64,000 nucleotides of DNA from Cyanobacteria bacterium FACHB-502 (GTDB lineage Bacteria; Cyanobacteriota; Cyanobacteriia; Elainellales; Elainellaceae): positions 1 through 64,000 of the forward strand of contig JACJNZ010000088.1 of NCBI GenBank assembly GCA_014695325.1. Direction: 5' to 3'. The position numbers and the translations under genes were made by a program. The notes beneath the pieces are model-generated. The model was not told the DNA's origin. It saw nothing but the letters and a program-made list of their open reading frames with translations, and did no database searches. Below, one piece after another: positions 1-64,000 of this stretch; the first letter of the stretch is position 1; the number at the start of each line of letters is the position of its first letter.

Positions 1-116
1 TTTGAGCAGTTCGTCCAGGAGTTCAGGGGGAAATGTCATAAAACTCATGTCTCAGGTTCAGTAGTTCATTAGATCTCATTTCTGACCGTTGACACAATCC
101 AATTTACAGTCTCGAA

Positions 117-854
117 GTGATTGCACCACTTACTGCGATGTCCATTCTTCAAACGCTGGTGGAGAATCCGCCTCCAACCGTGAGGTTTTGTATTGTGCCT
201 GTGGCAGATCCAGATTTTGTGTCTCAGAATGCTAGTGAGCTACCTACAAACGTTACCTTGCAAGCTCTCCTTAATCTCAGTCATCAGCGAGATTTGGAAG
301 GGCATTTCACAACAGATACTTATCCTGAGTGCGTAGCAATTCGCCAATGGCTTGAGCATTTTGATCGAATTGATGCTTATCTCTCTCTACACTCTGCCCA
401 TTGTATTAGTCCAGGCTTATTCTTCTATGTAAGTAGCAAAACTAACTCGGACTGGGTGCGCCAAGTTGCAAGCCAAGTTACTACTACGACACCCGATTGG
501 ATTCCGTTGTTATCTCAAGATCCAACAGGGCTTTCCCAAAAGGCTTTGTCTCCAGGATTTTTCGGGCTAGAGATCCCGGAGTGTGAAAAATTGAATGCTT
601 CTACTCCTAGTAGCTCACTTGCTTTCATAACACATCGATTTCATCCTCAGTATGTTGGAGCCTCAGAGGTGCCTTTAGCAGTCTGTCCTGCTTTGGTAGA
701 AGCTTCACTGACTGAAATTGACCAGTGCAACCGAGATGTCAAGCAGACAGGCTGCACAAGTTATGCATTTCAAGAGATCGATTTAGATACTCAACTCCAC
801 ATTATGGCAAACTGGGTGTGGGCGGTTTCTGACCATGTTGCGGCGACGGCATAA
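117..854 (+). pseudogene. M14-peptidase-like protein, N-terminally truncated
   Basis: The 245-residue frame resembles the C-terminal two thirds of an M14-type zinc carboxypeptidase/deacylase: residues 20-35 read like the post-core strand ending in a PDF/PDG-type loop (VPVADPDF), and around residue 90 a DAYLSLHSAH segment matches the D-x-HSH zinc-ligand region. The HxxE zinc motif expected upstream is absent. The frame is open only back to a TGA at 90-92; the codons just before the GTG at 117 (PIYSLEV) still look like protein of this family, so the 5' part has been lost rather than mis-started. The stop lies exactly at the insertion point of a group II intron. Family assignment is an inference from motif-like stretches; probably a non-functional remnant. 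Confidence 0.5.
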
Positions 855-2791
855 TCGGGTCGAGGAGAGCATTTAACTCTCCCCTCCCACACCACCCATC
901 GTGCGGGTCCGCAATGGGCGGTTCATGAAGACGCGCAAACAACATTGATGACTCAAACGTATCCTTGAACTTTCATCCAAAGCTGCCGAATCGATAACAA
1001 TTCCTGTTGTTCTAACCATTCATTCGTCATTCCCGTTTGCGTCGCCAACGTTTTCGATAACCGCCAATAGCCTTTGCGACTAATGCCAGTCAAAATCGCA
1101 TGACGCTTACTTGTCCCCAGTTTGAGCAGGTTGGCAATGCGAGTCCTCGGTCTGCGCCATTGTTTCCAATAGCACATGCGGATTCTTCGCCTCAACCAAC
1201 CGTCTAACTCCTCAATGGGACTGTAATGTTGGGAAATCCCGAAGTAGTTCATCCAACCTCGTAAGTATCGATTCAACCACTCAATTCGTTCTGCCATTGA
1301 GACTCCCCAACTCCGGGAGGTTAGCCCCCTAAGTCGGTGTTTGAAGTCTTGCAGGGCTTGGTGAGAAGCAAAGATCCGAATGCCCCGGAAGGTAAACCCC
1401 AGGTATTCGAGGTCTTCGATCTTGACCACCCGACTCTTGTCGCGGTTGACCTTGAGCTTAAGCATTTGGGTTAGGTAACGGCTTGTTTTAGCCATCACCC
1501 GTCGCCCTGCCCGCCTACTTTTGACCAGGATAACCAGGTCGTCCATGTAGCGGACAAACCGATGCCCTCTCGCTTCCAGCTCTTTATCGAGATCGTCCAA
1601 CAGGATATTGGACAATAACGGGGATAGGGGCGACCCTTGCGGTGTCCCCCACTCCGTCGCCTCAATTGTGCCATCGACCAACACCCCTGCTCTGAGGTAA
1701 CGACCGATGAGCCGCAACAACACTTTGTCAGTTACTTTGCGGGAAATGCGCGACATCAGCACATCGTGGTTGACCGTATCGAAGAATTTCTCTAGATCCA
1801 GGTCAACCGCATACCGATACCCCGATTTAACAAAGGTCTTCACCTGTCGGATTGCGCCGTGAGCCGAGCGATTTGGGCGACACCCATAGCTTGAGGAGGA
1901 AAACCCCAGATCAAAGATGGGCGTTAGCACTTGGAGGATAGCTTGCTGGATCACCCGGTCTACGACACAAGGGACACCCAACTTGCGCTCTCCCTTGCCT
2001 TTCGGCTTGGGGATCACCACTCGCCGCACCGGACGAGGTTGATAGCTGCCCTCCAATAGGAATTGGCGAATCTCATGCCAATGTTCGCGAGCATAAGCTG
2101 GAAAATCCTCCAGGCTCATCCCGTCGCTGCCGGGCGCACCCTGGTTGGACTTCACCCTTGCCCATGCCCGTTGTACATTGTCGCGCTCTAAGATTCGCGC
2201 CATCAAGTTGTCTAAGGCTGGCTCTCTGTCAGCACGCCAAACGCCATCTCCCCCATCCGGGTTCATCGATGTGTTTGAGTTGTTCATTGCTCCTCCTTAG
2301 TTCGTTCATGTTCGTCCCTTCGTCCCCCCGCGGGAACTACTATGGACTCTGCTGACTTCTGCACGGTGAACGCTTGAAGTTGCCCTCAACCGCGCTGTCA
2401 GGTTCTCCTTAGGGTTCTGTGGCTCCCTCGCCGTTTCCCGCGAGACCTCAATCAGACTCCCATAGACTCCCAGACCGCAACCGCACAGACCTCCCCGGAT
2501 AAGGACGTGAACTTTCCCTGCACAACCGCGTCATTTACTGTGCCTCTTGAACCGAAGGGTTTTGTTGTGTTGTGCCAACTCACCCCAGAGGTCTCAGCCT
2601 TCTATGACGTTTCTGTTCGTCGGCTCGCAGATTTGCCGCTGGCTTCCTTCAGACCCTTCCTCGCGGAAGTGCCCTTGCCTTAAGCTAGGAGTTGTCGTCA
2701 CTCGGCTCCGAGAATTTCGAGCATTTGGACGCTGGTTCTCCTCCAGGGGACTTTCACCCCATTAGTTCACGCCCATGCCGGGCGTACACAC
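855..2791 (-). mobile_element. Group II intron, full length, minus strand
   Basis: The minus strand starts with GTGTG at 2791, followed by ACGCCCGGCATGGGCGTGA, a usual 5' start for bacterial group II introns. It ends near 855 with a domain V-like hairpin (about 890-930, arms CCGCCCAT and ATGGGTGG) and a domain VI-like hairpin (about 860-882, arms GGGAGAG and CTCTCC) followed by CGACCCGAT. Between them lie roughly 500 bp of structured leader (domains I-III, no gene of its own) and the maturase ORF. Splicing it out would join GCATA to GGCAG, so the host gene would still end in a stop (TAG). Ends are placed by consensus and may be off by 1-2 bases. Confidence 0.85.
953..2287 (-). CDS. ltrA: Group II intron reverse transcriptase/maturase
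   Basis: This 444-residue protein is the intron-encoded reverse transcriptase and splicing maturase. Order: RT-0/RT-1 region (about 40-110, with PKPKGKGERKLGVP), RT palm motif LDLEKFFDTVNHD near 165, QGSPLSPLLSN near 220, catalytic YMDD near 247, then a maturase (X/GIIM) domain with the LRGWMNYFG motif near 340 and a basic WKQWRRPRTR stretch. It ends at WMKVQGYV with no HNH endonuclease domain, so mobility would rely on replication forks or single-stranded target rather than second-strand cleavage (family knowledge). All catalytic motifs are present, so the intron may be active. ATG preceded by a GGAGGAGC Shine-Dalgarno sequence. Confidence 0.95.
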   Translation of the reverse strand: MNNSNTSMNPDGGDGVWRADREPALDNLMARILERDNVQRAWARVKSNQGAPGSDGMSLEDFPAYAREHWHEIRQFLLEGSYQPRPVRRVVIPKPKGKGERKLGVPCVVDRVIQQAILQVLTPIFDLGFSSSSYGCRPNRSAHGAIRQVKTFVKSGYRYAVDLDLEKFFDTVNHDVLMSRISRKVTDKVLLRLIGRYLRAGVLVDGTIEATEWGTPQGSPLSPLLSNILLDDLDKELEARGHRFVRYMDDLVILVKSRRAGRRVMAKTSRYLTQMLKLKVNRDKSRVVKIEDLEYLGFTFRGIRIFASHQALQDFKHRLRGLTSRSWGVSMAERIEWLNRYLRGWMNYFGISQHYSPIEELDGWLRRRIRMCYWKQWRRPRTRIANLLKLGTSKRHAILTGISRKGYWRLSKTLATQTGMTNEWLEQQELLSIRQLWMKVQGYV

Positions 2792-2896
2792 GGCAGTGGA
2801 GCGGACGTATAACGCTCTCTTGCTTTGTTTCAGTTTGGTTTATCGCCGCTCACTTTAGCCGTTCGGCGATCGCTCAAGGCGGAGTGGGAGGAAAGC

Positions 2897-3142
2897 ATGA
2901 AGTACTTCCTGGCAACGGTCTCGTTCTTATTCTCGTTCATCAGTGTGGCATTCATCGTTGGGCTCTTTATTCTTGTACTCTTTTCGCCCAGCCCACAGCT
3001 CGCATTCGTTGGGGTGGGTCTCTCATGGAAGCTCTTGCCAGGCACTCTCTTGGGATTCTGGGCAGGCATACACTCAGCACGGATGGCACTCCATGAGTCC
3101 GAAGACAAGGAAAGGAAGCGGCGCGGTAAAGATGAGAGCTAA
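2897..3142 (+). CDS. Small membrane protein, two TM segments
   Basis: An 81-residue frame with start ATG at 2897 chosen because GGGAGG lies 5-10 bases before it. Two hydrophobic helices (about residues 4-31 and 38-60) are followed by a highly charged tail (ESEDKERKRRGKDES). A longer frame opens at 2825 but has no ribosome-binding site. No family recognised; the tail-out topology resembles small phage or plasmid inner-membrane proteins. It lies directly downstream of the intron insertion, in the sense of the M14-like remnant. Confidence 0.6.
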   Translation: MKYFLATVSFLFSFISVAFIVGLFILVLFSPSPQLAFVGVGLSWKLLPGTLLGFWAGIHSARMALHESEDKERKRRGKDES

Positions 3143-3374
3143 TCTCCCTTGATGGCAGGGCAGGGGCAATACCCACTATCAGGACAATGCAGTGCTTGAG
3201 TTGTTCTGCCGAACGCAGTGCGTTGCAATCATGAGGACAGGGAACAACTCTGCTACACCACACAGCCGTCGTACGCCGATCTTCGGGGTGAGCTTGCGCG
3301 GGTCGGGTGGTCCTTGATGTTAGACTGACGGGTACTTGTGGTTATCACTGAAAAGAGACTCAGAAGTTGTGCCG

Positions 3375-3968
3375 ATGAGAGTTGCAGTTTCAGGAACACA
3401 TTGCTCGGGCAAGTCCACGCTCATCGATCACTTCTTGATGGCTCACCCTGACTTTGCCCACGAGCCTGAACCTTACACCGTCCTCCAGGAAGATTACGGT
3501 GAACTCTTTGCAGCAGACCCCTCTGCCGACGACTTTTATCGACAGCTCGAATTCAACCTGGACCGATTGCGTTGTTACCCGCCCAGTGAAAGGGTAATCT
3601 ATGAGCGATGCCCCATCGATTTTATGGCATACCTGCTTGCTCTCGATGACCTCGGCATTGATAATCAAGCGGCACTCCTGGTTGAACAATCGCTCGATCG
3701 GGTGCAGGCTGAAATTGAGCTTTTGGATTTGATTGTGTTTTTACCGCTTGATGGGATGGATAGCAATGTTATGTTCGATGCGGAAGATCAAGCATTTAGG
3801 ATTGCAGTAGATAACTGGCTCATCGATATTCTTCGCAGCGATGACCTTAACCTATTCAGCTTCTGTCGCCCGATGATTCTAGAAGTTAGAGGCTCCACAG
3901 AAAAGCGTTTGCTCCAGATCGAAAGCTTACTAGAATCACAGCTGGGGGAGGGCAAAGATAGGGGATGA
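3375..3968 (+). CDS. P-loop ATPase/kinase-like protein
   Basis: 197 residues from ATG 3375; an upstream in-frame TTG at 3336 is less likely. A clear Walker A (GTHCSGKST, residues 6-14) opens the protein, followed by EPEPY and a YERCPIDFMAY segment, the layout of AAA_28/nucleoside-kinase-like proteins that bind ATP and a small phosphate acceptor. The substrate cannot be read from the sequence. The length is normal for a single P-loop domain. It stands alone; the group II intron relic starts about 13 bases after its stop. Confidence 0.7.
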   Translation: MRVAVSGTHCSGKSTLIDHFLMAHPDFAHEPEPYTVLQEDYGELFAADPSADDFYRQLEFNLDRLRCYPPSERVIYERCPIDFMAYLLALDDLGIDNQAALLVEQSLDRVQAEIELLDLIVFLPLDGMDSNVMFDAEDQAFRIAVDNWLIDILRSDDLNLFSFCRPMILEVRGSTEKRLLQIESLLESQLGEGKDRG

Positions 3969-3980
3969 TGCAGCGCGGTC

Positions 3981-4040
3981 TAATCAGGTTGAGAAGGGTG
4001 TTTAGCCCTTCCCTCCCACAGCAACTCCCATGCAACACAG
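3981..4040 (-). mobile_element. Relic of a second group II intron (3' end)
   Basis: Read on the plus strand, TAATCAGGTTGAGAAGGG...CCCTTCCCTCCCACAGCAACTCCCAT lines up with the 3' end of the intact intron at 854-915 (TAATCGGGTCGAGGAGAG...CTCCCCTCCCACACCACCCAT). It keeps the domain VI hairpin (GAAGGG/CCCTTC) and the start of domain V; the rest is missing. Orientation is the same as the intact copy. Its position about 13 bases after a stop codon also mirrors the intact copy. Confidence 0.6.
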
Positions 4041-4049
4041 ATTGCTACA

Positions 4050-4637
4050 TCAACCTGGCTTGGGAGTCACAAAAGGCGTGCCCCAAATCTGCCAGTTCTC
4101 CTTGTTGAAAGGCGATCTCCACTTCTGGATTAGTTCCAGTTCAAGCTGCTGTCGAGGACGAGTCGCAGACGGTGCTTCTAACCAAAAGGCGATTCCCACT
4201 GCCGTTTTCATCTTGTTGACAGAATGGGCGGAACAGTAATGGTCGAGATACCACTTACAGCCATGCTCCCCCTTCCACCGCTGCCCTGATTTAACCGTTT
4301 CTCCCACATACAGCAGTAACGGCACGGCATAGTCAATCACAAAGTAAAAGGCGGGTACGCCAGGGTCAGGGTTCTTCCATCGCCAAAACTCAATATTCTG
4401 CTGCCTCAGACTGAAGGGGTCAAGACGCTCGGCGATCGAGATTGGTACGGGCTGTCCTAACAAGTCCACCTGCTGAAGCACAGGAGCAGTTTTGACCTGG
4501 CACTGGTACTCGTAAATCCGCTGCTTCCAGTCCTGCAGGGTTGCCGCTCCGATCAACAGGGGCTTTGCGACCGGTTGATACGTTCCTGCACCCTCCTTTG
4601 CACTGAACAATGACAACTGCTCTGGCTTGCTCATCAC
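4050..4637 (-). CDS. GIY-YIG nuclease family protein
   Basis: 195 residues. The C-terminal half carries a degenerate GIY-YIG core: FYFVIDYAVPLLLYVGET (first strand and YVG, around residue 100), RW at about 122, H-C-K-WYLDHY, and a glutamate in LELELIQKWRSPFN that corresponds to the metal-binding Glu. The first tyrosine is in FYFV rather than GIY. The N-terminal 80 residues contain an EQLSLF motif typical of plasmid and cyanobacterial proteins. It may be an endonuclease; activity is uncertain. Start is one of two adjacent ATGs (4637/4634). It is convergent with the kinase-like gene, with the intron relic in between. Confidence 0.7.
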   Translation of the reverse strand: MMSKPEQLSLFSAKEGAGTYQPVAKPLLIGAATLQDWKQRIYEYQCQVKTAPVLQQVDLLGQPVPISIAERLDPFSLRQQNIEFWRWKNPDPGVPAFYFVIDYAVPLLLYVGETVKSGQRWKGEHGCKWYLDHYCSAHSVNKMKTAVGIAFWLEAPSATRPRQQLELELIQKWRSPFNKENWQIWGTPFVTPKPG

Positions 4638-4889
4638 ACTCCTCTTTGCCCGTCATGGCTCAGCTAGAATACCATGCAGATTCACAGGAGAGGCAGGATC
4701 AAGATGAAGCACGATCCATCATGATTAATTGGAGCGAAGGGAAGCCTGTTCCCCAGTTCTATTCCTTTACTTCTGACTTGACGCTCTCTAGCCAGTACTG
4801 CCCAAAAAGCACTGCCACCCCAAACCGATTCGGCACGGGCAAAGCAACTCATCCCTTATAGTGTAAGCAGTACAAATCGATTCAGTAGC

Positions 4890-5078
4890 TCAGGCTTTAT
4901 CAACGATGTTCTTAACTCCGTCCTTGATATCTTCCTTAGCATTTCGCATTTCAGCTTCGGCTTGCTTTGCCTTGCCTTCTACTTGCGCTTGCTGATCACC
5001 CGTAATGTTACCGATCGCTTCTTGTGCTTTGCCTTCAATATTTTTAGCAGCTGCTTTTGCTCTCTCTTCTAAGCTCAT
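4890..5078 (-). CDS. CsbD family stress-response protein
   Basis: 62 residues, almost entirely charged/alanine-rich amphipathic helix: SLEERAKAAAKNIEGKAQEAIGNITGD and a QAEAEMRNAKEDIKDGVKNIVDKA repeat. This is the CsbD fold seen in small general-stress proteins; molecular role unknown. The GKAQEAIGNITGD signature is complete. ATG is preceded by CGGAGTG. Cytosolic, no signal peptide. It sits between two GIY-YIG genes, all on the minus strand but with wide gaps, so it is probably a separate transcription unit. Confidence 0.9.
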   Translation of the reverse strand: MSLEERAKAAAKNIEGKAQEAIGNITGDQQAQVEGKAKQAEAEMRNAKEDIKDGVKNIVDKA

Positions 5079-5361
5079 AATTTACACTCCGATAACTATA
5101 TAAATTCGATTCATTGAGCCAGTTGGGAAACTTACTCTGACGGCTCAATAATGTAAAAATTACAGGAGTCAATAAATATGCTGCGTCTAACGTAAGGTAG
5201 ATCCGAGGGTAGTGCGTTAGATTGATGTGGGATTGGTAGAGTAGAGGGGAATATCGCTTAAACCCTATTTTTATAGGAGTATCTGGTTGGCAGAGAGGAA
5301 AACAGGCAATTGCCCAATCCCCCATTCGATCGGTTCTTGCCGCAGCGATGACTCCTAAGCA

Positions 5362-6318
5362 TTACGGATGCGGCATTGTGTCCTGCTCCTGAAGCAATTC
5401 CGAAATTGGTTTCAGGTAAGGTAAGCGGTAGTGATGATAGTGCATGGGGTGAAGCCATGCTTTGTTCCGATAGCCAAATCGCACTGGCTCCACTGGAGGA
5501 AGCAAGGCTTGCAGGTGAGCCGGGTCTTTCAGTGCCAGTACCGATCGCCCATTCATCATAATTGGCTCGGTATAAAGCTCCTGCTTCTGACAATCAAACT
5601 CTTTTAAGACCTCATAATCCAAGGCCACAAACTCATAAACCCAGTTCTCCTGGCGAAAGATCAAAATTTGCAGAGGTTGGGTCTCTGGGTCAATCTCTGG
5701 CTCACCCAACCCTAAAGTCGTTTCATAAACGCCCCAACAGTCTGCCAGATACTTCCCCTTGTTTGTCGTTGATTTCATCGCGGACTTGTAGAGCACTTTA
5801 TCGTGGTCATTGGCATTAACGGCAACGACAATACAGGTAAATTCTTTCAGTTGCTCGTCATCATCTTCATCGAGTTCTCGGTAGTATCCTACCCCTAGCG
5901 ATCTTGCATGACCCTCAAACAGGGAATTCGGCTTATTCATCACTTTGAGAATCCGCGCAAGCTCCTGATGGGGTCGTGACGGTTTTCTGGCGTAGGTTTT
6001 CACCCTGCTGTAGTTCAGCAAAGGCTTAAATTGGTCAATGTAGTGTTTCTCCTGAACGTCTAATTCTCTCAGCGAGCAGGGGCAGTAATAAATCTGATAG
6101 TTCCGCTTTTTGTTTTGGCGGCTCAGTTGACCATAGCGGTGATGCGATCGTCCACCCCACCGCGTCCTGAGGTTACTTGCCTTGCCTACATACCAGACTT
6201 CTCCACCCGCATCGATCACCACATAAATCCCCGGTACATCCGGTAGATTCATTCTGCCGGAGAGCGGAACGTTTGCCCACTGCTGCCATTCGGGTTGAGG
6301 CTGGAAAGGTGGAGTCAT
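5362..6318 (-). CDS. GIY-YIG nuclease family protein, long form
   Basis: 318 residues from ATG 6318. Residues 29-95 form a clear GIY-YIG domain: VPGIYVVID, EVWYVGKASNLRTRWGG (R in the second helix), HHRYGQL and E in LDVQEKHYIDQFKPLLN. All usual catalytic positions (Y, Y, R, E) appear present, so it could cut DNA. The remaining about 220 residues have no family I recognise. A longer in-frame start (6375) was rejected as it lacks a ribosome-binding site and adds a non-homologous leader. It shares no operon with its neighbours. Confidence 0.8.
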   Translation of the reverse strand: MTPPFQPQPEWQQWANVPLSGRMNLPDVPGIYVVIDAGGEVWYVGKASNLRTRWGGRSHHRYGQLSRQNKKRNYQIYYCPCSLRELDVQEKHYIDQFKPLLNYSRVKTYARKPSRPHQELARILKVMNKPNSLFEGHARSLGVGYYRELDEDDDEQLKEFTCIVVAVNANDHDKVLYKSAMKSTTNKGKYLADCWGVYETTLGLGEPEIDPETQPLQILIFRQENWVYEFVALDYEVLKEFDCQKQELYTEPIMMNGRSVLALKDPAHLQALLPPVEPVRFGYRNKAWLHPMHYHHYRLPYLKPISELLQEQDTMPHP

Positions 6319-6436
6319 GATCAGGCAATTTGCACTTAGAACATCAGGGCAGGTGCTCAATGCCACGCCTGGCATCCGCTCAGATCTTTAAGCAGCAGTT
6401 GTTCACCACTGATGCGATCGCTTGCGCTTCTACAAG

Positions 6437-6802
6437 CTACTCTTCCACCCACCATTGGTACACCACATCCGTCTGCGTCCCCTGCCCCACACTAACTGCC
6501 AGAGTTTGTCCCTGATTGCCATAAAACTCAAACCGACACAAGCCCATGCCTGTCCCAGCACAATCCACAATCTCCGTATAGCCCAGTCCTAAAAAATGAT
6601 CGACTTTAGATGACATTCCAAAGCGATTCGGCTCTTGAGTGTTGTAGCTGGGACTCCACCCTGCATTCAGGATAAGCTGTCTTGCCTGAGCATAAGGCAT
6701 TCCCTGTTGCAAATTTGGAACAGACTGAGCCTGAGCGGGCATTGTCCCCAGGAAGGGAACAGTGACAAGAGCAGTGACGATCGGAAGAATCGAAATTCGC
6801 AT
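6437..6802 (-). CDS. Small secreted protein, unknown function
   Basis: 121 residues with an N-terminal signal peptide (MRISILPIVTALVTVPFLGTMPAQAQ, cleavage after AQA). The mature part has QGMPYAQARQLILNAGWSP, a PASTA-like or BamE-like small-domain opening, two cysteines (DCAGTGMGLCRFEF) likely disulfide-bonded, and ends WWVEE. Predicted periplasmic. No known catalytic motif. Similar 'YxxARxxLxxxGW' proteins are common in cyanobacteria (family knowledge, function unknown). Confidence 0.75.
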   Translation of the reverse strand: MRISILPIVTALVTVPFLGTMPAQAQSVPNLQQGMPYAQARQLILNAGWSPSYNTQEPNRFGMSSKVDHFLGLGYTEIVDCAGTGMGLCRFEFYGNQGQTLAVSVGQGTQTDVVYQWWVEE

Positions 6803-7092
6803 AAACCGCTTCTAGGGCAAGGTACTTCTTGCAGAATGCCCAGGCAACACAGCAGGGTAACGGCAAGGGGATTCTGGCTTTGAAGCCCTGACTACTGCCC
6901 TTTGCAATCGCTTTAGAAGAAACTGCTATTGAGGGGATGTCGTTCAAACAGCATCATCGGTCCAACCGCACTGGTTCAGTCCCAATGCACCCGATCGACT
7001 TGTCGCTGCGCTACGGCGCGTCGCGCGTTGCGATCGCCCTAACTTAAAGCGGTCGGCTGAGGCTACTGCTGCATTTATGCCTAAGAGGGTTC

Positions 7093-7368
7093 TTATTCTG
7101 AAACTTTATCCTTGAACAGTTTGCCAGCCGAGAATGCCGGAACTTTGCTCGCAGGAATCGTCATCACTTCCCCAGTCTTGGGATTACGTCCTTCCCGCTC
7201 CTGTCGCTGGCGTGGCTCAAAAGAGCCAAAGCCCACGAGCGTCACCTTATTGCCCTCCGATACGGCTTCCATAATGGAATCGATCGCCGCCGTCAGAATT
7301 GCGTCCGCTTGCTTTTTGCTGACGTTGGCTTTCTCTGCAACCTTGTCTACAAGCTCCCCTTTGTTCAT
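7093..7368 (-). CDS. hup: HU-family DNA-binding protein
   Basis: 91 residues from ATG 7368: MNKGELVDKVAEKANVSKKQ, then LVGFGSFEPRQRQEREGRNPKTGEVMTIPA, the beta-arm with the DNA-kinking proline, and VPAFSAGKLFKDKV. Complete nucleoid-associated HU subunit. A frame continues upstream to 7428 but MNKGEL is the family start. A candidate -10 TACAAT lies about 34 bases upstream of the ATG on the minus strand, and two 16-bp direct repeats lie just beyond it. A decayed HU C-terminus occurs again near 28980. Confidence 0.97.
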   Translation of the reverse strand: MNKGELVDKVAEKANVSKKQADAILTAAIDSIMEAVSEGNKVTLVGFGSFEPRQRQEREGRNPKTGEVMTIPASKVPAFSAGKLFKDKVSE

Positions 7369-7415
7369 GCGAAGGTCCGAACTCAACACTGGAATTGTAG
7401 TGCAAACAATTGAGG

Positions 7416-7462
7416 CTGAAACCCGCATTCTCTCGATCGTAACAATCTGAAACCCGCATTCT
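7416..7462 (-). repeat. Two 16-bp direct repeats upstream of HU gene
   Basis: CTGAAACCCGCATTCT occurs at 7416-7431 and again at 7447-7462, 31 bp apart (three helical turns), 48-94 bases before the HU start. The spacing would place both copies on one DNA face. Could be an operator or a chance duplication. The rest of the 340-bp gap between the HU gene and the Cys-rich gene at 7711 shows nothing else. Confidence 0.45.
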
Positions 7463-7710
7463 GCCGTTGAGGAGGCACTCTAAAGCGTGTGAGTTAGCTT
7501 TTCGCTGATGTCCTTCTGCGTAGGGCGGCTGTGGATCGTCATGAAGCATCAGAGTTTGGTGTTCTTCTGTCTGGAGAGCTTCTGCACCACCCTGACGTTG
7601 CCATCGGTCAAGTTCAACGCTTCAACGATACCGGAATGCGTTGGGGAGACCTCTTTTTGCTGATGCCAGCAGCGATCGCCGACTCACTAATCAGATTGTC
7701 GATTCCTTGC

Positions 7711-8079
7711 TCAAACCGAATCATCAATCCAGCCGCAATTCAAGCAGTCCCAATGCACTTGAACTGGATGAGTCGAATCAATCGGCATCTCGCAATTCGG
7801 ACATCGCCCTGTAAAGAGGGGATGGGTATCCAGTAAGTCCAGTTGCTCCGTTAACGCCTGTTGCCTGGGCTGTAGAACCAACTCTCCGTTGTAATAAGCT
7901 GCCCCTTCTGGTTGCCATTGTTCTTCAGGTTCGGGCAGTGGGAAGATCGCCACAAAATCAAGGCACTCCTCTGACTCCAAGCCCAATGGGTGCAGTGTGC
8001 AACGGAGATGCGGATTATGGGTGTAGAACTCACAGGTTGAGCACTGAGGTAGATAGCAGGGATTTGGGGAACTGGGCAT
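7711..8079 (-). CDS. Cys-rich zinc-binding protein, unknown function
   Basis: 122 residues. Three cysteine groups: CYLPQCSTCEFYTHNPHLRCTLHPLG at the N-terminus (ferredoxin-like spacing but with H), and CPNCEMP ... WDCLNCGW at the C-terminus, a typical four-Cys zinc ribbon. Probably a small cytosolic metal-binding protein. Similar cyanobacterial proteins exist without assigned function (family knowledge). Divergent from the MFS gene; the 280 bp between them contain no further gene that I can support. Confidence 0.7.
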   Translation of the reverse strand: MPSSPNPCYLPQCSTCEFYTHNPHLRCTLHPLGLESEECLDFVAIFPLPEPEEQWQPEGAAYYNGELVLQPRQQALTEQLDLLDTHPLFTGRCPNCEMPIDSTHPVQVHWDCLNCGWIDDSV

Positions 8080-8360
8080 TGACTGATTCAGGATGGGGGG
8101 TTATGTACAGTGTTCCCTGCCCTTACTCTTAAGGGACGAACAGCAGTCGATTGCCTGTCATTAAAAGAAGCGCTAACCCAAGTAAATATTTGAATGACGC
8201 CGTTGAGCAGGATCATCGAACCCTCAAGTCAATAAATTATGAAGCCGATAATGAGGTGCAATCAAGCGGAAACGGCTGTCGTGTTATTTCAGCAAATCTT
8301 GCGTATCTTGGAGAAAACCACTTTGATGTGCGGGCGATCGATTTCCAACCTATCCTTACA

Positions 8361-9944
8361 ATGTCAAATCCGACTAAACCACCCTGCGATGAGGGCGTCA
8401 TTCGCTCTCATTCTTGCTCTACTCCCTGTCAGCGCAGCCACCGCGTTTGGATACTGGTTGCCACAATTCTTGGCTCTAGTATGGCATTTATCGACAGCAC
8501 TGTCGTCAACGTTGCCCTGCCGACACTACAAACCCAGTTGAATGCAACTGTTTCTGATGTGCAATGGGTCGTAGAATCCTATGCCCTATTTGTTGCAGCT
8601 TTGATTCTGGTGGGTGGCTCCCTGGGAGATCATCTGGGACGGCGACGCGTGTTTATGGGGGGAGTGGTACTCTTTGCGATCGCTTCGCTGTGGTGTGGCT
8701 TATCCTCCACAGTTGGACAACTCATCCTAGCTCGGGGTATTCAGGGGATCGGCGCTGCCTTGCTGATTCCGGGCAGCCTCGCGATTATCGGAGCTTCTTT
8801 TCCAAACGAGCAGCGCGGTGCGGCAATCGGCTTTTGGTCTGGGTTTACGGCAATCACCTCTGCTGCAGGTCCAGTGCTTGGGGGGTGGCTAATTGAAACC
8901 TTTTCCTGGCGATGGGTATTTTTGATTAACCTGCCCCTTGCCGCGATCGTGATTGTGATCAGCCGCTGGTGTGTCCCCGAAAGCCGTGATCCTCAAGCTG
9001 CTAAGCTCGATTGGCTAGGAGCAGCACTGGCGATCACGGGTTTGGGTGGGGTGGTGTACGGGTTGCTGGAGTTTCCCAAGCTGGGGTTTGACGCCATTGT
9101 GATTGGAGCGATCGCCAGCGGCATTTTGATTTTAGGTGGATTTCTGTGGCTAGAATCGCGCCTAATCTCCCCCATGCTGCCGCTGAGTCTGTTTCGCTCT
9201 CGGACCTTCAGCGGTGCCAATTTGCTAACGCTGTTGCTTTATGCGGCTTTGGGAGGTGCTTTGTTCTTCCTGCCCTTTAATCTGATTCAGGTACAAAGCT
9301 ATTCCGCGACAGCTGCCGGGGCTGCCCTGGTTCCGTTCCCGCTCATTATGTTTTTTCTCTCGCGCTGGTCAGGGGGATTGGTGAGCCGCTACGGTGCCCG
9401 CCTGCCTTTGATGATGGGTCCGACAATCGCAGCAATAGGATTTGGTTTAATGACGCTTCCGGGCATTGGCGGCAGCTACTGGACTACCTTCTTTCCTGCT
9501 GTGGTAGTGCTAGGGCTAGGAATGGCAATTTGTGTGGCTCCGTTAACCACAGCAGTGATGAATGCCGTGAGTGAGCGATTTGTGGGAGCTGCTTCCGGTG
9601 TGAACAATGCCGTTTCTCGCATTGCCAGTCTGCTTGCGATCGCCCTATTCGGCATCGTTATGCTCAACCAATTTAACGAGAGTCTGAATGGGCGGATTGC
9701 AGCTCTACCCCTATCTCCGACTGCCCAACAATTCCTGGACGCTCAACGCATTAACCTGGCGGCGGCGACCCTTCCGCCTGGATTAGATAACGGCGTGGAG
9801 ACTGCATTGAGGAGTGCGATTGCTGAATCCTTTGTGGATGGATTTCGGATGGTGATGGGCATTGCAGCCGGGTTAGCAATCGCCAGTGCTATCACGGCAA
9901 TGTTCATGATTGAGCGGAGGCGGGTTAAAGCTAATAGAAGTTGA
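8361..9944 (+). CDS. MFS drug-efflux transporter, DHA2 type
   Basis: 527 residues, about 14 hydrophobic segments, the hallmark of the DHA2 (14-TM) drug:H+ antiporters. MFS motif A is visible as GGSLGDHLGRRRVF near residue 80, and the first TM has the FIDSTVVNVALPTLQ sequence with the conserved Asp/Thr of DHA2 members. Inner-membrane proton-driven export of small hydrophobic compounds is the expected role; substrate unknown. Start at 8361 (MSNPTKPP) is preferred over 8151, whose extra 70 residues are not membrane-protein-like and do not resemble the family. Stands alone; no regulator gene next to it. Confidence 0.9.
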   Translation: MSNPTKPPCDEGVIRSHSCSTPCQRSHRVWILVATILGSSMAFIDSTVVNVALPTLQTQLNATVSDVQWVVESYALFVAALILVGGSLGDHLGRRRVFMGGVVLFAIASLWCGLSSTVGQLILARGIQGIGAALLIPGSLAIIGASFPNEQRGAAIGFWSGFTAITSAAGPVLGGWLIETFSWRWVFLINLPLAAIVIVISRWCVPESRDPQAAKLDWLGAALAITGLGGVVYGLLEFPKLGFDAIVIGAIASGILILGGFLWLESRLISPMLPLSLFRSRTFSGANLLTLLLYAALGGALFFLPFNLIQVQSYSATAAGAALVPFPLIMFFLSRWSGGLVSRYGARLPLMMGPTIAAIGFGLMTLPGIGGSYWTTFFPAVVVLGLGMAICVAPLTTAVMNAVSERFVGAASGVNNAVSRIASLLAIALFGIVMLNQFNESLNGRIAALPLSPTAQQFLDAQRINLAAATLPPGLDNGVETALRSAIAESFVDGFRMVMGIAAGLAIASAITAMFMIERRRVKANRS

Positions 9945-10837
9945 TTGTCTTCTAAATGGTTCAGCGTGGAAATTGCCCAAGCAGCTCATACCAAGCCATC
10001 GATTGTCGGCATAGTCAGTGGAAGAGCCTTGCCCGCTCCTAGAGTTCAGTGTTTCCCCGCGCTACTGCTTACACTGGTTGTAGTATGTGTACATTTCCCG
10101 GCAAAAGGAAGGACTGCCCGGATTGATGCCTGCAATGAGTGACAATCTAAACAGGATTTTTACAGCCATTAAAGCAGCAATGGGCAGCTACCGCTGCTGG
10201 TTGGGCGTGGGGGGTAAGCCCTCGTCCTGGGCAGGAGTTTTATCGCAGGCAGTTTCCCAAGTGTCCCAACTGTCCCAAATGCCTTCTGTCCAGCGGCTAG
10301 GGGAGGAAAGGGTGTTCTAGCCAATCCTCCCCTTGTATTGAGAGAAGAAGTCTTTTCCTCCTCTCCCACCGCTGATGGAAGTGATAGAAGTCTTTTCTAC
10401 CGCTCCCCTTAATCCCAGCCTGATCAGAACCAGGAATAAGTCAATTATGTCTCATTCCCTAAAGATCGTCCTCCCAATGCCTCGATCGCCCCAATCACCT
10501 CAAATAACAGACGATCGCTGAATGACCTTTTACCACTGCCCTCTCTTCCTATCCTCCTTTCACCTGATTGCACTCTCTCCATTCTCAATGACCCTGCTTT
10601 AGTGGGGTTAGTGGGGGCTGCGCTTGTTGGAACTCACATTGGCACCCGTTGATGCTCGTGCTGGGCTAGGCACCGAACTGATGAGTTTCCGAAGCTGGCA
10701 TCTAAAAGCGATCGAGACTTGCTCATCGATCGCCTTCCTTAGCAGAAGCAATAAAATCAGGGCAGTCGATCGAGACAGCGCGAGCGCAACAGAGCCATTC
10801 ACCAAAGCCCGGTAGGGCAAAAGCTGGTCTTGCTGAA
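9945..10837. other. 893-bp gene-poor stretch
   Basis: Only short frames without family resemblance or ribosome-binding sites on either strand. Contains an imperfect direct repeat (GAAGTCTTTTC at about 10346 and again about 45 bp later) in a CT-rich segment. Otherwise nothing that I can interpret; probably decayed or intergenic sequence. Confidence 0.4.
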
Positions 10838-11118
10838 TTATTTCGACCCTTCAGAGGCTTTGACATCAGCCGTCTTAGGCTGCTGTGGTTGAACCTGCTC
10901 GATCGGTAAAGGAATGCCCAGCTTCTCTGTTAGTTCCTGTGTCGGGATGACAAATTTATTGGCTCCAGTCACGGCACCACTCACTGTCGTTGCCGTTGCC
11001 ACCAGTGCCAGAAGTGCTGCTTTTACACGGTGCGGCTTACGCTTTTCAGGGGCTGCTTCAGGTCAGCTTCGAGATCATCGAGGTGGTCGATCGCTTCATC
11101 TTGAGGGCGATCGCGCAA
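10838..11118 (-). pseudogene. Small membrane-anchored protein gene, frameshifted
   Basis: Two overlapping minus-strand frames give one plausible about 95-residue protein. The upstream piece (from TTG 11118) reads LRDRPQDEAIDHLDDLEADLK and then runs to a stop at 11023; the downstream piece, open from 11062 to a TAA at 10838, reads PEAAPEKRKPHRVKAALLA then LVATATTVSGAVTGANKF and a VQPQQPKTADVKASEGSK tail. An acidic N-terminus, a basic patch and one hydrophobic helix suggest a small single-pass protein. The frames join near 11050. Either a frameshift mutation, a sequencing error or programmed slippage; the first is most likely. Confidence 0.4.
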
Positions 11119-11246
11119 GAATCTGATGAATTACTCCAAGAATCTGAAAGAAACCATGAATTAGAACTCAGTACACTCAAGTTAGTAAATCAAGTGGGTT
11201 GCTTCCCAAGAATTTTGTGAGACACTCCACAGTCCATATCTGCTTT

Positions 11247-14200
11247 TTAGATTTCGACTGCCCCTAATGCTTTCAGCGTAGCTTGCTGTGCGACTGTTAA
11301 TCCCTGAGCGCCTCTAATGTTCATGCCCTCATAGAGGCGATCGGCTCTCAGGGTTTTGAGGCACTCACCTGTTGTAGGATTCCACAGCTTAATGGTTTCA
11401 TCCTGACTTCCACTGACCAAAATCGGACCTGTACCGGATGGCAGGCTAACGTCCACCGGACTAAACTGAACTCTGACCTGACTGGTGTGCCCTTGCAGGA
11501 CTTTCTGACAGGTGCCATCTTGGACATTCCACAGCCGGATAGTTTGGTCTTCACTGCCACTGGCTAGGAGACGACCATTCGGGCTGAAGGCCACTGAGCC
11601 AACTTCACTAGTATGGTCGTGTAACGTTGCCAAGCACGCTCCGTCTTGCACATTCCAAAGTCGAACTGATAAGTCTGAGCTGCCAGTTGCTAGAGTCTGA
11701 CCATCTGGGCTGAAGGCAACGGATATAATCCAACCCGTATGTCCGTGTAGGGTTCTGAGGCAGGAGCCATCTCGCACATCCCATAGCCGCACGGTTTGAT
11801 CGTTGCTGCCACTCGCAAGGATGTGACCATCTAGGCTGAGGGCGACTGCCCAAACCCAACCCATATGTCCTTGTAGAGTTCTGAGGCAGGAGCCATCTTG
11901 CACATCCCATAACCGCACTGATTCGTCATGGCTGCCACTCGCTAACATTTGTCCATTGGGGCTGAAACTGACTGAGCAAACCCAACCCGTATGTCCGTGT
12001 AGGGTTCTGAGGCAGGAGCCATCTCGCACATCCCATAGCCGCACGGTTTGATCGTTGCTGCCACTTGCAACCATTTGACTATTGGGGTGAAATGCCACTG
12101 CCCAGCTCCAATTGGTATGTCCTGGCAAAGCCTTGCAAGTTTCTTGCTGCCAATCCCAGATCCGCACGAGGGCATCATAACTACCACTGGCTAAAGTGGA
12201 GCCATCCGGACTAAAGCTGACTGAAGTGACCCCACTGGTTTGCCCCTGAAACGTCTTGAGGCAGGTGCCATTTTGGACATCCCACAGTCGAAATGAGGCA
12301 TCCTCACTATTGCTCGCTAAGATTTGACCATCGGGACTGAACGCGACAGACCAAACACAACTGCTGCAACCTTGCAACCGTTTGAAGCATGTTCCGTCCT
12401 GCACGCTCCACAACCGTACTGAGGCGTCATCACTACCACTGGCAAGGGTTTGACCATTGGGACTGAAGCTGAGTGAGGTGACCCAACTAGTATGCCCTTG
12501 CAGTATTTTGCGGCAAATGCCGGTCTGCACGTCCCATAGTCGAATCGTGCGATCATCACTACCGCTGGCGAGGGTTTGACCGTCCGGGCTGAAGGCAACT
12601 GCCCAAACCCGACGGGTATGTCCTGACAATGTTTTGAGGATGGTGCCGTGAGCAACACTCCACAATCGGATTGAGGAGTCTTCGCTGGCACTGGCCAGAA
12701 TCTGTCCATTGGGACTAAAGTTGACTGAAGTGACCCCACCGGTATGACCCTGCAAAACTGTGAGGCAGGTGCCGTCTCGGGCATTCCAGAGCCGAATTGT
12801 TTGATCTTCACTTCCACTGGCAAGCATTTGACCATCGGGGCTGAAGGCGATCATCCAAACCCGACTGAGATGACCCCGCAGTATGTTGAGACAGGTGACT
12901 GAGAGATGGCTGGAATCACTCACTTCAGACAGGTTCGCAGGATTGGACTGCTCAAAATCGAGGTTCTGCACATCCCACAACCGAATCAATGGGTCATCAC
13001 TGCAACTGGCTAACGTTTTGCCATCGGGACTGAAAGCAACTGTCCAGATCCAACCGGTATGTCCCTTCAATGTCACAACTTGTTGACCATCGACCACTCG
13101 CCAGAGGCAAATCTTACCATCCACATCGCCTGTTGCCAGCAAGCTGCCATCTGGATTAAAGCTGATTGACACAACGCTACTTAAGGTCTCGGCAAACACA
13201 GAGGTTGCCAAATCAGCGTTGCAAAAATTGACCCCTGCCAGGCTGATCTGTCGTAAGTCGGCTTGCCATACGCTTAGCTCTGAAAAGTCGTAGCCTCGTA
13301 AATTGCTTTGCAGATGCACCAGCAGGTTGATAAGGTTGCCAGCAAGGTAGTTTGGCTGAGGTGCTTGCTGTTGCTGCGCCAACATGATTTTCAACTGCTG
13401 TTCCAGGGCTTGTGAGCCAAACTGAATCAGCAATTGTTCAGCGATCGGCTCAACGATCAACCGCTTTTGCATCTCTCGGACATAGTCTTTTGTTTGAGCT
13501 TTGATCAAGGCATGGGTTTTGAGTCGCTCTGGTGTTTGGGTGGCAATTTCCCCAGAGACATACTGCACGAACTGGTCAGTCACATATTCCAGTACCACTG
13601 GCTGAAGAAAGAACCGCTCTCCCTCCTTCTCGATTAGAGATCGCCGCAATAAGGACTGAATTGCATGCGGCAGCCTGCGCCTGGAAGTCGTGGTGACAAC
13701 ATCCCGACTCAACTCAACCAGCGAGTTCGGTTCTCGGTTAATGGCTAACCAAACGATCATTTCCAGCTCAATCTCAGACAGGCGGTCAAACTGTCGCTGG
13801 AGCAAGTCTCGAATGTCATCAAAGACGACTAAGCCCTGCTGCACATAGTTCAATACCTCGACAATTTTGCCATTAAACAGTTCTTGAGTCGCGGCTGCCA
13901 CCAGCTTCAGCGCCAGGGGGTTGCCGCGATAGTGCGTCACTAATCTCTCCCATTCCGATGCTGTACCTGCAAAGATTCCTTTGGAGCGAAAGAGTTCTCG
14001 TCCGGCTTCGGGTTGCAGTCCCTGCAGTAGCAGCGTTCGTACTGATTGTTCCTGACCTTCCAGTGGCACAACCTCTCTGGGCTTTTCGCGGCTGGTGAGC
14101 AGCAAACAACTCTGATGGGACACCGTCCCAATCTCTTTGAACAGTTGACCATATCCCTCGTAGCCCGCTCGATACTGTCCGGTTTGTCCGGCACTCAAAA

Positions 14201-14975
14201 TCGTCTCCGCATTGTCCAGAACCAGTAAGCAGCGCTTTTGACGCAACCCCTGTATTAGCTTCAATAGTTTCCCATCCAGGCTGCTCGGTACAGCGATGTC
14301 CTCTCCCTGCGCCCGCAGTAGAATAGGCAGCACCATCTCTAACCACTCTTCAAATGGCGGGGCATTTTGCAGCGATCGCCACACCACCACCTCAAACTGA
14401 GTTTGAATCTGCTGCCCCAGTTTGGCGGCCAAGGCACTTTTGCCAATGCCACCAATTCCCAGCAGTGCCACGACTCGACAACGCTCTGTCACAATCCATT
14501 GCTCCAGGGTTTGCAGTTCCCCAGTTCGCCCATAGAACTGGGTGACATCCATCGCTTCTCCCCAGTCTGCGTGAGGGGCAACCGATGCCGGCGCAGATAA
14601 ACCAGAGGGGAGGTTGGTGGGACTCACTGATACCTCATCTAGTGCATCCGCTCTCGCATCGGTTGCCCCATCCACTGCCAATGCTTGGGTTTGTATGGCG
14701 ATAAGCAATGACCTGTGCCAATAAGCTGCTAAAGCTGCTTGAAAGTTGGTCTTGCTGACAGTTTCTCCGAGGGCCTGTCCTAACAGTTTCCAGAACTTGG
14801 GACCCACATCATGCTTGAGATAGCTGACAGCATACCCAGAGGTTTCGGCTATCTGCTCGTAGGACTGTCGCTGTATCGAGCCGAGCAGGATTGAGGCTTC
14901 TACTTCGCTGAGTCGTCTGCCATTGTGGGCAAACATGGCTGAATTGGCAATCCGTAGTATCTGCTCAACGTCCAT
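11247..14975 (-). CDS. STAND NTPase (NB-ARC) with 14 WD40 repeats
   Basis: 1242 residues. Residues 1-95 form a small helical domain ([32 protein letters not shown]) of the helix-turn-helix type found at the N-terminus of cyanobacterial NB-ARC/NACHT proteins. The NB-ARC ATPase follows: Walker [15 protein letters not shown] near 180, Walker B LLVLDNAE near 250, LLTSREKP sensor near 300, [10 protein letters not shown] (GxP) near 360, winged helix to about 470. A short pentapeptide-like linker ([17 protein letters not shown]) near 585 leads to 14 WD40 repeats of mostly 42 residues, ending at [19 protein letters not shown] proteins are ligand-triggered oligomeric switches used in signalling and antiphage defence; here no effector domain is obvious, so output is unknown. 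Monocistronic. Confidence 0.93.
11731..12065 (-). repeat. Exact 83-bp direct repeat inside WD40 region
   Basis: The 83 bases at 11731-11813 are identical to 11983-12065. Offset is 252 bp, exactly two WD repeats of 126 bp (42 codons). Neighbouring repeats differ at many synonymous positions, so this pair reflects recent duplication or gene conversion of a two-blade unit. Confidence 0.9.
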
Positions 14976-15024
14976 TACTGCTCAAGCGTAATCAGTTAGT
15001 ATTGCCCGATTTTACCGCGACTGA

Positions 15025-15161
15025 CCTTAACTTTTAGATCGCTGCATCACATTGTCCACAATCGACTTCTAGTAAAGGCTACAGCTTCTCCAGGCTCAGC
15101 AAAATCAGATCAAAAGTTAAGGTAGAACTGAGTATTTAGACTTAGTAATAACTCAATTCTA
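15025..15161. promoter_or_regulatory. Inverted repeats upstream of STAND gene
   Basis: Two dyads lie in the 507-bp gap between the STAND start (14975) and rubredoxin. CCTTAACTTTTAGATC at 15025-15040 pairs with GATCAAAAGTTAAGG at 15108-15122 (one extra base), and TAGAACTGAGT at 15123-15133 pairs with ACTCAATTCTA at 15151-15161 (one mismatch). Position suggests operators or long-range dyads controlling the STAND gene; terminator function is unlikely because no T-run follows. The rest of the gap shows nothing. Confidence 0.45.
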
Positions 15162-15482
15162 GGGAACTAAAGTCCTTAATTTTCCTGTAACGACAAACCA
15201 AAAAAACTCTCCTACAGTAGAGACATCAGGTTCAAAGGCGTAAGGCAAAGGAATTAGCAACCACTATCTCCTAATCGCTAACCGCTTAATAGCTTTCACA
15301 ATTCCCCGATTTCTAGCAGTAATCCAGTCTCACGACCCCGAACCCTCGGCTTGAGCTCAGGTCGAAAGACGGTCGACAGGCTAAGTTTCTGCTGCAACGG
15401 ATTCGCTATCAAGTTGGTGTAGTGACGTAGTTGACAACTGACAGATCTTCCAAGCTTTTCTAATACTACACAGGAGGTATTG

Positions 15483-15656
15483 ATGGAACGATATAGCTGT
15501 AAGGTCTGTGGTCACATTTATGAGCCGGCAGAGGGTGACCCGAAGGCTGGAATTGCTCCGGGAACAGCTTTTGAAGATCTGCCGGAAGATTGGGTATGTC
15601 CAGTCTGTAGCGCGAAGAAAGCAAAGTTTCAACCAGTACTACCAGGGGGAGTTTAG
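15483..15656 (+). CDS. Rubredoxin
   Basis: 57 residues: [20 protein letters not shown], then a [20 protein letters not shown] stretch and SAKKAKFQP. Both CxxC pairs (CKVCG and CPVC) that bind the single Fe are present, with the conserved aromatic residues (Y, F, W). Small cytosolic or membrane-associated one-electron carrier; no transmembrane tail, unlike the chloroplast/cyanobacterial RubA. A near-perfect Shine-Dalgarno AGGAGGT (15472-15478) precedes the ATG. It could feed electrons to an oxygenase or peroxide/NO reductase; the following oxidoreductase cluster is a possible but unproven partner. Confidence 0.95.
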
Positions 15657-15717
15657 CTGGTTGTATCCCAAAAGGTAATGCGTTCTAAACCGTGAAGTAT
15701 AGATTGGGGACAAACGA

Positions 15718-15927
15718 ATGAGCCGTGATTTGCAATGCTTTGACTCTACTCCTATTGATAGTCCTCAACTGCAGAGCTTGACGCAACAACCCTTGAATGA
15801 TGCGCTCATCTACGTTGCGCAAGAAGTTGCTAAGTTGCTGAAACAAGCTTATCCAGTACAAGCTGATGACACTAATTATCTGGAGTCAACAACCAGGAAT
15901 CACTCTAGTCAAAGCCCTCCCATGTAG
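15718..15927 (+). CDS. Small hypothetical protein
   Basis: 69 residues, ATG 15718, same direction as rubredoxin 61 bp upstream. No signal peptide, no cysteine pair, one predicted amphipathic helix (NDALIYVAQEVAKLLKQAY). No family recognised. Coding status rests on frame length and position only. Confidence 0.4.
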   Translation: MSRDLQCFDSTPIDSPQLQSLTQQPLNDALIYVAQEVAKLLKQAYPVQADDTNYLESTTRNHSSQSPPM

Positions 15928-16009
15928 TAATTTAAGCATTTTACATTTTCAGTCAATGCTCGTTGAAACATAAGGAAAGCCCTACCCAAACTCAAATGGA
16001 AATCACACT

Positions 16010-16831
16010 ATGAACATGCTCAACTTCAGGAACAGCATCCGCCTGCTTCTGATTATCACTCTCTTTTTAGGAACTCTTACCCTCACTTCTCTAGGAGCCA
16101 TCATGAGTAATGCAAATGCACAAGTTAACAAGCCCACGATCGTCCTCGTCCACGGTGCATTCGCCGAGTCTTCTAGTTGGAACGGTGTATTGACGAAGCT
16201 AATCACGAAAGGTTATCCGACGGTTGCTGTGGCGAATCCTCTGCGCGGCGTTAAGAGCGACGCAGATTATGTTGCCAGTGCCCTTAAAGACATCAACGGA
16301 CCCATCGTGCTGGTTGGGCATTCTTATGGAGGCGCAGTAATCACCAATGCCGTCAATGGTAACAGGAACGTGAAAGCATTGGTCTACGTTGCTGGCTTCG
16401 CCCCTGAAGCGGGTGAGACTGCCATTGAACTCTCAGGACGTTATCCGGGCAGCACACTCGGATCAACACTCGCGCCACCCGTTGAACTGCCCGATGGTGG
16501 TAAAGACCTCTACATTCAGCAGGACAAGTTCCACGCCCAGTTTGCTGCGGATGTGCCCGCTAACGACGCGCAACTAATGGCTAGCACTCAGCGCCCGATT
16601 ACGGAAGCTGCGCTGAACGAAGCCTCCGGTGCGCCCGCATGGAAATCTACCCCGTCCTGGTTTATTTACGGCGATCGCGACTTGAACATTCCTCCAGCAG
16701 CACTGTCTTTCATGGCGAACCGCGCTAACTCAAAGGAGACCGTTGTTGTGAATGGTGCGTCCCATGTCGTGATGGTTTCCCATTCAGATGCCGTTGCCAA
16801 TCTCATCGATCGTGCTGCAACCGCGCCATAG
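16010..16831 (+). CDS. Secreted alpha/beta hydrolase
   Basis: 273 residues with a signal peptide (hydrophobic helix about 8-32, cleavage near NANAQ). The mature part is an alpha/beta-hydrolase-6 type esterase: VLVHGAFAESSSW oxyanion segment, nucleophile elbow GHSYGGAV near residue 106, acid in YGDRDLNIP near 225, catalytic His in NGASHVVMVSH near 252. Acts in the periplasm on an unknown ester or amide substrate. First gene of a same-strand enzyme run (16.0-23.4 kb) in which each gene has its own ribosome-binding site and 70-400 bp spacing. Confidence 0.88.
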   Translation: MNMLNFRNSIRLLLIITLFLGTLTLTSLGAIMSNANAQVNKPTIVLVHGAFAESSSWNGVLTKLITKGYPTVAVANPLRGVKSDADYVASALKDINGPIVLVGHSYGGAVITNAVNGNRNVKALVYVAGFAPEAGETAIELSGRYPGSTLGSTLAPPVELPDGGKDLYIQQDKFHAQFAADVPANDAQLMASTQRPITEAALNEASGAPAWKSTPSWFIYGDRDLNIPPAALSFMANRANSKETVVVNGASHVVMVSHSDAVANLIDRAATAP

Positions 16832-16904
16832 ATAAGGCGTAAACGCATCTGGCTACAAGCAGCTTCTCATACTAGAACGCTGAATCATTTTAAGGAGCAA
16901 TCCT

Positions 16905-17633
16905 ATGTCAACTTTTGTCTTGGTTCACGGCGCATGGCACGAGGGTTCTGCTTGGAACGAAGTGATCAAACAGCTAGAAGCGAAAGGGCATCAAGCATTT
17001 GCTCCCACGATCGCCGGACATGGTAAAAACGTAGATAAAAACGTTAACCATGCTCAATGTACGCAATCGATCGTCGATTACATTGTTGGCAAAGACTTAA
17101 CCGATATTGTTCTCTTAGGTCATAGTTTTGCCGGAACAATCATTGCGAAAGTTGCTGAAGCGATTCCCTCGCGCATTCGACGGCTCATCTTCTTCGATGC
17201 CTTTGTCCTCAATGATGGTGAAAGCCTTAGAGATAACATTCCGCCGCATTATCAAGCGTTATTTGACTCCCTAGCTAGAGAATCGGGCGATCATACGATG
17301 GTGATGCCGTTTGAGATGTGGCGAGAAGTGCTTCTCAATGATGCTGACCTCGAACTGGCTCGATCGAGTTACGCACGATTATCACCTGAACCGTATCAAC
17401 CGTGGATTGACAAGCTGGACTTGAAGCAGTTTTACTCGCTGCCCATTCCTAAAAGTTACCTCTACTGTACAGAAGATAATGTCCTCCCTCAAGGCGAACA
17501 GTGGGGTTGGCATCCGAGAATGTCTAACCGCTTGGGGCTATTTCGGCTTGTACAAATGCCCGGTAGTCACGAGGTCATGTTTTCTAACCCGATCGATTTA
17601 GCAGAAAAGATGATTGTGGCAGGACGTGACTAG
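16905..17633 (+). CDS. Alpha/beta hydrolase (cytosolic)
   Basis: 242 residues starting directly with the FVLVHGAWHEGSAW oxyanion segment, so there is no signal peptide. Nucleophile elbow GHSFAGTI near residue 80; CTEDNVLP near 188 (acid) and PGSHEVMFSNP near 225 (His) complete the triad. Family members include pyrethroid/salicylate-type esterases. AAGGAGCAATCCT precedes the ATG. Distinct from the preceding gene (low identity), so not a recent duplicate. Confidence 0.88.
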   Translation: MSTFVLVHGAWHEGSAWNEVIKQLEAKGHQAFAPTIAGHGKNVDKNVNHAQCTQSIVDYIVGKDLTDIVLLGHSFAGTIIAKVAEAIPSRIRRLIFFDAFVLNDGESLRDNIPPHYQALFDSLARESGDHTMVMPFEMWREVLLNDADLELARSSYARLSPEPYQPWIDKLDLKQFYSLPIPKSYLYCTEDNVLPQGEQWGWHPRMSNRLGLFRLVQMPGSHEVMFSNPIDLAEKMIVAGRD

Positions 17634-17701
17634 CAGCAGAATTTGCGATCGCCAACCCGCTAGCCGTCATTCAACAAACAATGACCTGAAAAGGAGAAAT
17701 C

Positions 17702-19258
17702 ATGACAACTACATACCATCACAGTGCTGCTTTTGATTATATTGTGATTGGTGCCGGTTCAGCAGGCTGCGTTGTTGGCAGCCGTCTTACAGAAGACCCT
17801 AATACTAAAGTATTGCTGCTCGAAGCGGGTAGTCCTGATACCAAGCCAGAACTTGAAGTTCCCTCAGTGTGGCCTACTACACTCTTAGGCTCGGAAGTGG
17901 ACTGGGCATACTTAACTGAAGGGGAACCTTACTTAAATAACCGCAAAATTTTATCTTCACGCGGTAAAGTCTTGGGCGGCAGCAGTTCGATTAATGGCAT
18001 GATTTATATACGAGGCAATGAACGTGACTACAATAGCTGGCAAGCGTTAGGTAATATTGGTTGGAGTTATCAGGATGTCTTGCCTTACTTCAAGAAATCG
18101 GAAAACCAGCAGCGGGGAGCATCGTTATTTCACGGGGTTGATGGACCACTTAGCATCACAGATCCACTCTCTCCTGCAAAAGTGTCGCAACGCTTTGTGG
18201 AAGCCGCGATCGCACAGGGCTATGAGCAAAATCCCGACTTTAATGGCGTACAGCAGGAAGGTGCAGGACTTTACCAAGTGACCGTGAAAGATGGCAAGCG
18301 CCAAAGTACAGCAGTGGCATTTCTGCGTCCAATTAAAGATCGCCCCAACTTGACCATTCAAACAGGAGCATTGGTGACTCGTTTACTCTTTGAGGGAAAG
18401 CGCGCGGTAGGGGTAGTGTATGTTCAAAACGGAACGGAGTATCAAGTTAGGGTCAACTCCGAAGTGATTTTGAGTGCTGGTGCCTTCGATTCTCCTAAAC
18501 TGCTCATGCTTTCTGGAATTGGACCAGCTGAACATCTGCGGGCAGTAGGCATTCCTGTAGTTTTTGATTTGCCGGGTGTCGGGCAGAATCTTCAAGATCA
18601 CCCACTTGCTGTTATTGCCTACCAGTCTACTCAGGACGTGCCCCTTGCGCCAAGTAGTAATGGGGGAGAGGCTGGGTTATTTCTGCATGTCAACAATAAT
18701 TTAGATGCTGCGCCTAATTTGCAATTTACAATTGTTCCGATTTTATATGTCGATCCTGCTTATGCACGTGAAGGTCCGGCATTCACCCTTCCCTTTTACA
18801 TCACCCGTCCCGAAAGTCGTGGTAGTGTAACACTACGTTCCTCCTCCCCCTTTGACCCACCGTTGATTCGGGTCAACTATCTTCAGAAAGAATCTGATAT
18901 GCAACTGATGGTTGAAGGACTTAAAATTTTGCGTCAGATTGTATACTCCGATGCGTTTAATGAGTTTCGGGGCGAGGAAATTGCTCCAGGGAGTTCCGTG
19001 CATAGCGACAAAGCAATCGAAGATTATATTCGGCAAACGTGCGGTACGGCATGGCATCCTGTTGGGACGTGCAAAATGGGTATTGATCAAATGGCGGTTG
19101 TCGATCCTCAACTCCAGGTACGGGGGATTGAAGGGTTACGAGTTGTTGATGCATCGATTATGCCAACTATGATCACAGGCAACACAAATGCATCGGCAAT
19201 TATGATTGGAGAAAAGGCTGCCGATTTGATAAAAGTTGGAACAAAATTGCCTCAATGA
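17702..19258 (+). CDS. GMC-family FAD oxidoreductase
   Basis: 518 residues, normal length. N-terminal FAD-binding FDYIVIGAGSAGCVVGSRL, signature GGSSSINGMIYIRG near residue 95, second signature GAFDSPKLLMLSGIGPAEHL near 260, C-terminal catalytic His in CGTAWHPVGTCKMG near 460 and the closing MPTMITGNTNASAIMIGEKA. Oxidises an alcohol (choline, aryl alcohol or similar) with FAD; which one is not readable. AAGGAGAAATC before the ATG. The next 240 bp (19259-19500) hold no convincing gene. Confidence 0.95.
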   Translation: MTTTYHHSAAFDYIVIGAGSAGCVVGSRLTEDPNTKVLLLEAGSPDTKPELEVPSVWPTTLLGSEVDWAYLTEGEPYLNNRKILSSRGKVLGGSSSINGMIYIRGNERDYNSWQALGNIGWSYQDVLPYFKKSENQQRGASLFHGVDGPLSITDPLSPAKVSQRFVEAAIAQGYEQNPDFNGVQQEGAGLYQVTVKDGKRQSTAVAFLRPIKDRPNLTIQTGALVTRLLFEGKRAVGVVYVQNGTEYQVRVNSEVILSAGAFDSPKLLMLSGIGPAEHLRAVGIPVVFDLPGVGQNLQDHPLAVIAYQSTQDVPLAPSSNGGEAGLFLHVNNNLDAAPNLQFTIVPILYVDPAYAREGPAFTLPFYITRPESRGSVTLRSSSPFDPPLIRVNYLQKESDMQLMVEGLKILRQIVYSDAFNEFRGEEIAPGSSVHSDKAIEDYIRQTCGTAWHPVGTCKMGIDQMAVVDPQLQVRGIEGLRVVDASIMPTMITGNTNASAIMIGEKAADLIKVGTKLPQ

Positions 19259-19501
19259 TGGTGAAAGCCTCACGATTGCATCTACATCCCTGATGGATGT
19301 GGATTGGACTGAGAGAGATCGAGATGCAACTGCTTTTCTATCGTTACGAGTGAAGTATTTAGAGCTTGCGGTAAGACAGGAAGTTGCCTCTGAAGCTGCC
19401 CGATCGTGTCTTTCGATCGACGATTGGACATCTCGCACCCCATTCGCTCACACGGTAAGACTCTGAGGTATCTAGAACATTCACAATTACAGGAGATTCA
19501 A

Positions 19502-19960
19502 ATGACAATTTCAACTCAAACATCTTCAACTCTAGGCTCAAATCCTCTGAATTCGATGCAAATCGATCATGTTTGCTTGAATGTACCGAACTATGAGGAA
19601 ACGCTTCAGTGGTATCAAGAAAAGCTAGATGCGACGATCGAACGTGAATGGACAGTAGGCGTTTTCCCAGATCTGAAATTGGCTTATCTCAGTGTATATG
19701 GCTTTCGCATCGAAATTATTGGCTCTACTCAGTCACAAGCAGGAATGCCGATCGCGACTAATCTTGGTGAGGGATTAAGGACAACAGGCATCGGACATTT
19801 TTGTTTTCGAGTTCGAGATGTCGATGCAGTTCTTGCTGAATTAAATCGACGTGGTGTGAAAACATTTCTCGAACTCGGAAGCTATCCTGATCCGGGTATT
19901 CGGCTCTGTATGATTCAAGACAATAACGGCAATCTGATCGAGTTTGTCACCCCATTATGA
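19502..19960 (+). CDS. VOC/glyoxalase-fold protein
   Basis: 152 residues from ATG 19502 (AGGAGATTCAA upstream). One VOC module pair: IDHVCLNVPNYEETLQWYQEKL opening with the first metal-type His, then TGIGHFCFRVRDVDAVLAEL with the second, and DNNGNLIEFVTPL with the terminal Glu. Metal-dependent isomerase, dioxygenase or resistance protein; substrate unknown. Follows the GMC gene in the enzyme run. Confidence 0.9.
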   Translation: MTISTQTSSTLGSNPLNSMQIDHVCLNVPNYEETLQWYQEKLDATIEREWTVGVFPDLKLAYLSVYGFRIEIIGSTQSQAGMPIATNLGEGLRTTGIGHFCFRVRDVDAVLAELNRRGVKTFLELGSYPDPGIRLCMIQDNNGNLIEFVTPL

Positions 19961-20119
19961 ATTTATTAATGAAATAGATCCCAACAGTTGCCGCTGCATC
20001 ACAAACTGATTAGGGCGGACAGGTGAGAATTTTTTCATCTATCGTTCGAGAAATCATCGTCGTTCATCCATTAATACAGGTAAAACATTGATGTTAGAGG
20101 GTGGATATGTAGCGTAGTA

Positions 20120-20331
20120 GTTGATCGGCAGTGCGAAACGTTGTGACCAAGTAGCGATCGACACCGATATGAATCCCGCAGATGAAGACGTTGTTGTAGG
20201 GATGACCAAGATGACTGCCCTTAATCGCTATGGACAGCGAGGTGGCTGGCATAGTCTCTTATCTCACCAGTCCTGAAGCCGCCTTCGTCACGGATACAAG
20301 TCTCAAAATTGGTGGCGGTTTTACCGCTTGA
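20120..20331 (+). pseudogene. SDR C-terminal remnant, frameshifted
   Basis: Reading across frames gives the end of a short-chain dehydrogenase: IDTDMNPADEDVVVGMTKM then TALNRYGQ in one frame and, after a shift near 20235, EVAGIVSYLTSPEAAFVTD then TSLKIGGGFTA to a TGA at 20329. This matches the family's PGPIDTDMNP and ASFVTG..IDGG tail. An upstream stretch (AACGTTGTG) fits the VNVV strand, again out of frame. No intact start. The remaining 160 bp upstream to 19961 show nothing. Confidence 0.75.
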
Positions 20332-20375
20332 ACGAGACGTAATCAATTCAAATTCAGCATTCATAGGAGATTGCA

Positions 20376-21236
20376 ATGCCTTACGTTACTGTTGGTCAAG
20401 AAAACTCTGCAAACATTGATCTTTACTACGAAGATCTGGGCACAGGTCAACCGATCGTTCTGATTCATGGATTTCCCCTCAACGGACATTCCTGGGAAAA
20501 GCAGGTCTTAGTGCTGCTCAATGCCGGATATCGGGTGATTACCTACGATCGCAGAGGATTTGGTGCTTCTAGCCAACCTTCATTTGGCTACGACTACGAT
20601 ACTTTTGCAGCAGACTTGAACGTGCTAATGACCAAACTTGACTTGCGTGATGCTGTGCTGGTTGGCTTCTCAATGGGAACAGGCGAAGTCACGCGCTACC
20701 TTGGCAAATATGGCTCAGAGCGGGTGCAGAAAGCGGTGCTGATGGCTCCAGTGCCACCCTTCTTGTTGAAGACCGATGATAATCCCAAAGGCGTTGACCA
20801 GAGCGTTTTCGATGGCATTATGAAAGCGATTGTTGACGATCGACCAGCCTATTTCTCTGCGTTCTTTAAAGAGTTCTTCAATGTGGATGTGTTGTTGGGC
20901 GATCGCGAAGCGCTGCCCGCAAAGCGGGGTCGCATCAGCAATGAGGCAATTCAAGCAAGTTGGAATGTGGCAGCAGGGGCTTCTGCTAAAGGGACTTTGG
21001 ACTGTGTTCCATCCTGGCTCACCGATTTCCGCGATGATCTGCCCCGCATTGATGTCCCAACCCTGATCATTCATGGCGATGCCGATCGCATTTTGCCGCT
21101 TGAGTCCACCGCAGCAAGACTCCCGAAGCTGATTAAAAACAGTCAACTTGTTGTCATTCCTGGCGGACCGCACGCCATCAACTGGACTCACGCCGATCAG
21201 GTCAATCCCTTGTTGTTGGACTTTCTTCAGGGGTGA
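20376..21236 (+). CDS. Alpha/beta hydrolase, non-heme haloperoxidase type
   Basis: 286 residues. Oxyanion region IVLIHGFPLNGHSWEKQ, nucleophile elbow GFSMGTGEV near residue 98, acid in IHGDADRILP near 233, His in PGGPHAINWTHADQ near 262. The FSMGxGE elbow and ending are typical of cofactor-free chloroperoxidase/arylesterase proteins, which are esterases in vivo (family knowledge). No signal peptide. AGGAGATTGCA precedes the ATG. Third hydrolase of the run, from a different subfamily than the first two. Confidence 0.93.
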   Translation: MPYVTVGQENSANIDLYYEDLGTGQPIVLIHGFPLNGHSWEKQVLVLLNAGYRVITYDRRGFGASSQPSFGYDYDTFAADLNVLMTKLDLRDAVLVGFSMGTGEVTRYLGKYGSERVQKAVLMAPVPPFLLKTDDNPKGVDQSVFDGIMKAIVDDRPAYFSAFFKEFFNVDVLLGDREALPAKRGRISNEAIQASWNVAAGASAKGTLDCVPSWLTDFRDDLPRIDVPTLIIHGDADRILPLESTAARLPKLIKNSQLVVIPGGPHAINWTHADQVNPLLLDFLQG

Positions 21237-21274
21237 TTATCTATCGAGTCCTTTATCGCTAAAAGGGTTCTAAT

Positions 21275-22240
21275 ATGTTTTCTAGACTGATGATAGCGGT
21301 TGCAACCACAGTGCTAATGATTGTGACCTCTTGTAGCTTTCCAACAATAGCACCAAGCAAAAGTGCGATTGCTCAAGTGCCAGGTGTCTATCCATTCAAG
21401 TTAGGTGATTTCAAAATTACAGCTCTGAGCGACGGCACACTCCCCCAGGATTTACATACGCTGCTGTCGAATACGAACCCAACAGAAACCGATCGCCTGC
21501 TTCAGAAAAACTTTCTGACTAATCCTGTCGAGACATCGATTAATGCTTTCCTGATCGACACTGGAGATCAACAAGTACTCGTGGACACGGGAGCCGGAAC
21601 CTTTTTTGGTTCAAAACTGGGTGGCAAGCTTCAAACATCGTTACAAGCAGCAGGCTACACACCTAACGAAATTGATGCAATTCTTCTGACTCATATTCAT
21701 ACCGATCATAGTGGGGGGCTGGTCGAACAGGGGAAACGGGTGTTTCCTGCCGCCACGCTCTATGTCGGCAAGCCAGATGTCGATTTCTGGTTTGATCGAG
21801 CGAATGCCACACGATTCAACGTTGCTGAAAAATACTTTGACGAAGCCGCGAAAACTGTCAAACCTTATTTAGATGCAGACAAAGTGAAATCGTTTTCTGG
21901 CAAGACAGTCCTGCTACCGGGAATCACCGCGCATCCCACACCCGGCCACACTCCTGGTCATAGCTGCTATGTGGCGGCAAGCAAGGGTGAGAGCATTGAG
22001 TTTTGGGGCGATATTGTTCACTTTGCTTCGGTGCAATTTCCCAAGCCAGAAATTACAGTTGCTTATGATGTCGATGCCAATGCTGCTGCGGCACAACGCA
22101 AAAAACAGTTTGCGAGAGCGGAAGCATCCCGAATTTTGATAGCAGGCGCACATTTGCCCTTTCCCGGCGTTGGACACCTCCGGGTAGCAGATCAAGGCTA
22201 TGCCTGGGTGCCAGTGGATTACCGCTGGCGCGAACCCTAA
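21275..22240 (+). CDS. Metallo-beta-lactamase-fold hydrolase, exported lipoprotein
   Basis: 321 residues. N-terminal signal with a plausible lipobox VTSC at residues 18-21, so probably lipid-anchored in the periplasm. Zinc motif LTHIHTDHSGG near 142, HTPGHTPGHS near 222 and GAHLPFPGVGH near 300 supply the HxHxDH, H and H ligands. Resembles quorum-quenching-lactonase/AHL-like or alkyl-hydrolase members; substrate unknown. Starts 38 bp after the haloperoxidase-like gene, so likely co-transcribed. Confidence 0.92.
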   Translation: MFSRLMIAVATTVLMIVTSCSFPTIAPSKSAIAQVPGVYPFKLGDFKITALSDGTLPQDLHTLLSNTNPTETDRLLQKNFLTNPVETSINAFLIDTGDQQVLVDTGAGTFFGSKLGGKLQTSLQAAGYTPNEIDAILLTHIHTDHSGGLVEQGKRVFPAATLYVGKPDVDFWFDRANATRFNVAEKYFDEAAKTVKPYLDADKVKSFSGKTVLLPGITAHPTPGHTPGHSCYVAASKGESIEFWGDIVHFASVQFPKPEITVAYDVDANAAAAQRKKQFARAEASRILIAGAHLPFPGVGHLRVADQGYAWVPVDYRWREP

Positions 22241-22449
22241 AGGATTCATAGCAATGTGAAATGGGCGCTGAATGTTTATACGCCCATTCAGAGGTCAGTA
22301 GTGAAGCAGATATTAAAGCGTTAGTAGAGAAATTGTTCCGTGAGTTTTGCACAAGCGGCAACGGGCTATTGCGAAGTTAGGAGTTACCTCCGCTGAGTGG
22401 TATTGAAATCCCGTCACTGTTTATTCTGAATCAAGGAGAGTTGGCACAG

Positions 22450-23418
22450 ATGGAATCTATGAAAGCAGCCGTATTAACTGCGTTTGGTGATGCTGAGAAG
22501 TTTGAGATTCAAACTGTTCCCATACCAACCCTGAAAGTGAATCAGGTGTTAGTCAGAGTTTGTGCAACCTCGATTAACCCGATCGACTACCAAACTCGTC
22601 GTGGTGATTACAAGGAACTGGTTCGATTACCCGCCATCATTGGAGTTGATGTTTCAGGGGTGATTGAGGCAGTTGGAGAAGCTGTGACTGATTTCAAGGT
22701 GGGAGACAACGTGTACTATTCGCCGCAAATTTTTGGAGAATTTGGTAGCTACGCTCAGTATCATGTGGCTGATGCAGCGATTGTTGCATTGAAGCCTGCA
22801 AATCTATCGCACATTGAAGCAGCTTCTTTTCCGCTTGCAGGCGGAACGGCTTGGGATTGTCTAGTGACTAGGGGCAATCTACAAGTTGGTGAAACAGTTC
22901 TCATCCATGCGGGTGCGGGTGGAGTGGGTTCGATTGCAATTCAACTCGCCAAAGCGATAGGGGCACACGTTTTTACAACATGTAGTTCTAGAAACCGAGA
23001 TTTCGTGACAGAACTAGGCGCAGATCGAGTGATTGATTACAAAAGTGAAGATTACGTAGAAGTCATTCGTCAAGAAACGAATGGACTGGGTGTGGATCTA
23101 GTTCTAGATACGATCGGTGGAGAAACAATTCGGCGTAGTCTAGAAATCATTCGTCCCTTTGGTAGGCTTACAAGCATTGTAGACATTGCAATACCGCAAT
23201 CGCTTCTTGAAGCATGGGGTAGGAATCTGACGATTCATTTTGTTTTTTCACCCCAGTACCGAGCAAAATTAGAGGCTTTGACAAAACTCATCGAGCGTCA
23301 TCAGCTTCGCCCAGTGATTGATTCAGTATTGTCTTGGGATCAGGTCGTTCTGGCACATCAGCGTCTAGAGCAGGGAGGAACACAGGGCAAAGTCGTGCTG
23401 AAATTTACAGAAGATTAG
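22450..23418 (+). CDS. Quinone-oxidoreductase-like MDR protein
   Basis: 322 residues from ATG 22450 with AGGAGAG about 10 bases upstream; a TTG at 22441 is also possible. MDR fold: catalytic-domain opening MKAAVLTAFGDAEKFEIQ, NPIDYQTRRGDY in place of the zinc-binding Cys of alcohol dehydrogenases, and a Rossmann NADPH motif HAGAGGVGSIAIQLAKAIG near residue 155. Zinc-independent NADPH:quinone/enone reductase is the expected reaction. Complete, closing with GKVVLKF. Last intact enzyme of the run. Confidence 0.93.
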   Translation: MESMKAAVLTAFGDAEKFEIQTVPIPTLKVNQVLVRVCATSINPIDYQTRRGDYKELVRLPAIIGVDVSGVIEAVGEAVTDFKVGDNVYYSPQIFGEFGSYAQYHVADAAIVALKPANLSHIEAASFPLAGGTAWDCLVTRGNLQVGETVLIHAGAGGVGSIAIQLAKAIGAHVFTTCSSRNRDFVTELGADRVIDYKSEDYVEVIRQETNGLGVDLVLDTIGGETIRRSLEIIRPFGRLTSIVDIAIPQSLLEAWGRNLTIHFVFSPQYRAKLEALTKLIERHQLRPVIDSVLSWDQVVLAHQRLEQGGTQGKVVLKFTED

Positions 23419-23506
23419 ATCGGCTTTGCGGCACTGGTAATGGCTAAACGGATCGGAGTTTGATTATGTGTTGAAGGTCAGTATTAATTGAAACAGGAGA
23501 AACAGG

Positions 23507-23692
23507 ATGATACTGCAAGGTAAAGTGGCTTTGGTTACTGGAGGCGCATCGGGAATTGGTCGAGCAACCGCGATCGCCTTTAGTGCTGCTGGAGCAAAAG
23601 TGGTCTTCTCGGGCATACGTGATGTAGAAGGTAAAGAAACTGCGGCTCTGGTTCGCGAGACTATAACTCAGTGCAGGCAGCGGGAACAATAA
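23507..23692 (+). pseudogene. SDR N-terminal fragment
   Basis: 61 residues: MILQGKVALVTGGASGIGRA, TAIAFSAAGAKVVFSGIRD, then EGKETAALVRETITQCRQREQ and a stop. This is the first betaalphabeta unit of a short-chain dehydrogenase with an intact TGxxxGIG NAD(P) motif, cut after about a quarter of the usual 250 residues. A good ribosome-binding site (AGGAGAAACAGG) is kept. The active-site Ser/Tyr-Lys part is missing here, while an SDR C-terminus without its start lies 3 kb upstream (20120-20331). Confidence 0.85.
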
Positions 23693-23720
23693 ACAGGGCA
23701 TCGATACACAATACTCTGCA

Positions 23721-24311
23721 ATGAAGCAAATTAATCTCCTTGTCAATTTGCTGCCTATCCTGGTGATCGCTGCTGTGGGCTGGGCAGCATTCCAGCAATG
23801 GCAGGGTTCTCAGCTAGCATCCCGTCCTGATTACGACAATCCCAATCCGCCGCCTCGTACTGGCTTAGCCCCTGAGCCGAAGAATAGCAGACAGGCTGAG
23901 GTTATCGAGGTTCAGAGTGGGGACACGCTGACAGTAATGCTCGACGGACGACCAGAGCGCATCCGTCTTTGTGGAATTAATGCCCCTAAAATTGGGCAGA
24001 TGGGAGGCACAGAGAGCCGAGACTATCTCCGATCGCTGATTGCCGCTGCTCATCACAAAGTCGTGGTTATAATCAACGATACCGATCGCCAGGAGCGTAA
24101 GATCGCCGAAGTGTTTGTTGCTGATCCTCAGCCGAATGCGCCGGAGCAGGAGAAATTTCTGAACTATGAGTTAGTCAGTAAAGGGCAGGCTGGCACACAC
24201 AAGACTTTTGTACAAAGATGCCCCAATGGTTCCTTCCTCACTCAGGGTGAGCAGGAAGCAAAACGGACGGGGCAAGGCATGTGGAATCGGGCTAGAGTTT
24301 CTATCCAGTAG
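23721..24311 (+). CDS. Membrane-anchored SNase-like protein, altered active site
   Basis: 196 residues: a TM/signal anchor (about 5-23), a Pro-rich linker, then a staphylococcal-nuclease (TNase) OB-fold from about 58: VIEVQSGDTLTVMLDG keeps the metal Asp, RIRLCGINAPKIGQMG is the active-site strand. In active enzymes this strand reads GIDAPE; here Asp is Asn and the catalytic Glu is Lys, seen directly in the codons AAT and AAA. QERKIAEVFV and GQGMWN complete the fold. It is therefore probably a non-catalytic, periplasmic nucleic-acid-binding or structural derivative. Follows the SDR fragment by 28 bp. Confidence 0.85.
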   Translation: MKQINLLVNLLPILVIAAVGWAAFQQWQGSQLASRPDYDNPNPPPRTGLAPEPKNSRQAEVIEVQSGDTLTVMLDGRPERIRLCGINAPKIGQMGGTESRDYLRSLIAAAHHKVVVIINDTDRQERKIAEVFVADPQPNAPEQEKFLNYELVSKGQAGTHKTFVQRCPNGSFLTQGEQEAKRTGQGMWNRARVSIQ

Positions 24312-24426
24312 GCACAGCACTTTGATCACTCTGACTCAGACCAGGGCAGCAGATTGTCTAGCTACGGCTGCAACCGATCGAGATCATTGCTTTTAATTGC
24401 TGTCTCTATCAGGGCAATTCGCAGTT

Positions 24427-24660
24427 CTATGATTCGCAACCAATCCCATCTCGGTCACGGTCGAAACCGTGTGGGTCGCCGCCCACGACACGAAAGTTGC
24501 GATAAGGAATTTCATCACAGTCCAAGTCAGGGGGAGCTGGCGCGATACAGACATCGGGATAGGAGGGATCGCAGTTCGATTGTGCTTGAATCGGTTGAAC
24601 GTTCACCGTAAAGAGGACGAAGCTGACAATCACGAGAGCAAAATATAGTAACCGTTTCAT
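24427..24660 (-). CDS. Small secreted excalibur-like protein
   Basis: 77 residues from ATG 24660. Signal peptide to about residue 28 (VQPIQAQ). The mature part NCDPSYPDVCIAPAPPDLDC followed by DPHGFDRDRDGIGCES ends with the Dx(D/N)xDGIGCE calcium-binding motif of excalibur domains; four cysteines suggest two disulfides. Often found in exported nuclease-associated proteins (family knowledge), which suits the convergent SNase-like neighbour. A longer start at 24702 was rejected. Confidence 0.8.
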   Translation of the reverse strand: MKRLLYFALVIVSFVLFTVNVQPIQAQSNCDPSYPDVCIAPAPPDLDCDEIPYRNFRVVGGDPHGFDRDRDGIGCES

Positions 24661-24755
24661 CGTTCTTGTGAAACCTGAAGCATCTGCTTTCAGAATGCCC
24701 AAATCACTGCACCTGGCTCAGCACCAGCACATTGTTTTGCTGAAGCAATCCCCTT

Positions 24756-25253
24756 TTAGCAGTTAGGCAGGAAGCCCCGCCCTGTACCCGAAGGGTCAGG
24801 GTCGGGATGAGAGCTGCACGACTGAGCGGAGCGAAGAAGTAAGTTGTTCTGGTTCTCCACATACCGAATGAGAATCGGCAAGGGTGCATTGCCGCACGAA
24901 TCAATAGAGTAAGAGTCATTCCAAAAACCTTTATCCCAGTTCCAGTAGACTTTCCTCAGTTCTGAGTCAAATTCAGATCGGATTCGCCTACTGGAAACGC
25001 TTTTTAGGTTATCGATGAACTTACTGAGTTGAAGTTGCGGGGCATACCGAAACAAGATATGCAGATGGTCTGGTTCACCGTTGCACTCAATCAGTTCGCA
25101 CTGCCACTTTCCGCACAAATCGCCAACTATGGCAATAAGCCTTTCCAGCATTTCAATAGTAATCACTTTGCGTTGATATTTTGGGGTTAAAACCAAATGA
25201 GCGTACAGACGGCTTACGCCTCTAGAACGCGCAATATAGCTAGCTTTCGGCAT
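24756..25253 (-). CDS. tnpA: IS200/IS605 Y1 transposase TnpA
   Basis: 165 residues. HUH motif HLHILF near residue 63 and catalytic Tyr in ILIRYVENQ near 131 are present; AHLVLTPKYQRKVI opening is typical. Single-strand DNA transposase that excises and inserts the element via subterminal hairpins. The C-terminal 25 residues (PDPDPSGTGRGFLPNC) are translated from the left-end hairpin, extending the family length slightly. Divergent from tnpB with about 30 bp between the starts. Confidence 0.96.
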   Translation of the reverse strand: MPKASYIARSRGVSRLYAHLVLTPKYQRKVITIEMLERLIAIVGDLCGKWQCELIECNGEPDHLHILFRYAPQLQLSKFIDNLKSVSSRRIRSEFDSELRKVYWNWDKGFWNDSYSIDSCGNAPLPILIRYVENQNNLLLRSAQSCSSHPDPDPSGTGRGFLPNC

Positions 25254-25284
25254 ATTTTTGAAATGAGCGTGTTATACTCATTGT

Positions 25285-26559
25285 ATGAGATTAGCCTACC
25301 AATACAAGCTACTGCCATCCACTTTGCAACTTGCCACGATGAACCGCTGGCTTGATATGCTCAGGCATCAGTACAACTGGATGTTGGCAGATCGCTTTGA
25401 TTGGTGGGAGATGAATTGGTGTCCGGTGAATGCTTGTCCTTTGATTTGCAGCATTGCTGAACCCAGAGAGCAGCCTGAATACTATGGGCAAAAACGCTCT
25501 CTGGTGACGCTGAAGCAGGATAGACCCTGGTACAAAGAAATTCATTCTCAAGTGCTGCAAGACATGGTGAAGCGGGTCAAACTGGCTTTTGACCGCTACA
25601 TCAAAGGGGACTGCAACGGCAAAAGATCGGGTAAACCTCGGTTCAAGAGTGCAAATCGATATCGCTCTTTCACTTATCCTCAAGCCTCAATTGATTGGAT
25701 TGATGGCAACAAAATCGAACTGCCCAAAATTGGAGCGGTGAAGGTTGTATGGCATCGTGAACTGCCGCAGGGGTTTGAGGTCAAAAGCGCAATTCTGAGT
25801 CGAAAAGCTGACGGCTGGTACATCACGCTGTCGTTGCAGGATGACTCGGTTCCTGAACAAACGATTGATGTTGCTCCGACCTGGGACAATTCAATCGGTG
25901 TAGACATGGGGCTAGAGCATTTTGCAGCAGACTCAGAAGGCGAATTGATTGACTATCCTCGTTTCTTGAGACAGGCAGAATCGAAGCTTGCCAAGTTGCA
26001 CCGAAAGCGCGATGCCCGTCCCAAAGGTAGCATCGCCCGAAAGAAGCTGAATCAAAGGATTGCACGACTGCATCAGAAAATTGCAAGACAGCGACATCAG
26101 TTTCACTGTGAGACAGCTAACCAGTTGCTTAGTAAAGCTGATGTAATCTTTGTCGAAGATCTCAGCGTCAGCAATATGACAAAGCGGTGCAAGCCAAAGC
26201 AGGATGAAGATGGAACGTTTCTACCCAATGGACAAGCGGCAAAATCGGGGCTGAACAAATCCTTTGCTGATGCTGGAATCAGTCAGTTTGTGAACCAAAT
26301 CCTACCTTTCAAGGCTGAGAGAGCCGGAAAGAGAACGATGAAGGTTGATCCGACTGGCACAAGTCAGCATTGCTGTGTTTGCCTCAACCGTGTCCCAAAA
26401 GAGTTGTCAGATCGCTGGCACTTCTGCCTAGAATGCAAAGCAGAAATGCCACGCGATACAAATTCGGGGGTACTGATCAAAAAAGTGGGGTTGGGACTCG
26501 CCTCACTCAAAAAAGCTCAAAGAACCTCGGTTCGGAGAGAAGCCCGCGCTGTAGCGTAG
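25285..26559 (+). CDS. tnpB: IS605 RNA-guided nuclease TnpB
   Basis: 424 residues. RuvC-like active site: Asp in SIGVDMGLEHFA near 210, Glu in FVEDLSVSNM near 290, Asp in MPRDTNSGVLI near 393. Zinc finger CCVC...CLEC near 365-385. N-terminal helix-turn-helix and a WED-like region (FTYPQASIDW) are normal. RNA-guided DNA nuclease that retains the element at the donor site after excision (family knowledge). Intact and probably active. Its last about 30 codons overlap the right-end hairpin. Confidence 0.96.
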   Translation: MRLAYQYKLLPSTLQLATMNRWLDMLRHQYNWMLADRFDWWEMNWCPVNACPLICSIAEPREQPEYYGQKRSLVTLKQDRPWYKEIHSQVLQDMVKRVKLAFDRYIKGDCNGKRSGKPRFKSANRYRSFTYPQASIDWIDGNKIELPKIGAVKVVWHRELPQGFEVKSAILSRKADGWYITLSLQDDSVPEQTIDVAPTWDNSIGVDMGLEHFAADSEGELIDYPRFLRQAESKLAKLHRKRDARPKGSIARKKLNQRIARLHQKIARQRHQFHCETANQLLSKADVIFVEDLSVSNMTKRCKPKQDEDGTFLPNGQAAKSGLNKSFADAGISQFVNQILPFKAERAGKRTMKVDPTGTSQHCCVCLNRVPKELSDRWHFCLECKAEMPRDTNSGVLIKKVGLGLASLKKAQRTSVRREARAVA

Positions 26560-26574
26560 CTCAGCGTCGGGAGT
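26539..26574 (+). ncRNA. Predicted omega RNA 3' hairpin / right end
   Basis: GAAGCCCGCGCTGTA pairs with CAGCGTCGGGA across a short loop. In TnpB systems the omega RNA covers the 3' end of tnpB and this hairpin, and the guide is the flanking DNA after the right end (about 26581 onward, starting CCCCTGGGAG). Only the hairpin is drawn here; the RNA's 5' end cannot be set from sequence alone. Confidence 0.55.
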
Positions 26575-26684
26575 AGTTCACCCCTGGGAGTATGTCAAAT
26601 GATTAATTCCACTTGCAATGCATAAACAGTTGAACGATCGCCTTTTTCCAGTCATGATCAAGATGGAGTTGCTGAACGGGAACT

Positions 26685-27482
26685 ATGCGATCGCCCTTTC
26701 CTGGAATGAACCCTTATCTGGAGAACTCAGAGCTATGGTCGGAAGTTCATAGCCGATTGATTGTCGCGATCGCTGACGAAATTGCCCTGCCGTTACGCCC
26801 CAATTACTATGTTGCCGTAGAAAAGCGTACCTACATGGCGGAACCCGATGATAGTGTTTTGGTTGGAATTCCAGATGTCTCAGTCTTTTCAAAGTCAGCA
26901 GCCAATCGTCGAGGGGATGAATCCCAAGCTACAACGGCGGTTCTGCCGTCTGCCTCTGAACCGTTGACGGTTACAGTTCCGCTGATGGAGGAGATGCAGG
27001 AGCGATATTTAGAGATTCGGGAAGTGAAGACTGGCGCGGTGATTACGACGCTTGAGGTACTGTCTCCTAAGAATAAACGGGCTGGGGAAGGACGGGATGC
27101 CTATTTACGAAAGCGGCAGCAGGTTTTGACGAGTTTGACGCATTTGGTTGAAATTGACCTGCTGCGAGCCGGAAAACCAATGCCAATTCAGGGAAACGCA
27201 CCTGGTGCAGATTACCGGATTTTAGTGAGCCGGGGCGATCGCCGTCCAACTGCTCAGCTTTACGCATTTAGCTTACGTGATCCGATTCCTAGTTTCCCGT
27301 TGCCCTTGAAGGTTGGAGATGCAGAACTGCTAGTCAACCTGAATGAGACCTTGAATGGTGTCTATGAGCGGGCGGGGTTTGATCTGCGAATTGACTATAC
27401 GCAACCCCTGCAACCTCCCCTTTCGGAAGAGGGAATTTCTTGGGTTAGTGAGTTATTGCAGGAGGCTGGGTTGAGGTCGTAG
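26685..27482 (+). CDS. DUF4058 family protein
   Basis: 265 residues, ATG 26685. MRSPFPGMNPYLENSELWSE opening, LRPNYYVAVEKRTYMAEP, PDVSVF, YLEIREVKTGAVITTLEVLSPKNKR and HLVEIDLLRAGKPMP are the diagnostic blocks of DUF4058. The E-V-LSPxNK plus H-LVEIDLLR arrangement resembles a PD-(D/E)xK-type fold, but function is unknown. Complete length. Common in multiple copies in filamentous cyanobacteria. Lies between the two IS605-type sequences. Confidence 0.95.
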   Translation: MRSPFPGMNPYLENSELWSEVHSRLIVAIADEIALPLRPNYYVAVEKRTYMAEPDDSVLVGIPDVSVFSKSAANRRGDESQATTAVLPSASEPLTVTVPLMEEMQERYLEIREVKTGAVITTLEVLSPKNKRAGEGRDAYLRKRQQVLTSLTHLVEIDLLRAGKPMPIQGNAPGADYRILVSRGDRRPTAQLYAFSLRDPIPSFPLPLKVGDAELLVNLNETLNGVYERAGFDLRIDYTQPLQPPLSEEGISWVSELLQEAGLRS

Positions 27483-27597
27483 GAGTTTGTCTACAAAATC
27501 TATGATTTGCCTGCAGTGCCCCTGGCCTGTGGGAATAATAGGGTAAACTTCCCACCAGCTAGGAGCCGGAGGCTGTGGAGCTTCCTAGAAACTGACC

Positions 27598-27619
27598 TGT
27601 ACCGAAACGTTTCAGTACA
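27598..27619. promoter_or_regulatory. par palindrome, copy A
   Basis: Core GTACCGAAACGTTTCAGTAC with flanking T/A, a near-perfect dyad, same as those before parA (29163, 29271, 29410). It now stands 1.8 kb from parA, separated by the tnpB relic (starting about 10 bp away), the IS6-type element and an HU relic. Likely a ParB-binding (parS-like) or operator site displaced by insertions. Confidence 0.75.
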
Positions 27620-27629
27620 AATCACCATG

Positions 27630-27930
27630 ACAACTCCCGACGCTGATTGCAAGCAATACAGCGCGGGCTTCTTGAACCTCACGATTCAAGTTTCTGTCTC
27701 ATCGACACATGAACTACACCTACGCTCTGTAGCGTGGGGTTTCTGGCGTTTCTTCTCCCACGCTTGCTTCCACCCCCTAGTTGCCTGTGGATTGGAAGTA
27801 GAGGCTTGAAATCTACGCTTGAGGAGGTCAGTTCCTAACCCCCATACCAAATTCACTCTTGCTGCAGCTACGTCTCTATCTTCGACGCAACCGCACTCGC
27901 ATTGATGAATTCGTGGATCTAATGTCTTCG
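27630..27930 (-). pseudogene. tnpB: tnpB 3' relic with IS605-type right end
   Basis: On the minus strand ECECGCVEDRDVAAARVNLV and WGLGTDLLKRRFQASTSNPQ continue to a TGA near 27690: the last zinc-finger pair, the third RuvC Asp (DRDVAAA) and the C-terminal tail of a TnpB different from the intact copy. The right-end hairpin (27632-27670, CTCCCGACGCTG/CAGCGCGGGCTTC) follows. Everything upstream is gone, cut by the IS6-type element's edge at about 27934. The 115 bp between the DUF4058 gene and copy A of the palindrome hold no gene. Confidence 0.85.
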
Positions 27931-27933
27931 GTT

Positions 27934-28926
27934 GAAACTGTCAGAACTGGGTACTCGACTTGAGGGCGGAAGCCCTGACTTGGTAGACTGGCTCCTGTTT
28001 CCAGCCTCCGCCCAGCGAACTCTTTATGAACTGCCCGGATTGTGGCTCAGCTCGTACCACTCGCTTGCAACGCACAACAAACCTGGGCTATGCTCTGTTT
28101 CGCTGCAAGGATTGTTGCCGCAGTTTCAACGAACGGACTGGCACCCCTTTCAATTTCATCGAGGTGCCCACCGATATCGTCTTTCAAGTCCTGCTCTGTC
28201 GATTGCGTTACAAGTTGAGCTTTCGCGACATTGCCGAATTCTTCTTGCTACGTGGCTTCGAGTTTACGCATGAAACGGTGCGCGATTGGGAAGAACGCTT
28301 TGCTCCCGTTTTTGCCAAGCAGCTGAGAGCCAAACGTAAGGGAAAGGTTGGAAAGATCTGGTTTGCGGACGAGACGTACATCCGTGTCAAAGGTCAGTGG
28401 TGCTATCTGTACGGTGCGATCGATGAGTATGGAAATTTGGTGGATGTGAGGTTGAGCAAAAAGCGAGACATGGCAGCAGCAAAAGCGTTTTTTGCTCAAG
28501 CGCATGAAGTAGCGGAACAATCACCGCAACGAGTGGTGACAGATAGACTGAGTTCGTATCCCAGAGCAATTGATGAGGAATTGGGTTCAGACGTTGAACA
28601 TCAAGTCAGAGGTTGTTTGGAGAATCCGATCGAACAGAGCCATCGAGGGATCAAGCAACGTTACTATCCAATGCTAGGATTTGGAGCGATTGAGAGTGCG
28701 AAACGGTTTTGTCAGGCGTTTGATGAAGTGAAGCAGTTTTTGCGACCGAGAGCAAGAATGACAGAGTTGGTGTCTCTGTCTGAGCAACGAGAACAATTTA
28801 TTAAACGAGTGAATGAATTTCAAGAACTCTCTCAAGCGATTTAATTAAATATAAAAGAGAGAAAGCTTGTAATGATAGCAATGTGCAAAAAAAGCCGCCA
28901 TTTAAGTACTTAGACCTGACAGTTTC
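27934..28926 (+). mobile_element. IS6-type insertion sequence (about 1 kb)
   Basis: Ends share an inverted repeat: GAAACTGTCAG at 27934-27944 and CTGACAGTTTC at 28916-28926, with further partial matching inside (GTACT in both). One transposase gene fills it. No certain target-site duplication was found. Insertion has split a tnpB relic from the par region. Confidence 0.75.
28026..28844 (+). CDS. IS6-family DDE transposase
   Basis: 272 residues: N-terminal zinc ribbon MNCPDCGSARTTR...FRCKDC, helix-turn-helix LSFRDIAEFFLLRGFEFTHETV, then DDE catalytic core with D in FADETYIRVKG near 118, D in VVTDRLSSY near 178 and E in NPIEQSHRGIKQRYYPMLGF near 213. Spacing D-60-D-35-E is normal for IS6/IS240. 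Intact. Replicative transposition generating cointegrates is the family mode. Confidence 0.93.
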   Translation: MNCPDCGSARTTRLQRTTNLGYALFRCKDCCRSFNERTGTPFNFIEVPTDIVFQVLLCRLRYKLSFRDIAEFFLLRGFEFTHETVRDWEERFAPVFAKQLRAKRKGKVGKIWFADETYIRVKGQWCYLYGAIDEYGNLVDVRLSKKRDMAAAKAFFAQAHEVAEQSPQRVVTDRLSSYPRAIDEELGSDVEHQVRGCLENPIEQSHRGIKQRYYPMLGFGAIESAKRFCQAFDEVKQFLRPRARMTELVSLSEQREQFIKRVNEFQELSQAI

Positions 28927-28964
28927 TGTTTGTGCCCAAGCGTTATTCTTTGATTTAGCCTGCG

Positions 28965-29022
28965 ACCGTTTCCTTAAACAGTTTGCCTGTGGAAAAGGCA
29001 GGAACAGTGCTTGAGGAGGTTG
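28965..29022 (-). pseudogene. HU C-terminal relic
   Basis: The minus strand reads STVPAFSTGKLFKETVAG and a TAA, matching the end of HU (VPAFSAGKLFKDKVSE in the intact gene). A stop in frame lies only a few codons upstream, so just the last about 20 codons remain. A further short minus frame (ending IAKQWVALIENLPE at about 29070) next to it is too short to judge. Confidence 0.7.
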
Positions 29023-29162
29023 TTCACGCACCATTCGCCGAGCCTTAGAATCGCGATAAAGGGTTCACTCTGGCAAATTCTCGATTAGGGCAACCCACTG
29101 CTTGGCAATCCCCTGCGCCTGTCCAGCGATCGTTACTCGGTGAACTTGGAAATCTCAAAACC

Positions 29163-29431
29163 TGTACTGAAACGTTTCGGTACACTCGTTTTCCTCAGAA
29201 TTCTGAAAATTGATTTGCTAAAGTGGGATTTTTTTGAGAACTGGGTATAGAATTTTTAGAGACTGAAACCTGTACCGAAACGTTTCAGTACACTAATAAT
29301 CTTTAGCGTAAAGCTTTGCATTTTAGCATTCCCGTACATCCAGGCTTCGACAAGACGTGCCTCTGGTGACGCTCTGCAAAGCACCCAAATCAAGTTTTTA
29401 TCCATTTTCTGTACCGAAACGTTTCGGTATA
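29163..29431. promoter_or_regulatory. par palindromes B, C and D upstream of parA
   Basis: Three copies of the dyad: B at 29163-29184 (GTACTGAAACGTTTCGGTAC), C at 29271-29292 (GTACCGAAACGTTTCAGTAC), D at 29410-29431 (GTACCGAAACGTTTCGGTAT). Copy D ends 20 bases before the parA start, overlapping where the promoter should be; an AAGGAG ribosome-binding site follows at 29438-29444. Spacing is 108 and 139 bp. They are probably ParB (parS) and/or ParA operator sites. No gene is seen in 29023-29451. Confidence 0.85.
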
Positions 29432-29451
29432 CCATTCAAGGAGTAAAAAGT

Positions 29452-30078
29452 ATGACGACAAAGATCATTGCCGTAGTAAATGGCAAGGGTGGGGTTGCAA
29501 AAACAACGACTGCCTTTAATCTGGCTGCAATTTATTCTCGTAGGCACGAGGTTTTACTGGTGGACTCCGATCCCCAAGGCAGCGCAACGGCATGGGCAAG
29601 CCGAGGGAAGCAGCCTTTTGTAGTCGCAAGAGAGAGCAATCCTGAGATTCTTGCTCGGCTAAAAAAGATTGATCAATACGATCTGATTATCTGCGATACC
29701 CCTCCGAATCTTGGGTCAGGCACACTCAGCGCGATCGTGTCTGCGGCAGACTACGTAGTGCTACCGACACCCCCATCATTGATGGACTTGATTGCCCTGA
29801 TGGAAACCGTTACAACCTCGATCGCGCCAACTCAGGTGAAGCATCGGGTTGTCCTGACAAAAGTTGATCCACGGAGAATGACAGATGCCGTTGATGTGCA
29901 GGAAAGTTTAAGAGCAGACGGCATCCCGGTTTGCAGTTCGATTGTTCGCCTCTATGCTGGCCATGAGAAATCGGTCGTGGATGGAGTATCGATTCTGGCA
30001 TGGAAGGGTAGGAACGCCAAGGAAGCAGGCGCAGACTATAAAAACGTGGCTGACGAATTGCAGCGGGAGTGGAACTAA
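29452..30078 (+). CDS. parA: ParA partition ATPase
   Basis: 208 residues. Deviant Walker A NGKGGVAKTTTAFNLA with the signature Lys (residues 9-23), Walker A' LLVDSDPQGSA near 38, Walker B IICDTPPN near 78. The short length with no N-terminal helix-turn-helix is type Ib, so transcription control would need another factor (ParB or the palindromes). ATP-dependent DNA-bound gradient partition of the replicon. AAGGAG precedes the ATG. parB starts 4 bases after its stop. Confidence 0.97.
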   Translation: MTTKIIAVVNGKGGVAKTTTAFNLAAIYSRRHEVLLVDSDPQGSATAWASRGKQPFVVARESNPEILARLKKIDQYDLIICDTPPNLGSGTLSAIVSAADYVVLPTPPSLMDLIALMETVTTSIAPTQVKHRVVLTKVDPRRMTDAVDVQESLRADGIPVCSSIVRLYAGHEKSVVDGVSILAWKGRNAKEAGADYKNVADELQREWN

Positions 30079-30082
30079 GCTA

Positions 30083-31237
30083 ATGTCAAAACCTAGAAAG
30101 ATTGGCAGTGCCCTGCATGAGATCAGTAGTCAAAGGGCAACTAGCCCGTCCTCGTCTGGTCAATCTGGGCTAATTGAGCTTACAAGCCTGATCAAGCAAG
30201 CTGAAGTGGCAAAAGAACAACAGGCAGCCGATGACCAGTCTGGGGTAGAAAAGCTTCAGCAAGAACTAGAGGCGATCGGGGGTAAGTACAAAGTTGAGTT
30301 GCGTCTGATCGACCCAGACCCACATCAACCTCGAAAGACTTTTCCAAAATCGGTGATTGAGGAACGAGCGCAGAGTTTGACCCGAAATGGACAACTCAGC
30401 CCGATCATTTTGATCCCTCAACCTAATGGTCGGTATGTGCTGTTTGAGGGTGAGTTGCGCTACCGTGCAGCGACTTATCTGAAATGGAATTCTCTTGATG
30501 CGGTTTTTCTGCCTATTGAAGTGCATCAGGCAGTGGATGCCGATCGCTTTCAGAAGCAGATGTTAACCTCAGCTCACGCCCAGCGGCTGCATGACCTTGA
30601 TCTAGCAGAGGGAATTCTGCGGCTGGTAGAACTTCGCTACCCGGAGTGGGCAGGACGCAGCAGCAATCTTCCTCGTATCCTGAATACTGTCATTACCCGA
30701 CTCAAGCGGACGAAGCAGATAGACAATCTCAAGGCAATTCGTAACGCTTCAATCGAAGAACAGCAAACCTGGATTAGAGAGATTTTAGCAGAGGACGAAC
30801 GCCCTGTTTTTCAAGTCATTTTGGGAATGCAGTACAACCCAGAAACAATCTCCAGAACAGCATTTCCTTTGCTAACCCTGACTGATGATCTGAAGGATCT
30901 TGTGCGATCAACAGGTCTAGAGTCAAGCAAAATTAAAGAGCTTCAGAAGCTGAACGCTAAAAATCTCGGTGTCGATGAGGACAAAGCTCTAGAGATTCGA
31001 TCGCAGGTTGCCCAGGAAGCTGTCGAAACTGACCTTTCTCTAAGTGAGATCAAAATCAGAGTTGCTCAGACCCTCCAGCAGCACACCACAGCAACCACTC
31101 AGCCACAGATCAGCCCTGCTATCAAAAAGGTGCAATCGATTCCAGTGGTTGGGGTGGAGCCAGAAGAACTGAGGAATCTGAAGGAAGCGCTGCTAGAGAA
31201 GGCTAAAGAGATTGAAACTCACTTATCTAACCTTTGA
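30083..31237 (+). CDS. parB: ParB/Spo0J-type centromere-binding CTPase
   Basis: 384 residues from ATG 30083. The ParB N-domain runs about 70-180: VELRLIDPDPHQPRKTFP, SLTRNGQLSPIIL and FEGELRYRAATYL, the GExRYRA CTP-binding motif with Leu in place of Arg at the third position. LTSAHAQRLHDLDLAEGILRLVE is the following box. The middle domain (180-320) is helical, unlike the usual HTH order, and a C-terminal coiled segment could dimerise. Loads parS sites and stimulates ParA. Probably binds the palindromes upstream of parA (inference). Confidence 0.93.
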   Translation: MSKPRKIGSALHEISSQRATSPSSSGQSGLIELTSLIKQAEVAKEQQAADDQSGVEKLQQELEAIGGKYKVELRLIDPDPHQPRKTFPKSVIEERAQSLTRNGQLSPIILIPQPNGRYVLFEGELRYRAATYLKWNSLDAVFLPIEVHQAVDADRFQKQMLTSAHAQRLHDLDLAEGILRLVELRYPEWAGRSSNLPRILNTVITRLKRTKQIDNLKAIRNASIEEQQTWIREILAEDERPVFQVILGMQYNPETISRTAFPLLTLTDDLKDLVRSTGLESSKIKELQKLNAKNLGVDEDKALEIRSQVAQEAVETDLSLSEIKIRVAQTLQQHTTATTQPQISPAIKKVQSIPVVGVEPEELRNLKEALLEKAKEIETHLSNL

Positions 31238-31364
31238 CTACTCAAGCATCAGCCAAACTTGAACCTTAATTCAGACAATTGATTCAGGAATTGCTACCTG
31301 AAGAAAACCACTGGAAGCCATAACCGCTCAGTTCAAGAGAAAGAAAATCTCCTTGCAGCTAACA

Positions 31365-33614
31365 ATGACCACTGATGTCATGCAGCAGTCCATTGACCCT
31401 AACACGCAGCCGACAGTCGAGCGACTTCAAGGTGTGGTCGAACGAATTACTTATCACTCAGCAGAATCAGGCTACACCGTAGCACGGTTGAAAGCACCTC
31501 GAATGAGTGAACTCGTCACGATCGTCGGCAGTTTCGCTAACCTTCAGGCTGGGCAAACACTGCAAATGCAGGGCACTTGGCGAGAACATCCCAAGTACGG
31601 TCCCCAGTTCCAGGTGACGCAATATCAGGAAACCAAGCCTGCGACCTTAACAGGCATTGAGAAGTACCTGGGCAGCGGCCTCATCAAAGGCGTTGGACCC
31701 GTCACCGCAAAACGGATTGTGGCTCACTTTGGAGTAGAAACACTCGATATTATCGAACACCACCTCGATCGCCTGGTCGAAGTCCCCGGCATCGCCAAAA
31801 AAAGAATCAAAATGATTCAGGCTGCCTGGGTCGAGCAAAAGGCGATCAAAGAAGTCATGCTGTTTCTTCAGACGCATGGGGTTTCGACTACCTATGCGGT
31901 CAAAATCTACAAGCGCTACGGCGATGAATCCATTCAAATTGTTACAGCTAATCCTTACAGGCTTGCTACTGATGTCTACGGCATCGGCTTTGTCACTGCT
32001 GATGCGATCGCCCGTAATCTTGGCATTCATCCCAACTCCGAATTCCGCTATCGCGCTGGACTGCTGCATATCCTCAGCGAAGCAGCCGAAGAGGGACACT
32101 GCTTTCTCCCTCAATCCGAACTGGTAGAACGTACCGTCGAACGACTAGCTCTCCCGGATCATCGCATTGATGCAAGCGATATCCTTGCCCTCACCACCGA
32201 CATGACAATCGATGGGGAACTGATGATGCAGGGGGGAACGAGGGACTTGCAGGGACAATTCCTCTGCTATGCCCCGCCCTTCTTCCACACCGAACAGGGC
32301 TTAGCCAACCGAGTGAAACACCTGCTGAGCCAGCCTGTTACTGTCGATGTGCCGCGCGTGGAGCGCTGGATCGATCGCTTCGTTACCAGTACCAGACTTC
32401 AATTGTCCCAGCAGCAGCGGCAGGCAGTGGTCATGGCAGCCTCCCATCGGGTACTGATCCTTACAGGGGGTCCCGGTACGGGCAAATCCTTTACCTGCAA
32501 AACGATCGTTGCGCTCTGGAAAGCAATGGGCAAGACGATTACACTTGCTTCTCCGACCGGACGGGCTGCCCAGCGTTTGAGTGAGATGACCGGGCAGGAA
32601 GCGAAAACCCTGCATCGCCTGCTGGAGATCGACCCCAAAACGATGAAATTTAAGCGAGACCAGGACAACCCCATCCCTGCTGAAGCGATCGTGGTGGATG
32701 AGGCTTCGATGATGGATTTATTCCTAGCCAATTCGCTGTTTAAGGCAGTTGCACCCAATGCTCATCTCTTAATTGTGGGAGACACGGATCAGTTACCGAG
32801 CGTCGGTCCTGGTGCCGTGTTGAACGATTTAATTGCCTCTGGACTCATGCCCGTCGTCCGACTCACTCAGGTTTTCCGACAGGCGCAGCAGTCCGCGATT
32901 GTCACCAATGCTCATCGGATTAATGGAGGAGAACTGCCCCAGCTAGAACGGGTCGGCAATCAGCCCAAATCCGACTGTCTCTGGTTTATGGCTGAAAACC
33001 CTCAGTATGGCGTCGCCGGAATTCAAGATATGGTAACTCATCTCATCCCGCAGCTCGGGTTTGACCCAGCCCGGGATGTCCAGGTGCTTTGTCCGATGAG
33101 CCGAGGCGAGATGGGCACCCGCAACCTGAACCAAGTCCTCCAGCAGCTCATCAATCCTCCCCATCCCAGCAAAGCAGAACTGGTGCGGGGAGGCATGACG
33201 TTTAGAGTGGGCGATCGCATCCTGCAATTGAAAAACGACTACAACCGCGAAGTGTTCAATGGCGACCTGGGAATCATCAGCGCGATCGACACTGAGGAAC
33301 AGGAGCTGTTAGCGCGATTTGGGGAACGGGATGTGGCTTATGACTACGCTGACCTGGATGAAATCACGTTGGCATTTGCGACGACAATTCACAAGTCTCA
33401 GGGCAGTGAATACCCGGTTGTGATTCTTCCCATCTTCACGCAGCATCAAATCATGCTCTCGCGCAACTTAATCTATACCGGGCTAACGCGTGCCCGTCGT
33501 CTGGTCATCCTGGTCGGTGGACAAAAGGCGATCGCAATGGCAATTAGTCAAGTTCGGGATCAGCAACGCTACACCCTGCTGGCACATCGGCTGAAAACAG
33601 CCGCAGCTCTTTGA
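31365..33614 (+). CDS. recD2: RecD2-like DNA helicase
   Basis: 749 residues. N-terminal OB domain (VVERITYHSAESGYTVARLKAP), helix-hairpin-helix repeats (LGSGLIKGVGPVTAKRIVAHFG, DVYGIGFVTADAIA), then SF1B motor: Walker A LTGGPGTGKSFTC near 370, Walker B AIVVDEASMMD near 445, GDTDQLPSVGPG, RLTQVFRQAQQS, SH3 insert and the UvrD_C_2 end FATTIHKSQGSEYPVVILP near 680, LIYTGLTRARRLV. 5'-3' helicase for repair or replication; plasmid-borne copies often accompany transfer genes. ATG 31365 preferred over TTG 31353. Confidence 0.93.
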   Translation: MTTDVMQQSIDPNTQPTVERLQGVVERITYHSAESGYTVARLKAPRMSELVTIVGSFANLQAGQTLQMQGTWREHPKYGPQFQVTQYQETKPATLTGIEKYLGSGLIKGVGPVTAKRIVAHFGVETLDIIEHHLDRLVEVPGIAKKRIKMIQAAWVEQKAIKEVMLFLQTHGVSTTYAVKIYKRYGDESIQIVTANPYRLATDVYGIGFVTADAIARNLGIHPNSEFRYRAGLLHILSEAAEEGHCFLPQSELVERTVERLALPDHRIDASDILALTTDMTIDGELMMQGGTRDLQGQFLCYAPPFFHTEQGLANRVKHLLSQPVTVDVPRVERWIDRFVTSTRLQLSQQQRQAVVMAASHRVLILTGGPGTGKSFTCKTIVALWKAMGKTITLASPTGRAAQRLSEMTGQEAKTLHRLLEIDPKTMKFKRDQDNPIPAEAIVVDEASMMDLFLANSLFKAVAPNAHLLIVGDTDQLPSVGPGAVLNDLIASGLMPVVRLTQVFRQAQQSAIVTNAHRINGGELPQLERVGNQPKSDCLWFMAENPQYGVAGIQDMVTHLIPQLGFDPARDVQVLCPMSRGEMGTRNLNQVLQQLINPPHPSKAELVRGGMTFRVGDRILQLKNDYNREVFNGDLGIISAIDTEEQELLARFGERDVAYDYADLDEITLAFATTIHKSQGSEYPVVILPIFTQHQIMLSRNLIYTGLTRARRLVILVGGQKAIAMAISQVRDQQRYTLLAHRLKTAAAL

Positions 33615-33797
33615 GCCACAGACCCCACCTCGCATCCGATCGAACCCAGCATTTTTGCCTTAGACCAACTTTTGATGAGAGAAGTTGAGGGAGCTGTATT
33701 TTTTCCTATCAAGCTAAGCCTGCTCTTGCTGCCAACTTTCCTTTCACTTACACTACGACTTACACCAGCAATCAACCTTACCCAAAACCCCTTGGCT

Positions 33798-34322
33798 ATG
33801 CCCAGATCGCTAAACCTGAAGTGCTTGGAATGCAGTCGCTTGAGTATTGAGCAGGCGATCGAACAGCATGGGGAAAGTGGGGACGGCTGCTGGAATCCTG
33901 CGGTTTGTCATCGGAAGCGATCGCATTATCGAAATCGTCCGGACGTAAATGCAAAGCGACGAGGACAGAGAGTTGCGGAGCAAGAGCTTCAAAAACTCAT
34001 GCAAGTAGGCGAGGTGCCTTTCACTGAACGATTAAATGTCGTTCCTAAAACGCCGCCAGTCGCATTGCTCTACCTGTATCGGGAGGATCGACCCGATGCT
34101 CATCTCCATGCGATCGCAATTAGTGTTTGGCAGGGGGATCAGAAGTTAGCCGTCATTCCCCCCAAACATTGCATCGGCATGGCAAACCGTCACGTCAGGC
34201 AGTACCTTCTAGAAACCCTGGCAACACTGCAAGAGAAGTACGGCATTCGAGAATTTGAACCCGAAATTCTGATGCACCCCAAGGAGTGCCCGATCAATCC
34301 CTGTCCACTGCGAGGGCTATAG
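33798..34322 (+). CDS. Hypothetical plasmid-type protein with Cys cluster
   Basis: 174 residues from ATG 33798 (MPRSLNLKCLECSRLSIEQA), chosen over 33672 because the longer leader is a hydrophobic, non-homologous stretch. N-terminal CLEC...C..C (CLECSRLS, CWNPAVCH) suggests a zinc site. A C-terminal basic/aromatic part (AVIPPKHCIGMANRHVRQYL, HPKECPINPCPLRGL) adds further Cys. No family recognised. Overlaps none; the next gene starts 3 bases after its stop, so co-transcribed. Confidence 0.7.
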   Translation: MPRSLNLKCLECSRLSIEQAIEQHGESGDGCWNPAVCHRKRSHYRNRPDVNAKRRGQRVAEQELQKLMQVGEVPFTERLNVVPKTPPVALLYLYREDRPDAHLHAIAISVWQGDQKLAVIPPKHCIGMANRHVRQYLLETLATLQEKYGIREFEPEILMHPKECPINPCPLRGL

Positions 34323-34324
34323 CC

Positions 34325-35026
34325 ATGCCGCCAGAGGAAAGCCAGGAGAAGCCATTAATCAATGCCTTGCCTTTCCTGGTGGCGGCAGCAAAAGCTGACC
34401 CTGAGAACATGGAGCTTCAGGAAATTTGGCAGACGATCGATCAATTACAGCAGGAAGAAATAGACTGGCAGCAGCTTCACCTGCTGGGGGATGTAATCCT
34501 TCAACTTGCTGAACGTTATGAGAATTATGCAAACCTGCTGCTGCTCGACTGGGAAGAACGGCATGACCCACTCGGTCCACCGATTCAAGAAGGTTTGCTT
34601 GATGGACTGGTACAGCGAACTATGTACCTCGACATCTCCGATCTGACGAAGAAACCAACGCGGCGATCGAAAGGGAAGAAACAGCCGGAGTCAGAAGACA
34701 ACCCCTCGATCGCTCAACCTGTTGAAAAAAAGAAAGTGCTGGCATTTGTCGAAGCGCAGGAAGAATCGATTCAAACCAAAGCGCAAGCCTTGGCAGTGGC
34801 GCATGATGAGAATGTGTCGGAGTGGATTCGCTTGATCCAAAGCTGGATGCAGAAACACGCGCAGGAACAGGAGAGCATATCGTTTGTAGAAATTCTTAGA
34901 GGGACTGGTCTACCCGTTGTTAAAGCCTGGTTAGCACTATTGCTCGGAGAATTCGAGCTGTGCCAGCAGGGGAGTTTTTATAACGACGTATCCATTACTG
35001 TTCGACTTGTCAAAGAAAAAACCTGA
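34325..35026 (+). CDS. Hypothetical protein, Glu/Gln-rich
   Basis: 233 residues from ATG 34325. Helical throughout; ELQEIWQTIDQLQQEEIDWQQ and a lysine-rich middle (TRRSKGKKQPESEDN) divide two halves; the C-terminal half (SFVEILRGTGLPVVKAWLALLLGEFELCQQGSFYND) looks like a winged helix or DprA-like small domain. No family recognised. Its stop overlaps the next start (ATGA), a sign of translational coupling within a three-gene set with 33798 and 35026. Confidence 0.65.
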   Translation: MPPEESQEKPLINALPFLVAAAKADPENMELQEIWQTIDQLQQEEIDWQQLHLLGDVILQLAERYENYANLLLLDWEERHDPLGPPIQEGLLDGLVQRTMYLDISDLTKKPTRRSKGKKQPESEDNPSIAQPVEKKKVLAFVEAQEESIQTKAQALAVAHDENVSEWIRLIQSWMQKHAQEQESISFVEILRGTGLPVVKAWLALLLGEFELCQQGSFYNDVSITVRLVKEKT

Positions 35027-35301
35027 TGAATGAGCAAAACCTTAAAAACCAAATCCTTCAACTGCTTGATAACTTAGGCTGTTCAAGAGAGCGTGCAAAA
35101 TCTGACAGCCAACTACTACTTGCGGTCACGGGTTCACATCAATCAACACTCACTGTTTAATTTCCTGACGGTCGCATTGTCCAGGGACAAGCTACCACTC
35201 CTCGCATAACAGAGGCAGAAATTGAAGCAGCTCAGGTTGTGCTGAATAACTCAGAATTTTGGCTTTGCGTCCTTGAATTTAGCATGGGAGTTAGGAACTG
35301 A
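35026..35301 (+). pseudogene. Small gene broken by an in-frame TAA
   Basis: MNEQNLKNQILQLLDNLGCS then RERAKSDSQLLLAVTGSHQS and TLTV, then TAA at 35158-35160, and the same frame continues FPDGRIVQGQATTPRITEAE followed by IEAAQVVLNNSEFWLCVLEF to a TGA at 35299. The continuation reads as normal protein, so the ancestral gene was about 85 residues. The final codons come from a tnpB relic, so the true 3' end is lost. Starts by ATGA overlap with the previous gene. Confidence 0.65.
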
Positions 35302-35421
35302 CCTCCTCAAGCGTGGATCTCAAGCCTCTACTTCCAATCCACAGGCAACTAGGGGGTGGAAGCAAGCGTAGAAGAAAAAACGCCAGAAACCCCACGTTCT
35401 ATAGCGTAGGTGTAGTTCATA
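35282..35421 (+). mobile_element. tnpB 3' relic, inverted relative to that at 27.7 kb
   Basis: WELGTDLLKRGSQASTSNPQ and ATRGWKQA match the C-terminal tail of the minus-strand relic at 27690-27835, with two stops and several changes. The two copies share about 135 bp and face each other, 7.6 kb apart, around the par region. The copy ends at TGTAGTTCAT (35411-35420), exactly at the SWIM gene's stop codon; the same TAGTTCA ends the intact element at about 26580. Confidence 0.8.
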
Positions 35422-36277
35422 GCTGCCCCTTGTTTCTAACCTGTTCGTACAGGGCTTCCATCGCTTCAATAAAGGAATTATCGCGAGTCCAGAAGGCAGG
35501 AAAATCTCCCTGTTTCTTGACAGGAATTCCCGGTACTAAAGCTTCAGGTCGGGAATTGGCTACCCCATAGGAGGAACTGCCTTGAATGGTTTGGGGCAGA
35601 CGTTTTGCACCGTGCCAAAAATCACGCAGGCTCTGGTTCTCGCTCAAAGGCTCAGTTGTGAGATGGGTGTAGTACGAAGTAACGGCTACGGGGGGGCGTT
35701 TCTGCAACTGAAGCTCAGCAGAGAGTGCCTGCCCCAAAGGAGATTTTGCCAGTTCCTGATGCAGGTTTTCACGAGATAAGCCACGCAGCTCAAACAGCAA
35801 AAACGGATCGCGATCAAGTTCAGCTGCAACCAGGTAATGCACCCCTGCAATATGTTTACAGGGATTGCTGTAGTCGGGGCAGGAGCAGTCTGATTGAAAG
35901 TCTTTGCGACTGTGAGGCAGTAAGTTTAATCCTAACTGAGCAAATGAATCTTCGATATTATCAGGAATCTCGTTCAGCAAAAGACGAGAAATCAGGCTGG
36001 CTTTGGAGGCGATCAGGGCAATGACAGCTGCCCACTTTGCAGCACTGATGGGCTGGAATTCAATTGTTGTGGTGTATAGCGGTTCTTTGTAAACGCCAAA
36101 GTAAGGATTGACTGAACCTCTCACCCGAGCTGTGACAATGCCATCTTTAATTTCAAAACTTTTGACTTTGCCGCCACTGGCATAGGAGCGTCCTCGGCTC
36201 AACCGCCCTGAATCAGTAAACTGCTCCAGCGCAGCGATAAATTTCTGTCCCCACCAGCTCCGACTAAATTGACTCAT
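35417..36277 (-). CDS. SWIM zinc-finger protein
   Basis: 286 residues. SWIM motif CSCPDYSNPCKHIAG (CxCx-n-CxH) near residue 130 with SRSWWGQKFIAALE opening and an RGRSYASGGKV basic patch. The SWIM finger binds DNA or protein. Encoded 29 bp after the SNF2 gene with its own GAGGAGATG ribosome-binding site. Its stop TGA is provided by the tnpB relic (ATGAACTAC), so the native C-terminus may have been trimmed by a few residues. SWIM+SNF2 pairs are a recognised bacterial arrangement (family knowledge), role probably in chromatin-like remodelling or repair. Confidence 0.9.
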   Translation of the reverse strand: MSQFSRSWWGQKFIAALEQFTDSGRLSRGRSYASGGKVKSFEIKDGIVTARVRGSVNPYFGVYKEPLYTTTIEFQPISAAKWAAVIALIASKASLISRLLLNEIPDNIEDSFAQLGLNLLPHSRKDFQSDCSCPDYSNPCKHIAGVHYLVAAELDRDPFLLFELRGLSRENLHQELAKSPLGQALSAELQLQKRPPVAVTSYYTHLTTEPLSENQSLRDFWHGAKRLPQTIQGSSSYGVANSRPEALVPGIPVKKQGDFPAFWTRDNSFIEAMEALYEQVRNKGQL

Positions 36278-36306
36278 GGCTCATCTCCTCTAGATGCAAA
36301 GCGAAT

Positions 36307-39672
<3,366 letters not shown>

Positions 39673-39750
39673 AGCAACTCGCTCTGCATAATAATGCTCA
39701 CCTTTCAGGGTATCAAGAGATCCAAAGTATAAGCGTTATTGTCTGCATCC

Positions 39751-40629
39751 CTAATTTTGATAAGCAAGCTTTGCCAAAACAACTCCAGCAAAAACAATCA
39801 GCAGTCCACCCAGAACTTTCTCAAGTGTCAGCATCTCACCTAGAAATGCCGTTCCGATCACCACTGTCACGATCGGTTCCAGGTTGGAGAGAATCGACGC
39901 ATTGACGCTGCCAATCAGTTTGATGCCCTGAAACAACAATCCGATTGCAAAAGCAGCACACACAATTCCAATGCAAGCCACCGCCCACCAACCCGAAATA
40001 TTAGTAGGAAAAGTGAACCCCTGAACAACTCCAGCAACACCATAGACCCTGGCTGCGGCTGCACTCATAATCGCAACTGAGGGCACTGCCTGTTCCTGAG
40101 CTAAAATCTTTTCGCCAATCACTACATAAGCGGCATAAACGATCGCTGCTGCCAGGGCGAGCAGGATACCTACAACCGCTCCAGAACTTGCCTGCTCGAT
40201 TGTAGGACCAATTGTTAGATACGACCCTATCAGGGCAAGCATGAGAGCCACAGCTTCGTCAGATCTAATCGGTCTGCCTCTCAGCAGGGAGAAACAGACC
40301 ACAAAAACAGGATAAAGATACACCAGGAGCGTCGCCAAACTGCCGCTGATTAACGTTAAGCTTGAAAAAAAGCAAAAAGACTGTAGAACAAACCCCACAC
40401 TTCCCAGCCCAATCAGCCAAACCAAATTTCTCCCTATTGGGAACGACTGTCGCTGCACTAGAGCCAGAGCACTAAGACACAGAGAAGCAATTCCAAATCT
40501 AAAAAATAAGAGCGTTTTAGGGTCAATGCCAGAGCGATACGTAATTTGAGAAAACAACGGAATCGTCCCAAAACAAATTGCTGAGACAACGACACAAACT
40601 ACTCCTGCTAAAAGCGTTTTTCGATTCAT
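39751..40629 (-). CDS. EamA/DMT-family transporter
   Basis: 292 residues from ATG 40629; a TTG two codons upstream is unlikely. Ten hydrophobic helices in two EamA halves; SGIDPKTLLFFRFGIASLCL in half one and LGNLEPIVTVVIGTAFLGE-type (here SNLEPIVTVVIGTAFLGEML) in half two are the family signatures. Inner-membrane drug/metabolite exporter of unknown substrate. Tail to head with the SNF2 gene, 78 bp apart, but opposite direction of neither: both are minus strand, SNF2 downstream. Confidence 0.92.
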   Translation of the reverse strand: MNRKTLLAGVVCVVVSAICFGTIPLFSQITYRSGIDPKTLLFFRFGIASLCLSALALVQRQSFPIGRNLVWLIGLGSVGFVLQSFCFFSSLTLISGSLATLLVYLYPVFVVCFSLLRGRPIRSDEAVALMLALIGSYLTIGPTIEQASSGAVVGILLALAAAIVYAAYVVIGEKILAQEQAVPSVAIMSAAAARVYGVAGVVQGFTFPTNISGWWAVACIGIVCAAFAIGLLFQGIKLIGSVNASILSNLEPIVTVVIGTAFLGEMLTLEKVLGGLLIVFAGVVLAKLAYQN

Positions 40630-40785
40630 GAACAAAGGGTGATGTCATTTAACACAAATACGGTTGAACGACTCAAGTGGTTTAATTCAATCACTTATGG
40701 TTTAGCGAAGCTGGAAGCTAATATAGACAGCTTCTCATCCTGCAAAAACTAAAACCGGGAAAATGGCAGGCTTCTCAAACAATAG

Positions 40786-41073
40786 CTACGCATCCCCATC
40801 AGGTTCCTCAAAATCGCACTCAACTAGATGCGATCGCTCCTGCTGTCTCTGCATCAGCTCATCCAAAATCTTAAGCTGCTGTTCTAGTTCAACGATCGCA
40901 TCTCTGCAGGCAATTCGTCGCTTCCAGTCCTGGTGTCGCGCACTGCCCTTCCTCCCCAAGGAGATGGCTTCCTGCTTTCCGCCACTTGGTCTTTCACAAG
41001 GCGAGCATAGTGACAGGGTTTCCCGTGTGAGGTCGTGGAAACAACGCTCAGAAAATAGAGAGTTGGAGCTACA
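40786..41073 (-). CDS. Possible small protein (no clear start)
   Basis: An open minus-strand frame ends ERPSGGKQEAISLGRKG, SARHQDWKRRIACRDAIVEL, EQQLKILDELMQRQQERSHL, VECDFEEPDGDA. The composition is protein-like with a coiled-coil segment, but there is no ATG; TTG at 40959 would give 57 residues and no ribosome-binding site is seen. Could be a decayed gene. No family recognised. Confidence 0.3.
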   Translation of the reverse strand, partial: CSSNSLFSERCFHDLTRETLSLCSPCERPSGGKQEAISLGRKGSARHQDWKRRIACRDAIVELEQQLKILDELMQRQQERSHLVECDFEEPDGDA

Positions 41074-41146
41074 TTACCGCTTTTGCGAATCGCATTGATG
41101 AAGTTTAGTAGACGCTATTTTTTGGCTTGCAGGTGTAGGCTAAACA

Positions 41147-41464
41147 TTTTTGCAAGGTTGCACTCTCTACCTTACAAAAAATCTGATTATAACTGCTCCA
41201 TCAACTCCTGAAACGGAGAAGGTCGATGAAGTGGAGCGGCTGCTAGGTCAAATTCATGATGATGGAGGATGTTCTGCGGAATCCAGCACAAGGAGCGATC
41301 GCCGCTTTCAGGTTATCGAGGTTCTAGATTTCGTCGTACTTCGTTCCGCTCCAGAGAAGCAGCAGATCGATACTGTCATCAGCGTTTCCTCTGCCGTTGT
41401 TCCAGCATCAAATCGCTCACTATGTCAGAATTTGTAAGGTTAGAGTGAGAACCTTACAAATTCT
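41147..41464. repeat. Two related hairpin dyads 270 bp apart
   Basis: GAATTTGTAAGGTT at 41429-41442 pairs perfectly with AACCTTACAAATTC at 41451-41464 (8-nt loop). TTTTTGCAAGGT at 41147-41158 pairs with ACCTTACAAAAA at 41169-41180 (one mismatch, 10-nt loop). Both share TTGYAAGGT...ACCTTACAA, so they are copies of one site: operators, or ends of a small non-autonomous element covering 41147-41464. No convincing gene is seen in 41074-41706. Confidence 0.6.
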
Positions 41465-41701
41465 TCTTGAGGAACAATCAACCCAACACTTTCCAAAAAA
41501 AGCTTCAGTCATTCACAAAGCACCGCTACCGCTACGGGCAAGGGACAGCAAAATGCTCTACCCAGTAGAGCAAATCTTGTAGCAGTGAATAGTTTACCAA
41601 TCGCCTCAAAGTCAATTCTGCAAACACCAGGGCTAAAGGGTATCAACCTATTGGATCTCAGCCAGGTTCGAGAAGTCGCGTAACCGTCTTCTGGTCATTC
41701 A

Positions 41702-41738
41702 TTGCGCTACCCTATGAGTGCCAAGGGTAGTAGCGCAA
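41702..41738 (-). terminator. Hairpin at a stop codon (possible terminator)
   Basis: TTGCGCTA at 41702-41709 pairs with TAGCGCAA at 41731-41738, extended by CCCT/AGGG with a 3-base bulge. It spans the last codons and stop of the 41707 gene. No T-run follows on the minus strand, so intrinsic termination is uncertain. Confidence 0.3.
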
Positions 41739-42165
41739 CCGCGACCTCATGAGTTTGAGCCAGGTAGCTGAAAAGCTCGATTGCATTCTGGCGATCAGTT
41801 GCTTTAACAGGCTGACGGTAGAGGCGTTCCAGTCCGTTCTTAATTTGTAAGAGTCCCGTCTTGTGAGACAGCACCGCCTCTAGAATCTGATCACGGTAGG
41901 CAATGCCAAAGGGAGTGTCCGGGCGGTGCAGGTACAGCACCAAATCGGTGTTTTCTAAAGACTTCAGCATACTGGCTGCTTCCATCGCAACGCAGGCACG
42001 TTCCCAGGTGGCACGACAGCGAAGATCGGCTTTTCCGTCCAGCTTGCCGTACTGTCGAATATCTTTGCGAAACTGATCCGGCGCGGGGTCTGTCCCATCC
42101 ACTCCGTTGAGAACTCCCCACAGATCTGCGGCTTCCTGCTTCAGTTGCTTCAACGTCGGTCTCAT
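41707..42165 (-). CDS. Unknown protein, tandem paralogue 1
   Basis: 152 residues from ATG 42165 (MRPTLKQLKQEAADLWGVLN), chosen because it aligns with the paralogue's start; an ATG at 42177 also exists. Shares with 42228-42677: T-x-L+QLK-EA at the start, PDQFRKDIRQYG, W-RAC, LLK..EN.D.V..L..PDT, ILEAVL, NGLERLYRQPV and a hydrophobic end (ALLPLALIG). All-helical, no signal, no known motif. Role unknown. Immediately downstream of the paralogue (62 bp), likely co-transcribed. Confidence 0.75.
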   Translation of the reverse strand: MRPTLKQLKQEAADLWGVLNGVDGTDPAPDQFRKDIRQYGKLDGKADLRCRATWERACVAMEAASMLKSLENTDLVLYLHRPDTPFGIAYRDQILEAVLSHKTGLLQIKNGLERLYRQPVKATDRQNAIELFSYLAQTHEVAVALLPLALIG

Positions 42166-42227
42166 CGCTTTATCCACCAGGGAAAGAAGTTTGGCGATCA
42201 GGCAGATACCCTAATCACAGACCTGCT

Positions 42228-42677
42228 TTACCCCGCAATTGCTAACGGCGGCAGGGCAATATCAATCTGCTGCACCTGAGCAATCCGGTTCAGGAACTCC
42301 ACGGCTACACCCATGTCGCTGGATCGTACAGGCTGGTAGTAGAGCCGTTCCAGTCCGTTGCGAACCTGAGCTAATCCAGACGGGTACTGAAGAATAGCCT
42401 CTAACACTTCCGTATTGTAGGCTTTAGCGATCTCAGTATCGGGGTTGAGCAGATGGCGCACCATGTCTCGATTCTCCATTCCCTTCAGCAACCAAAGGGC
42501 TTCAAGCTGGATGCAGGCACGAAGCCAAACCTCTTTTCGGCGCAGATCCTGACCATTTCCATAGCGACGAATATCTGCCTTGAACTGACCTGGTGTGGGA
42601 GTTGCACCATCCTGCAGATTGAGCGTTTCCCAGGAGGAATAAGCTTCTTCTTTTAACTGCCGAAGTTTAATCGTCAT
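42228..42677 (-). CDS. Unknown protein, tandem paralogue 2
   Basis: 149 residues, MTIKLRQLKEEAYSSWETLN. Blocks PGQFKADIRRYG, WLRACIQLEALWLLKGMEN, LNPDTEIAKAY, LERLYYQPVRSSD and IDIALPPLAIAG match the gene downstream (about 35-40% identity by eye), so they arose by duplication. Strong ribosome-binding site AGGAGGAAGTC. Starts 10 bp after the 42687 gene ends. Function unknown. Confidence 0.78.
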   Translation of the reverse strand: MTIKLRQLKEEAYSSWETLNLQDGATPTPGQFKADIRRYGNGQDLRRKEVWLRACIQLEALWLLKGMENRDMVRHLLNPDTEIAKAYNTEVLEAILQYPSGLAQVRNGLERLYYQPVRSSDMGVAVEFLNRIAQVQQIDIALPPLAIAG

Positions 42678-42686
42678 GACTTCCTC

Positions 42687-43094
42687 CTACCAGGGAAATA
42701 GTTTGCGGGCAATCTTAGCCCCTTTATTGGCGCTGTCCAGAATTTGCTTATGCCCCTGTGCATCGTCCCGCTGCATCTGATATCGTGCTGCCACATCCCC
42801 AACGATTAAGGCACTCTGAGCTTCTTCCGGCAGCGATGCTCGATCGTTTGGAACGCCACCCGTCTCCGCATAGAGGTCAGCCGGATCGCAGTCCAACACA
42901 TTCCGGGTCACGATCGCGTTCACCTGGGCATGAGTCTTTCCAGTACCCCCGCGCTGCTTAACTTCCGACTGTAATTCCTGCTGCACGGTTGCGCCATCCA
43001 CCCGATGATAGGGTGTGAGTGCTTGCCCCTCTCCAAACAGGTCAAGCTGCGTCTGATCCTTGGGTTGTTGTTTGTATCGATCGAGCCAGCCCAT
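42687..43094 (-). CDS. Unknown protein, DinD/BRO-tail-like
   Basis: 135 residues: MGWLDRYKQQPKDQTQLDLF, then AHTQ/HAQVNAIVTRNVLDCD PADLYAETGGVPNDRASLPEEAQ SALIVGDVAARYQM QRDDAQGH, ending GAKIARKLFPW. The VNxxVTxxVLxxxPxxLxxExG segment resembles the C-terminal part of DNA-damage-inducible and BRO/antirepressor-type proteins; weak inference. First gene of a three-gene minus-strand unit with the two paralogues. Confidence 0.6.
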   Translation of the reverse strand: MGWLDRYKQQPKDQTQLDLFGEGQALTPYHRVDGATVQQELQSEVKQRGGTGKTHAQVNAIVTRNVLDCDPADLYAETGGVPNDRASLPEEAQSALIVGDVAARYQMQRDDAQGHKQILDSANKGAKIARKLFPW

Positions 43095-43133
43095 AGAATT
43101 ATATTTTCTCTACTAGCTATATGATATTGCGGT

Positions 43134-43508
43134 TTGCCGGGTCCGGAACATCTGTTTTGGTCCATCAAGCAGCGACTTGCCCAACTCAATCTCTCTGAAG
43201 CGCAAGCTCGCTCTATGCCCCTGCTCACTGTGCTGGAACAGTCTTTTGAGCAGCAGACACGACAAAGGCAGAAACGACAAAGCAAAACCCAAAAGCTGCC
43301 CCAGGTAGGCAGCAAGCGGCACAGTATTTCACTCTCAGCCGCTGGTTGGGAAGGATTGGCAACGCTAGCTCTGGGCGTTCATAGAAGCGATGCAGAAACA
43401 ATCGAACTGTTGGGGAATCATGCTGCCCAATTGCAGCAACCCCTTGCTGATTGGCTGAAGAAACCGGAGGAATCCATCGTGCGGCAAATTCTTGCAAGTC
43501 CGCCTTGA
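43134..43508 (+). CDS. Hypothetical protein, possible DNA-binding
   Basis: 124 residues from TTG 43134; ATG 43215 would give 97. A basic middle (QQTRQRQKRQSKTQKLP) precedes KRHSISLSAAGWEGLATLAL and GVHRSDAETIELLGNH, a layout similar to ribbon-helix-helix proteins (short strand then two helices). Divergent from 43094, convergent with the DsbA-like gene. It is the only plus-strand gene between 40.6 and 56.1 kb. Confidence 0.5.
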   Translation: MPGPEHLFWSIKQRLAQLNLSEAQARSMPLLTVLEQSFEQQTRQRQKRQSKTQKLPQVGSKRHSISLSAAGWEGLATLALGVHRSDAETIELLGNHAAQLQQPLADWLKKPEESIVRQILASPP

Positions 43509-43559
43509 TCCCGTCCCAATCCAGACCATCTTCAGTCAGAAGCACAGCAAGCGATCGAT

Positions 43560-43581
43560 GCTACCTAATGTAATAGGCAGC
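43560..43581. terminator. Hairpin between convergent genes
   Basis: GCTACCTA and TAGGCAGC pair (one G-T) around a 6-nt loop, centred between the ends of 43134-43508 (plus) and 43584 (minus). Position suits a bidirectional terminator; no T-run on either side. Confidence 0.3.
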
Positions 43582-43583
43582 GT

Positions 43584-44351
43584 CTAATCCAGGGAACTAT
43601 CAATCACCTGCTCGATCGTGATGAGGTCAGCGCCTGTAACCGGAACGACGCTTGATGGTGTGACGACAAGAAAAGACGGCGTTCCGGTAATTCCCAGTTC
43701 ACCTGCCTGAACCACATTTGCATCGATCGCTTGCTGTGCTGCGATCGAATTTCGGTCGCGCTCCCATCGGCGCAAGTTCAGCCCAAGCCGCTGCGCTACT
43801 CTTGGATAGCGATCGTCCGCTAAGGGTTCACCTGAAGCAAAAAGCTCGTCATAAAACTCCCAAAACTTCCCCTGCTGTCCGGCTGCCCAGGCAGCGCGAG
43901 CGGCAGGCAATGCCTGGTCATGCAGACCGATCAGGGGCAGATGCTTGAAGACAAACCCGACCTGGGGGTGACGCTGAAGCAGTGCTGCAATGGGCTGGTA
44001 TGCCTGAACGCAAAAAGGGCATTCAAAGTCGGCAAATTCAATCAGCATAACCGGAGCCGCAGGATTGCCCCGCACCGGAGAATTGCCCACAAAGGCAGAA
44101 AGATTCTGTCGCACTTGCTCAAGAGCTTGTGCCTTTGCCTCGGCTTCATCGGCAAGCTGCTGGTCACGGTAGGCAGTCAGGGACTCCAAAACAACGTCTG
44201 GATGTCGCCTCACAATCTCCAGAACAGCTTGTTCTGTAGGAGTCATTTTGACAGGTTCAATTGCCCAGGTCGGCAGCGGCAGAAGGACAACCCAGATCAA
44301 CGCGATCAACGCTGTCCCTGAAAGGAATCTCAATGCCTGTCGTGACTTCAT
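43584..44351 (-). CDS. DsbA-type thiol oxidoreductase, exported
   Basis: 255 residues. Signal peptide to about residue 30 (LPLPTWA). A helical stretch (about 35-88) is followed by a thioredoxin fold: PVMLIEFADFECPFCVQAYQ with CPFC active site near 113, and cis-Pro loop GITGTPSFLVV near 223. Family members (BdbD/DsbA-like, DSBA_oxidoreductase, PF01323/PF13462) introduce or shuffle disulfides in exported proteins. Its start overlaps the upstream gene's stop (ATGA), and the products just upstream contain cysteine pairs, so it likely matures transfer-apparatus proteins (inference). Confidence 0.92.
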   Translation of the reverse strand: MKSRQALRFLSGTALIALIWVVLLPLPTWAIEPVKMTPTEQAVLEIVRRHPDVVLESLTAYRDQQLADEAEAKAQALEQVRQNLSAFVGNSPVRGNPAAPVMLIEFADFECPFCVQAYQPIAALLQRHPQVGFVFKHLPLIGLHDQALPAARAAWAAGQQGKFWEFYDELFASGEPLADDRYPRVAQRLGLNLRRWERDRNSIAAQQAIDANVVQAGELGITGTPSFLVVTPSSVVPVTGADLITIEQVIDSSLD

Positions 44352-44989
44352 TGCGCTCCTCTCTGATTCGCATTACCGTTATCGATCGCTGAATTTGCCA
44401 TCCTCACCAGTGAGGCGCGATCGCCTAACTTGATCCCAACACTGTAGCGATAGCTGTTTTCGTCCCACACAACCTGAGCATCGGTGCAGTTCGTCGCGCA
44501 CCGCCAAGGCAGAAACGTTCCTGTCCTTCCATTGGCAAGTGTTACCTGTGTGATAGATTCCTCGGAGCGACGATCGGGGTAAAGATAATCTGACTCTGTA
44601 TAGCTGTCCTGTGCTGATTTCGTGGGCTGGACTTCGCCCGTTACGGTTCCTAAACGACAGGCATTGCTGCCATTACAGTCTTTGCTGTAGCCCAGCACCA
44701 CGGCATAGCTGCCGGACTCTACAGAGTCTACGGTCGCATAAACCGGAAGCAATTCAGACGATTGCCGCTGCCCACGACTGGGGATGTAGGTCGGTAGCCG
44801 TAAGGGAACCTGGGCACGTCCTAGCTGAGACAGCACAGGTTGGAAAATGGTGGTCGCGTTGGCAATCGGTGGGGCAGTTTGGGAAGGCTGATCCGCATTA
44901 ACGCCACGTAGCCACCAACTGCCCCCCGCAATCAGGAACAGTGCCCCAATCAGCGCGATTAAAATCCACTTGAGATTAAAGCGTCTCAT
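44348..44989 (-). CDS. Membrane-anchored protein, Cys pairs, unknown
   Basis: 213 residues. One N-terminal TM (about 8-28), then a Pro/Thr linker and a globular extracytoplasmic part. Two Cys pairs, DCNGSNACRLG and RCATNCTD, look disulfide-bonded. Closing SLVRMANSAI. No family recognised. Coupled by ATGA to the DsbA-like gene, which supports a disulfide-dependent role. Confidence 0.7.
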   Translation of the reverse strand: MRRFNLKWILIALIGALFLIAGGSWWLRGVNADQPSQTAPPIANATTIFQPVLSQLGRAQVPLRLPTYIPSRGQRQSSELLPVYATVDSVESGSYAVVLGYSKDCNGSNACRLGTVTGEVQPTKSAQDSYTESDYLYPDRRSEESITQVTLANGRTGTFLPWRCATNCTDAQVVWDENSYRYSVGIKLGDRASLVRMANSAIDNGNANQRGAQ

Positions 44990-45004
44990 GCTCAGGATTC
45001 CTCG

Positions 45005-45397
45005 TTATTCTGCCAGGAGCGATCGCGCTGTAGCATCGTCAGGCACACCCAACTGCCGCAGGGTTGAGACATCCATTGCGCCCCCGCCAAGCTGCACGAT
45101 TGCCCATTGGTTGTTGGCACGACGCAGCAGGGCTTGTCCGCCTGCGTGTCCTTGAAGCCAGTGAGCCAGTGCATAGTTACCCACTACTTTCACTGACCAA
45201 ACACTTGCCTGAGCAGTCCCTCCATCTTTCTCCAGGTAATTCACAACAATCTGGGAAATTTGATCCTGGCTGCTTGCTTGAGCAATTGTTATTGATGGAG
45301 CTGGAACAGTTTGCGCCACAGTTGAAAGGTTGGGCACAACGGTCACAATCAATGCTCCTGTCACAACCCAAATCATCAAGCTCAAAATTCGTCGCAT
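45005..45397 (-). CDS. Small secreted protein, unknown
   Basis: 130 residues with a signal peptide (cleavage near VAQ or IAQA). Mature part AHWLQGHAGGQALLRRANNQ, WAIVQLGGGAMDVSTLRQLG, VPDDATARSLL resembles the 'copper uptake/GLGxAL' type small periplasmic proteins of cyanobacteria, as it has a repeating stress-like VPxxxAxxL end. Ribosome-binding site AGGAG before the ATG. In the minus-strand cluster. Confidence 0.65.
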   Translation of the reverse strand: MRRILSLMIWVVTGALIVTVVPNLSTVAQTVPAPSITIAQASSQDQISQIVVNYLEKDGGTAQASVWSVKVVGNYALAHWLQGHAGGQALLRRANNQWAIVQLGGGAMDVSTLRQLGVPDDATARSLLAE

Positions 45398-45440
45398 TGC
45401 AGTTCTCCTACGGTAGTTCTATAAGATTAGTTTTGAACGC

Positions 45441-47720
45441 TTATGGCTGCGTAATCCGGTAGTAGCGAGTTGCTCCCCCATACCGATCGTATTCCCCGTC
45501 AAAATTGCCGTTTGAATTCCAGTTAAAGGTTGCACCAGAAGAGGAATTCGATCGCACCTGACTACAGCCATTGTTCATACAGATACCAATGTGTCGCTGA
45601 TCCTTCGCGATCACGATGTCGCCTGCCTGCGCCTGCCCCTGTCCAACTTGCTGCCCACGACCGTTTTGAAGCGAAGACTCAACAGATGGCACATAATTAG
45701 GGTTGTTGCCCAGAGGACGAATTCCCGCATTCGAGAGAACGCGATTGACTGCCCAGGCACAGGCTTCTCGACCACTCCTGGGACCAGATGCGCTGCTAAA
45801 GCTACCCATGTGCTGCACCGACTGCATGATTCGCTGGTTCGCTTCGCCTGCTGGAACCGATCCACCTGCTCCACCACCCGGCGCAGCCGTTGAGCAAATC
45901 ACACCACTACCAATATCTGACCCTGACCCACCAGAGCGAACTAATCCTGCTTTAATTCGATTGGCAGCAGCTCCAATTTCTTCCCAGCGGTCTGTCCCGT
46001 TTACCTGCTGTCGGGCACAGCGATAATCGACTCTTCCACCCCCAATACACTCGGCGATTGGGCGACCCTGCCCGTACCAACCCTCTTTCATCCCCCGGCA
46101 CAACGCTTGCGCGGCGATGTCCGACTGCTGCAATCGACGATCGCTCATCCCCCCATACGCAGGCAGTCCCAGTTCACGAAAGACGCGCTCCTTATTGCCA
46201 CACCACGTCACTTGAACCATGCCTTCGCCTGATCCGCATTCGTCATACATGGGGTCACCATACTCGCGCATGGTGCGGAAGTGGTCGGTTTCGTGCTGCG
46301 CGGTGGCAATGATATAAGCAAGCTGATCACTATCCGTCACACCTGCCTCAGCACAGGCTTTCATGATGTAGGGAACCATGTCCATTGCGCCCTCACGGGA
46401 TGCCGGATCAACCGATGCGATCGCTGCTTTTGTAGCTCCATCCAGCTTGGAAGGATCGACCGTGCAGGTGCGTCCGTCTCCGCCGCCACCGCCGCCCAGG
46501 ATGCTAGAGTCAAACTGGGTCATGGGCGGAAAGCCCCCGCCTTTTTTAGCTCTGGTTGGCGTGGAAGATTCTGTAGTGGGGGGTTCTGGTGTGATCAGTC
46601 CGACAAAAATCGGATCATCGCGGTGATAGGTCATGAACGGGATGGGTCCGATGAAATAGGGCGTACAGCCCCAGTCGTCGCAGTAGCGAGCAAACAGAGC
46701 AGTGGTCACGCTATCAGTCGTTTCATCCGGTTCCCAGACAACCACCTTGAACGTATCGCCAAACGGCAACCGTCCGGTTGGCTCTTTACCGTTGTTCACC
46801 CACTTGTACGCGCCGTGCCCCCCTTCAACTTCCTGGTACTTGCCCGAAATCCACTGCACTCCCTCCATCGGAGACTGTGCCGTTCGCCCCACGTTCTCTG
46901 CATCATCGAGTTCGATATAGGCGCAGTCATCCGGGTTGCCGATCGTACAGGGCACACGAAATCCCATCACATCAGAACCCGAAATCGTATTGGTACGCTC
47001 CGATTCTTCGGGTCCGTGAACAAAATCAACTCGCATGATACCACCACCAGCCAGGGGAGGCGCACCGGGAAATGAACCCATCGGCAGCTTGTTGAGTCCC
47101 GGCACTTCTGTAAGCGTGGTTTTCTCCCATCCGTCCAGCTTGGAAATCGGCAGCTTATCGGCTCCGGGCAGGCTGTCGATCGAAAACTGGCTTAGATCAA
47201 CGTCATCCAGATTAAGCTGACTCAACTCAGGATAATCCTGAAGCAGTTGACTTAAGGAAGCCTCCTGAAGCTGGCCTGGATTCAGCGATGCCTTCTCACT
47301 GAACAAAGATTGCAGAACTGGCAAATCCCTCATTGAGAATTGCCCCAGTTCTGGCATTGCCTCCAGCAAACTGCCTACGCTCTGCGTTGCTAGAGGCGCA
47401 AAGTTCTCGATCGAAGTGCCGGACAAATCCTGACCCAGAGCTTCAGAAATCGTGTTGATCGAAAGGGATTGAGGCAGCAGCGATTGAATATCACCTAACC
47501 GTAGAAACTGGTCAGGTGTTTGGCCCGTAGCCCATTGGCGAGTGCCATCATCTAGATCAATAGAGCCACTGCTATTAATGGCAGGCAAATCCGAAAAACT
47601 AAGCTGCGACAAATCATCAGGAACCGCAAGGGCTGGAAAGTTTAACACCAGCAGAAGGAAAACGCTGATAATGAAGCAGATGACGCTTTGATAAATTAGC
47701 CGACAAAAATTTGACAGCAT
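45441..47720 (-). CDS. Secreted peptidoglycan hydrolase-like protein, two domains
   Basis: 759 residues. Signal peptide/TM at 12-32. The first 250 residues hold Leu-rich short repeats (LSQLNLDDVDLSQFSIDSLP), then a beta-rich middle. A lysozyme/GH19 chitinase-like domain lies around 440-600: YIIATAQHETDHFRTMREYG with the catalytic Glu near 477. A C-terminal NlpC/CHAP-like domain from about 640 has Cys in REACAWAVNRVL near 652 and His in DQRHIGICMN. Cutting glycan and peptide bonds together suits a VirB1-type enzyme opening the wall for a transfer channel (inference). Close in order and C-terminal sequence to 48421. Confidence 0.88.
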   Translation of the reverse strand: MLSNFCRLIYQSVICFIISVFLLLVLNFPALAVPDDLSQLSFSDLPAINSSGSIDLDDGTRQWATGQTPDQFLRLGDIQSLLPQSLSINTISEALGQDLSGTSIENFAPLATQSVGSLLEAMPELGQFSMRDLPVLQSLFSEKASLNPGQLQEASLSQLLQDYPELSQLNLDDVDLSQFSIDSLPGADKLPISKLDGWEKTTLTEVPGLNKLPMGSFPGAPPLAGGGIMRVDFVHGPEESERTNTISGSDVMGFRVPCTIGNPDDCAYIELDDAENVGRTAQSPMEGVQWISGKYQEVEGGHGAYKWVNNGKEPTGRLPFGDTFKVVVWEPDETTDSVTTALFARYCDDWGCTPYFIGPIPFMTYHRDDPIFVGLITPEPPTTESSTPTRAKKGGGFPPMTQFDSSILGGGGGGDGRTCTVDPSKLDGATKAAIASVDPASREGAMDMVPYIMKACAEAGVTDSDQLAYIIATAQHETDHFRTMREYGDPMYDECGSGEGMVQVTWCGNKERVFRELGLPAYGGMSDRRLQQSDIAAQALCRGMKEGWYGQGRPIAECIGGGRVDYRCARQQVNGTDRWEEIGAAANRIKAGLVRSGGSGSDIGSGVICSTAAPGGGAGGSVPAGEANQRIMQSVQHMGSFSSASGPRSGREACAWAVNRVLSNAGIRPLGNNPNYVPSVESSLQNGRGQQVGQGQAQAGDIVIAKDQRHIGICMNNGCSQVRSNSSSGATFNWNSNGNFDGEYDRYGGATRYYRITQP

Positions 47721-47772
47721 AGAGAATGAATGAAGAGAGAAAACAGAATCGGGTCATACAAAAGAAAAATGA

Positions 47773-48408
47773 TTAGTCTTTGTCTTTCAAAACGCGCTCG
47801 ATCTGGTTCGTCACGCTGTAATGTCCACCCGTATTGCAGAGCAGGAATTGCTTTACAGCCGTTTCGCTTTCAACCTGATGAATTTGCAGGCAGGGATGAT
47901 TGTTAAGAGACTGTCCGGCTGCAGCAATCAGGGGAATATTCGGCGGCAGGTTGGGCTGAAGATAGGTTTTTAGAAAAGCGTTAGAGCCGGACTTATCGTA
48001 AATCGCATACAGGCAACCGCCAGTGCCACATAGCTCTAGCTGATTAAAATTCAAGACAACGACATCCTCGATCGCGACTGCACGGACACGATCGATTTGC
48101 TCATCATTCGGCTGGGTCAGTGTAGAGTTTTCGATTAGCAGTGCGCCCACCTGCTCACGGCTAAACACTTGGGTTGCATCCCGCCAGGTCATTCCCCCGG
48201 TTGCCGAACAGCTCCACAGAAAAAAGCAGGTGATCGCCAGGAAAATGGTAATTCCCAGACGAAAGAAATAAGCTGCCTTGCTGAGCCACAAAGGAGCAGG
48301 TTCGTCTTCAACCAGGACCGGGGAAGAGGAGTCCGGCGTTACCTTGGTCGAGGGATTAGCTTGGATTGTTGCATCGGGTGATGATGAGGAATGAAGCGAG
48401 TCCTCCAT
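47773..48408 (-). CDS. Single-TM protein between the hydrolases, unknown
   Basis: 211 residues. Acidic N-tail, one TM (about 47-68, ITIFLAITCFFLWSC), then an extracytoplasmic part with Cys in ELCGTGGCLYAIYD and QFLLCNTGG. No family recognised. Located between two hydrolase paralogues with small gaps; co-transcribed. Confidence 0.7.
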   Translation of the reverse strand: MEDSLHSSSSPDATIQANPSTKVTPDSSSPVLVEDEPAPLWLSKAAYFFRLGITIFLAITCFFLWSCSATGGMTWRDATQVFSREQVGALLIENSTLTQPNDEQIDRVRAVAIEDVVVLNFNQLELCGTGGCLYAIYDKSGSNAFLKTYLQPNLPPNIPLIAAAGQSLNNHPCLQIHQVESETAVKQFLLCNTGGHYSVTNQIERVLKDKD

Positions 48409-48420
48409 ATTGGATGTCTC

Positions 48421-50661
48421 CTATGGCTGAGTGATGCGGTAGATTGTTGAGTCATTCAGTTTCCCGTCAAAGTCGCGGCTTGAATCCCATCCAAACGACT
48501 TGAGAGTTCCGTTATTCGAGCGCACGGTCTGACATCCCTCGTCCAGGCAGATGCCAATGTGCCTGCCCTTTGCAGCGATGACGATATCACCTGCCTCTGC
48601 TTGGTCAGGGGCAACCTCCGCCCCACGCCCATTGCGTAATTCGGACTCGATCGACGGGATGTAGTTGGGATGCTCACCTAAAGAGCGAATCCCAGCCTGC
48701 GAAAGCACCTGATTCACTGCCAAGGCTGCTGACTCCTTTCCCTTCCCAGGACTGGAAGCCGTACTGAACTTACCCAGGCGTGAAAGGGTTGATGCAATCT
48801 GAGCCGTAGGAGTTTGTGCCGCTGACTGCGATCGCAAGTCATCCACGCTGCACTGCAAGCCAACGCCACCACCCTGCGCCTCGTAATTTAATCGGGACTC
48901 TACTCCGTACTGCTTAAGGGTTAAACCCTTTAACCCAACAACAGTATCACCGCCGATCGCAGCAGCCGTTCCTCCGGCTGACATTTGAGCCACACGCTCG
49001 ATTAATCGGTTGTCCTGCCAGGTCGTTCCTGCCTGTGGCTCAACCTGCGCTTGAGCAAGTTTCAGCAGAGATTTAGTGTTGTCCGTTAAGACCTGGGTTT
49101 GTAGCTCTGGCGGAAAATATTGCAGCAGTTCTGCGGGTTTAGGTTTCTTGCCAGAGGCGATCGCCTCTAGCCAATCTTTGCCGCCTGGTTTTGCGGTGAT
49201 GGCTGACTGAACAGATTCAGTATTGCTCGGTAGCTGGTACTGCCCCAGGAGTCGCCCACATTGTCCGTCATGGCAAACAAATAGCCCAACACTGGTCGGT
49301 TCAGACGGCTCAGAATCAACGGCAGCGATCGCGCTGGTGAGAGTGCTAACGCTGATGCCGCCAACACTCTCACCTGTACAGCGACCTGGGTTCACGTTTT
49401 CATAGCTGCTGGTCGCTAGCGGCAGGACAGGTAGGCTGGAAGAATCGCCAGAGTTTTCACTGTCTGCGCCAACCACAATCGAGCTGCCCACTGGGTAGCG
49501 GAGGAAAGGAACTGAGAACTGATTGTACGGACTACAGGACTCACGGGCACAAATGCGAAACACCAGAGCCGAGCTTACGGTTTGTCCATCAATTTGGGTC
49601 AGCACTTGCTTGAAAGCTGCTCCAAAGGGATGCCGTCCGGTTGGCTCATAGCCAGGATCAAAGCCCAATGAAGACGGCAGAAATTGCAGTGCCCCGTAAC
49701 CGCCAGGAACAGACTGACTTGACCCCAGCACCCACTGCTTACCTGATAGTTGATGCAGATCGCGCTCCTGTCGAGACTGCCTTCTTGTCATGGGCGATGG
49801 CTCTACGGAATCTGCAAGAACAAGTCCTGTACAGGACTTGGAAACGATCGAATTTCGCTCAGGACAGGAAACATGAAACCCAATCTGACTGCTGCCTGTC
49901 ACGGTTTTAGAAATTACCTGCGATGTGCCCATTGACTCAATCCGGGCGACTCTTGGAGCATCGTTCAGAATGGGCTGCGGCATCTGGGTCAGAGGAACCT
50001 CGCTCAATCCCGGAATATCAGCGAACGACTGTTGCTGCCATCCAGCAAAGGCAAGTAAAGGGGTCGCGGCTGCGTTGGGAAGATCGCTCAAGTGAAACTG
50101 CTTTAGGCGATCGCCCAAATCGGCAAGCGATCGCTTTGCCACATCGAGTTGGCTTACAACCATTGCGACCGTGCGGGCATCATCACCGTCTGCATTAACC
50201 AAGGCGGCGATCGGAGCCACTTCGCGCACCGGAAAGTTTTTGAGATAGGGAATGCTTTGAACGAGCTGCGGCAATGGCTGTGAGGTGAGCAGATTAAAGC
50301 GAGAAAGCTGCACCTGATCAGGGGTAAATTCAACAATTTGCCCAATCTGCTCAACTGAGAATTGTCCAGATCCGAGACTGGGTACATCTCCCAGTCGCAG
50401 TACCGTTGCCAGAGCATCTCCCGCTTTCCACTGACGATCCACAGGCAATCCTGCTGCTGCATCCGAGGCAACTTTGCCGCCTACGGTCACTTTTCCCAGG
50501 TTGGTAAGACTGATCTGATTAAAGTCAATGCTGGTTAGCCCCTGATCGTTCAGGTTAAATTCCTGGTCGAACGTTTGAGCCGCAGCCGGAGTTCCCCAGC
50601 TAAAACTCAAGCAACCTGCCAGCATCGTTGCCAAAACACAGCCTTTGAGAAATTGACGCAT
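48421..50661 (-). CDS. Secreted hydrolase paralogue, likely inactive
   Basis: 746 residues from ATG 50661 (RBS GGAGG at correct distance; ATG 50670 lies too close). Signal peptide with a possible lipobox (MLAGC). Same Leu-rich N-terminal layout (ILRLGDVPSL, ADLGDRLKQFHLSDLP) and the same C-terminal domain as the 45441 protein: NQVLSQAGIRSLGEHPNYIP, GDIVIAAKGRHIGICLDEGC. But the position of the catalytic Cys is Ala (GKESAALAVNQ against REACAWAVNR), and the lysozyme-like domain with HET is not found. It may bind wall or partner proteins instead of cutting. Confidence 0.85.
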   Translation of the reverse strand: MRQFLKGCVLATMLAGCLSFSWGTPAAAQTFDQEFNLNDQGLTSIDFNQISLTNLGKVTVGGKVASDAAAGLPVDRQWKAGDALATVLRLGDVPSLGSGQFSVEQIGQIVEFTPDQVQLSRFNLLTSQPLPQLVQSIPYLKNFPVREVAPIAALVNADGDDARTVAMVVSQLDVAKRSLADLGDRLKQFHLSDLPNAAATPLLAFAGWQQQSFADIPGLSEVPLTQMPQPILNDAPRVARIESMGTSQVISKTVTGSSQIGFHVSCPERNSIVSKSCTGLVLADSVEPSPMTRRQSRQERDLHQLSGKQWVLGSSQSVPGGYGALQFLPSSLGFDPGYEPTGRHPFGAAFKQVLTQIDGQTVSSALVFRICARESCSPYNQFSVPFLRYPVGSSIVVGADSENSGDSSSLPVLPLATSSYENVNPGRCTGESVGGISVSTLTSAIAAVDSEPSEPTSVGLFVCHDGQCGRLLGQYQLPSNTESVQSAITAKPGGKDWLEAIASGKKPKPAELLQYFPPELQTQVLTDNTKSLLKLAQAQVEPQAGTTWQDNRLIERVAQMSAGGTAAAIGGDTVVGLKGLTLKQYGVESRLNYEAQGGGVGLQCSVDDLRSQSAAQTPTAQIASTLSRLGKFSTASSPGKGKESAALAVNQVLSQAGIRSLGEHPNYIPSIESELRNGRGAEVAPDQAEAGDIVIAAKGRHIGICLDEGCQTVRSNNGTLKSFGWDSSRDFDGKLNDSTIYRITQP

Positions 50662-50662
50662 A

Positions 50663-52300
50663 TCAGACATCCTCCACAGCCGGATGGCGAGGCACGACGA
50701 TAAAGCTTGGAGTCGTCGCCGTTCGCGCTGCATTCTCGTCAATGCCCATCAATTGCTGCGGCGGACGGGCGAAGATCGAAGTATCTGCGCTGGAAACGGG
50801 CTTGGCATAATCCGCTTTGTTCAGAATCGCCGCGATTTGATTACTGATGTCGCGTTGAGCGGTTGCAGGAACAAACTGCTCGCGCTCAATCACCAAATCT
50901 TGCAGTTGGGCGATCGGCAGATCGCTTTCAATGCCGCCTGAGCGCATCTGGTCGAAATAAGCTTTGTCGGCAACACGCTTCACCGCTTTCCCAATCTCAT
51001 CCGGGCTACAGCCGCGATACTCTCGCAAGAGCGTTCGCCATTCGGCTTCCGTGAAGCTGTAGCGGAAATATTTTTGTAAGTGCAGATTGAAAATTTGGTA
51101 CATCGCGCCGTCATGCGGCATTCCAAAGAAATGCGTATAGTCAAATCGGCGCACCATTTCTGGAGGCAGCATCTCCAGGCGATTGATTGTGGCAAACATG
51201 ATAACGGGTTCAGTATGGTCCTGCATCCAGGACAGCAATCGACCCGCAAGTTTGCCTGATACTCCGCCTTCTGCGCTGGAATTCCACCCTAAAAAGGCTT
51301 TCTCAAACTCGTCAAAAAATAAGATGGCTGTGCCAATTCGCCCCACGAAGTTGAGCAGGTAATCCAGATTGGACATCGATTCGCGGATGGTTGAACCAAT
51401 CAGCTTGTTCCAGTCACAGGCAACCAGGGTCGCGCCGATGTGTTTAGCGGCAAGCTTGGCAACCAGGGATTTTCCTGTGCCGGGAATCCCCCATAGCAGG
51501 ACGGCACGAGGCGGTCTGAGGTTGCGCTGTTCGGCTTCAGGTTGCAGCAAAAGCCGGATCTTCTCTAAGGTTTCGTAGAGCAGATCCAGTCCCCCCGCGT
51601 ACTGCACATCTGGCTCAGGTAGAAGCGTAATACCGCGCCCTTGAAGCTTTTTGGTCTTGTACTGCATCACATAGTCGGTCAGACTACCAGTCGTCGGAGA
51701 GACTGCAACTCCACGATTCAGCACTAGATCGATTTCACCTCGCGGCAGTCCGGCACAAGCTTGTACTAGCGATCTCTGCTGATTGGGGTCATGATCAATG
51801 CGGGAAATCGCGGCAAGCGAAGTTTTGATTTGTTGAGCAACCTCGCTGCGAGTGGGCAGCGGAATTTCCAGCACTGACATCAGTGGATGAAGGCTCAGGG
51901 GGATGTCGAAATAGTCATCCACCAGCACGACGAACTGATTGCCCTGGCTCTGCTGCTGCAAATCGTAGTAGGCATTGCGAATTTCAAAGCTCCGGGTCGG
52001 GTTGTCTTCAAGATCCCCAATAATTCCCTCAATCAGGAAAATGCCTGGTTGGTTGATCTGCACCACAAAAGGCAGAACTGCCCCATTAATAGAATGAGCG
52101 GTTGGAGACAGTCCCTTGCCGTCGCTTCGTTGCACCTGCTGAATCTCAGAATATGCAGGATTCCAGAAGAACAGGGGCAGATTTATCTCTGCCGCAAACT
52201 GAGCAAATTGCCGTAGCAGGTAGGGGCGATCGCAAACCGCGCATTGGACAGCAGTGACGACATCACCGTTCTGGACAAGCTGCTTCCATCCATTCAGCAT
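50663..52300 (-). CDS. Ycf46-like AAA+ ATPase
   Basis: 545 residues. N-terminal about 240 residues: alpha/beta domain with WNPAYSEIQQV and VVLVDDYFDIP as in Ycf46-type proteins. AAA+ core: Walker A WGIPGTGKSLVAK near 273, Walker B AILFFDEFEKAF near 330, SRH MFATINRLEMLPPEMVRRFD near 385, with two arginines. Lid and C-terminal tail. Ycf46 is a chromosomal cyanobacterial/plastid protein linked to CO2 adaptation; here it lies in a transfer-type cluster, with its stop overlapping the next gene's upstream ATG, so it probably has an assembly or remodelling role. Confidence 0.9.
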   Translation of the reverse strand: MLNGWKQLVQNGDVVTAVQCAVCDRPYLLRQFAQFAAEINLPLFFWNPAYSEIQQVQRSDGKGLSPTAHSINGAVLPFVVQINQPGIFLIEGIIGDLEDNPTRSFEIRNAYYDLQQQSQGNQFVVLVDDYFDIPLSLHPLMSVLEIPLPTRSEVAQQIKTSLAAISRIDHDPNQQRSLVQACAGLPRGEIDLVLNRGVAVSPTTGSLTDYVMQYKTKKLQGRGITLLPEPDVQYAGGLDLLYETLEKIRLLLQPEAEQRNLRPPRAVLLWGIPGTGKSLVAKLAAKHIGATLVACDWNKLIGSTIRESMSNLDYLLNFVGRIGTAILFFDEFEKAFLGWNSSAEGGVSGKLAGRLLSWMQDHTEPVIMFATINRLEMLPPEMVRRFDYTHFFGMPHDGAMYQIFNLHLQKYFRYSFTEAEWRTLLREYRGCSPDEIGKAVKRVADKAYFDQMRSGGIESDLPIAQLQDLVIEREQFVPATAQRDISNQIAAILNKADYAKPVSSADTSIFARPPQQLMGIDENAARTATTPSFIVVPRHPAVEDV

Positions 52301-52303
52301 GAC

Positions 52304-52963
52304 CTACTCCTGAAGTTTGCGTTTGTTAGGGGGTTGAGTCCACAAAAAGCAGTAGCCGCTAGTTACTGTGCGATTGCCTAAACGAATCGAACCTAACTCG
52401 TCGCGAACTCGCGCCTCACACTTGCCGTTCATTAAGTCCGGGTTCCAGTCAAAAAGCTGCCGCGCATAGCGACCTTCCTTGCTTTGTCCCCAGTTCAAAG
52501 CTGTAACCTCAGCCGCTGTCAGTCCCCGTCCATCCATCTGCACTAGCCAGCGCGATGCGCCAAAGCCAGAGAGCGCACCGACGAGCAACAGGGTCAACAT
52601 TATAAATCCGGCTCCGATCAGAGATTTATAGGTCACTACGTTTTTGGCTTCATTGCCTTTAGCGATCGCAGCACCCACCAATTGATCAACGGTCTTGGCA
52701 ATATCCTGTTTCATGCCTGCCAGTGCCGCCTTTTCGTAGCCACCGTACTCTAATCGCAGCCTTTCAAAACAGTCATTAAACGTCTGTCTCAGGTCGTTGG
52801 GAGCTTGGTTAAGCAAGACCTGAACGGTAGAGTTAGCCACCATCAGCAGAAATAGCGGGTCGCTTTCCCGCAGCCCTGACTCATGAACGACACTCATCAC
52901 CTTTGCACGAGTGGCAGCGTCCTGTCCCTCTAATAATTTTTCAAGCAGCTTGTTTTCTTTCAT
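52304..52963 (-). CDS. Membrane protein, possible DUF6753
   Basis: 219 residues. Helical N-half (LLEKLLEGQDAATRAKVMSV, DLRQTFNDCFERLRLEYGGY), TM near 115-135 (SLIGAGFIMLTLLLVGALSG), then a small extracytoplasmic Cys-bearing tail. This resembles DUF6753-type cyanobacterial plasmid proteins, from memory and unsure. Precedes the AAA+ gene by 3 bp, so both are co-expressed; a dyad array sits upstream of its start. Confidence 0.65.
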   Translation of the reverse strand: MKENKLLEKLLEGQDAATRAKVMSVVHESGLRESDPLFLLMVANSTVQVLLNQAPNDLRQTFNDCFERLRLEYGGYEKAALAGMKQDIAKTVDQLVGAAIAKGNEAKNVVTYKSLIGAGFIMLTLLLVGALSGFGASRWLVQMDGRGLTAAEVTALNWGQSKEGRYARQLFDWNPDLMNGKCEARVRDELGSIRLGNRTVTSGYCFLWTQPPNKRKLQE

Positions 52964-53012
52964 AGCAATTTATTTTCTGCCTAGCTCTGGATCAGGTCTT
53001 GGACAGAGATAT

Positions 53013-53091
53013 TTAGACTAGGATTTGAATTTAAGTCTAATTAAGTCAAACTCAAATGAAATAATTAGACTTAATTTTTAGTGCTAGTCTA
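53013..53091 (-). promoter_or_regulatory. Four TTAGACT half-sites upstream of 52963
   Basis: TTAGACTA (53013), AGTCTAA (53034), TTAGACT (53065) and TAGTCTA (53085) alternate in orientation. The middle two are part of a perfect 13-bp inverted repeat TTAAGTCTAATTA (53031-53043) / TAATTAGACTTAA (53062-53074). AT-rich, only about 60-130 bases before the start of the 52963 gene. Likely operator/promoter of the downstream genes. Confidence 0.65.
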
Positions 53092-53092
53092 G

Positions 53093-54052
53093 TTAACTGA
53101 AGGTGGGCGACTCAGGCTCCGCACCCGGAGTGGGTGGAATGGCAACCGATTCCCCTTTTTCCTTAGATTTCCGTTTAGCCCCTGTCGATAATTTATTAGC
53201 TGTCGATGCTTCTAGCTGTTTTGCATGGAACGCAGGCAAATCAAGCGTGAAGATCTGGTTTATAACTTCTGTTGCCCTTTCAGCAAAGGTTTTGACGCGC
53301 TGTGCCTCAATCCACCTGCGCTCAGTCATAAACGCCTCAACGCCTGCTTCATAGGTGAGGTTGTGCTTATCCAGGTAAAATTGCTCCTCGCTGCCCAAAA
53401 CAGGAAAATCGCGAATACACACCAGATTAGCGGCAGCATCAATCTTTAACTCAGGGTTGCCGCTAATTTTTTGATAGAGCGGTTCTCTCTCTAAATATGC
53501 GAAACTCTTGCTGTTTAACCTTCCCTCATTACGAACAACAATATGGGGAAGTTTGCCATCCAGCATCTCGATCGACTCTGCCAGCAGCCGGATTGAGGCG
53601 TAGCACCCATCAGTCACAAACCAGTGGTAAAGGTCAATATTTTGATCCTGGCAAAGCTGAACTAAATTGACCGAGTGCATCCAGCGAGCTAGGGCAGAAT
53701 TGGTTTCGGCTGGGAGATTCACCAGAACGCACTGTTTTTCAACGGCTTGCTGAAAAATAACGTCAGGTTCACTGTATTTGCGGGGATCATCACTGAGCGA
53801 GATCGTAACGGCATCTGTAATTTTGCCGCCTTCAAAGCCACCGTAAACTCTACCGACATCCCCAATCGTGATATCAGCTTCAACCAGACTAAATTGCTGC
53901 TGTTTTTGGGTGAGGTATTCTGCTAAGTGACGAGAGAGAAAAGTCTTGCCGACTCCTCCTTTACGACCACCTACTAAGTGAATTTGTGAAGGAACGGATA
54001 TGGTTGAAGCAGGAGCTTCCGAAGGGACAGGCTGTGCGACTGGAGGATTCAT
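53093..54052 (-). CDS. MinD/ParA-like ATPase
   Basis: 319 residues. Deviant Walker A GGRKGGVGKTFLSRHLA near 28, Walker A' SLVEADITIGDVGR, then a long divergent middle (no clear DTPP Walker B; VLVNLPAETNS replaces it) and a basic C-tail (KLSTGAKRKSKEKGES). Belongs to the SIMIBI class but differs from the parA at 29452. Third position in a parM-parR-like operon, so could link partition with transfer or position the transfer apparatus, as VirC1 does for conjugation (inference). Confidence 0.85.
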   Translation of the reverse strand: MNPPVAQPVPSEAPASTISVPSQIHLVGGRKGGVGKTFLSRHLAEYLTQKQQQFSLVEADITIGDVGRVYGGFEGGKITDAVTISLSDDPRKYSEPDVIFQQAVEKQCVLVNLPAETNSALARWMHSVNLVQLCQDQNIDLYHWFVTDGCYASIRLLAESIEMLDGKLPHIVVRNEGRLNSKSFAYLEREPLYQKISGNPELKIDAAANLVCIRDFPVLGSEEQFYLDKHNLTYEAGVEAFMTERRWIEAQRVKTFAERATEVINQIFTLDLPAFHAKQLEASTANKLSTGAKRKSKEKGESVAIPPTPGAEPESPTFS

Positions 54053-54081
54053 TTTTGATTAAAAAGAAGTAAAAATGCTCA

Positions 54082-54525
54082 TCAAGTAGAACGACTAGGA
54101 GCAAACCCTAACATTCGATCAATCGAGTCCAAATCCACTGATGGGGACGGGGGTGGAATAATTTCATCAGGCTCTGGCTCGTCATCGTGGTTGTCGTAGT
54201 CATGGTCGTCACTATTCTCCAGACTACGGTTTAAAATTGAAGGAGAGTCTGTTTTTTCAGCGCTGGGCTTAATCCCAGCAAGCTGCTCGATTTCGTAGAT
54301 GTAGCCTCGAAGTTTGCCAATACACTCCAGCGCAATGGCTCGATTGAGCTTGCCTTCCTCATCCAGTGCAGCAGGAGAGAATCGGGCTTTGAGTAGTTCT
54401 TTCAAAACATCCGGCAGTGCATAACCGTGACGCTCTAGATAGTCCAGCACCAAGGCAAAATGCTGGTCTTTGCTGTACCTGAATCGAAGTCGGATGTTGA
54501 ATAGAGATGAGGAGTTTGAATTCAT
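54082..54525 (-). CDS. ParR-like DNA-binding adaptor
   Basis: 147 residues. The N-terminal 50 (IRLRFRYSKDQHFALVLDYLERHGYAL) could form a ribbon-helix-helix strand plus helices; the middle is helical and the C-terminal tail is very acidic (DDHDYDNHDDEPEPDE). Size, position directly after an actin-like gene (ATGA overlap) and the upstream repeat array fit a ParR. Assignment is by context more than sequence. Confidence 0.6.
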   Translation of the reverse strand: MNSNSSSLFNIRLRFRYSKDQHFALVLDYLERHGYALPDVLKELLKARFSPAALDEEGKLNRAIALECIGKLRGYIYEIEQLAGIKPSAEKTDSPSILNRSLENSDDHDYDNHDDEPEPDEIIPPPSPSVDLDSIDRMLGFAPSRST

Positions 54526-55613
54526 GCTGCTTTTTCAAGTTGAAATCTGGACTCAAATAGGGTCATCACATCTCCGAATCGAGACTGTAAACAGGGATCA
54601 GACTGGCTTAATTCCCCAGAGTGGCTGGCAAGCCATTCGGGAGTTGCCCATTCAAAGTGCTTTTCGAGAAACGGTTTGAGATAGATGCTTGTGCCACCAC
54701 TGATAATCAAATGATTTAAATCATCAGGAACAACTGCATTAAGCCAGTCTTGCACTAACTGCCAATACTCGTACCGAGCAATTTCAATCGCATCCACCAG
54801 AAGTTTTGCTTCCGCATGGATATTTTCAGGCTGGGTTGATCGAATGAGAAATTGCAACTCACGATGGTCAGTCCGCAAATCCGAGCCAAGAGCATACACC
54901 GCTTCAACCAGTGCATATCGATTTTGTCCCGGTGTGCGAGCAATCACCTTATCGATCAGCTTAACAAACCCTAGATCAGTTGTGGCACTGTGACAAGTTT
55001 CAATAACACCCCGGTTCAACGTCAAACAGCTAATATTTCGATAGCCAAAAATTAGAATGCTAATGCGGTTCTGGCTAATCCAATCCATACCGTGCTTGCG
55101 AATCAGATGACACATCATGCCTGTACCTTCAGAGGCGCAGTGGTAGGACACAAGCTGTCCTCGAATCAGAGTGTGTTGGAAATAATATTTCTTAAGACTT
55201 TTTGAAATTTTTTCTTTCAGCCAACCTCGGCTATTGATTTCACCATAGGGCAGCAGCATAGCAGCGTCTACGGCAACTCGGTCAGTGCCTTCCTGCAAAG
55301 CAATTGCACCTACAGCAGCCAGGAATTTATAAAAGGCGTGTTCGTACTTCAACATCTCAATGCGTTCAACCGCTGAAAATTCTCTGGCAAGAAAGCCACA
55401 AACCTGAATTCGCTCTGCGTTTTGATTCAGCTTGATCCAGGCTTGGTCTTCAGGTCGCGCTGTCAGGTTGATCTGGTTGACTGAGCGAGTTGGCAGATTG
55501 AGAACATCTGGCTCCATCATCAGTATTTTGGGTGGTGCGCCATTAACCGAGTACACGATCTTAGACAGCGAAGCACCAGGATCAAACCCGATTTGCAACT
55601 TAGCCGACTGCAT
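54522..55613 (-). CDS. ParM-like actin-family ATPase
   Basis: 363 residues. Phosphate-1 loop LQIGFDPGASLSKIVYSVNG at the N-terminus, phosphate-2-like ISILIFGYRNISCLTLNRG near 187, and adenosine motif LNHLIISGGTSIYLKPFLE near 310. Length is right for ParM/StbA. Polymerising filament protein of type II partition. Divergent from the mobC/relaxase unit, with the repeat array between. No gene symbol given because similarity is at motif level only. Confidence 0.85.
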   Translation of the reverse strand: MQSAKLQIGFDPGASLSKIVYSVNGAPPKILMMEPDVLNLPTRSVNQINLTARPEDQAWIKLNQNAERIQVCGFLAREFSAVERIEMLKYEHAFYKFLAAVGAIALQEGTDRVAVDAAMLLPYGEINSRGWLKEKISKSLKKYYFQHTLIRGQLVSYHCASEGTGMMCHLIRKHGMDWISQNRISILIFGYRNISCLTLNRGVIETCHSATTDLGFVKLIDKVIARTPGQNRYALVEAVYALGSDLRTDHRELQFLIRSTQPENIHAEAKLLVDAIEIARYEYWQLVQDWLNAVVPDDLNHLIISGGTSIYLKPFLEKHFEWATPEWLASHSGELSQSDPCLQSRFGDVMTLFESRFQLEKAA

Positions 55614-55710
55614 AAATTGTTGTGAATGCTTTTGTTTCTCCCTATCTTATCCCGTGTTTTCGCACTGAGATTCATCTGTCAATTGGTATTGTCTAAAGGG
55701 GTAAAATAGC

Positions 55711-55889
55711 TGGACACATTTGGGCACAATTGGTCACGTTTTTGTCGCTTCTGGTCACACTCTAATCACAAAAAATTCTATCCAATTTCTTTAATCTGAA
55801 ATCAAATGTTTGAAAAATAGCGTTTTATTCATCAAACTGGTCACGTTTTTGTCGCTTCTGGTCACAAATGGTCACAAATGGTCGCGAAA
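55711..55889. repeat. parC-like array, two clusters of 10-11 bp repeats
   Basis: Cluster 1 starts at 55711, 55721, 55731, 55742, 55752, 55763 (TGGACACATT, TGGGCACAAT, TGGTCACGTT, TTGTCGCTTC, TGGTCACACTC, TAATCACAAA). Cluster 2 starts at 55838, about 55848, 55859, 55869, 55879 (TGGTCACGTT, TTTGTCGCTTC, TGGTCACAAA, TGGTCACAAA, TGGTCGCGAAA). A 28-bp block is identical at 55731 and 55838. The 65-bp AT-rich core between them (55773-55837) holds a candidate -10 (ATTCTA at 55775-55780 on the plus, TAGAAT on the minus strand) for parM. Same architecture as plasmid R1 parC. Confidence 0.85.
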
Positions 55890-56119
55890 TCCCATACTCC
55901 TGACCAAATAAGGATTGTAGCAAGCAAATGAAAACGACATACTTTTTGTTCTTAAGCCGTTCTACACACCTTCAAAAATTCTTTTGAGTTAACTTTTACT
56001 AATTTGTTGAGTTTTGTTTTTATCCTTATTTCGATACCCCAATATTAGGGAAGAGGACATTACACTAATTGAAAGCGAGCAATCACTCCTTAGCAGTATT
56101 CACTTGTCTCTCTTGAGCA
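55890..56119. promoter_or_regulatory. Candidate oriT and mob promoter region
   Basis: AT-rich, between the repeat array and mobC. AAATAAGGAT at 55906-55915 pairs with ATCCTTATTT at 56022-56031 (10-bp perfect dyad, 106 bp apart), and CCCCAATATTAGGG at 56036-56049 is a small dyad. oriT of MobA/VirD2-type relaxases normally lies directly upstream of the accessory gene, so this is the likely site; the nick position is not readable. Confidence 0.4.
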
Positions 56120-56416
56120 ATGTCTTCTCAATCCAAATGCCGTTTTTCTGTTTATGCCACGCCGCAAGAGCATCAGTTTTTTCGTGACCAGGCAAAAGCT
56201 CGACACATGACAGTTTCACGCTATGTTCGATCGCTTGCTGACTCTGAGCAGATAAAAACGGCAGAACGGCTGCGGAACATTCAGCAGCACACACGACAAC
56301 TCACAAGATGCCTGAACGGATTGCGTCATGTTCTTTCAGACACCGAGCATTCCTCACAACTGTTCGGCAAAGCAATTGCGCTTCTCGTTCAAATTGAGGA
56401 GGAAGCCCAAAGATGA
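56120..56416 (+). CDS. MobC-like relaxosome accessory protein
   Basis: 98 residues. CRFSVYATPQEHQFFRDQAKARHMTVSRYVRSLADSEQ is a ribbon-helix-helix (strand, two helices) as in MobC/plasmid mobilisation proteins; the second half is helical and includes TRQLTRCLNGLRHVLSDTEH. Binds oriT and recruits the relaxase. Overlaps the relaxase start by ATGA. Same-strand operon leader. Confidence 0.88.
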   Translation: MSSQSKCRFSVYATPQEHQFFRDQAKARHMTVSRYVRSLADSEQIKTAERLRNIQQHTRQLTRCLNGLRHVLSDTEHSSQLFGKAIALLVQIEEEAQR

Positions 56417-58635
56417 TTGGCAAGACAACGCTCTCCCATAGTTTTGAAGCAACCTTGCGCTATGTCTACAGCAAACCGAGCGCAATGACGATAGATGCGA
56501 CTCTGACCGCAGCGTTCACTGAAGATCCACTGCAAATTGCACAGGCGATGAATGCAGTAGCTCGCGATCGTTCTCCCAAACCCTGCTACCACATTTCACT
56601 TTCCCCATCACAAAATGACCATCTAGACATGGAAGACTGGCATCAGATGAGTGCTGACTTTCTCAGCGAACTGGGAGCCGAGACTTATCAAGCAGTCGCC
56701 GTACTGCACACTGATGCGACGTACCCAGACGGAACGGTTCGACCCCACTTGCATTTCGTGATCAATCGGTTTGAATCGATTAATTCAGACGCTCGCGCTC
56801 TGTGCCTGCATTTTCCTCATATTGAGGAGGTTATTCGCAAGCTAGAACGGGACTATGCGCTTGAATCAGTTCCCTGTAGCTGGGAAGTCGATTGCCGAGG
56901 GAATGCTGCCTCACAGTACCACCGCACACAGCGAGACGGTGTTCCTTCGGTTCGCACTCAGCTTCAAGATTCAATCGATCAAACGATCGCGCAGGCAACG
57001 ACTGTCGATGAATTCCTTCGCGCACTGCAATCGCAGGGTATTCAATCAAACCTTGCAGCAGAAGGCATTTCGTTTGAGCAAGAAGGCATTTCGTTTGCAG
57101 GCTACCAGCTTGGAAAAGCCTACACCCGCAGCCATGTTGAAAAGGTTTTAGGCAGGAATAGCACCATGCTTCAAAGTGATGCAGCGCGATCAGGAATGTC
57201 GATGGCTGACCTGATGCAAAAAGCTTCAGAAGGGGGGATCTCTGCGACTGAACCAGAAAAGGTAATTCCTGCACCTGAAGTTGAGGAAATGCCCTTGGTT
57301 AATCCCCAGCCGGAGCCAGAGTCTCAGCGTCAAACTGAATCGCAGCCAGATCGAGAACCCAGAGAACCTGTTGTTCCCTCTCCCCTACTGGCAGAAACTG
57401 GAACTGCCCTGGAAAACCTGGGACAGACGATCGGGGGCAGTCATGAAATTGACGGCATGATGCTGGGCGGAGCCGCCACCCAACTGACGGGTGCTATGGT
57501 CATGCTAGGGGATGCTTTTCTCAAGCGAATTGCAGAGGCAAAGGAGAGAGAGCAAAGCGAACGTGCCCAAAGATTAATCGAGCAGCTAGAGCAAATTGGG
57601 AAGCGGACAACGGCTCTAGAAGAAACAGTTCAGACACAGCCAAAACCTCCCGCTGCTGCACCTGCTGAATTCAAAACGGCGCCCCCCCCTCCAATTCCTG
57701 CATCTCCTACAGCACCTCAACCCAGTCAACAGAAAAGTCCTTCTAAACAGCCATCGCCCACTGACCCGTTAGCAGAGAGTTTTGGGCTGGCACAGCAGCG
57801 ACTCGTTCCACTGGAACGACAGGCAGGACTTCCTCCGGTCGATTATCCCGCGCTGAAGTTTGATCACAATGCCTCAATCGATCAGCAGCTTGATCAGATG
57901 GAAGCGGCTCTAAAGCAGCTCAATGAACGGCTGGAAAAGCTGGAGATCGTGCTGCACCCAGAAGCAACGGTTGTTACGAACAAACCCACGCCTGAACAGG
58001 TAGCTGAAAGTTTGGCAAACTACGTCCAGGCGCGAGCGCAGTATTACAAACTTGCGCCAACTGAACCTGTAAAAACGCGCACAATGGGAACGATTGAGTT
58101 GTCCCATTCTGAAAACGGCAATGACGTAATTGCAGTTGTCGAGCGACCTTTTGGCGCAAAGTTTGAGGCAACAAAACAGGACGGTAAGTGGGAAGTTGCC
58201 AGCAATGGCTTAAATGATTTATCCGATCGTGAAATAGAAACAATTGTAAAACTGCCGCAAACCTCGCAGGAGTACGAGTCAGTCACGCAAAATAAAGCAC
58301 TGGTTCGATATTTCCAAAAACACGCCTCACAGGAATTTGAAGGCGAACAAGGCAGAATCATCTGGAACGACAAGCATGAAAAATTTAGCTATCGCTTCGA
58401 CATCGCTACAGATCGAAGCGGTAACAAAACGGTAATCGGTATCGATCAACGTACCGAGAAGGTGGTGATGCAGGCGCAAATCAAGCCAAATGGCAGCATT
58501 CAAATCGACCAGGCGCAGGTTCCAAAAGAACACGCTGAGTCGTTGCTGCATCAGCAAGAGGCGACGCGATCTGCCGAATCTAAAGTGACCCAACTTCACA
58601 AAAAGCAGCGGTCACGTCCTGAACTCTCCCTATAA
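56413..58635 (+). CDS. Conjugative relaxase (MobA/VirD2-like)
   Basis: 740 residues. Nuclease domain 1-250: candidate Tyr in LRYVYSKP (17/19), His60 in CYHISLSPS, motif III LHTDATYPDGTVRPHLHFVINR with H99, D101, H112 and H114. Then a Pro/Gln-rich linker, coiled coil (ERAQRLIEQLEQIGKRTTALEE) and a C-terminal domain from about 500. Nicks oriT, covalently binds DNA via Tyr, and is exported. A local duplication EGISFEQEGISFAG is seen at about residue 220. Typical of MOBP/MOBV-type cyanobacterial plasmids. Confidence 0.93.
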   Translation: MIGKTTLSHSFEATLRYVYSKPSAMTIDATLTAAFTEDPLQIAQAMNAVARDRSPKPCYHISLSPSQNDHLDMEDWHQMSADFLSELGAETYQAVAVLHTDATYPDGTVRPHLHFVINRFESINSDARALCLHFPHIEEVIRKLERDYALESVPCSWEVDCRGNAASQYHRTQRDGVPSVRTQLQDSIDQTIAQATTVDEFLRALQSQGIQSNLAAEGISFEQEGISFAGYQLGKAYTRSHVEKVLGRNSTMLQSDAARSGMSMADLMQKASEGGISATEPEKVIPAPEVEEMPLVNPQPEPESQRQTESQPDREPREPVVPSPLLAETGTALENLGQTIGGSHEIDGMMLGGAATQLTGAMVMLGDAFLKRIAEAKEREQSERAQRLIEQLEQIGKRTTALEETVQTQPKPPAAAPAEFKTAPPPPIPASPTAPQPSQQKSPSKQPSPTDPLAESFGLAQQRLVPLERQAGLPPVDYPALKFDHNASIDQQLDQMEAALKQLNERLEKLEIVLHPEATVVTNKPTPEQVAESLANYVQARAQYYKLAPTEPVKTRTMGTIELSHSENGNDVIAVVERPFGAKFEATKQDGKWEVASNGLNDLSDREIETIVKLPQTSQEYESVTQNKALVRYFQKHASQEFEGEQGRIIWNDKHEKFSYRFDIATDRSGNKTVIGIDQRTEKVVMQAQIKPNGSIQIDQAQVPKEHAESLLHQQEATRSAESKVTQLHKKQRSRPELSL

Positions 58636-58652
58636 CTCTCTTCAAGGAAACC

Positions 58653-59318
58653 ATGTCTAAACAACCAAAAACACGCCGACAGAAGCCCAGAGCAACGTAT
58701 CAATTTACAGTATTGGGGCAACAAGTGCAGCTCGACCAGATTCAAACTGCCATGCTGGGAGTGTTTGCCTGCCTCGTCGTTTATCTCGCAGTTCGCCAAC
58801 CTCCGATTGCTGCGATTGCGATTTCAGGAATTCTTACCGCTACGGGAACAATGTTGCTTCCTTTTTCTGCGAAAGCAGTGTTGCGGGATAAGAAGCTACA
58901 GTGGGCAACGGCAACCGCTGCTATGATTCTGGTCCTTGCGGGAACTAAACCTGCATCTGCTCAGTTTTTTAATGCTCTAGAGCAAGCAACTCTTGAGGTT
59001 GTTACTGCCTCCAACTCTGGGATTGATCAAGCCGTAGTAACAGGCATTTTTATCTTGATCCGTGTTGTCGTCGTACTGGCATTTGTGGCAGGTTCCGTTG
59101 GTTTACTGGTGCAAATGTTTAGAGGAGGGGACTGGCAACCGATCGCCACGTTGGTCGGGATTGGTCTGGCGTTTGTAATTGGCGTTGAGATCATCAGTAA
59201 TTTGATGCTGGGAGGTCTTGGTGGTGGTGCTGGTGCAATGAACCCAGGTGCATTCAAAGACTATGCTGCAACCATCATTCCGGTTATTGCCGCGAGATTT
59301 GAAGTTACGGTCGGTTAG
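58653..59318 (+). CDS. VirB2/TrbC-like pilin precursor
   Basis: 221 residues. Two TM helices in the first 75 residues, a possible processing site in AGTKPASAQFFN near 108, followed by two strongly hydrophobic helices (VTGIFILIRVVVVLAFVAGSVGLLV, LVGIGLAFVIGVEIISNLML). Pattern, size and place directly before a VirB4-type ATPase fit VirB2/TrbC pilins, although the N-terminal extension is long. Fusion of an extra membrane unit to the pilin is possible. Confidence 0.75.
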   Translation: MSKQPKTRRQKPRATYQFTVLGQQVQLDQIQTAMLGVFACLVVYLAVRQPPIAAIAISGILTATGTMLLPFSAKAVLRDKKLQWATATAAMILVLAGTKPASAQFFNALEQATLEVVTASNSGIDQAVVTGIFILIRVVVVLAFVAGSVGLLVQMFRGGDWQPIATLVGIGLAFVIGVEIISNLMLGGLGGGAGAMNPGAFKDYAATIIPVIAARFEVTVG

Positions 59319-59381
59319 CTCCTCATTATCCTTCTTGCCAGATGGATTACCTGCCAAATCTTACAGAGATTGGAGAAATTA

Positions 59382-62300
59382 GTGAGCAAGCAGATTGATG
59401 TCGATCAAGACCCGATTCGGGTCAGCAGATCAATGGGGAAACGCGCCAGCATTGGTCCGATTCCTGCGGACCTTCTGTTTCCCTGGATGGCGATCGGATT
59501 TGTTGCTTATTTCATCATTCGGATGATGTTAGCTGGCAGCATCATCCTCTGGACAGGTTGCTGGTTCTGGCTTGCAGTCACTTACTGGGCACTGGCAGGA
59601 AACCGTGCCTATCGGTACTTCAAGCAGTGGCAAATACCGCCAGGACAGGACTGGATCAATGGAGATTCGCTGTTTGTGAGGGTGACGGATCACGGACTGT
59701 GGAAGCGCAAACGCAAAGAGTCTCAGGGCGCAATTCTGATGCAGACGGACGAGGGGGTTAAACGTTTTATGCCGTTTCAAAAATTCTGCCATTTGCACTC
59801 AATTGCGGAAGTTCAAATTGGAGGACACAAGTTTGCCTGTCTCCTGCTGCATAATCCTGGCAGCGATCAGTGGTCAGCGCAAATTCCGTTTAAGTTTACG
59901 GGACTGCATCCGCAACTTTATCGGCAAGAGGTAGAAGAGACGATCGACTTATTGCGGCGAGGGCTTCAAGAGTTGCCGGAGCGTGAAGCGTTGACGTTCT
60001 ATCTGGGTTGCTCAACGGACATTCGTGAACGCTATGAGCAGCTAAACCAGCTTGCTGAATCAACTTCATTGAATCCGGTTTCTGTTCTGCTTCTCAATGA
60101 ACAAAAGCGCATTTTTGAACTGGCACAACAGGGCGTTCGGCAAGTCTGGAGCCAGAGCATTTGGGCAGGATGGACAGCGCAGTATAGCGAGGAGAATAGA
60201 ACCGACAACATCGGCAAAATCTTGATGGGCTTGCAGAGATGGGCACAAAAAGGCATCCGCTCCTTTGTCGGTACAGAGCAAACTTTCTTCAACAACTTCT
60301 ACCGTAATCTGGCACAACAGGTTTATGAACAGGGCTATTTAGAATGGCGCAACCTGCTCGAAACCAAGTGCGGGCTAGAGGTTGCCCCAATGTCAGCACA
60401 GGAGGCGTGGGAGTGGTTATGGTATCGCTTTAATAAATCGCCTGCACCCACTTTGGGGAAGGACCAGTACATTCAAATTCGAGAAACCGAACGGGGATTG
60501 TCAGAAAACGTTCCTATGAGCGGTCAGAAAGATCTCATCACGCTGCTAATTCAGGGGGAGAAGGGAAAAACCAGTGTGCCGCGACACAAACAGCAGCACG
60601 GTTATATGTATGTCAACGAGAAGGTTGGCAAAGTTGTGGTTTTAGAAGATCCGCCTGATGGCTGGCGCAATGCGCGTGAGCAGTTGAGCTGGATCTGGAC
60701 AAGGATGAGTTCGAGCTATGTGCGTGATACCGAAGTGGTTATTCAGGTCAGACCGAAAGAGACTTGGGTCACTCGTGATGAACTGGAGAAGATGTCACGG
60801 CAATCCCATACCGAACTGCGGCGAGCGATCGAGGATGGAACGGGTCGTGTTGTTCATGCCAATCTTGCAGGGGAGCAAGCCGCTGACGCACTGCGAAAAG
60901 TTTTAGAAGGGGTAAAGCCGCTCTACTGCGCTCCAGTTTTCATTATCTGGCGCAACTCTGAAGCCGAATGCGAAGAAGCCGCTATCCAGCTTACTAAGTC
61001 GTTTGGAACCGCAACGGCTGTCACAGAAGACGATATTTCCTGGCAACTGTGGCTGGATAGCTTGCCGATTAACGATGAACTGCTGCTAAAGAAATTCAGC
61101 ACCTTTTCTGAACGGCGGCTGACGCTTGACAGTGAATCGGCTATCGGTTTCCTGCCGATCGTTAAACCCAGACCGATTGATGCCGAGGGTGTTGAGTTTC
61201 TGACGGAGCGAGGTGGACAGCCTGTTCATCTTAATTTGTTTGGCAGCAGTCCCGGTCGAATCATGATCACAGGCACATCGGGCAGTGGCAAATCGGTGCT
61301 GGGCTGGCGATTCATTGAAGAAGCTCTGGCTCGCAGCATTCCAGTCGTCGGATTGGACTTGTCTACAGGTGGAGACAATACATTCCGTATTGCGGTTGAG
61401 ATGCTGGGCGAGCGAGGGGTTTACGTCGATATTCTGAACGAACGAATGAATTTGATGGAGCCACCTGACCTACGCAATTTGCCGCCGAACCTCGCGATTC
61501 CTCGCTTTAAGCGGTGGAAAGACTTTATTCGTCAGGCAATCATGGCGATTTCGATGGGACAAATCCAGGATCAGGAGTTGCAGGAACGGGTTGATTCAAT
61601 CACGCTGCGGCTTCTGGAGGTGTTCTTCTCGGATTCGGAGATGATCGATCGCTATAATGCGGCGTTTGAGGGTGGATTCAAATCCGCTGAATGGCAGTTA
61701 ATGCCAACGGCGCATGAACTGCTACGGTTCTGCTCCAGGGAAAAGCTGAAGCTTGAAAGCTACGAAGAGATTGATGCCCGTGCCATCAACCAGATTGTGT
61801 CGCAGCTTGGCGCGAAGTTGGTAGATCCAAATATTGGCGATGTGATTGGACGACCCAGCACGGTCAACCCCAATCCCATCATCAAGTTCTATGCCTTATC
61901 AGGGCTATCGAACGACGCTAACGCTTACATCATGGCGATTACAGCACAGATGGCGTGTTTAAGAAATGCGCTGTCGGCTCCGCAATCGCTATTTGTGGGC
62001 GATGAGCTATCGGTTTTGCTAAGCAAGAGCGGATTTGCCGACATGGTGGGCGAAATGCTGGCAACCGGACGGAAAGAGGGAGTCGCAAGTTTGCTGCTGG
62101 CACAGGATTTGGATGCTATTGTCACCTGTTCTGCGGCGGCAAAAATCAAAGCTAACATCACGACAACCATCACAGGGTACACCACTCATGCCGCCCTGGA
62201 TGCTTACACCAGCTACCTGCACTATGACCCCAGCATCATTGGAGCAAACGCGACAGAAAAGTTTAGGGGCAACCGCAGCGAAATGTACACCCGCTGGATG

Positions 62301-62561
62301 ATCGAGCGCAATGGACGGTTCTGGCAAACGCGATCGTACAGTCCACCACTGGCAGTTGCGGCTCTGGCAAACGAAGAAGAAGAGAAACTTGCTCGTAATC
62401 GGGTACTGATGCAGTATCCGCGAACCGAGCGTGGATATCTAGCTGGACTCAGCGCATTTACCAAAGAGTATGTCGCGGCTCTGCGCGGTTCTCAGTCCAT
62501 GCAGGACATTGGGGTATCTGACCTTGAAAAGTTCCAATCACGACGACGAGTGAGTGCTTAA
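59382..62561 (+). CDS. VirB4/TraC-type transfer ATPase with VirB3-like N-terminus
   Basis: 1059 residues from GTG 59382 (GGAG 10 bases upstream; TTG 59370 is also open). Residues 25-75 contain two membrane helices typical of a VirB3/TrbD-type segment fused to the ATPase. The C-terminal half is the AAA_10/TraG-like motor: Walker A GTSGSGKSVLGWRF near 630, Walker B SLFVGDELSVLL near 868, then a QDLD box. Energises pilus assembly and substrate export at the inner membrane. Complete and in operon with genes on both sides (5 bp before 62567). Confidence 0.92.
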   Translation: MSKQIDVDQDPIRVSRSMGKRASIGPIPADLLFPWMAIGFVAYFIIRMMLAGSIILWTGCWFWLAVTYWALAGNRAYRYFKQWQIPPGQDWINGDSLFVRVTDHGLWKRKRKESQGAILMQTDEGVKRFMPFQKFCHLHSIAEVQIGGHKFACLLLHNPGSDQWSAQIPFKFTGLHPQLYRQEVEETIDLLRRGLQELPEREALTFYLGCSTDIRERYEQLNQLAESTSLNPVSVLLLNEQKRIFELAQQGVRQVWSQSIWAGWTAQYSEENRTDNIGKILMGLQRWAQKGIRSFVGTEQTFFNNFYRNLAQQVYEQGYLEWRNLLETKCGLEVAPMSAQEAWEWLWYRFNKSPAPTLGKDQYIQIRETERGLSENVPMSGQKDLITLLIQGEKGKTSVPRHKQQHGYMYVNEKVGKVVVLEDPPDGWRNAREQLSWIWTRMSSSYVRDTEVVIQVRPKETWVTRDELEKMSRQSHTELRRAIEDGTGRVVHANLAGEQAADALRKVLEGVKPLYCAPVFIIWRNSEAECEEAAIQLTKSFGTATAVTEDDISWQLWLDSLPINDELLLKKFSTFSERRLTLDSESAIGFLPIVKPRPIDAEGVEFLTERGGQPVHLNLFGSSPGRIMITGTSGSGKSVLGWRFIEEALARSIPVVGLDLSTGGDNTFRIAVEMLGERGVYVDILNERMNLMEPPDLRNLPPNLAIPRFKRWKDFIRQAIMAISMGQIQDQELQERVDSITLRLLEVFFSDSEMIDRYNAAFEGGFKSAEWQLMPTAHELLRFCSREKLKLESYEEIDARAINQIVSQLGAKLVDPNIGDVIGRPSTVNPNPIIKFYALSGLSNDANAYIMAITAQMACLRNALSAPQSLFVGDELSVLLSKSGFADMVGEMLATGRKEGVASLLLAQDLDAIVTCSAAAKIKANITTTITGYTTHAALDAYTSYLHYDPSIIGANATEKFRGNRSEMYTRWMIERNGRFWQTRSYSPPLAVAALANEEEEKLARNRVLMQYPRTERGYLAGLSAFTKEYVAALRGSQSMQDIGVSDLEKFQSRRRVSA

Positions 62562-62566
62562 ACACT

Positions 62567-63721
62567 ATGAGAACTTTGACACAAGCGATTTTTCTAGCCA
62601 CGGCACTGATGGCGATCCCACTGGGTGAAGCCAATGCTCAGGTGACACCTCCATTCAATCCTGGTGCATCTGCTAACGGTTCTGCGGCAAATGGAGATTT
62701 GCTCAATAACCGTGATTTGCTAAACGGCGGGGTGACACCCCCCTTTAATCCGGCTGGAGGCACACAGGCAGGCTTGCAGCAGCAGGCACAGACCGGAGCC
62801 AATCTGGGCGGGATTGGGGCTGATGTGCAGCAAGCGACAGGGGCAGTCCAGGAGGCAGGAGGGATATTTAACGATATTGCCAATATTGGCGATCGCATCG
62901 GCAATATTGGCGGTCAGATTAGCAACAGCCTAGGTCGTTTATTTTCTCAGTTCAACCTGAATGCACTGCTGGGAGTATTGGGTATCAACCTGAATCCTAC
63001 GTTTGAGTCGGTTGCTGGGGGACTGGAGGGCAACGGCGGACTGGATATCGGTGCGAAGCCCGATAAACCTGGTGGTGGGCTGGACATTGGGGCAAAACCC
63101 GATAAGCCCGGTGGTGCAGAGGCAGGTGAAGGCGGCTCACTCGTTAGCCGAGGGGCACTGATGCTGCCGGACATTGATCAGGCGCGATCCGCGATCGCTA
63201 ACGGCAAAACATCGACGACCGAGGAGTTTCTGGGTGCGAAAACGGGAGGGCAAGGCAGTGTGGTCATTAAGCAGGATCTAGAGTCTCTGCTCATGACCAG
63301 CACCACGAGAGAAGTAGGAGAAGCGACGACGCTATCGGCGCAGGGGCAGCAGCAACTTCGAGCTAACGCAGAAGCCGCAAACCAAGCTTTGACGACATCA
63401 GGGCAACTGGCAGAAGATTCTGTGAATCAGGATGTGTCGCAGAACATTTTGCGAAACCTTTCCGGGCAGATGCAGGCTTCACAGCAAACTGGGACACTGC
63501 TTGCGATCGACGCTCAAATGCGAGCTAGAGACGATTCGCTGAGAAATATTCTGATGGCAAATACATTGGATGAAATTCAGGGCGAAAACATTGCAGAACG
63601 GCGAATGGATGCTTCAGCCTATTCAGCCGCGATTACGCAAGGAAGCCAGTTTACTTTGCCAGGGTTCAATCCTGAAGGAACCGGGCGTAATCGAACGGCA
63701 AGACGGGGACTAAGACCATGA
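62567..63721 (+). CDS. Secreted low-complexity protein, VirB5/TrbJ-like
   Basis: 384 residues. Signal peptide to LGEANAQ. Two copies of VTPPFNP and two of GGLDIGAKPDKPGG appear in a Gly/Asn-rich linker (residues 25-200), then a helical part (NANQALTTSGQLAEDSVNQD, LLAIDAQMRARDDSLRNI). Helical C-half and place between VirB4 and a VirB6-like gene fit VirB5/TrbJ minor pilus subunits. Ends ATGA-overlapped with the next gene. The repeated linker is unusual for the family. Confidence 0.7.
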   Translation: MRTLTQAIFLATALMAIPLGEANAQVTPPFNPGASANGSAANGDLLNNRDLLNGGVTPPFNPAGGTQAGLQQQAQTGANLGGIGADVQQATGAVQEAGGIFNDIANIGDRIGNIGGQISNSLGRLFSQFNLNALLGVLGINLNPTFESVAGGLEGNGGLDIGAKPDKPGGGLDIGAKPDKPGGAEAGEGGSLVSRGALMLPDIDQARSAIANGKTSTTEEFLGAKTGGQGSVVIKQDLESLLMTSTTREVGEATTLSAQGQQQLRANAEAANQALTTSGQLAEDSVNQDVSQNILRNLSGQMQASQQTGTLLAIDAQMRARDDSLRNILMANTLDEIQGENIAERRMDASAYSAAITQGSQFTLPGFNPEGTGRNRTARRGLRP

Positions 63722-64000
63722 TTCAGTTTTTTCTGGCTCAGGAAGGATCTGCCGCCGCCGCTCAGGTCATTGAGCAATCGCTCAATCTTTCGAGAAGCAT
63801 CACCGCTTCTTGGGATGAGATGTGGCAAACCATTCTGCAAGCACCCGATGACTTTTCACTGTGGACTGCGATTGTACGATTCTCACTCACAATTTCTGTG
63901 CTGGCACTGGTTTATTATGCCGTGTCGCAGGGCAATGACATTTTGAAAACGCAGTCGTTCAGCAAGATCGTTGAAATGTTTGTCACGCCGCTGGTAGTGA
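63718..64000 (+). CDS. VirB6/TrbL-like membrane protein, cut by window end
   Basis: 94 residues visible: MIQFFLAQEGSAAAAQVIEQ, IVRFSLTISVLALVYYAVSQ and IVEMFVTPLVV. Starts by ATGA overlap with the previous gene. One TM so far and a following hydrophobic segment at the edge. Polytopic channel protein expected next in T4SS gene order. Runs off the window. Confidence 0.7.
   Translation, partial: MIQFFLAQEGSAAAAQVIEQSLNLSRSITASWDEMWQTILQAPDDFSLWTAIVRFSLTISVLALVYYAVSQGNDILKTQSFSKIVEMFVTPLVV

Follow-up and report, generated by a model that had tools for sequence, protein, structure and literature searches.

A candidate parMRC-type centromere between actin-like partition genes and divergent mobilization genes on a probable cyanobacterial plasmid

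In a stretch of cyanobacterial DNA of 64,000 nucleotides (hereafter the window; part of contig C88 of genome G000, 90,299 bases), two clusters of short direct repeats were found at 55711-55889. As judged from sequence comparison, this array very probably represents parC, the centromere used by an actin-based partition system of type II (parMRC-type), and the contig carrying it is inferred to be a conjugative plasmid of a cyanobacterium. The repeats are real and conserved, and two clusters arranged in the same way, with other unit sequences, are found again in related plasmids of cyanobacteria, often beside transfer genes. With this strong comparative support, the site is best read as a new variant of the parMRC-type centromere in cyanobacterial plasmids.

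The array is composed of six plus five units of about 10.5 bp around TGGTCACAAA, all in the same orientation and 10 or 11 bp apart. It is located between the divergent genes 54522-55613 (minus strand) and 56120-56416 (plus strand), 97 bases from the start of the former. The parM-proximal cluster (55711-55772, plus strand), which would form one half of the proposed parC, includes the units starting at 55711 (TGGACACATT), 55721 (TGGGCACAAT), 55731 (TGGTCACGTT), 55742 (TTGTCGCTTC), 55752 (TGGTCACACT), and 55763 (TAATCACAAA). The mob-proximal cluster (55838-55889, plus strand), the putative other half, includes those at 55838 (TGGTCACGTT), 55849 (TTGTCGCTTC), 55859 and 55869 (both TGGTCACAAA), and 55879 (TGGTCGCGAA). 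The AT-rich core between the two clusters (55773-55837) is 64-65 bp in length with a GC content of 23%, as compared with 36% for the intergenic region and 50% for the window. A previous sequence-only reading had described two clusters of five to six 10-11 bp repeats, an AT-rich core of 65 bp, and a location directly upstream of an actin-like gene and a small partner with ATGA overlap, all of which was borne out when the units were read directly. The block said to be shared by both clusters is indeed an exact copy (55731-55759, plus strand, and 55838-55866), but its length is 29 nt and not 28 bp; after widening to 32 nt, the identity is 31/32.

Neither the word TGGTCACNNNTGG (two mismatches allowed; 51 seen against 55 expected) nor TGGTCACAAA (one mismatch; 7 against 5.25) is over-represented in the window, indicating that the signal lies in the phasing of the units and not in word frequency. 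Fixed-lag autocorrelation of the window stayed below significance (z 1.6). This measure is too blunt because the units alternate between 10 and 11 bp, and a chain score allowing spacings of 9-12 bp, together with shuffles and control segments, was used instead. By this score, among 100 dinucleotide (Markov) shuffles, one matched the single array in the window and none the sum of two arrays. The degenerate units are unit 4 of either cluster and unit 6, with leave-one-out scores of −3.4, −3.4, and 2.5 against 6.2-12.2 for the others, the two values of −3.4 for unit 4 being scored one base out of register. No second array of the same unit was seen elsewhere in the window, and no sigma-70-like site passed in a promoter scan of the intergenic region including the core.

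The gene next to the array (54522-55613, minus strand) encodes an actin-like ParM-type protein of 363 amino acid residues. Pfam gave no match for this protein itself, and its AlphaFold model (pLDDT 85) predicts an actin-like fold. In Foldseek search with this model, the CorM filament of Anabaena came first, followed by B. thuringiensis, pSK41, and R1 ParM; among solved proteins, the family profile detected CorM (E 7.6e-21) and Cbc-ParM (E 3.2e-11). Relatives were found in 113 plasmid records, several Nostoc strains recurring among them, and 10 genera among the matches listed are cyanobacteria, with 16 more genera besides. No relative was found in viral contigs.

Directly downstream of this gene, as in parMRC systems, lies a small gene (54082-54525, minus strand) that overlaps parM by ATGA and encodes a proposed ParR-type adaptor of 147 residues; the directly repeated sequence that parMRC systems carry upstream of parM is likewise present. 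The adaptor begins with the strand-like stretch NIRLRFRY, followed by three predicted helices, a low-confidence acidic linker, and a C-terminal DSIDRMLGF motif. In the structural model (mean pLDDT 68.6), helices were placed at residues 22-32, 37-56, and 62-83, with a short one at 132-138, and no strand was predicted in the monomer. A ribbon-helix-helix (RHH) fold was not recognized: Foldseek with this model gave no match at E ≤ 0.001, the RHH proteins Arc, TacA, and DinJ being only among the weak matches. Pfam search for the partner gave no family above chance (best, one member of 20 with E 0.059), its profile detected nothing below E 0.25 among PDB sequences, and the window partner itself found no match by tblastn in the plasmid collection. 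The adaptor homologues share an N-terminal strand-like stretch, helices, and a polar linker, and in many the C-terminus bears a short motif of acidic and hydrophobic character. Of 76 distinct loci, 67 have a partner ORF behind parM, 38 of them with an overlap of exactly 4 bases, under a permissive count that accepts any ORF of 90-260 residues near the parM stop. The scripted extraction of partners is imperfect, giving a piece of parM for L029, too late a start for L048, and a shortened product for L069. In the same-genus relative G001, a second, diverged adaptor copy lies downstream (L002 550-975, on G001:C7; 52% identical); its N-terminal strand differs, and its C-terminus is shortened.

Conservation of the array was examined at two levels. 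In G001, whose ParM is 90% identical to that of the window, the two clusters and the core persist despite drift in their letters, and cluster 2 carries one extra whole unit of 10 nt. For the wider family, the 500 nt upstream of ParM was collected from 75 loci and reduced to 47 representatives, 28 being folded in by similarity; upstream regions shorter than 450 nt and duplicate contigs under two locus names were dropped before counting, and one fetched stretch ended at its contig end. By the two-array score, 17 of the 47 representative regions ranked above all of their 100 shuffles, as against none of 94 control segments, which were taken at random from the same loci and are mostly coding; at most 5 of 100 shuffles attained this score in 30 regions and 5 controls. 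For a single array, the score exceeded all shuffles in 18/47 regions and 2/94 controls. At least three units in each array were present in 13 of the 17 top regions, 9 of these 13 having a gap of 62-77 bp. The unit counts in other loci include 8+6 at 11 bp (L014), 8+5 (L083), 9+5 (L079), and 8+6 at about 10 bp (L090), and the units are lineage-specific (TGGATCT, TTGGCGT, TGGTGGTT, TGGGAA, CCTTGT, and TGTGACCA).

The array signal is absent in 17 of the 47 upstream regions, in each of which over 5 of 100 shuffles attained the two-array score. A reason is visible in some, namely, an insertion sequence between array and parM (L041), an extra gene (L050), or a degenerate parM (L084 and L085), and thirteen are devoid of the signal with no visible reason (L011, L015, L018, L019, L022, L030, L033, L036, L048, L088, L089, L091, and L093), L033 being the representative of a seven-member cluster. 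The element in L041 (Tolypothrix PCC 7601) is IS701, and the array was found beyond it. Its near twin L102 (PCC 7712) carries no IS701 at this position, and L041 represents a natural disruption of the proposed centromere. The sequence-only reading had named lack of conservation in homologous loci as the finding that would overturn it; the layout recurs in many, not all, of these loci.

The repeat unit was then compared with the adaptor. In a set of 25 Nostocales-type loci that share one adaptor type, the repeat unit goes with the nine residues that form the predicted N-terminal strand: [IV]FRF[SC]Y[HY]PY with TGGATC, [ND]L[TN].R.RAY with TGGC[GA], DFKFH[CY]RPY with TGG[TC][GT]G, and DFSFRYRPL with TGGAGT. 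After removal of L041 and L085 (n=23 loci), the partial Mantel correlation between strand and unit distances was 0.56 given the ParM distance (0/2000 permutations) and 0.32 given the ParR body (1/2000). Unit distance also follows ParM distance (r 0.44; 0.41 given the strand, 0/2000), indicating that shared descent contributes to the covariation. In ParM pairs of 97-99% identity that differ in strand, the units differ too, except for L069; the actins of L053 and L062, for example, are 99% identical, and both strands and units are different. Since parM lies between the array and parR, functional matching would explain the covariation better than simple linkage.

The exceptions to this rule are L069, with its shortened adaptor, and L078, in which a TGGATC-like strand accompanies a TGGCG array. 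In L069 (Nostoc sp. WHI), the adaptor is cut to 120 residues and a strand of the RAY type stands beside a TGGATC array, forming a mismatched pair in a broken locus. Eight further plasmid records were inspected, and the six with a known strand class and an array in range all fitted; these six are not independent, because five carry the RAY strand and belong to one lineage and the sixth (L102) shares its adaptor accession with L041. The remaining two are L097, with a variant strand outside the rule and a TGGC-type array, and L100, with a transposase upstream and no array. Such covariation is what one would predict were the array bound by the 54082-type protein. Together with the recurring layout, it lends support to the parC-like centromere proposed in the sequence-only reading.

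The phosphate-2 aspartate of R1-class ParM, which hydrolyses ATP and is dynamically unstable, is missing from the window protein, in which Ile188 occupies the position of this residue in FcmB and CorM. Among 75 homologues examined, Met was found in 71, Ile in 3, and Leu in 1, and Asp in none. The aspartate is present in CorM, Cbc-ParM, two aligned FcmB, and all 17 FcmB proteins read (VVDIGHQTTDF in FcmB, VDIGHQTID in CorM, and LDLGSRTIN in Cbc-ParM), and all 25 aligned proteins retain E162 as well as the first Asp (D11). The position, aligned via CorM, Cbc-ParM, and FcmB, is taken here to be that of D170 of R1 ParM. For R1 ParM devoid of D170, static filaments are reported in PMC5539076, citing others. 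The absence of this residue in the plasmid branch raises the question of whether these actins hydrolyse nucleotide.

FcmB is a cyanobacterial actin shaping cells, and the FcmB-FcmC pair is said to have arisen from a partition system of plasmids (PMC12645912). Among 36 genomes of the order, FcmB above the curated cut-off was found in 19, that of the window included. This genome encodes its true FcmB at G000:C93:183527-184570. The window actin gave 12.9 bits with the NCBIfam FcmB equivalog, far below the cut-off of 300. Scoring by the same procedure of the upstream regions of 17 of the 19 FcmB loci (14 representatives; the incomplete L120 and L121 were left out) gave 1/17 above all shuffles (L112) and 2/17 within 5%, which is near background. 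The contrast suggests that the repeats accompany the plasmid form. Judging from their shared motif, CorM and FcmB probably belong to the same family, and the locus would be the plasmid-side equivalent of FcmB/CorM, in which a partition actin has become a protein of cell shape.

The par operon continues with a third gene (53093-54052, minus strand), not mentioned in the sequence-only reading, for a ParA/MinD-type ATPase of the TraL/MobD/StbB-like kind with the sequence KGGVGKT. Its match with the TraL model is weak (E 1.6e-4; 21 bits against a cut-off of 360), and homologues at the same place are annotated as MobD or MobD-like. The next gene (52304-52963, minus strand) encodes a DUF6753 protein, and several plasmids carry a DUF6753 gene at the corresponding position. 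Many of the loci whose neighbours are of the NikA/MobC type have a KGG-type gene downstream; none was observed behind parR in L049, which is a MOBP plasmid, in the MobF/TrwC loci L045-L047 and L014, or in their relatives L090-L092 and L094.

On the other side of the array, the divergent gene 56120-56416 (plus strand) encodes a NikA-like relaxosome accessory protein (PF21983, E 2.8e-8), followed by a MOBP-type relaxase gene (56413-58635, plus strand; PF03432, E 5.5e-18; TraI/MobA(P) model E 4.3e-13, below cut-off) and, further along, a gene with weak VirB4/TraC similarity. A block by the mob genes (55965-56119), strongly conserved in G001, is a candidate for the mob promoter or oriT. No ATCCTG, presumably the IncP-type nic motif, was detected in a scan of the window, and the ATCCTG matches near −850 in Nostoc loci lie beyond the MobC start, so that no oriT was assigned.

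The array abuts the mob operon, as the sequence-only reading had pointed out with the suggestion that control of partition and transfer may be shared, and this adjacency is common. Divergent mobC or relaxase genes are present in 14 of 18 annotated plasmid regions (10 with 5 kb and 8 with 1.5 kb on each side), the exceptions being L044, L097, L098, and L100. At the divergent position, Pfam identified Mob_Pre (L086 and L087), TrwC (L014, L015, and L093), and NikA-like proteins (L054 and L058), which we take to represent the relaxase classes MOBV, MOBF, and MOBP, respectively. The partition locus thus keeps its place beside three relaxase classes. In L032, a NikA-like ORF upstream was recognized by eye. 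Coupling of partition and transfer is plausible by analogy, given that the partition system usually stands back to back with mob genes and that R1 ParM and ParR stimulate the R1 relaxase in vitro (PMC4949242).

As a centromere, the array would work as follows. Dimers of the 54082 product would bind the phased repeats via an N-terminal beta-ribbon, and the two clusters and the AT-rich core might be wrapped into one partition complex, which may also repress the par promoter. The conserved C-terminal motif of the adaptor would then capture the ends of filaments of the 54522 product, and these filaments would move plasmid copies apart. A broader proposal is put forward tentatively, as possible and on balance doubtful. 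It sees a widespread cyanobacterial partition-transfer locus, in which a two-array centromere would be read by a strand-coded adaptor whose code sets compatibility groups, the actin is Asp-less, and a TraL/StbB-like ATPase would often hand the complex to the mating machinery, its place being kept across three exchanged relaxase classes. With the phosphate-2 aspartate lost, the filaments in this scheme would probably be slow or static.

The same mob neighbourhood bears on a different function of the array, primarily as a transfer-control site. Like the R388 stbDRs, it could be the docking site of an Stb-type protein or of a relaxosome accessory protein and set the balance of vegetative stability against conjugation, with filament partition secondary; this is rather improbable, and partly compatible with a centromere. 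The R388 stbDRs have a similar layout in an operon adjoining oriT, and the third gene of the window operon is of the TraL/MobD kind that is grouped with StbB (PMC3098194). Divergent mob genes in the 14/18 regions and the Mob_Pre and TrwC relaxases in others also fit such a role. The first gene, however, is actin-like and no part of R388 stb, arrays are present in L044 (5 kb) and in L097 and L098 (1.5 kb; PLSDB type MOBP) with no annotated mob gene in the stretch, and the identity of the repeat covaries with the adaptor strand, which together argue against transfer control as the primary role.

ParR-type proteins repress their own promoter, as in R1, and the array lies directly upstream of parM. 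It could then be the operator for autoregulation of the par operon alone, the true centromere lying elsewhere; this is unlikely, however, as two multi-unit clusters recurring across lineages exceed the needs of an operator, and the window showed no further array of this unit that could take over as centromere. Direct, helically phased units by an AT-rich stretch also resemble iterons for binding of a Rep protein with a DNA-unwinding element, and the Rep scan covered the window, the other 26 kb of the contig lying outside it. Iterons are nevertheless very unlikely: a Pfam scan covering 28 out of the 30 window ORFs that reach 230 residues identified no replication initiator (several had no family), the neighbouring genes are par and mob with no adjacent initiator gene, and different plasmids have the array at this same position upstream of parM, with a unit that follows the adaptor strand. 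Chance or decaying simple repeats, for which the weak autocorrelation of the window alone might speak, have a negligible probability, being contradicted by the conservation in G001, the family-wide array scores, the further records, and the FcmB contrast. The parMRC-type centromere is the reading that we prefer.

Some other features of the window were also recorded. A ParB_N-domain protein of 431 residues is encoded at 29942-31237, and no ParA partner was detected among the neighbouring large ORFs scanned (an IS6 transposase before and a RecD2-like helicase after). An ORF of 759 residues (45441-47720) gave no Pfam or NCBIfam match at E 0.001, and a group II intron-type reverse transcriptase/maturase is encoded at 953-2287.

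Cyanobacteria can keep several large plasmids, and the locus offers a concrete candidate centromere together with its likely reader. To our knowledge, the segregation and compatibility of several large cyanobacterial plasmids have been little studied. The correspondence between adaptor strand and repeat unit predicts plasmid compatibility, and, with mob genes recurring next to the locus, the connection of inheritance with transfer becomes open to test beyond the enterobacterial plasmids. In a literature search carried out mostly without subscription papers and preprints, no cyanobacterial parC of this layout was found.

Four known systems were compared. R1 parC is composed of two sets of five repeats (PMC4949242), in agreement with the likeness claimed in the sequence-only reading; the repeats flank the promoter according to the title of a reference therein. 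The AT-rich core of the window stands at the position where R1 carries the par promoter. Unlike R1 parMRC, the window locus has a different unit sequence, an adaptor with no detected similarity to solved proteins, an actin devoid of the phosphate-2 Asp, an extra ParA/TraL-like gene, and divergent mob genes. ParMRC of C. perfringens is likewise divided into several families with differing repeats, and the specificity of ParR sets compatibility there (PMC9426499). The comparison with that system was made by repeats, and these are different, being of 17 bp (pCW3) or in less regular sites. With FcmBC/CorM-CorR, the window shares CorM as the top solved structure for its actin, and differs in that FcmB is chromosomal, serves cell shape, has upstream arrays near background, and keeps the phosphate-2 Asp.

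The presence of the ATPase gene 53093-54052 in the operon makes the R388 stb locus a second close precedent. The stbDRs of R388 comprise two sets, each with five repeats of 9 bp at two-nucleotide spacing, around the stb promoter, in an operon by oriT, and the StbB-type ATPase is grouped with TraL/MobD, a group marked by a KGGxxK motif (both from PMC3098194). As in R388 stbABC (and RP4 TraK-TraL and pTF-FC2 MobC-MobD), two direct-repeat sets with an 11-bp period lie near the promoter of a stability operon beside the mob region, and the window operon includes a gene for the StbB/TraL/MobD-type ATPase. Unlike R388 stb, it opens with the actin-like gene in place of an StbA-type first gene, and the adaptor comes second. 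The locus can be described as a fusion of an R1-like parMRC and an stb operon of the R388 kind.
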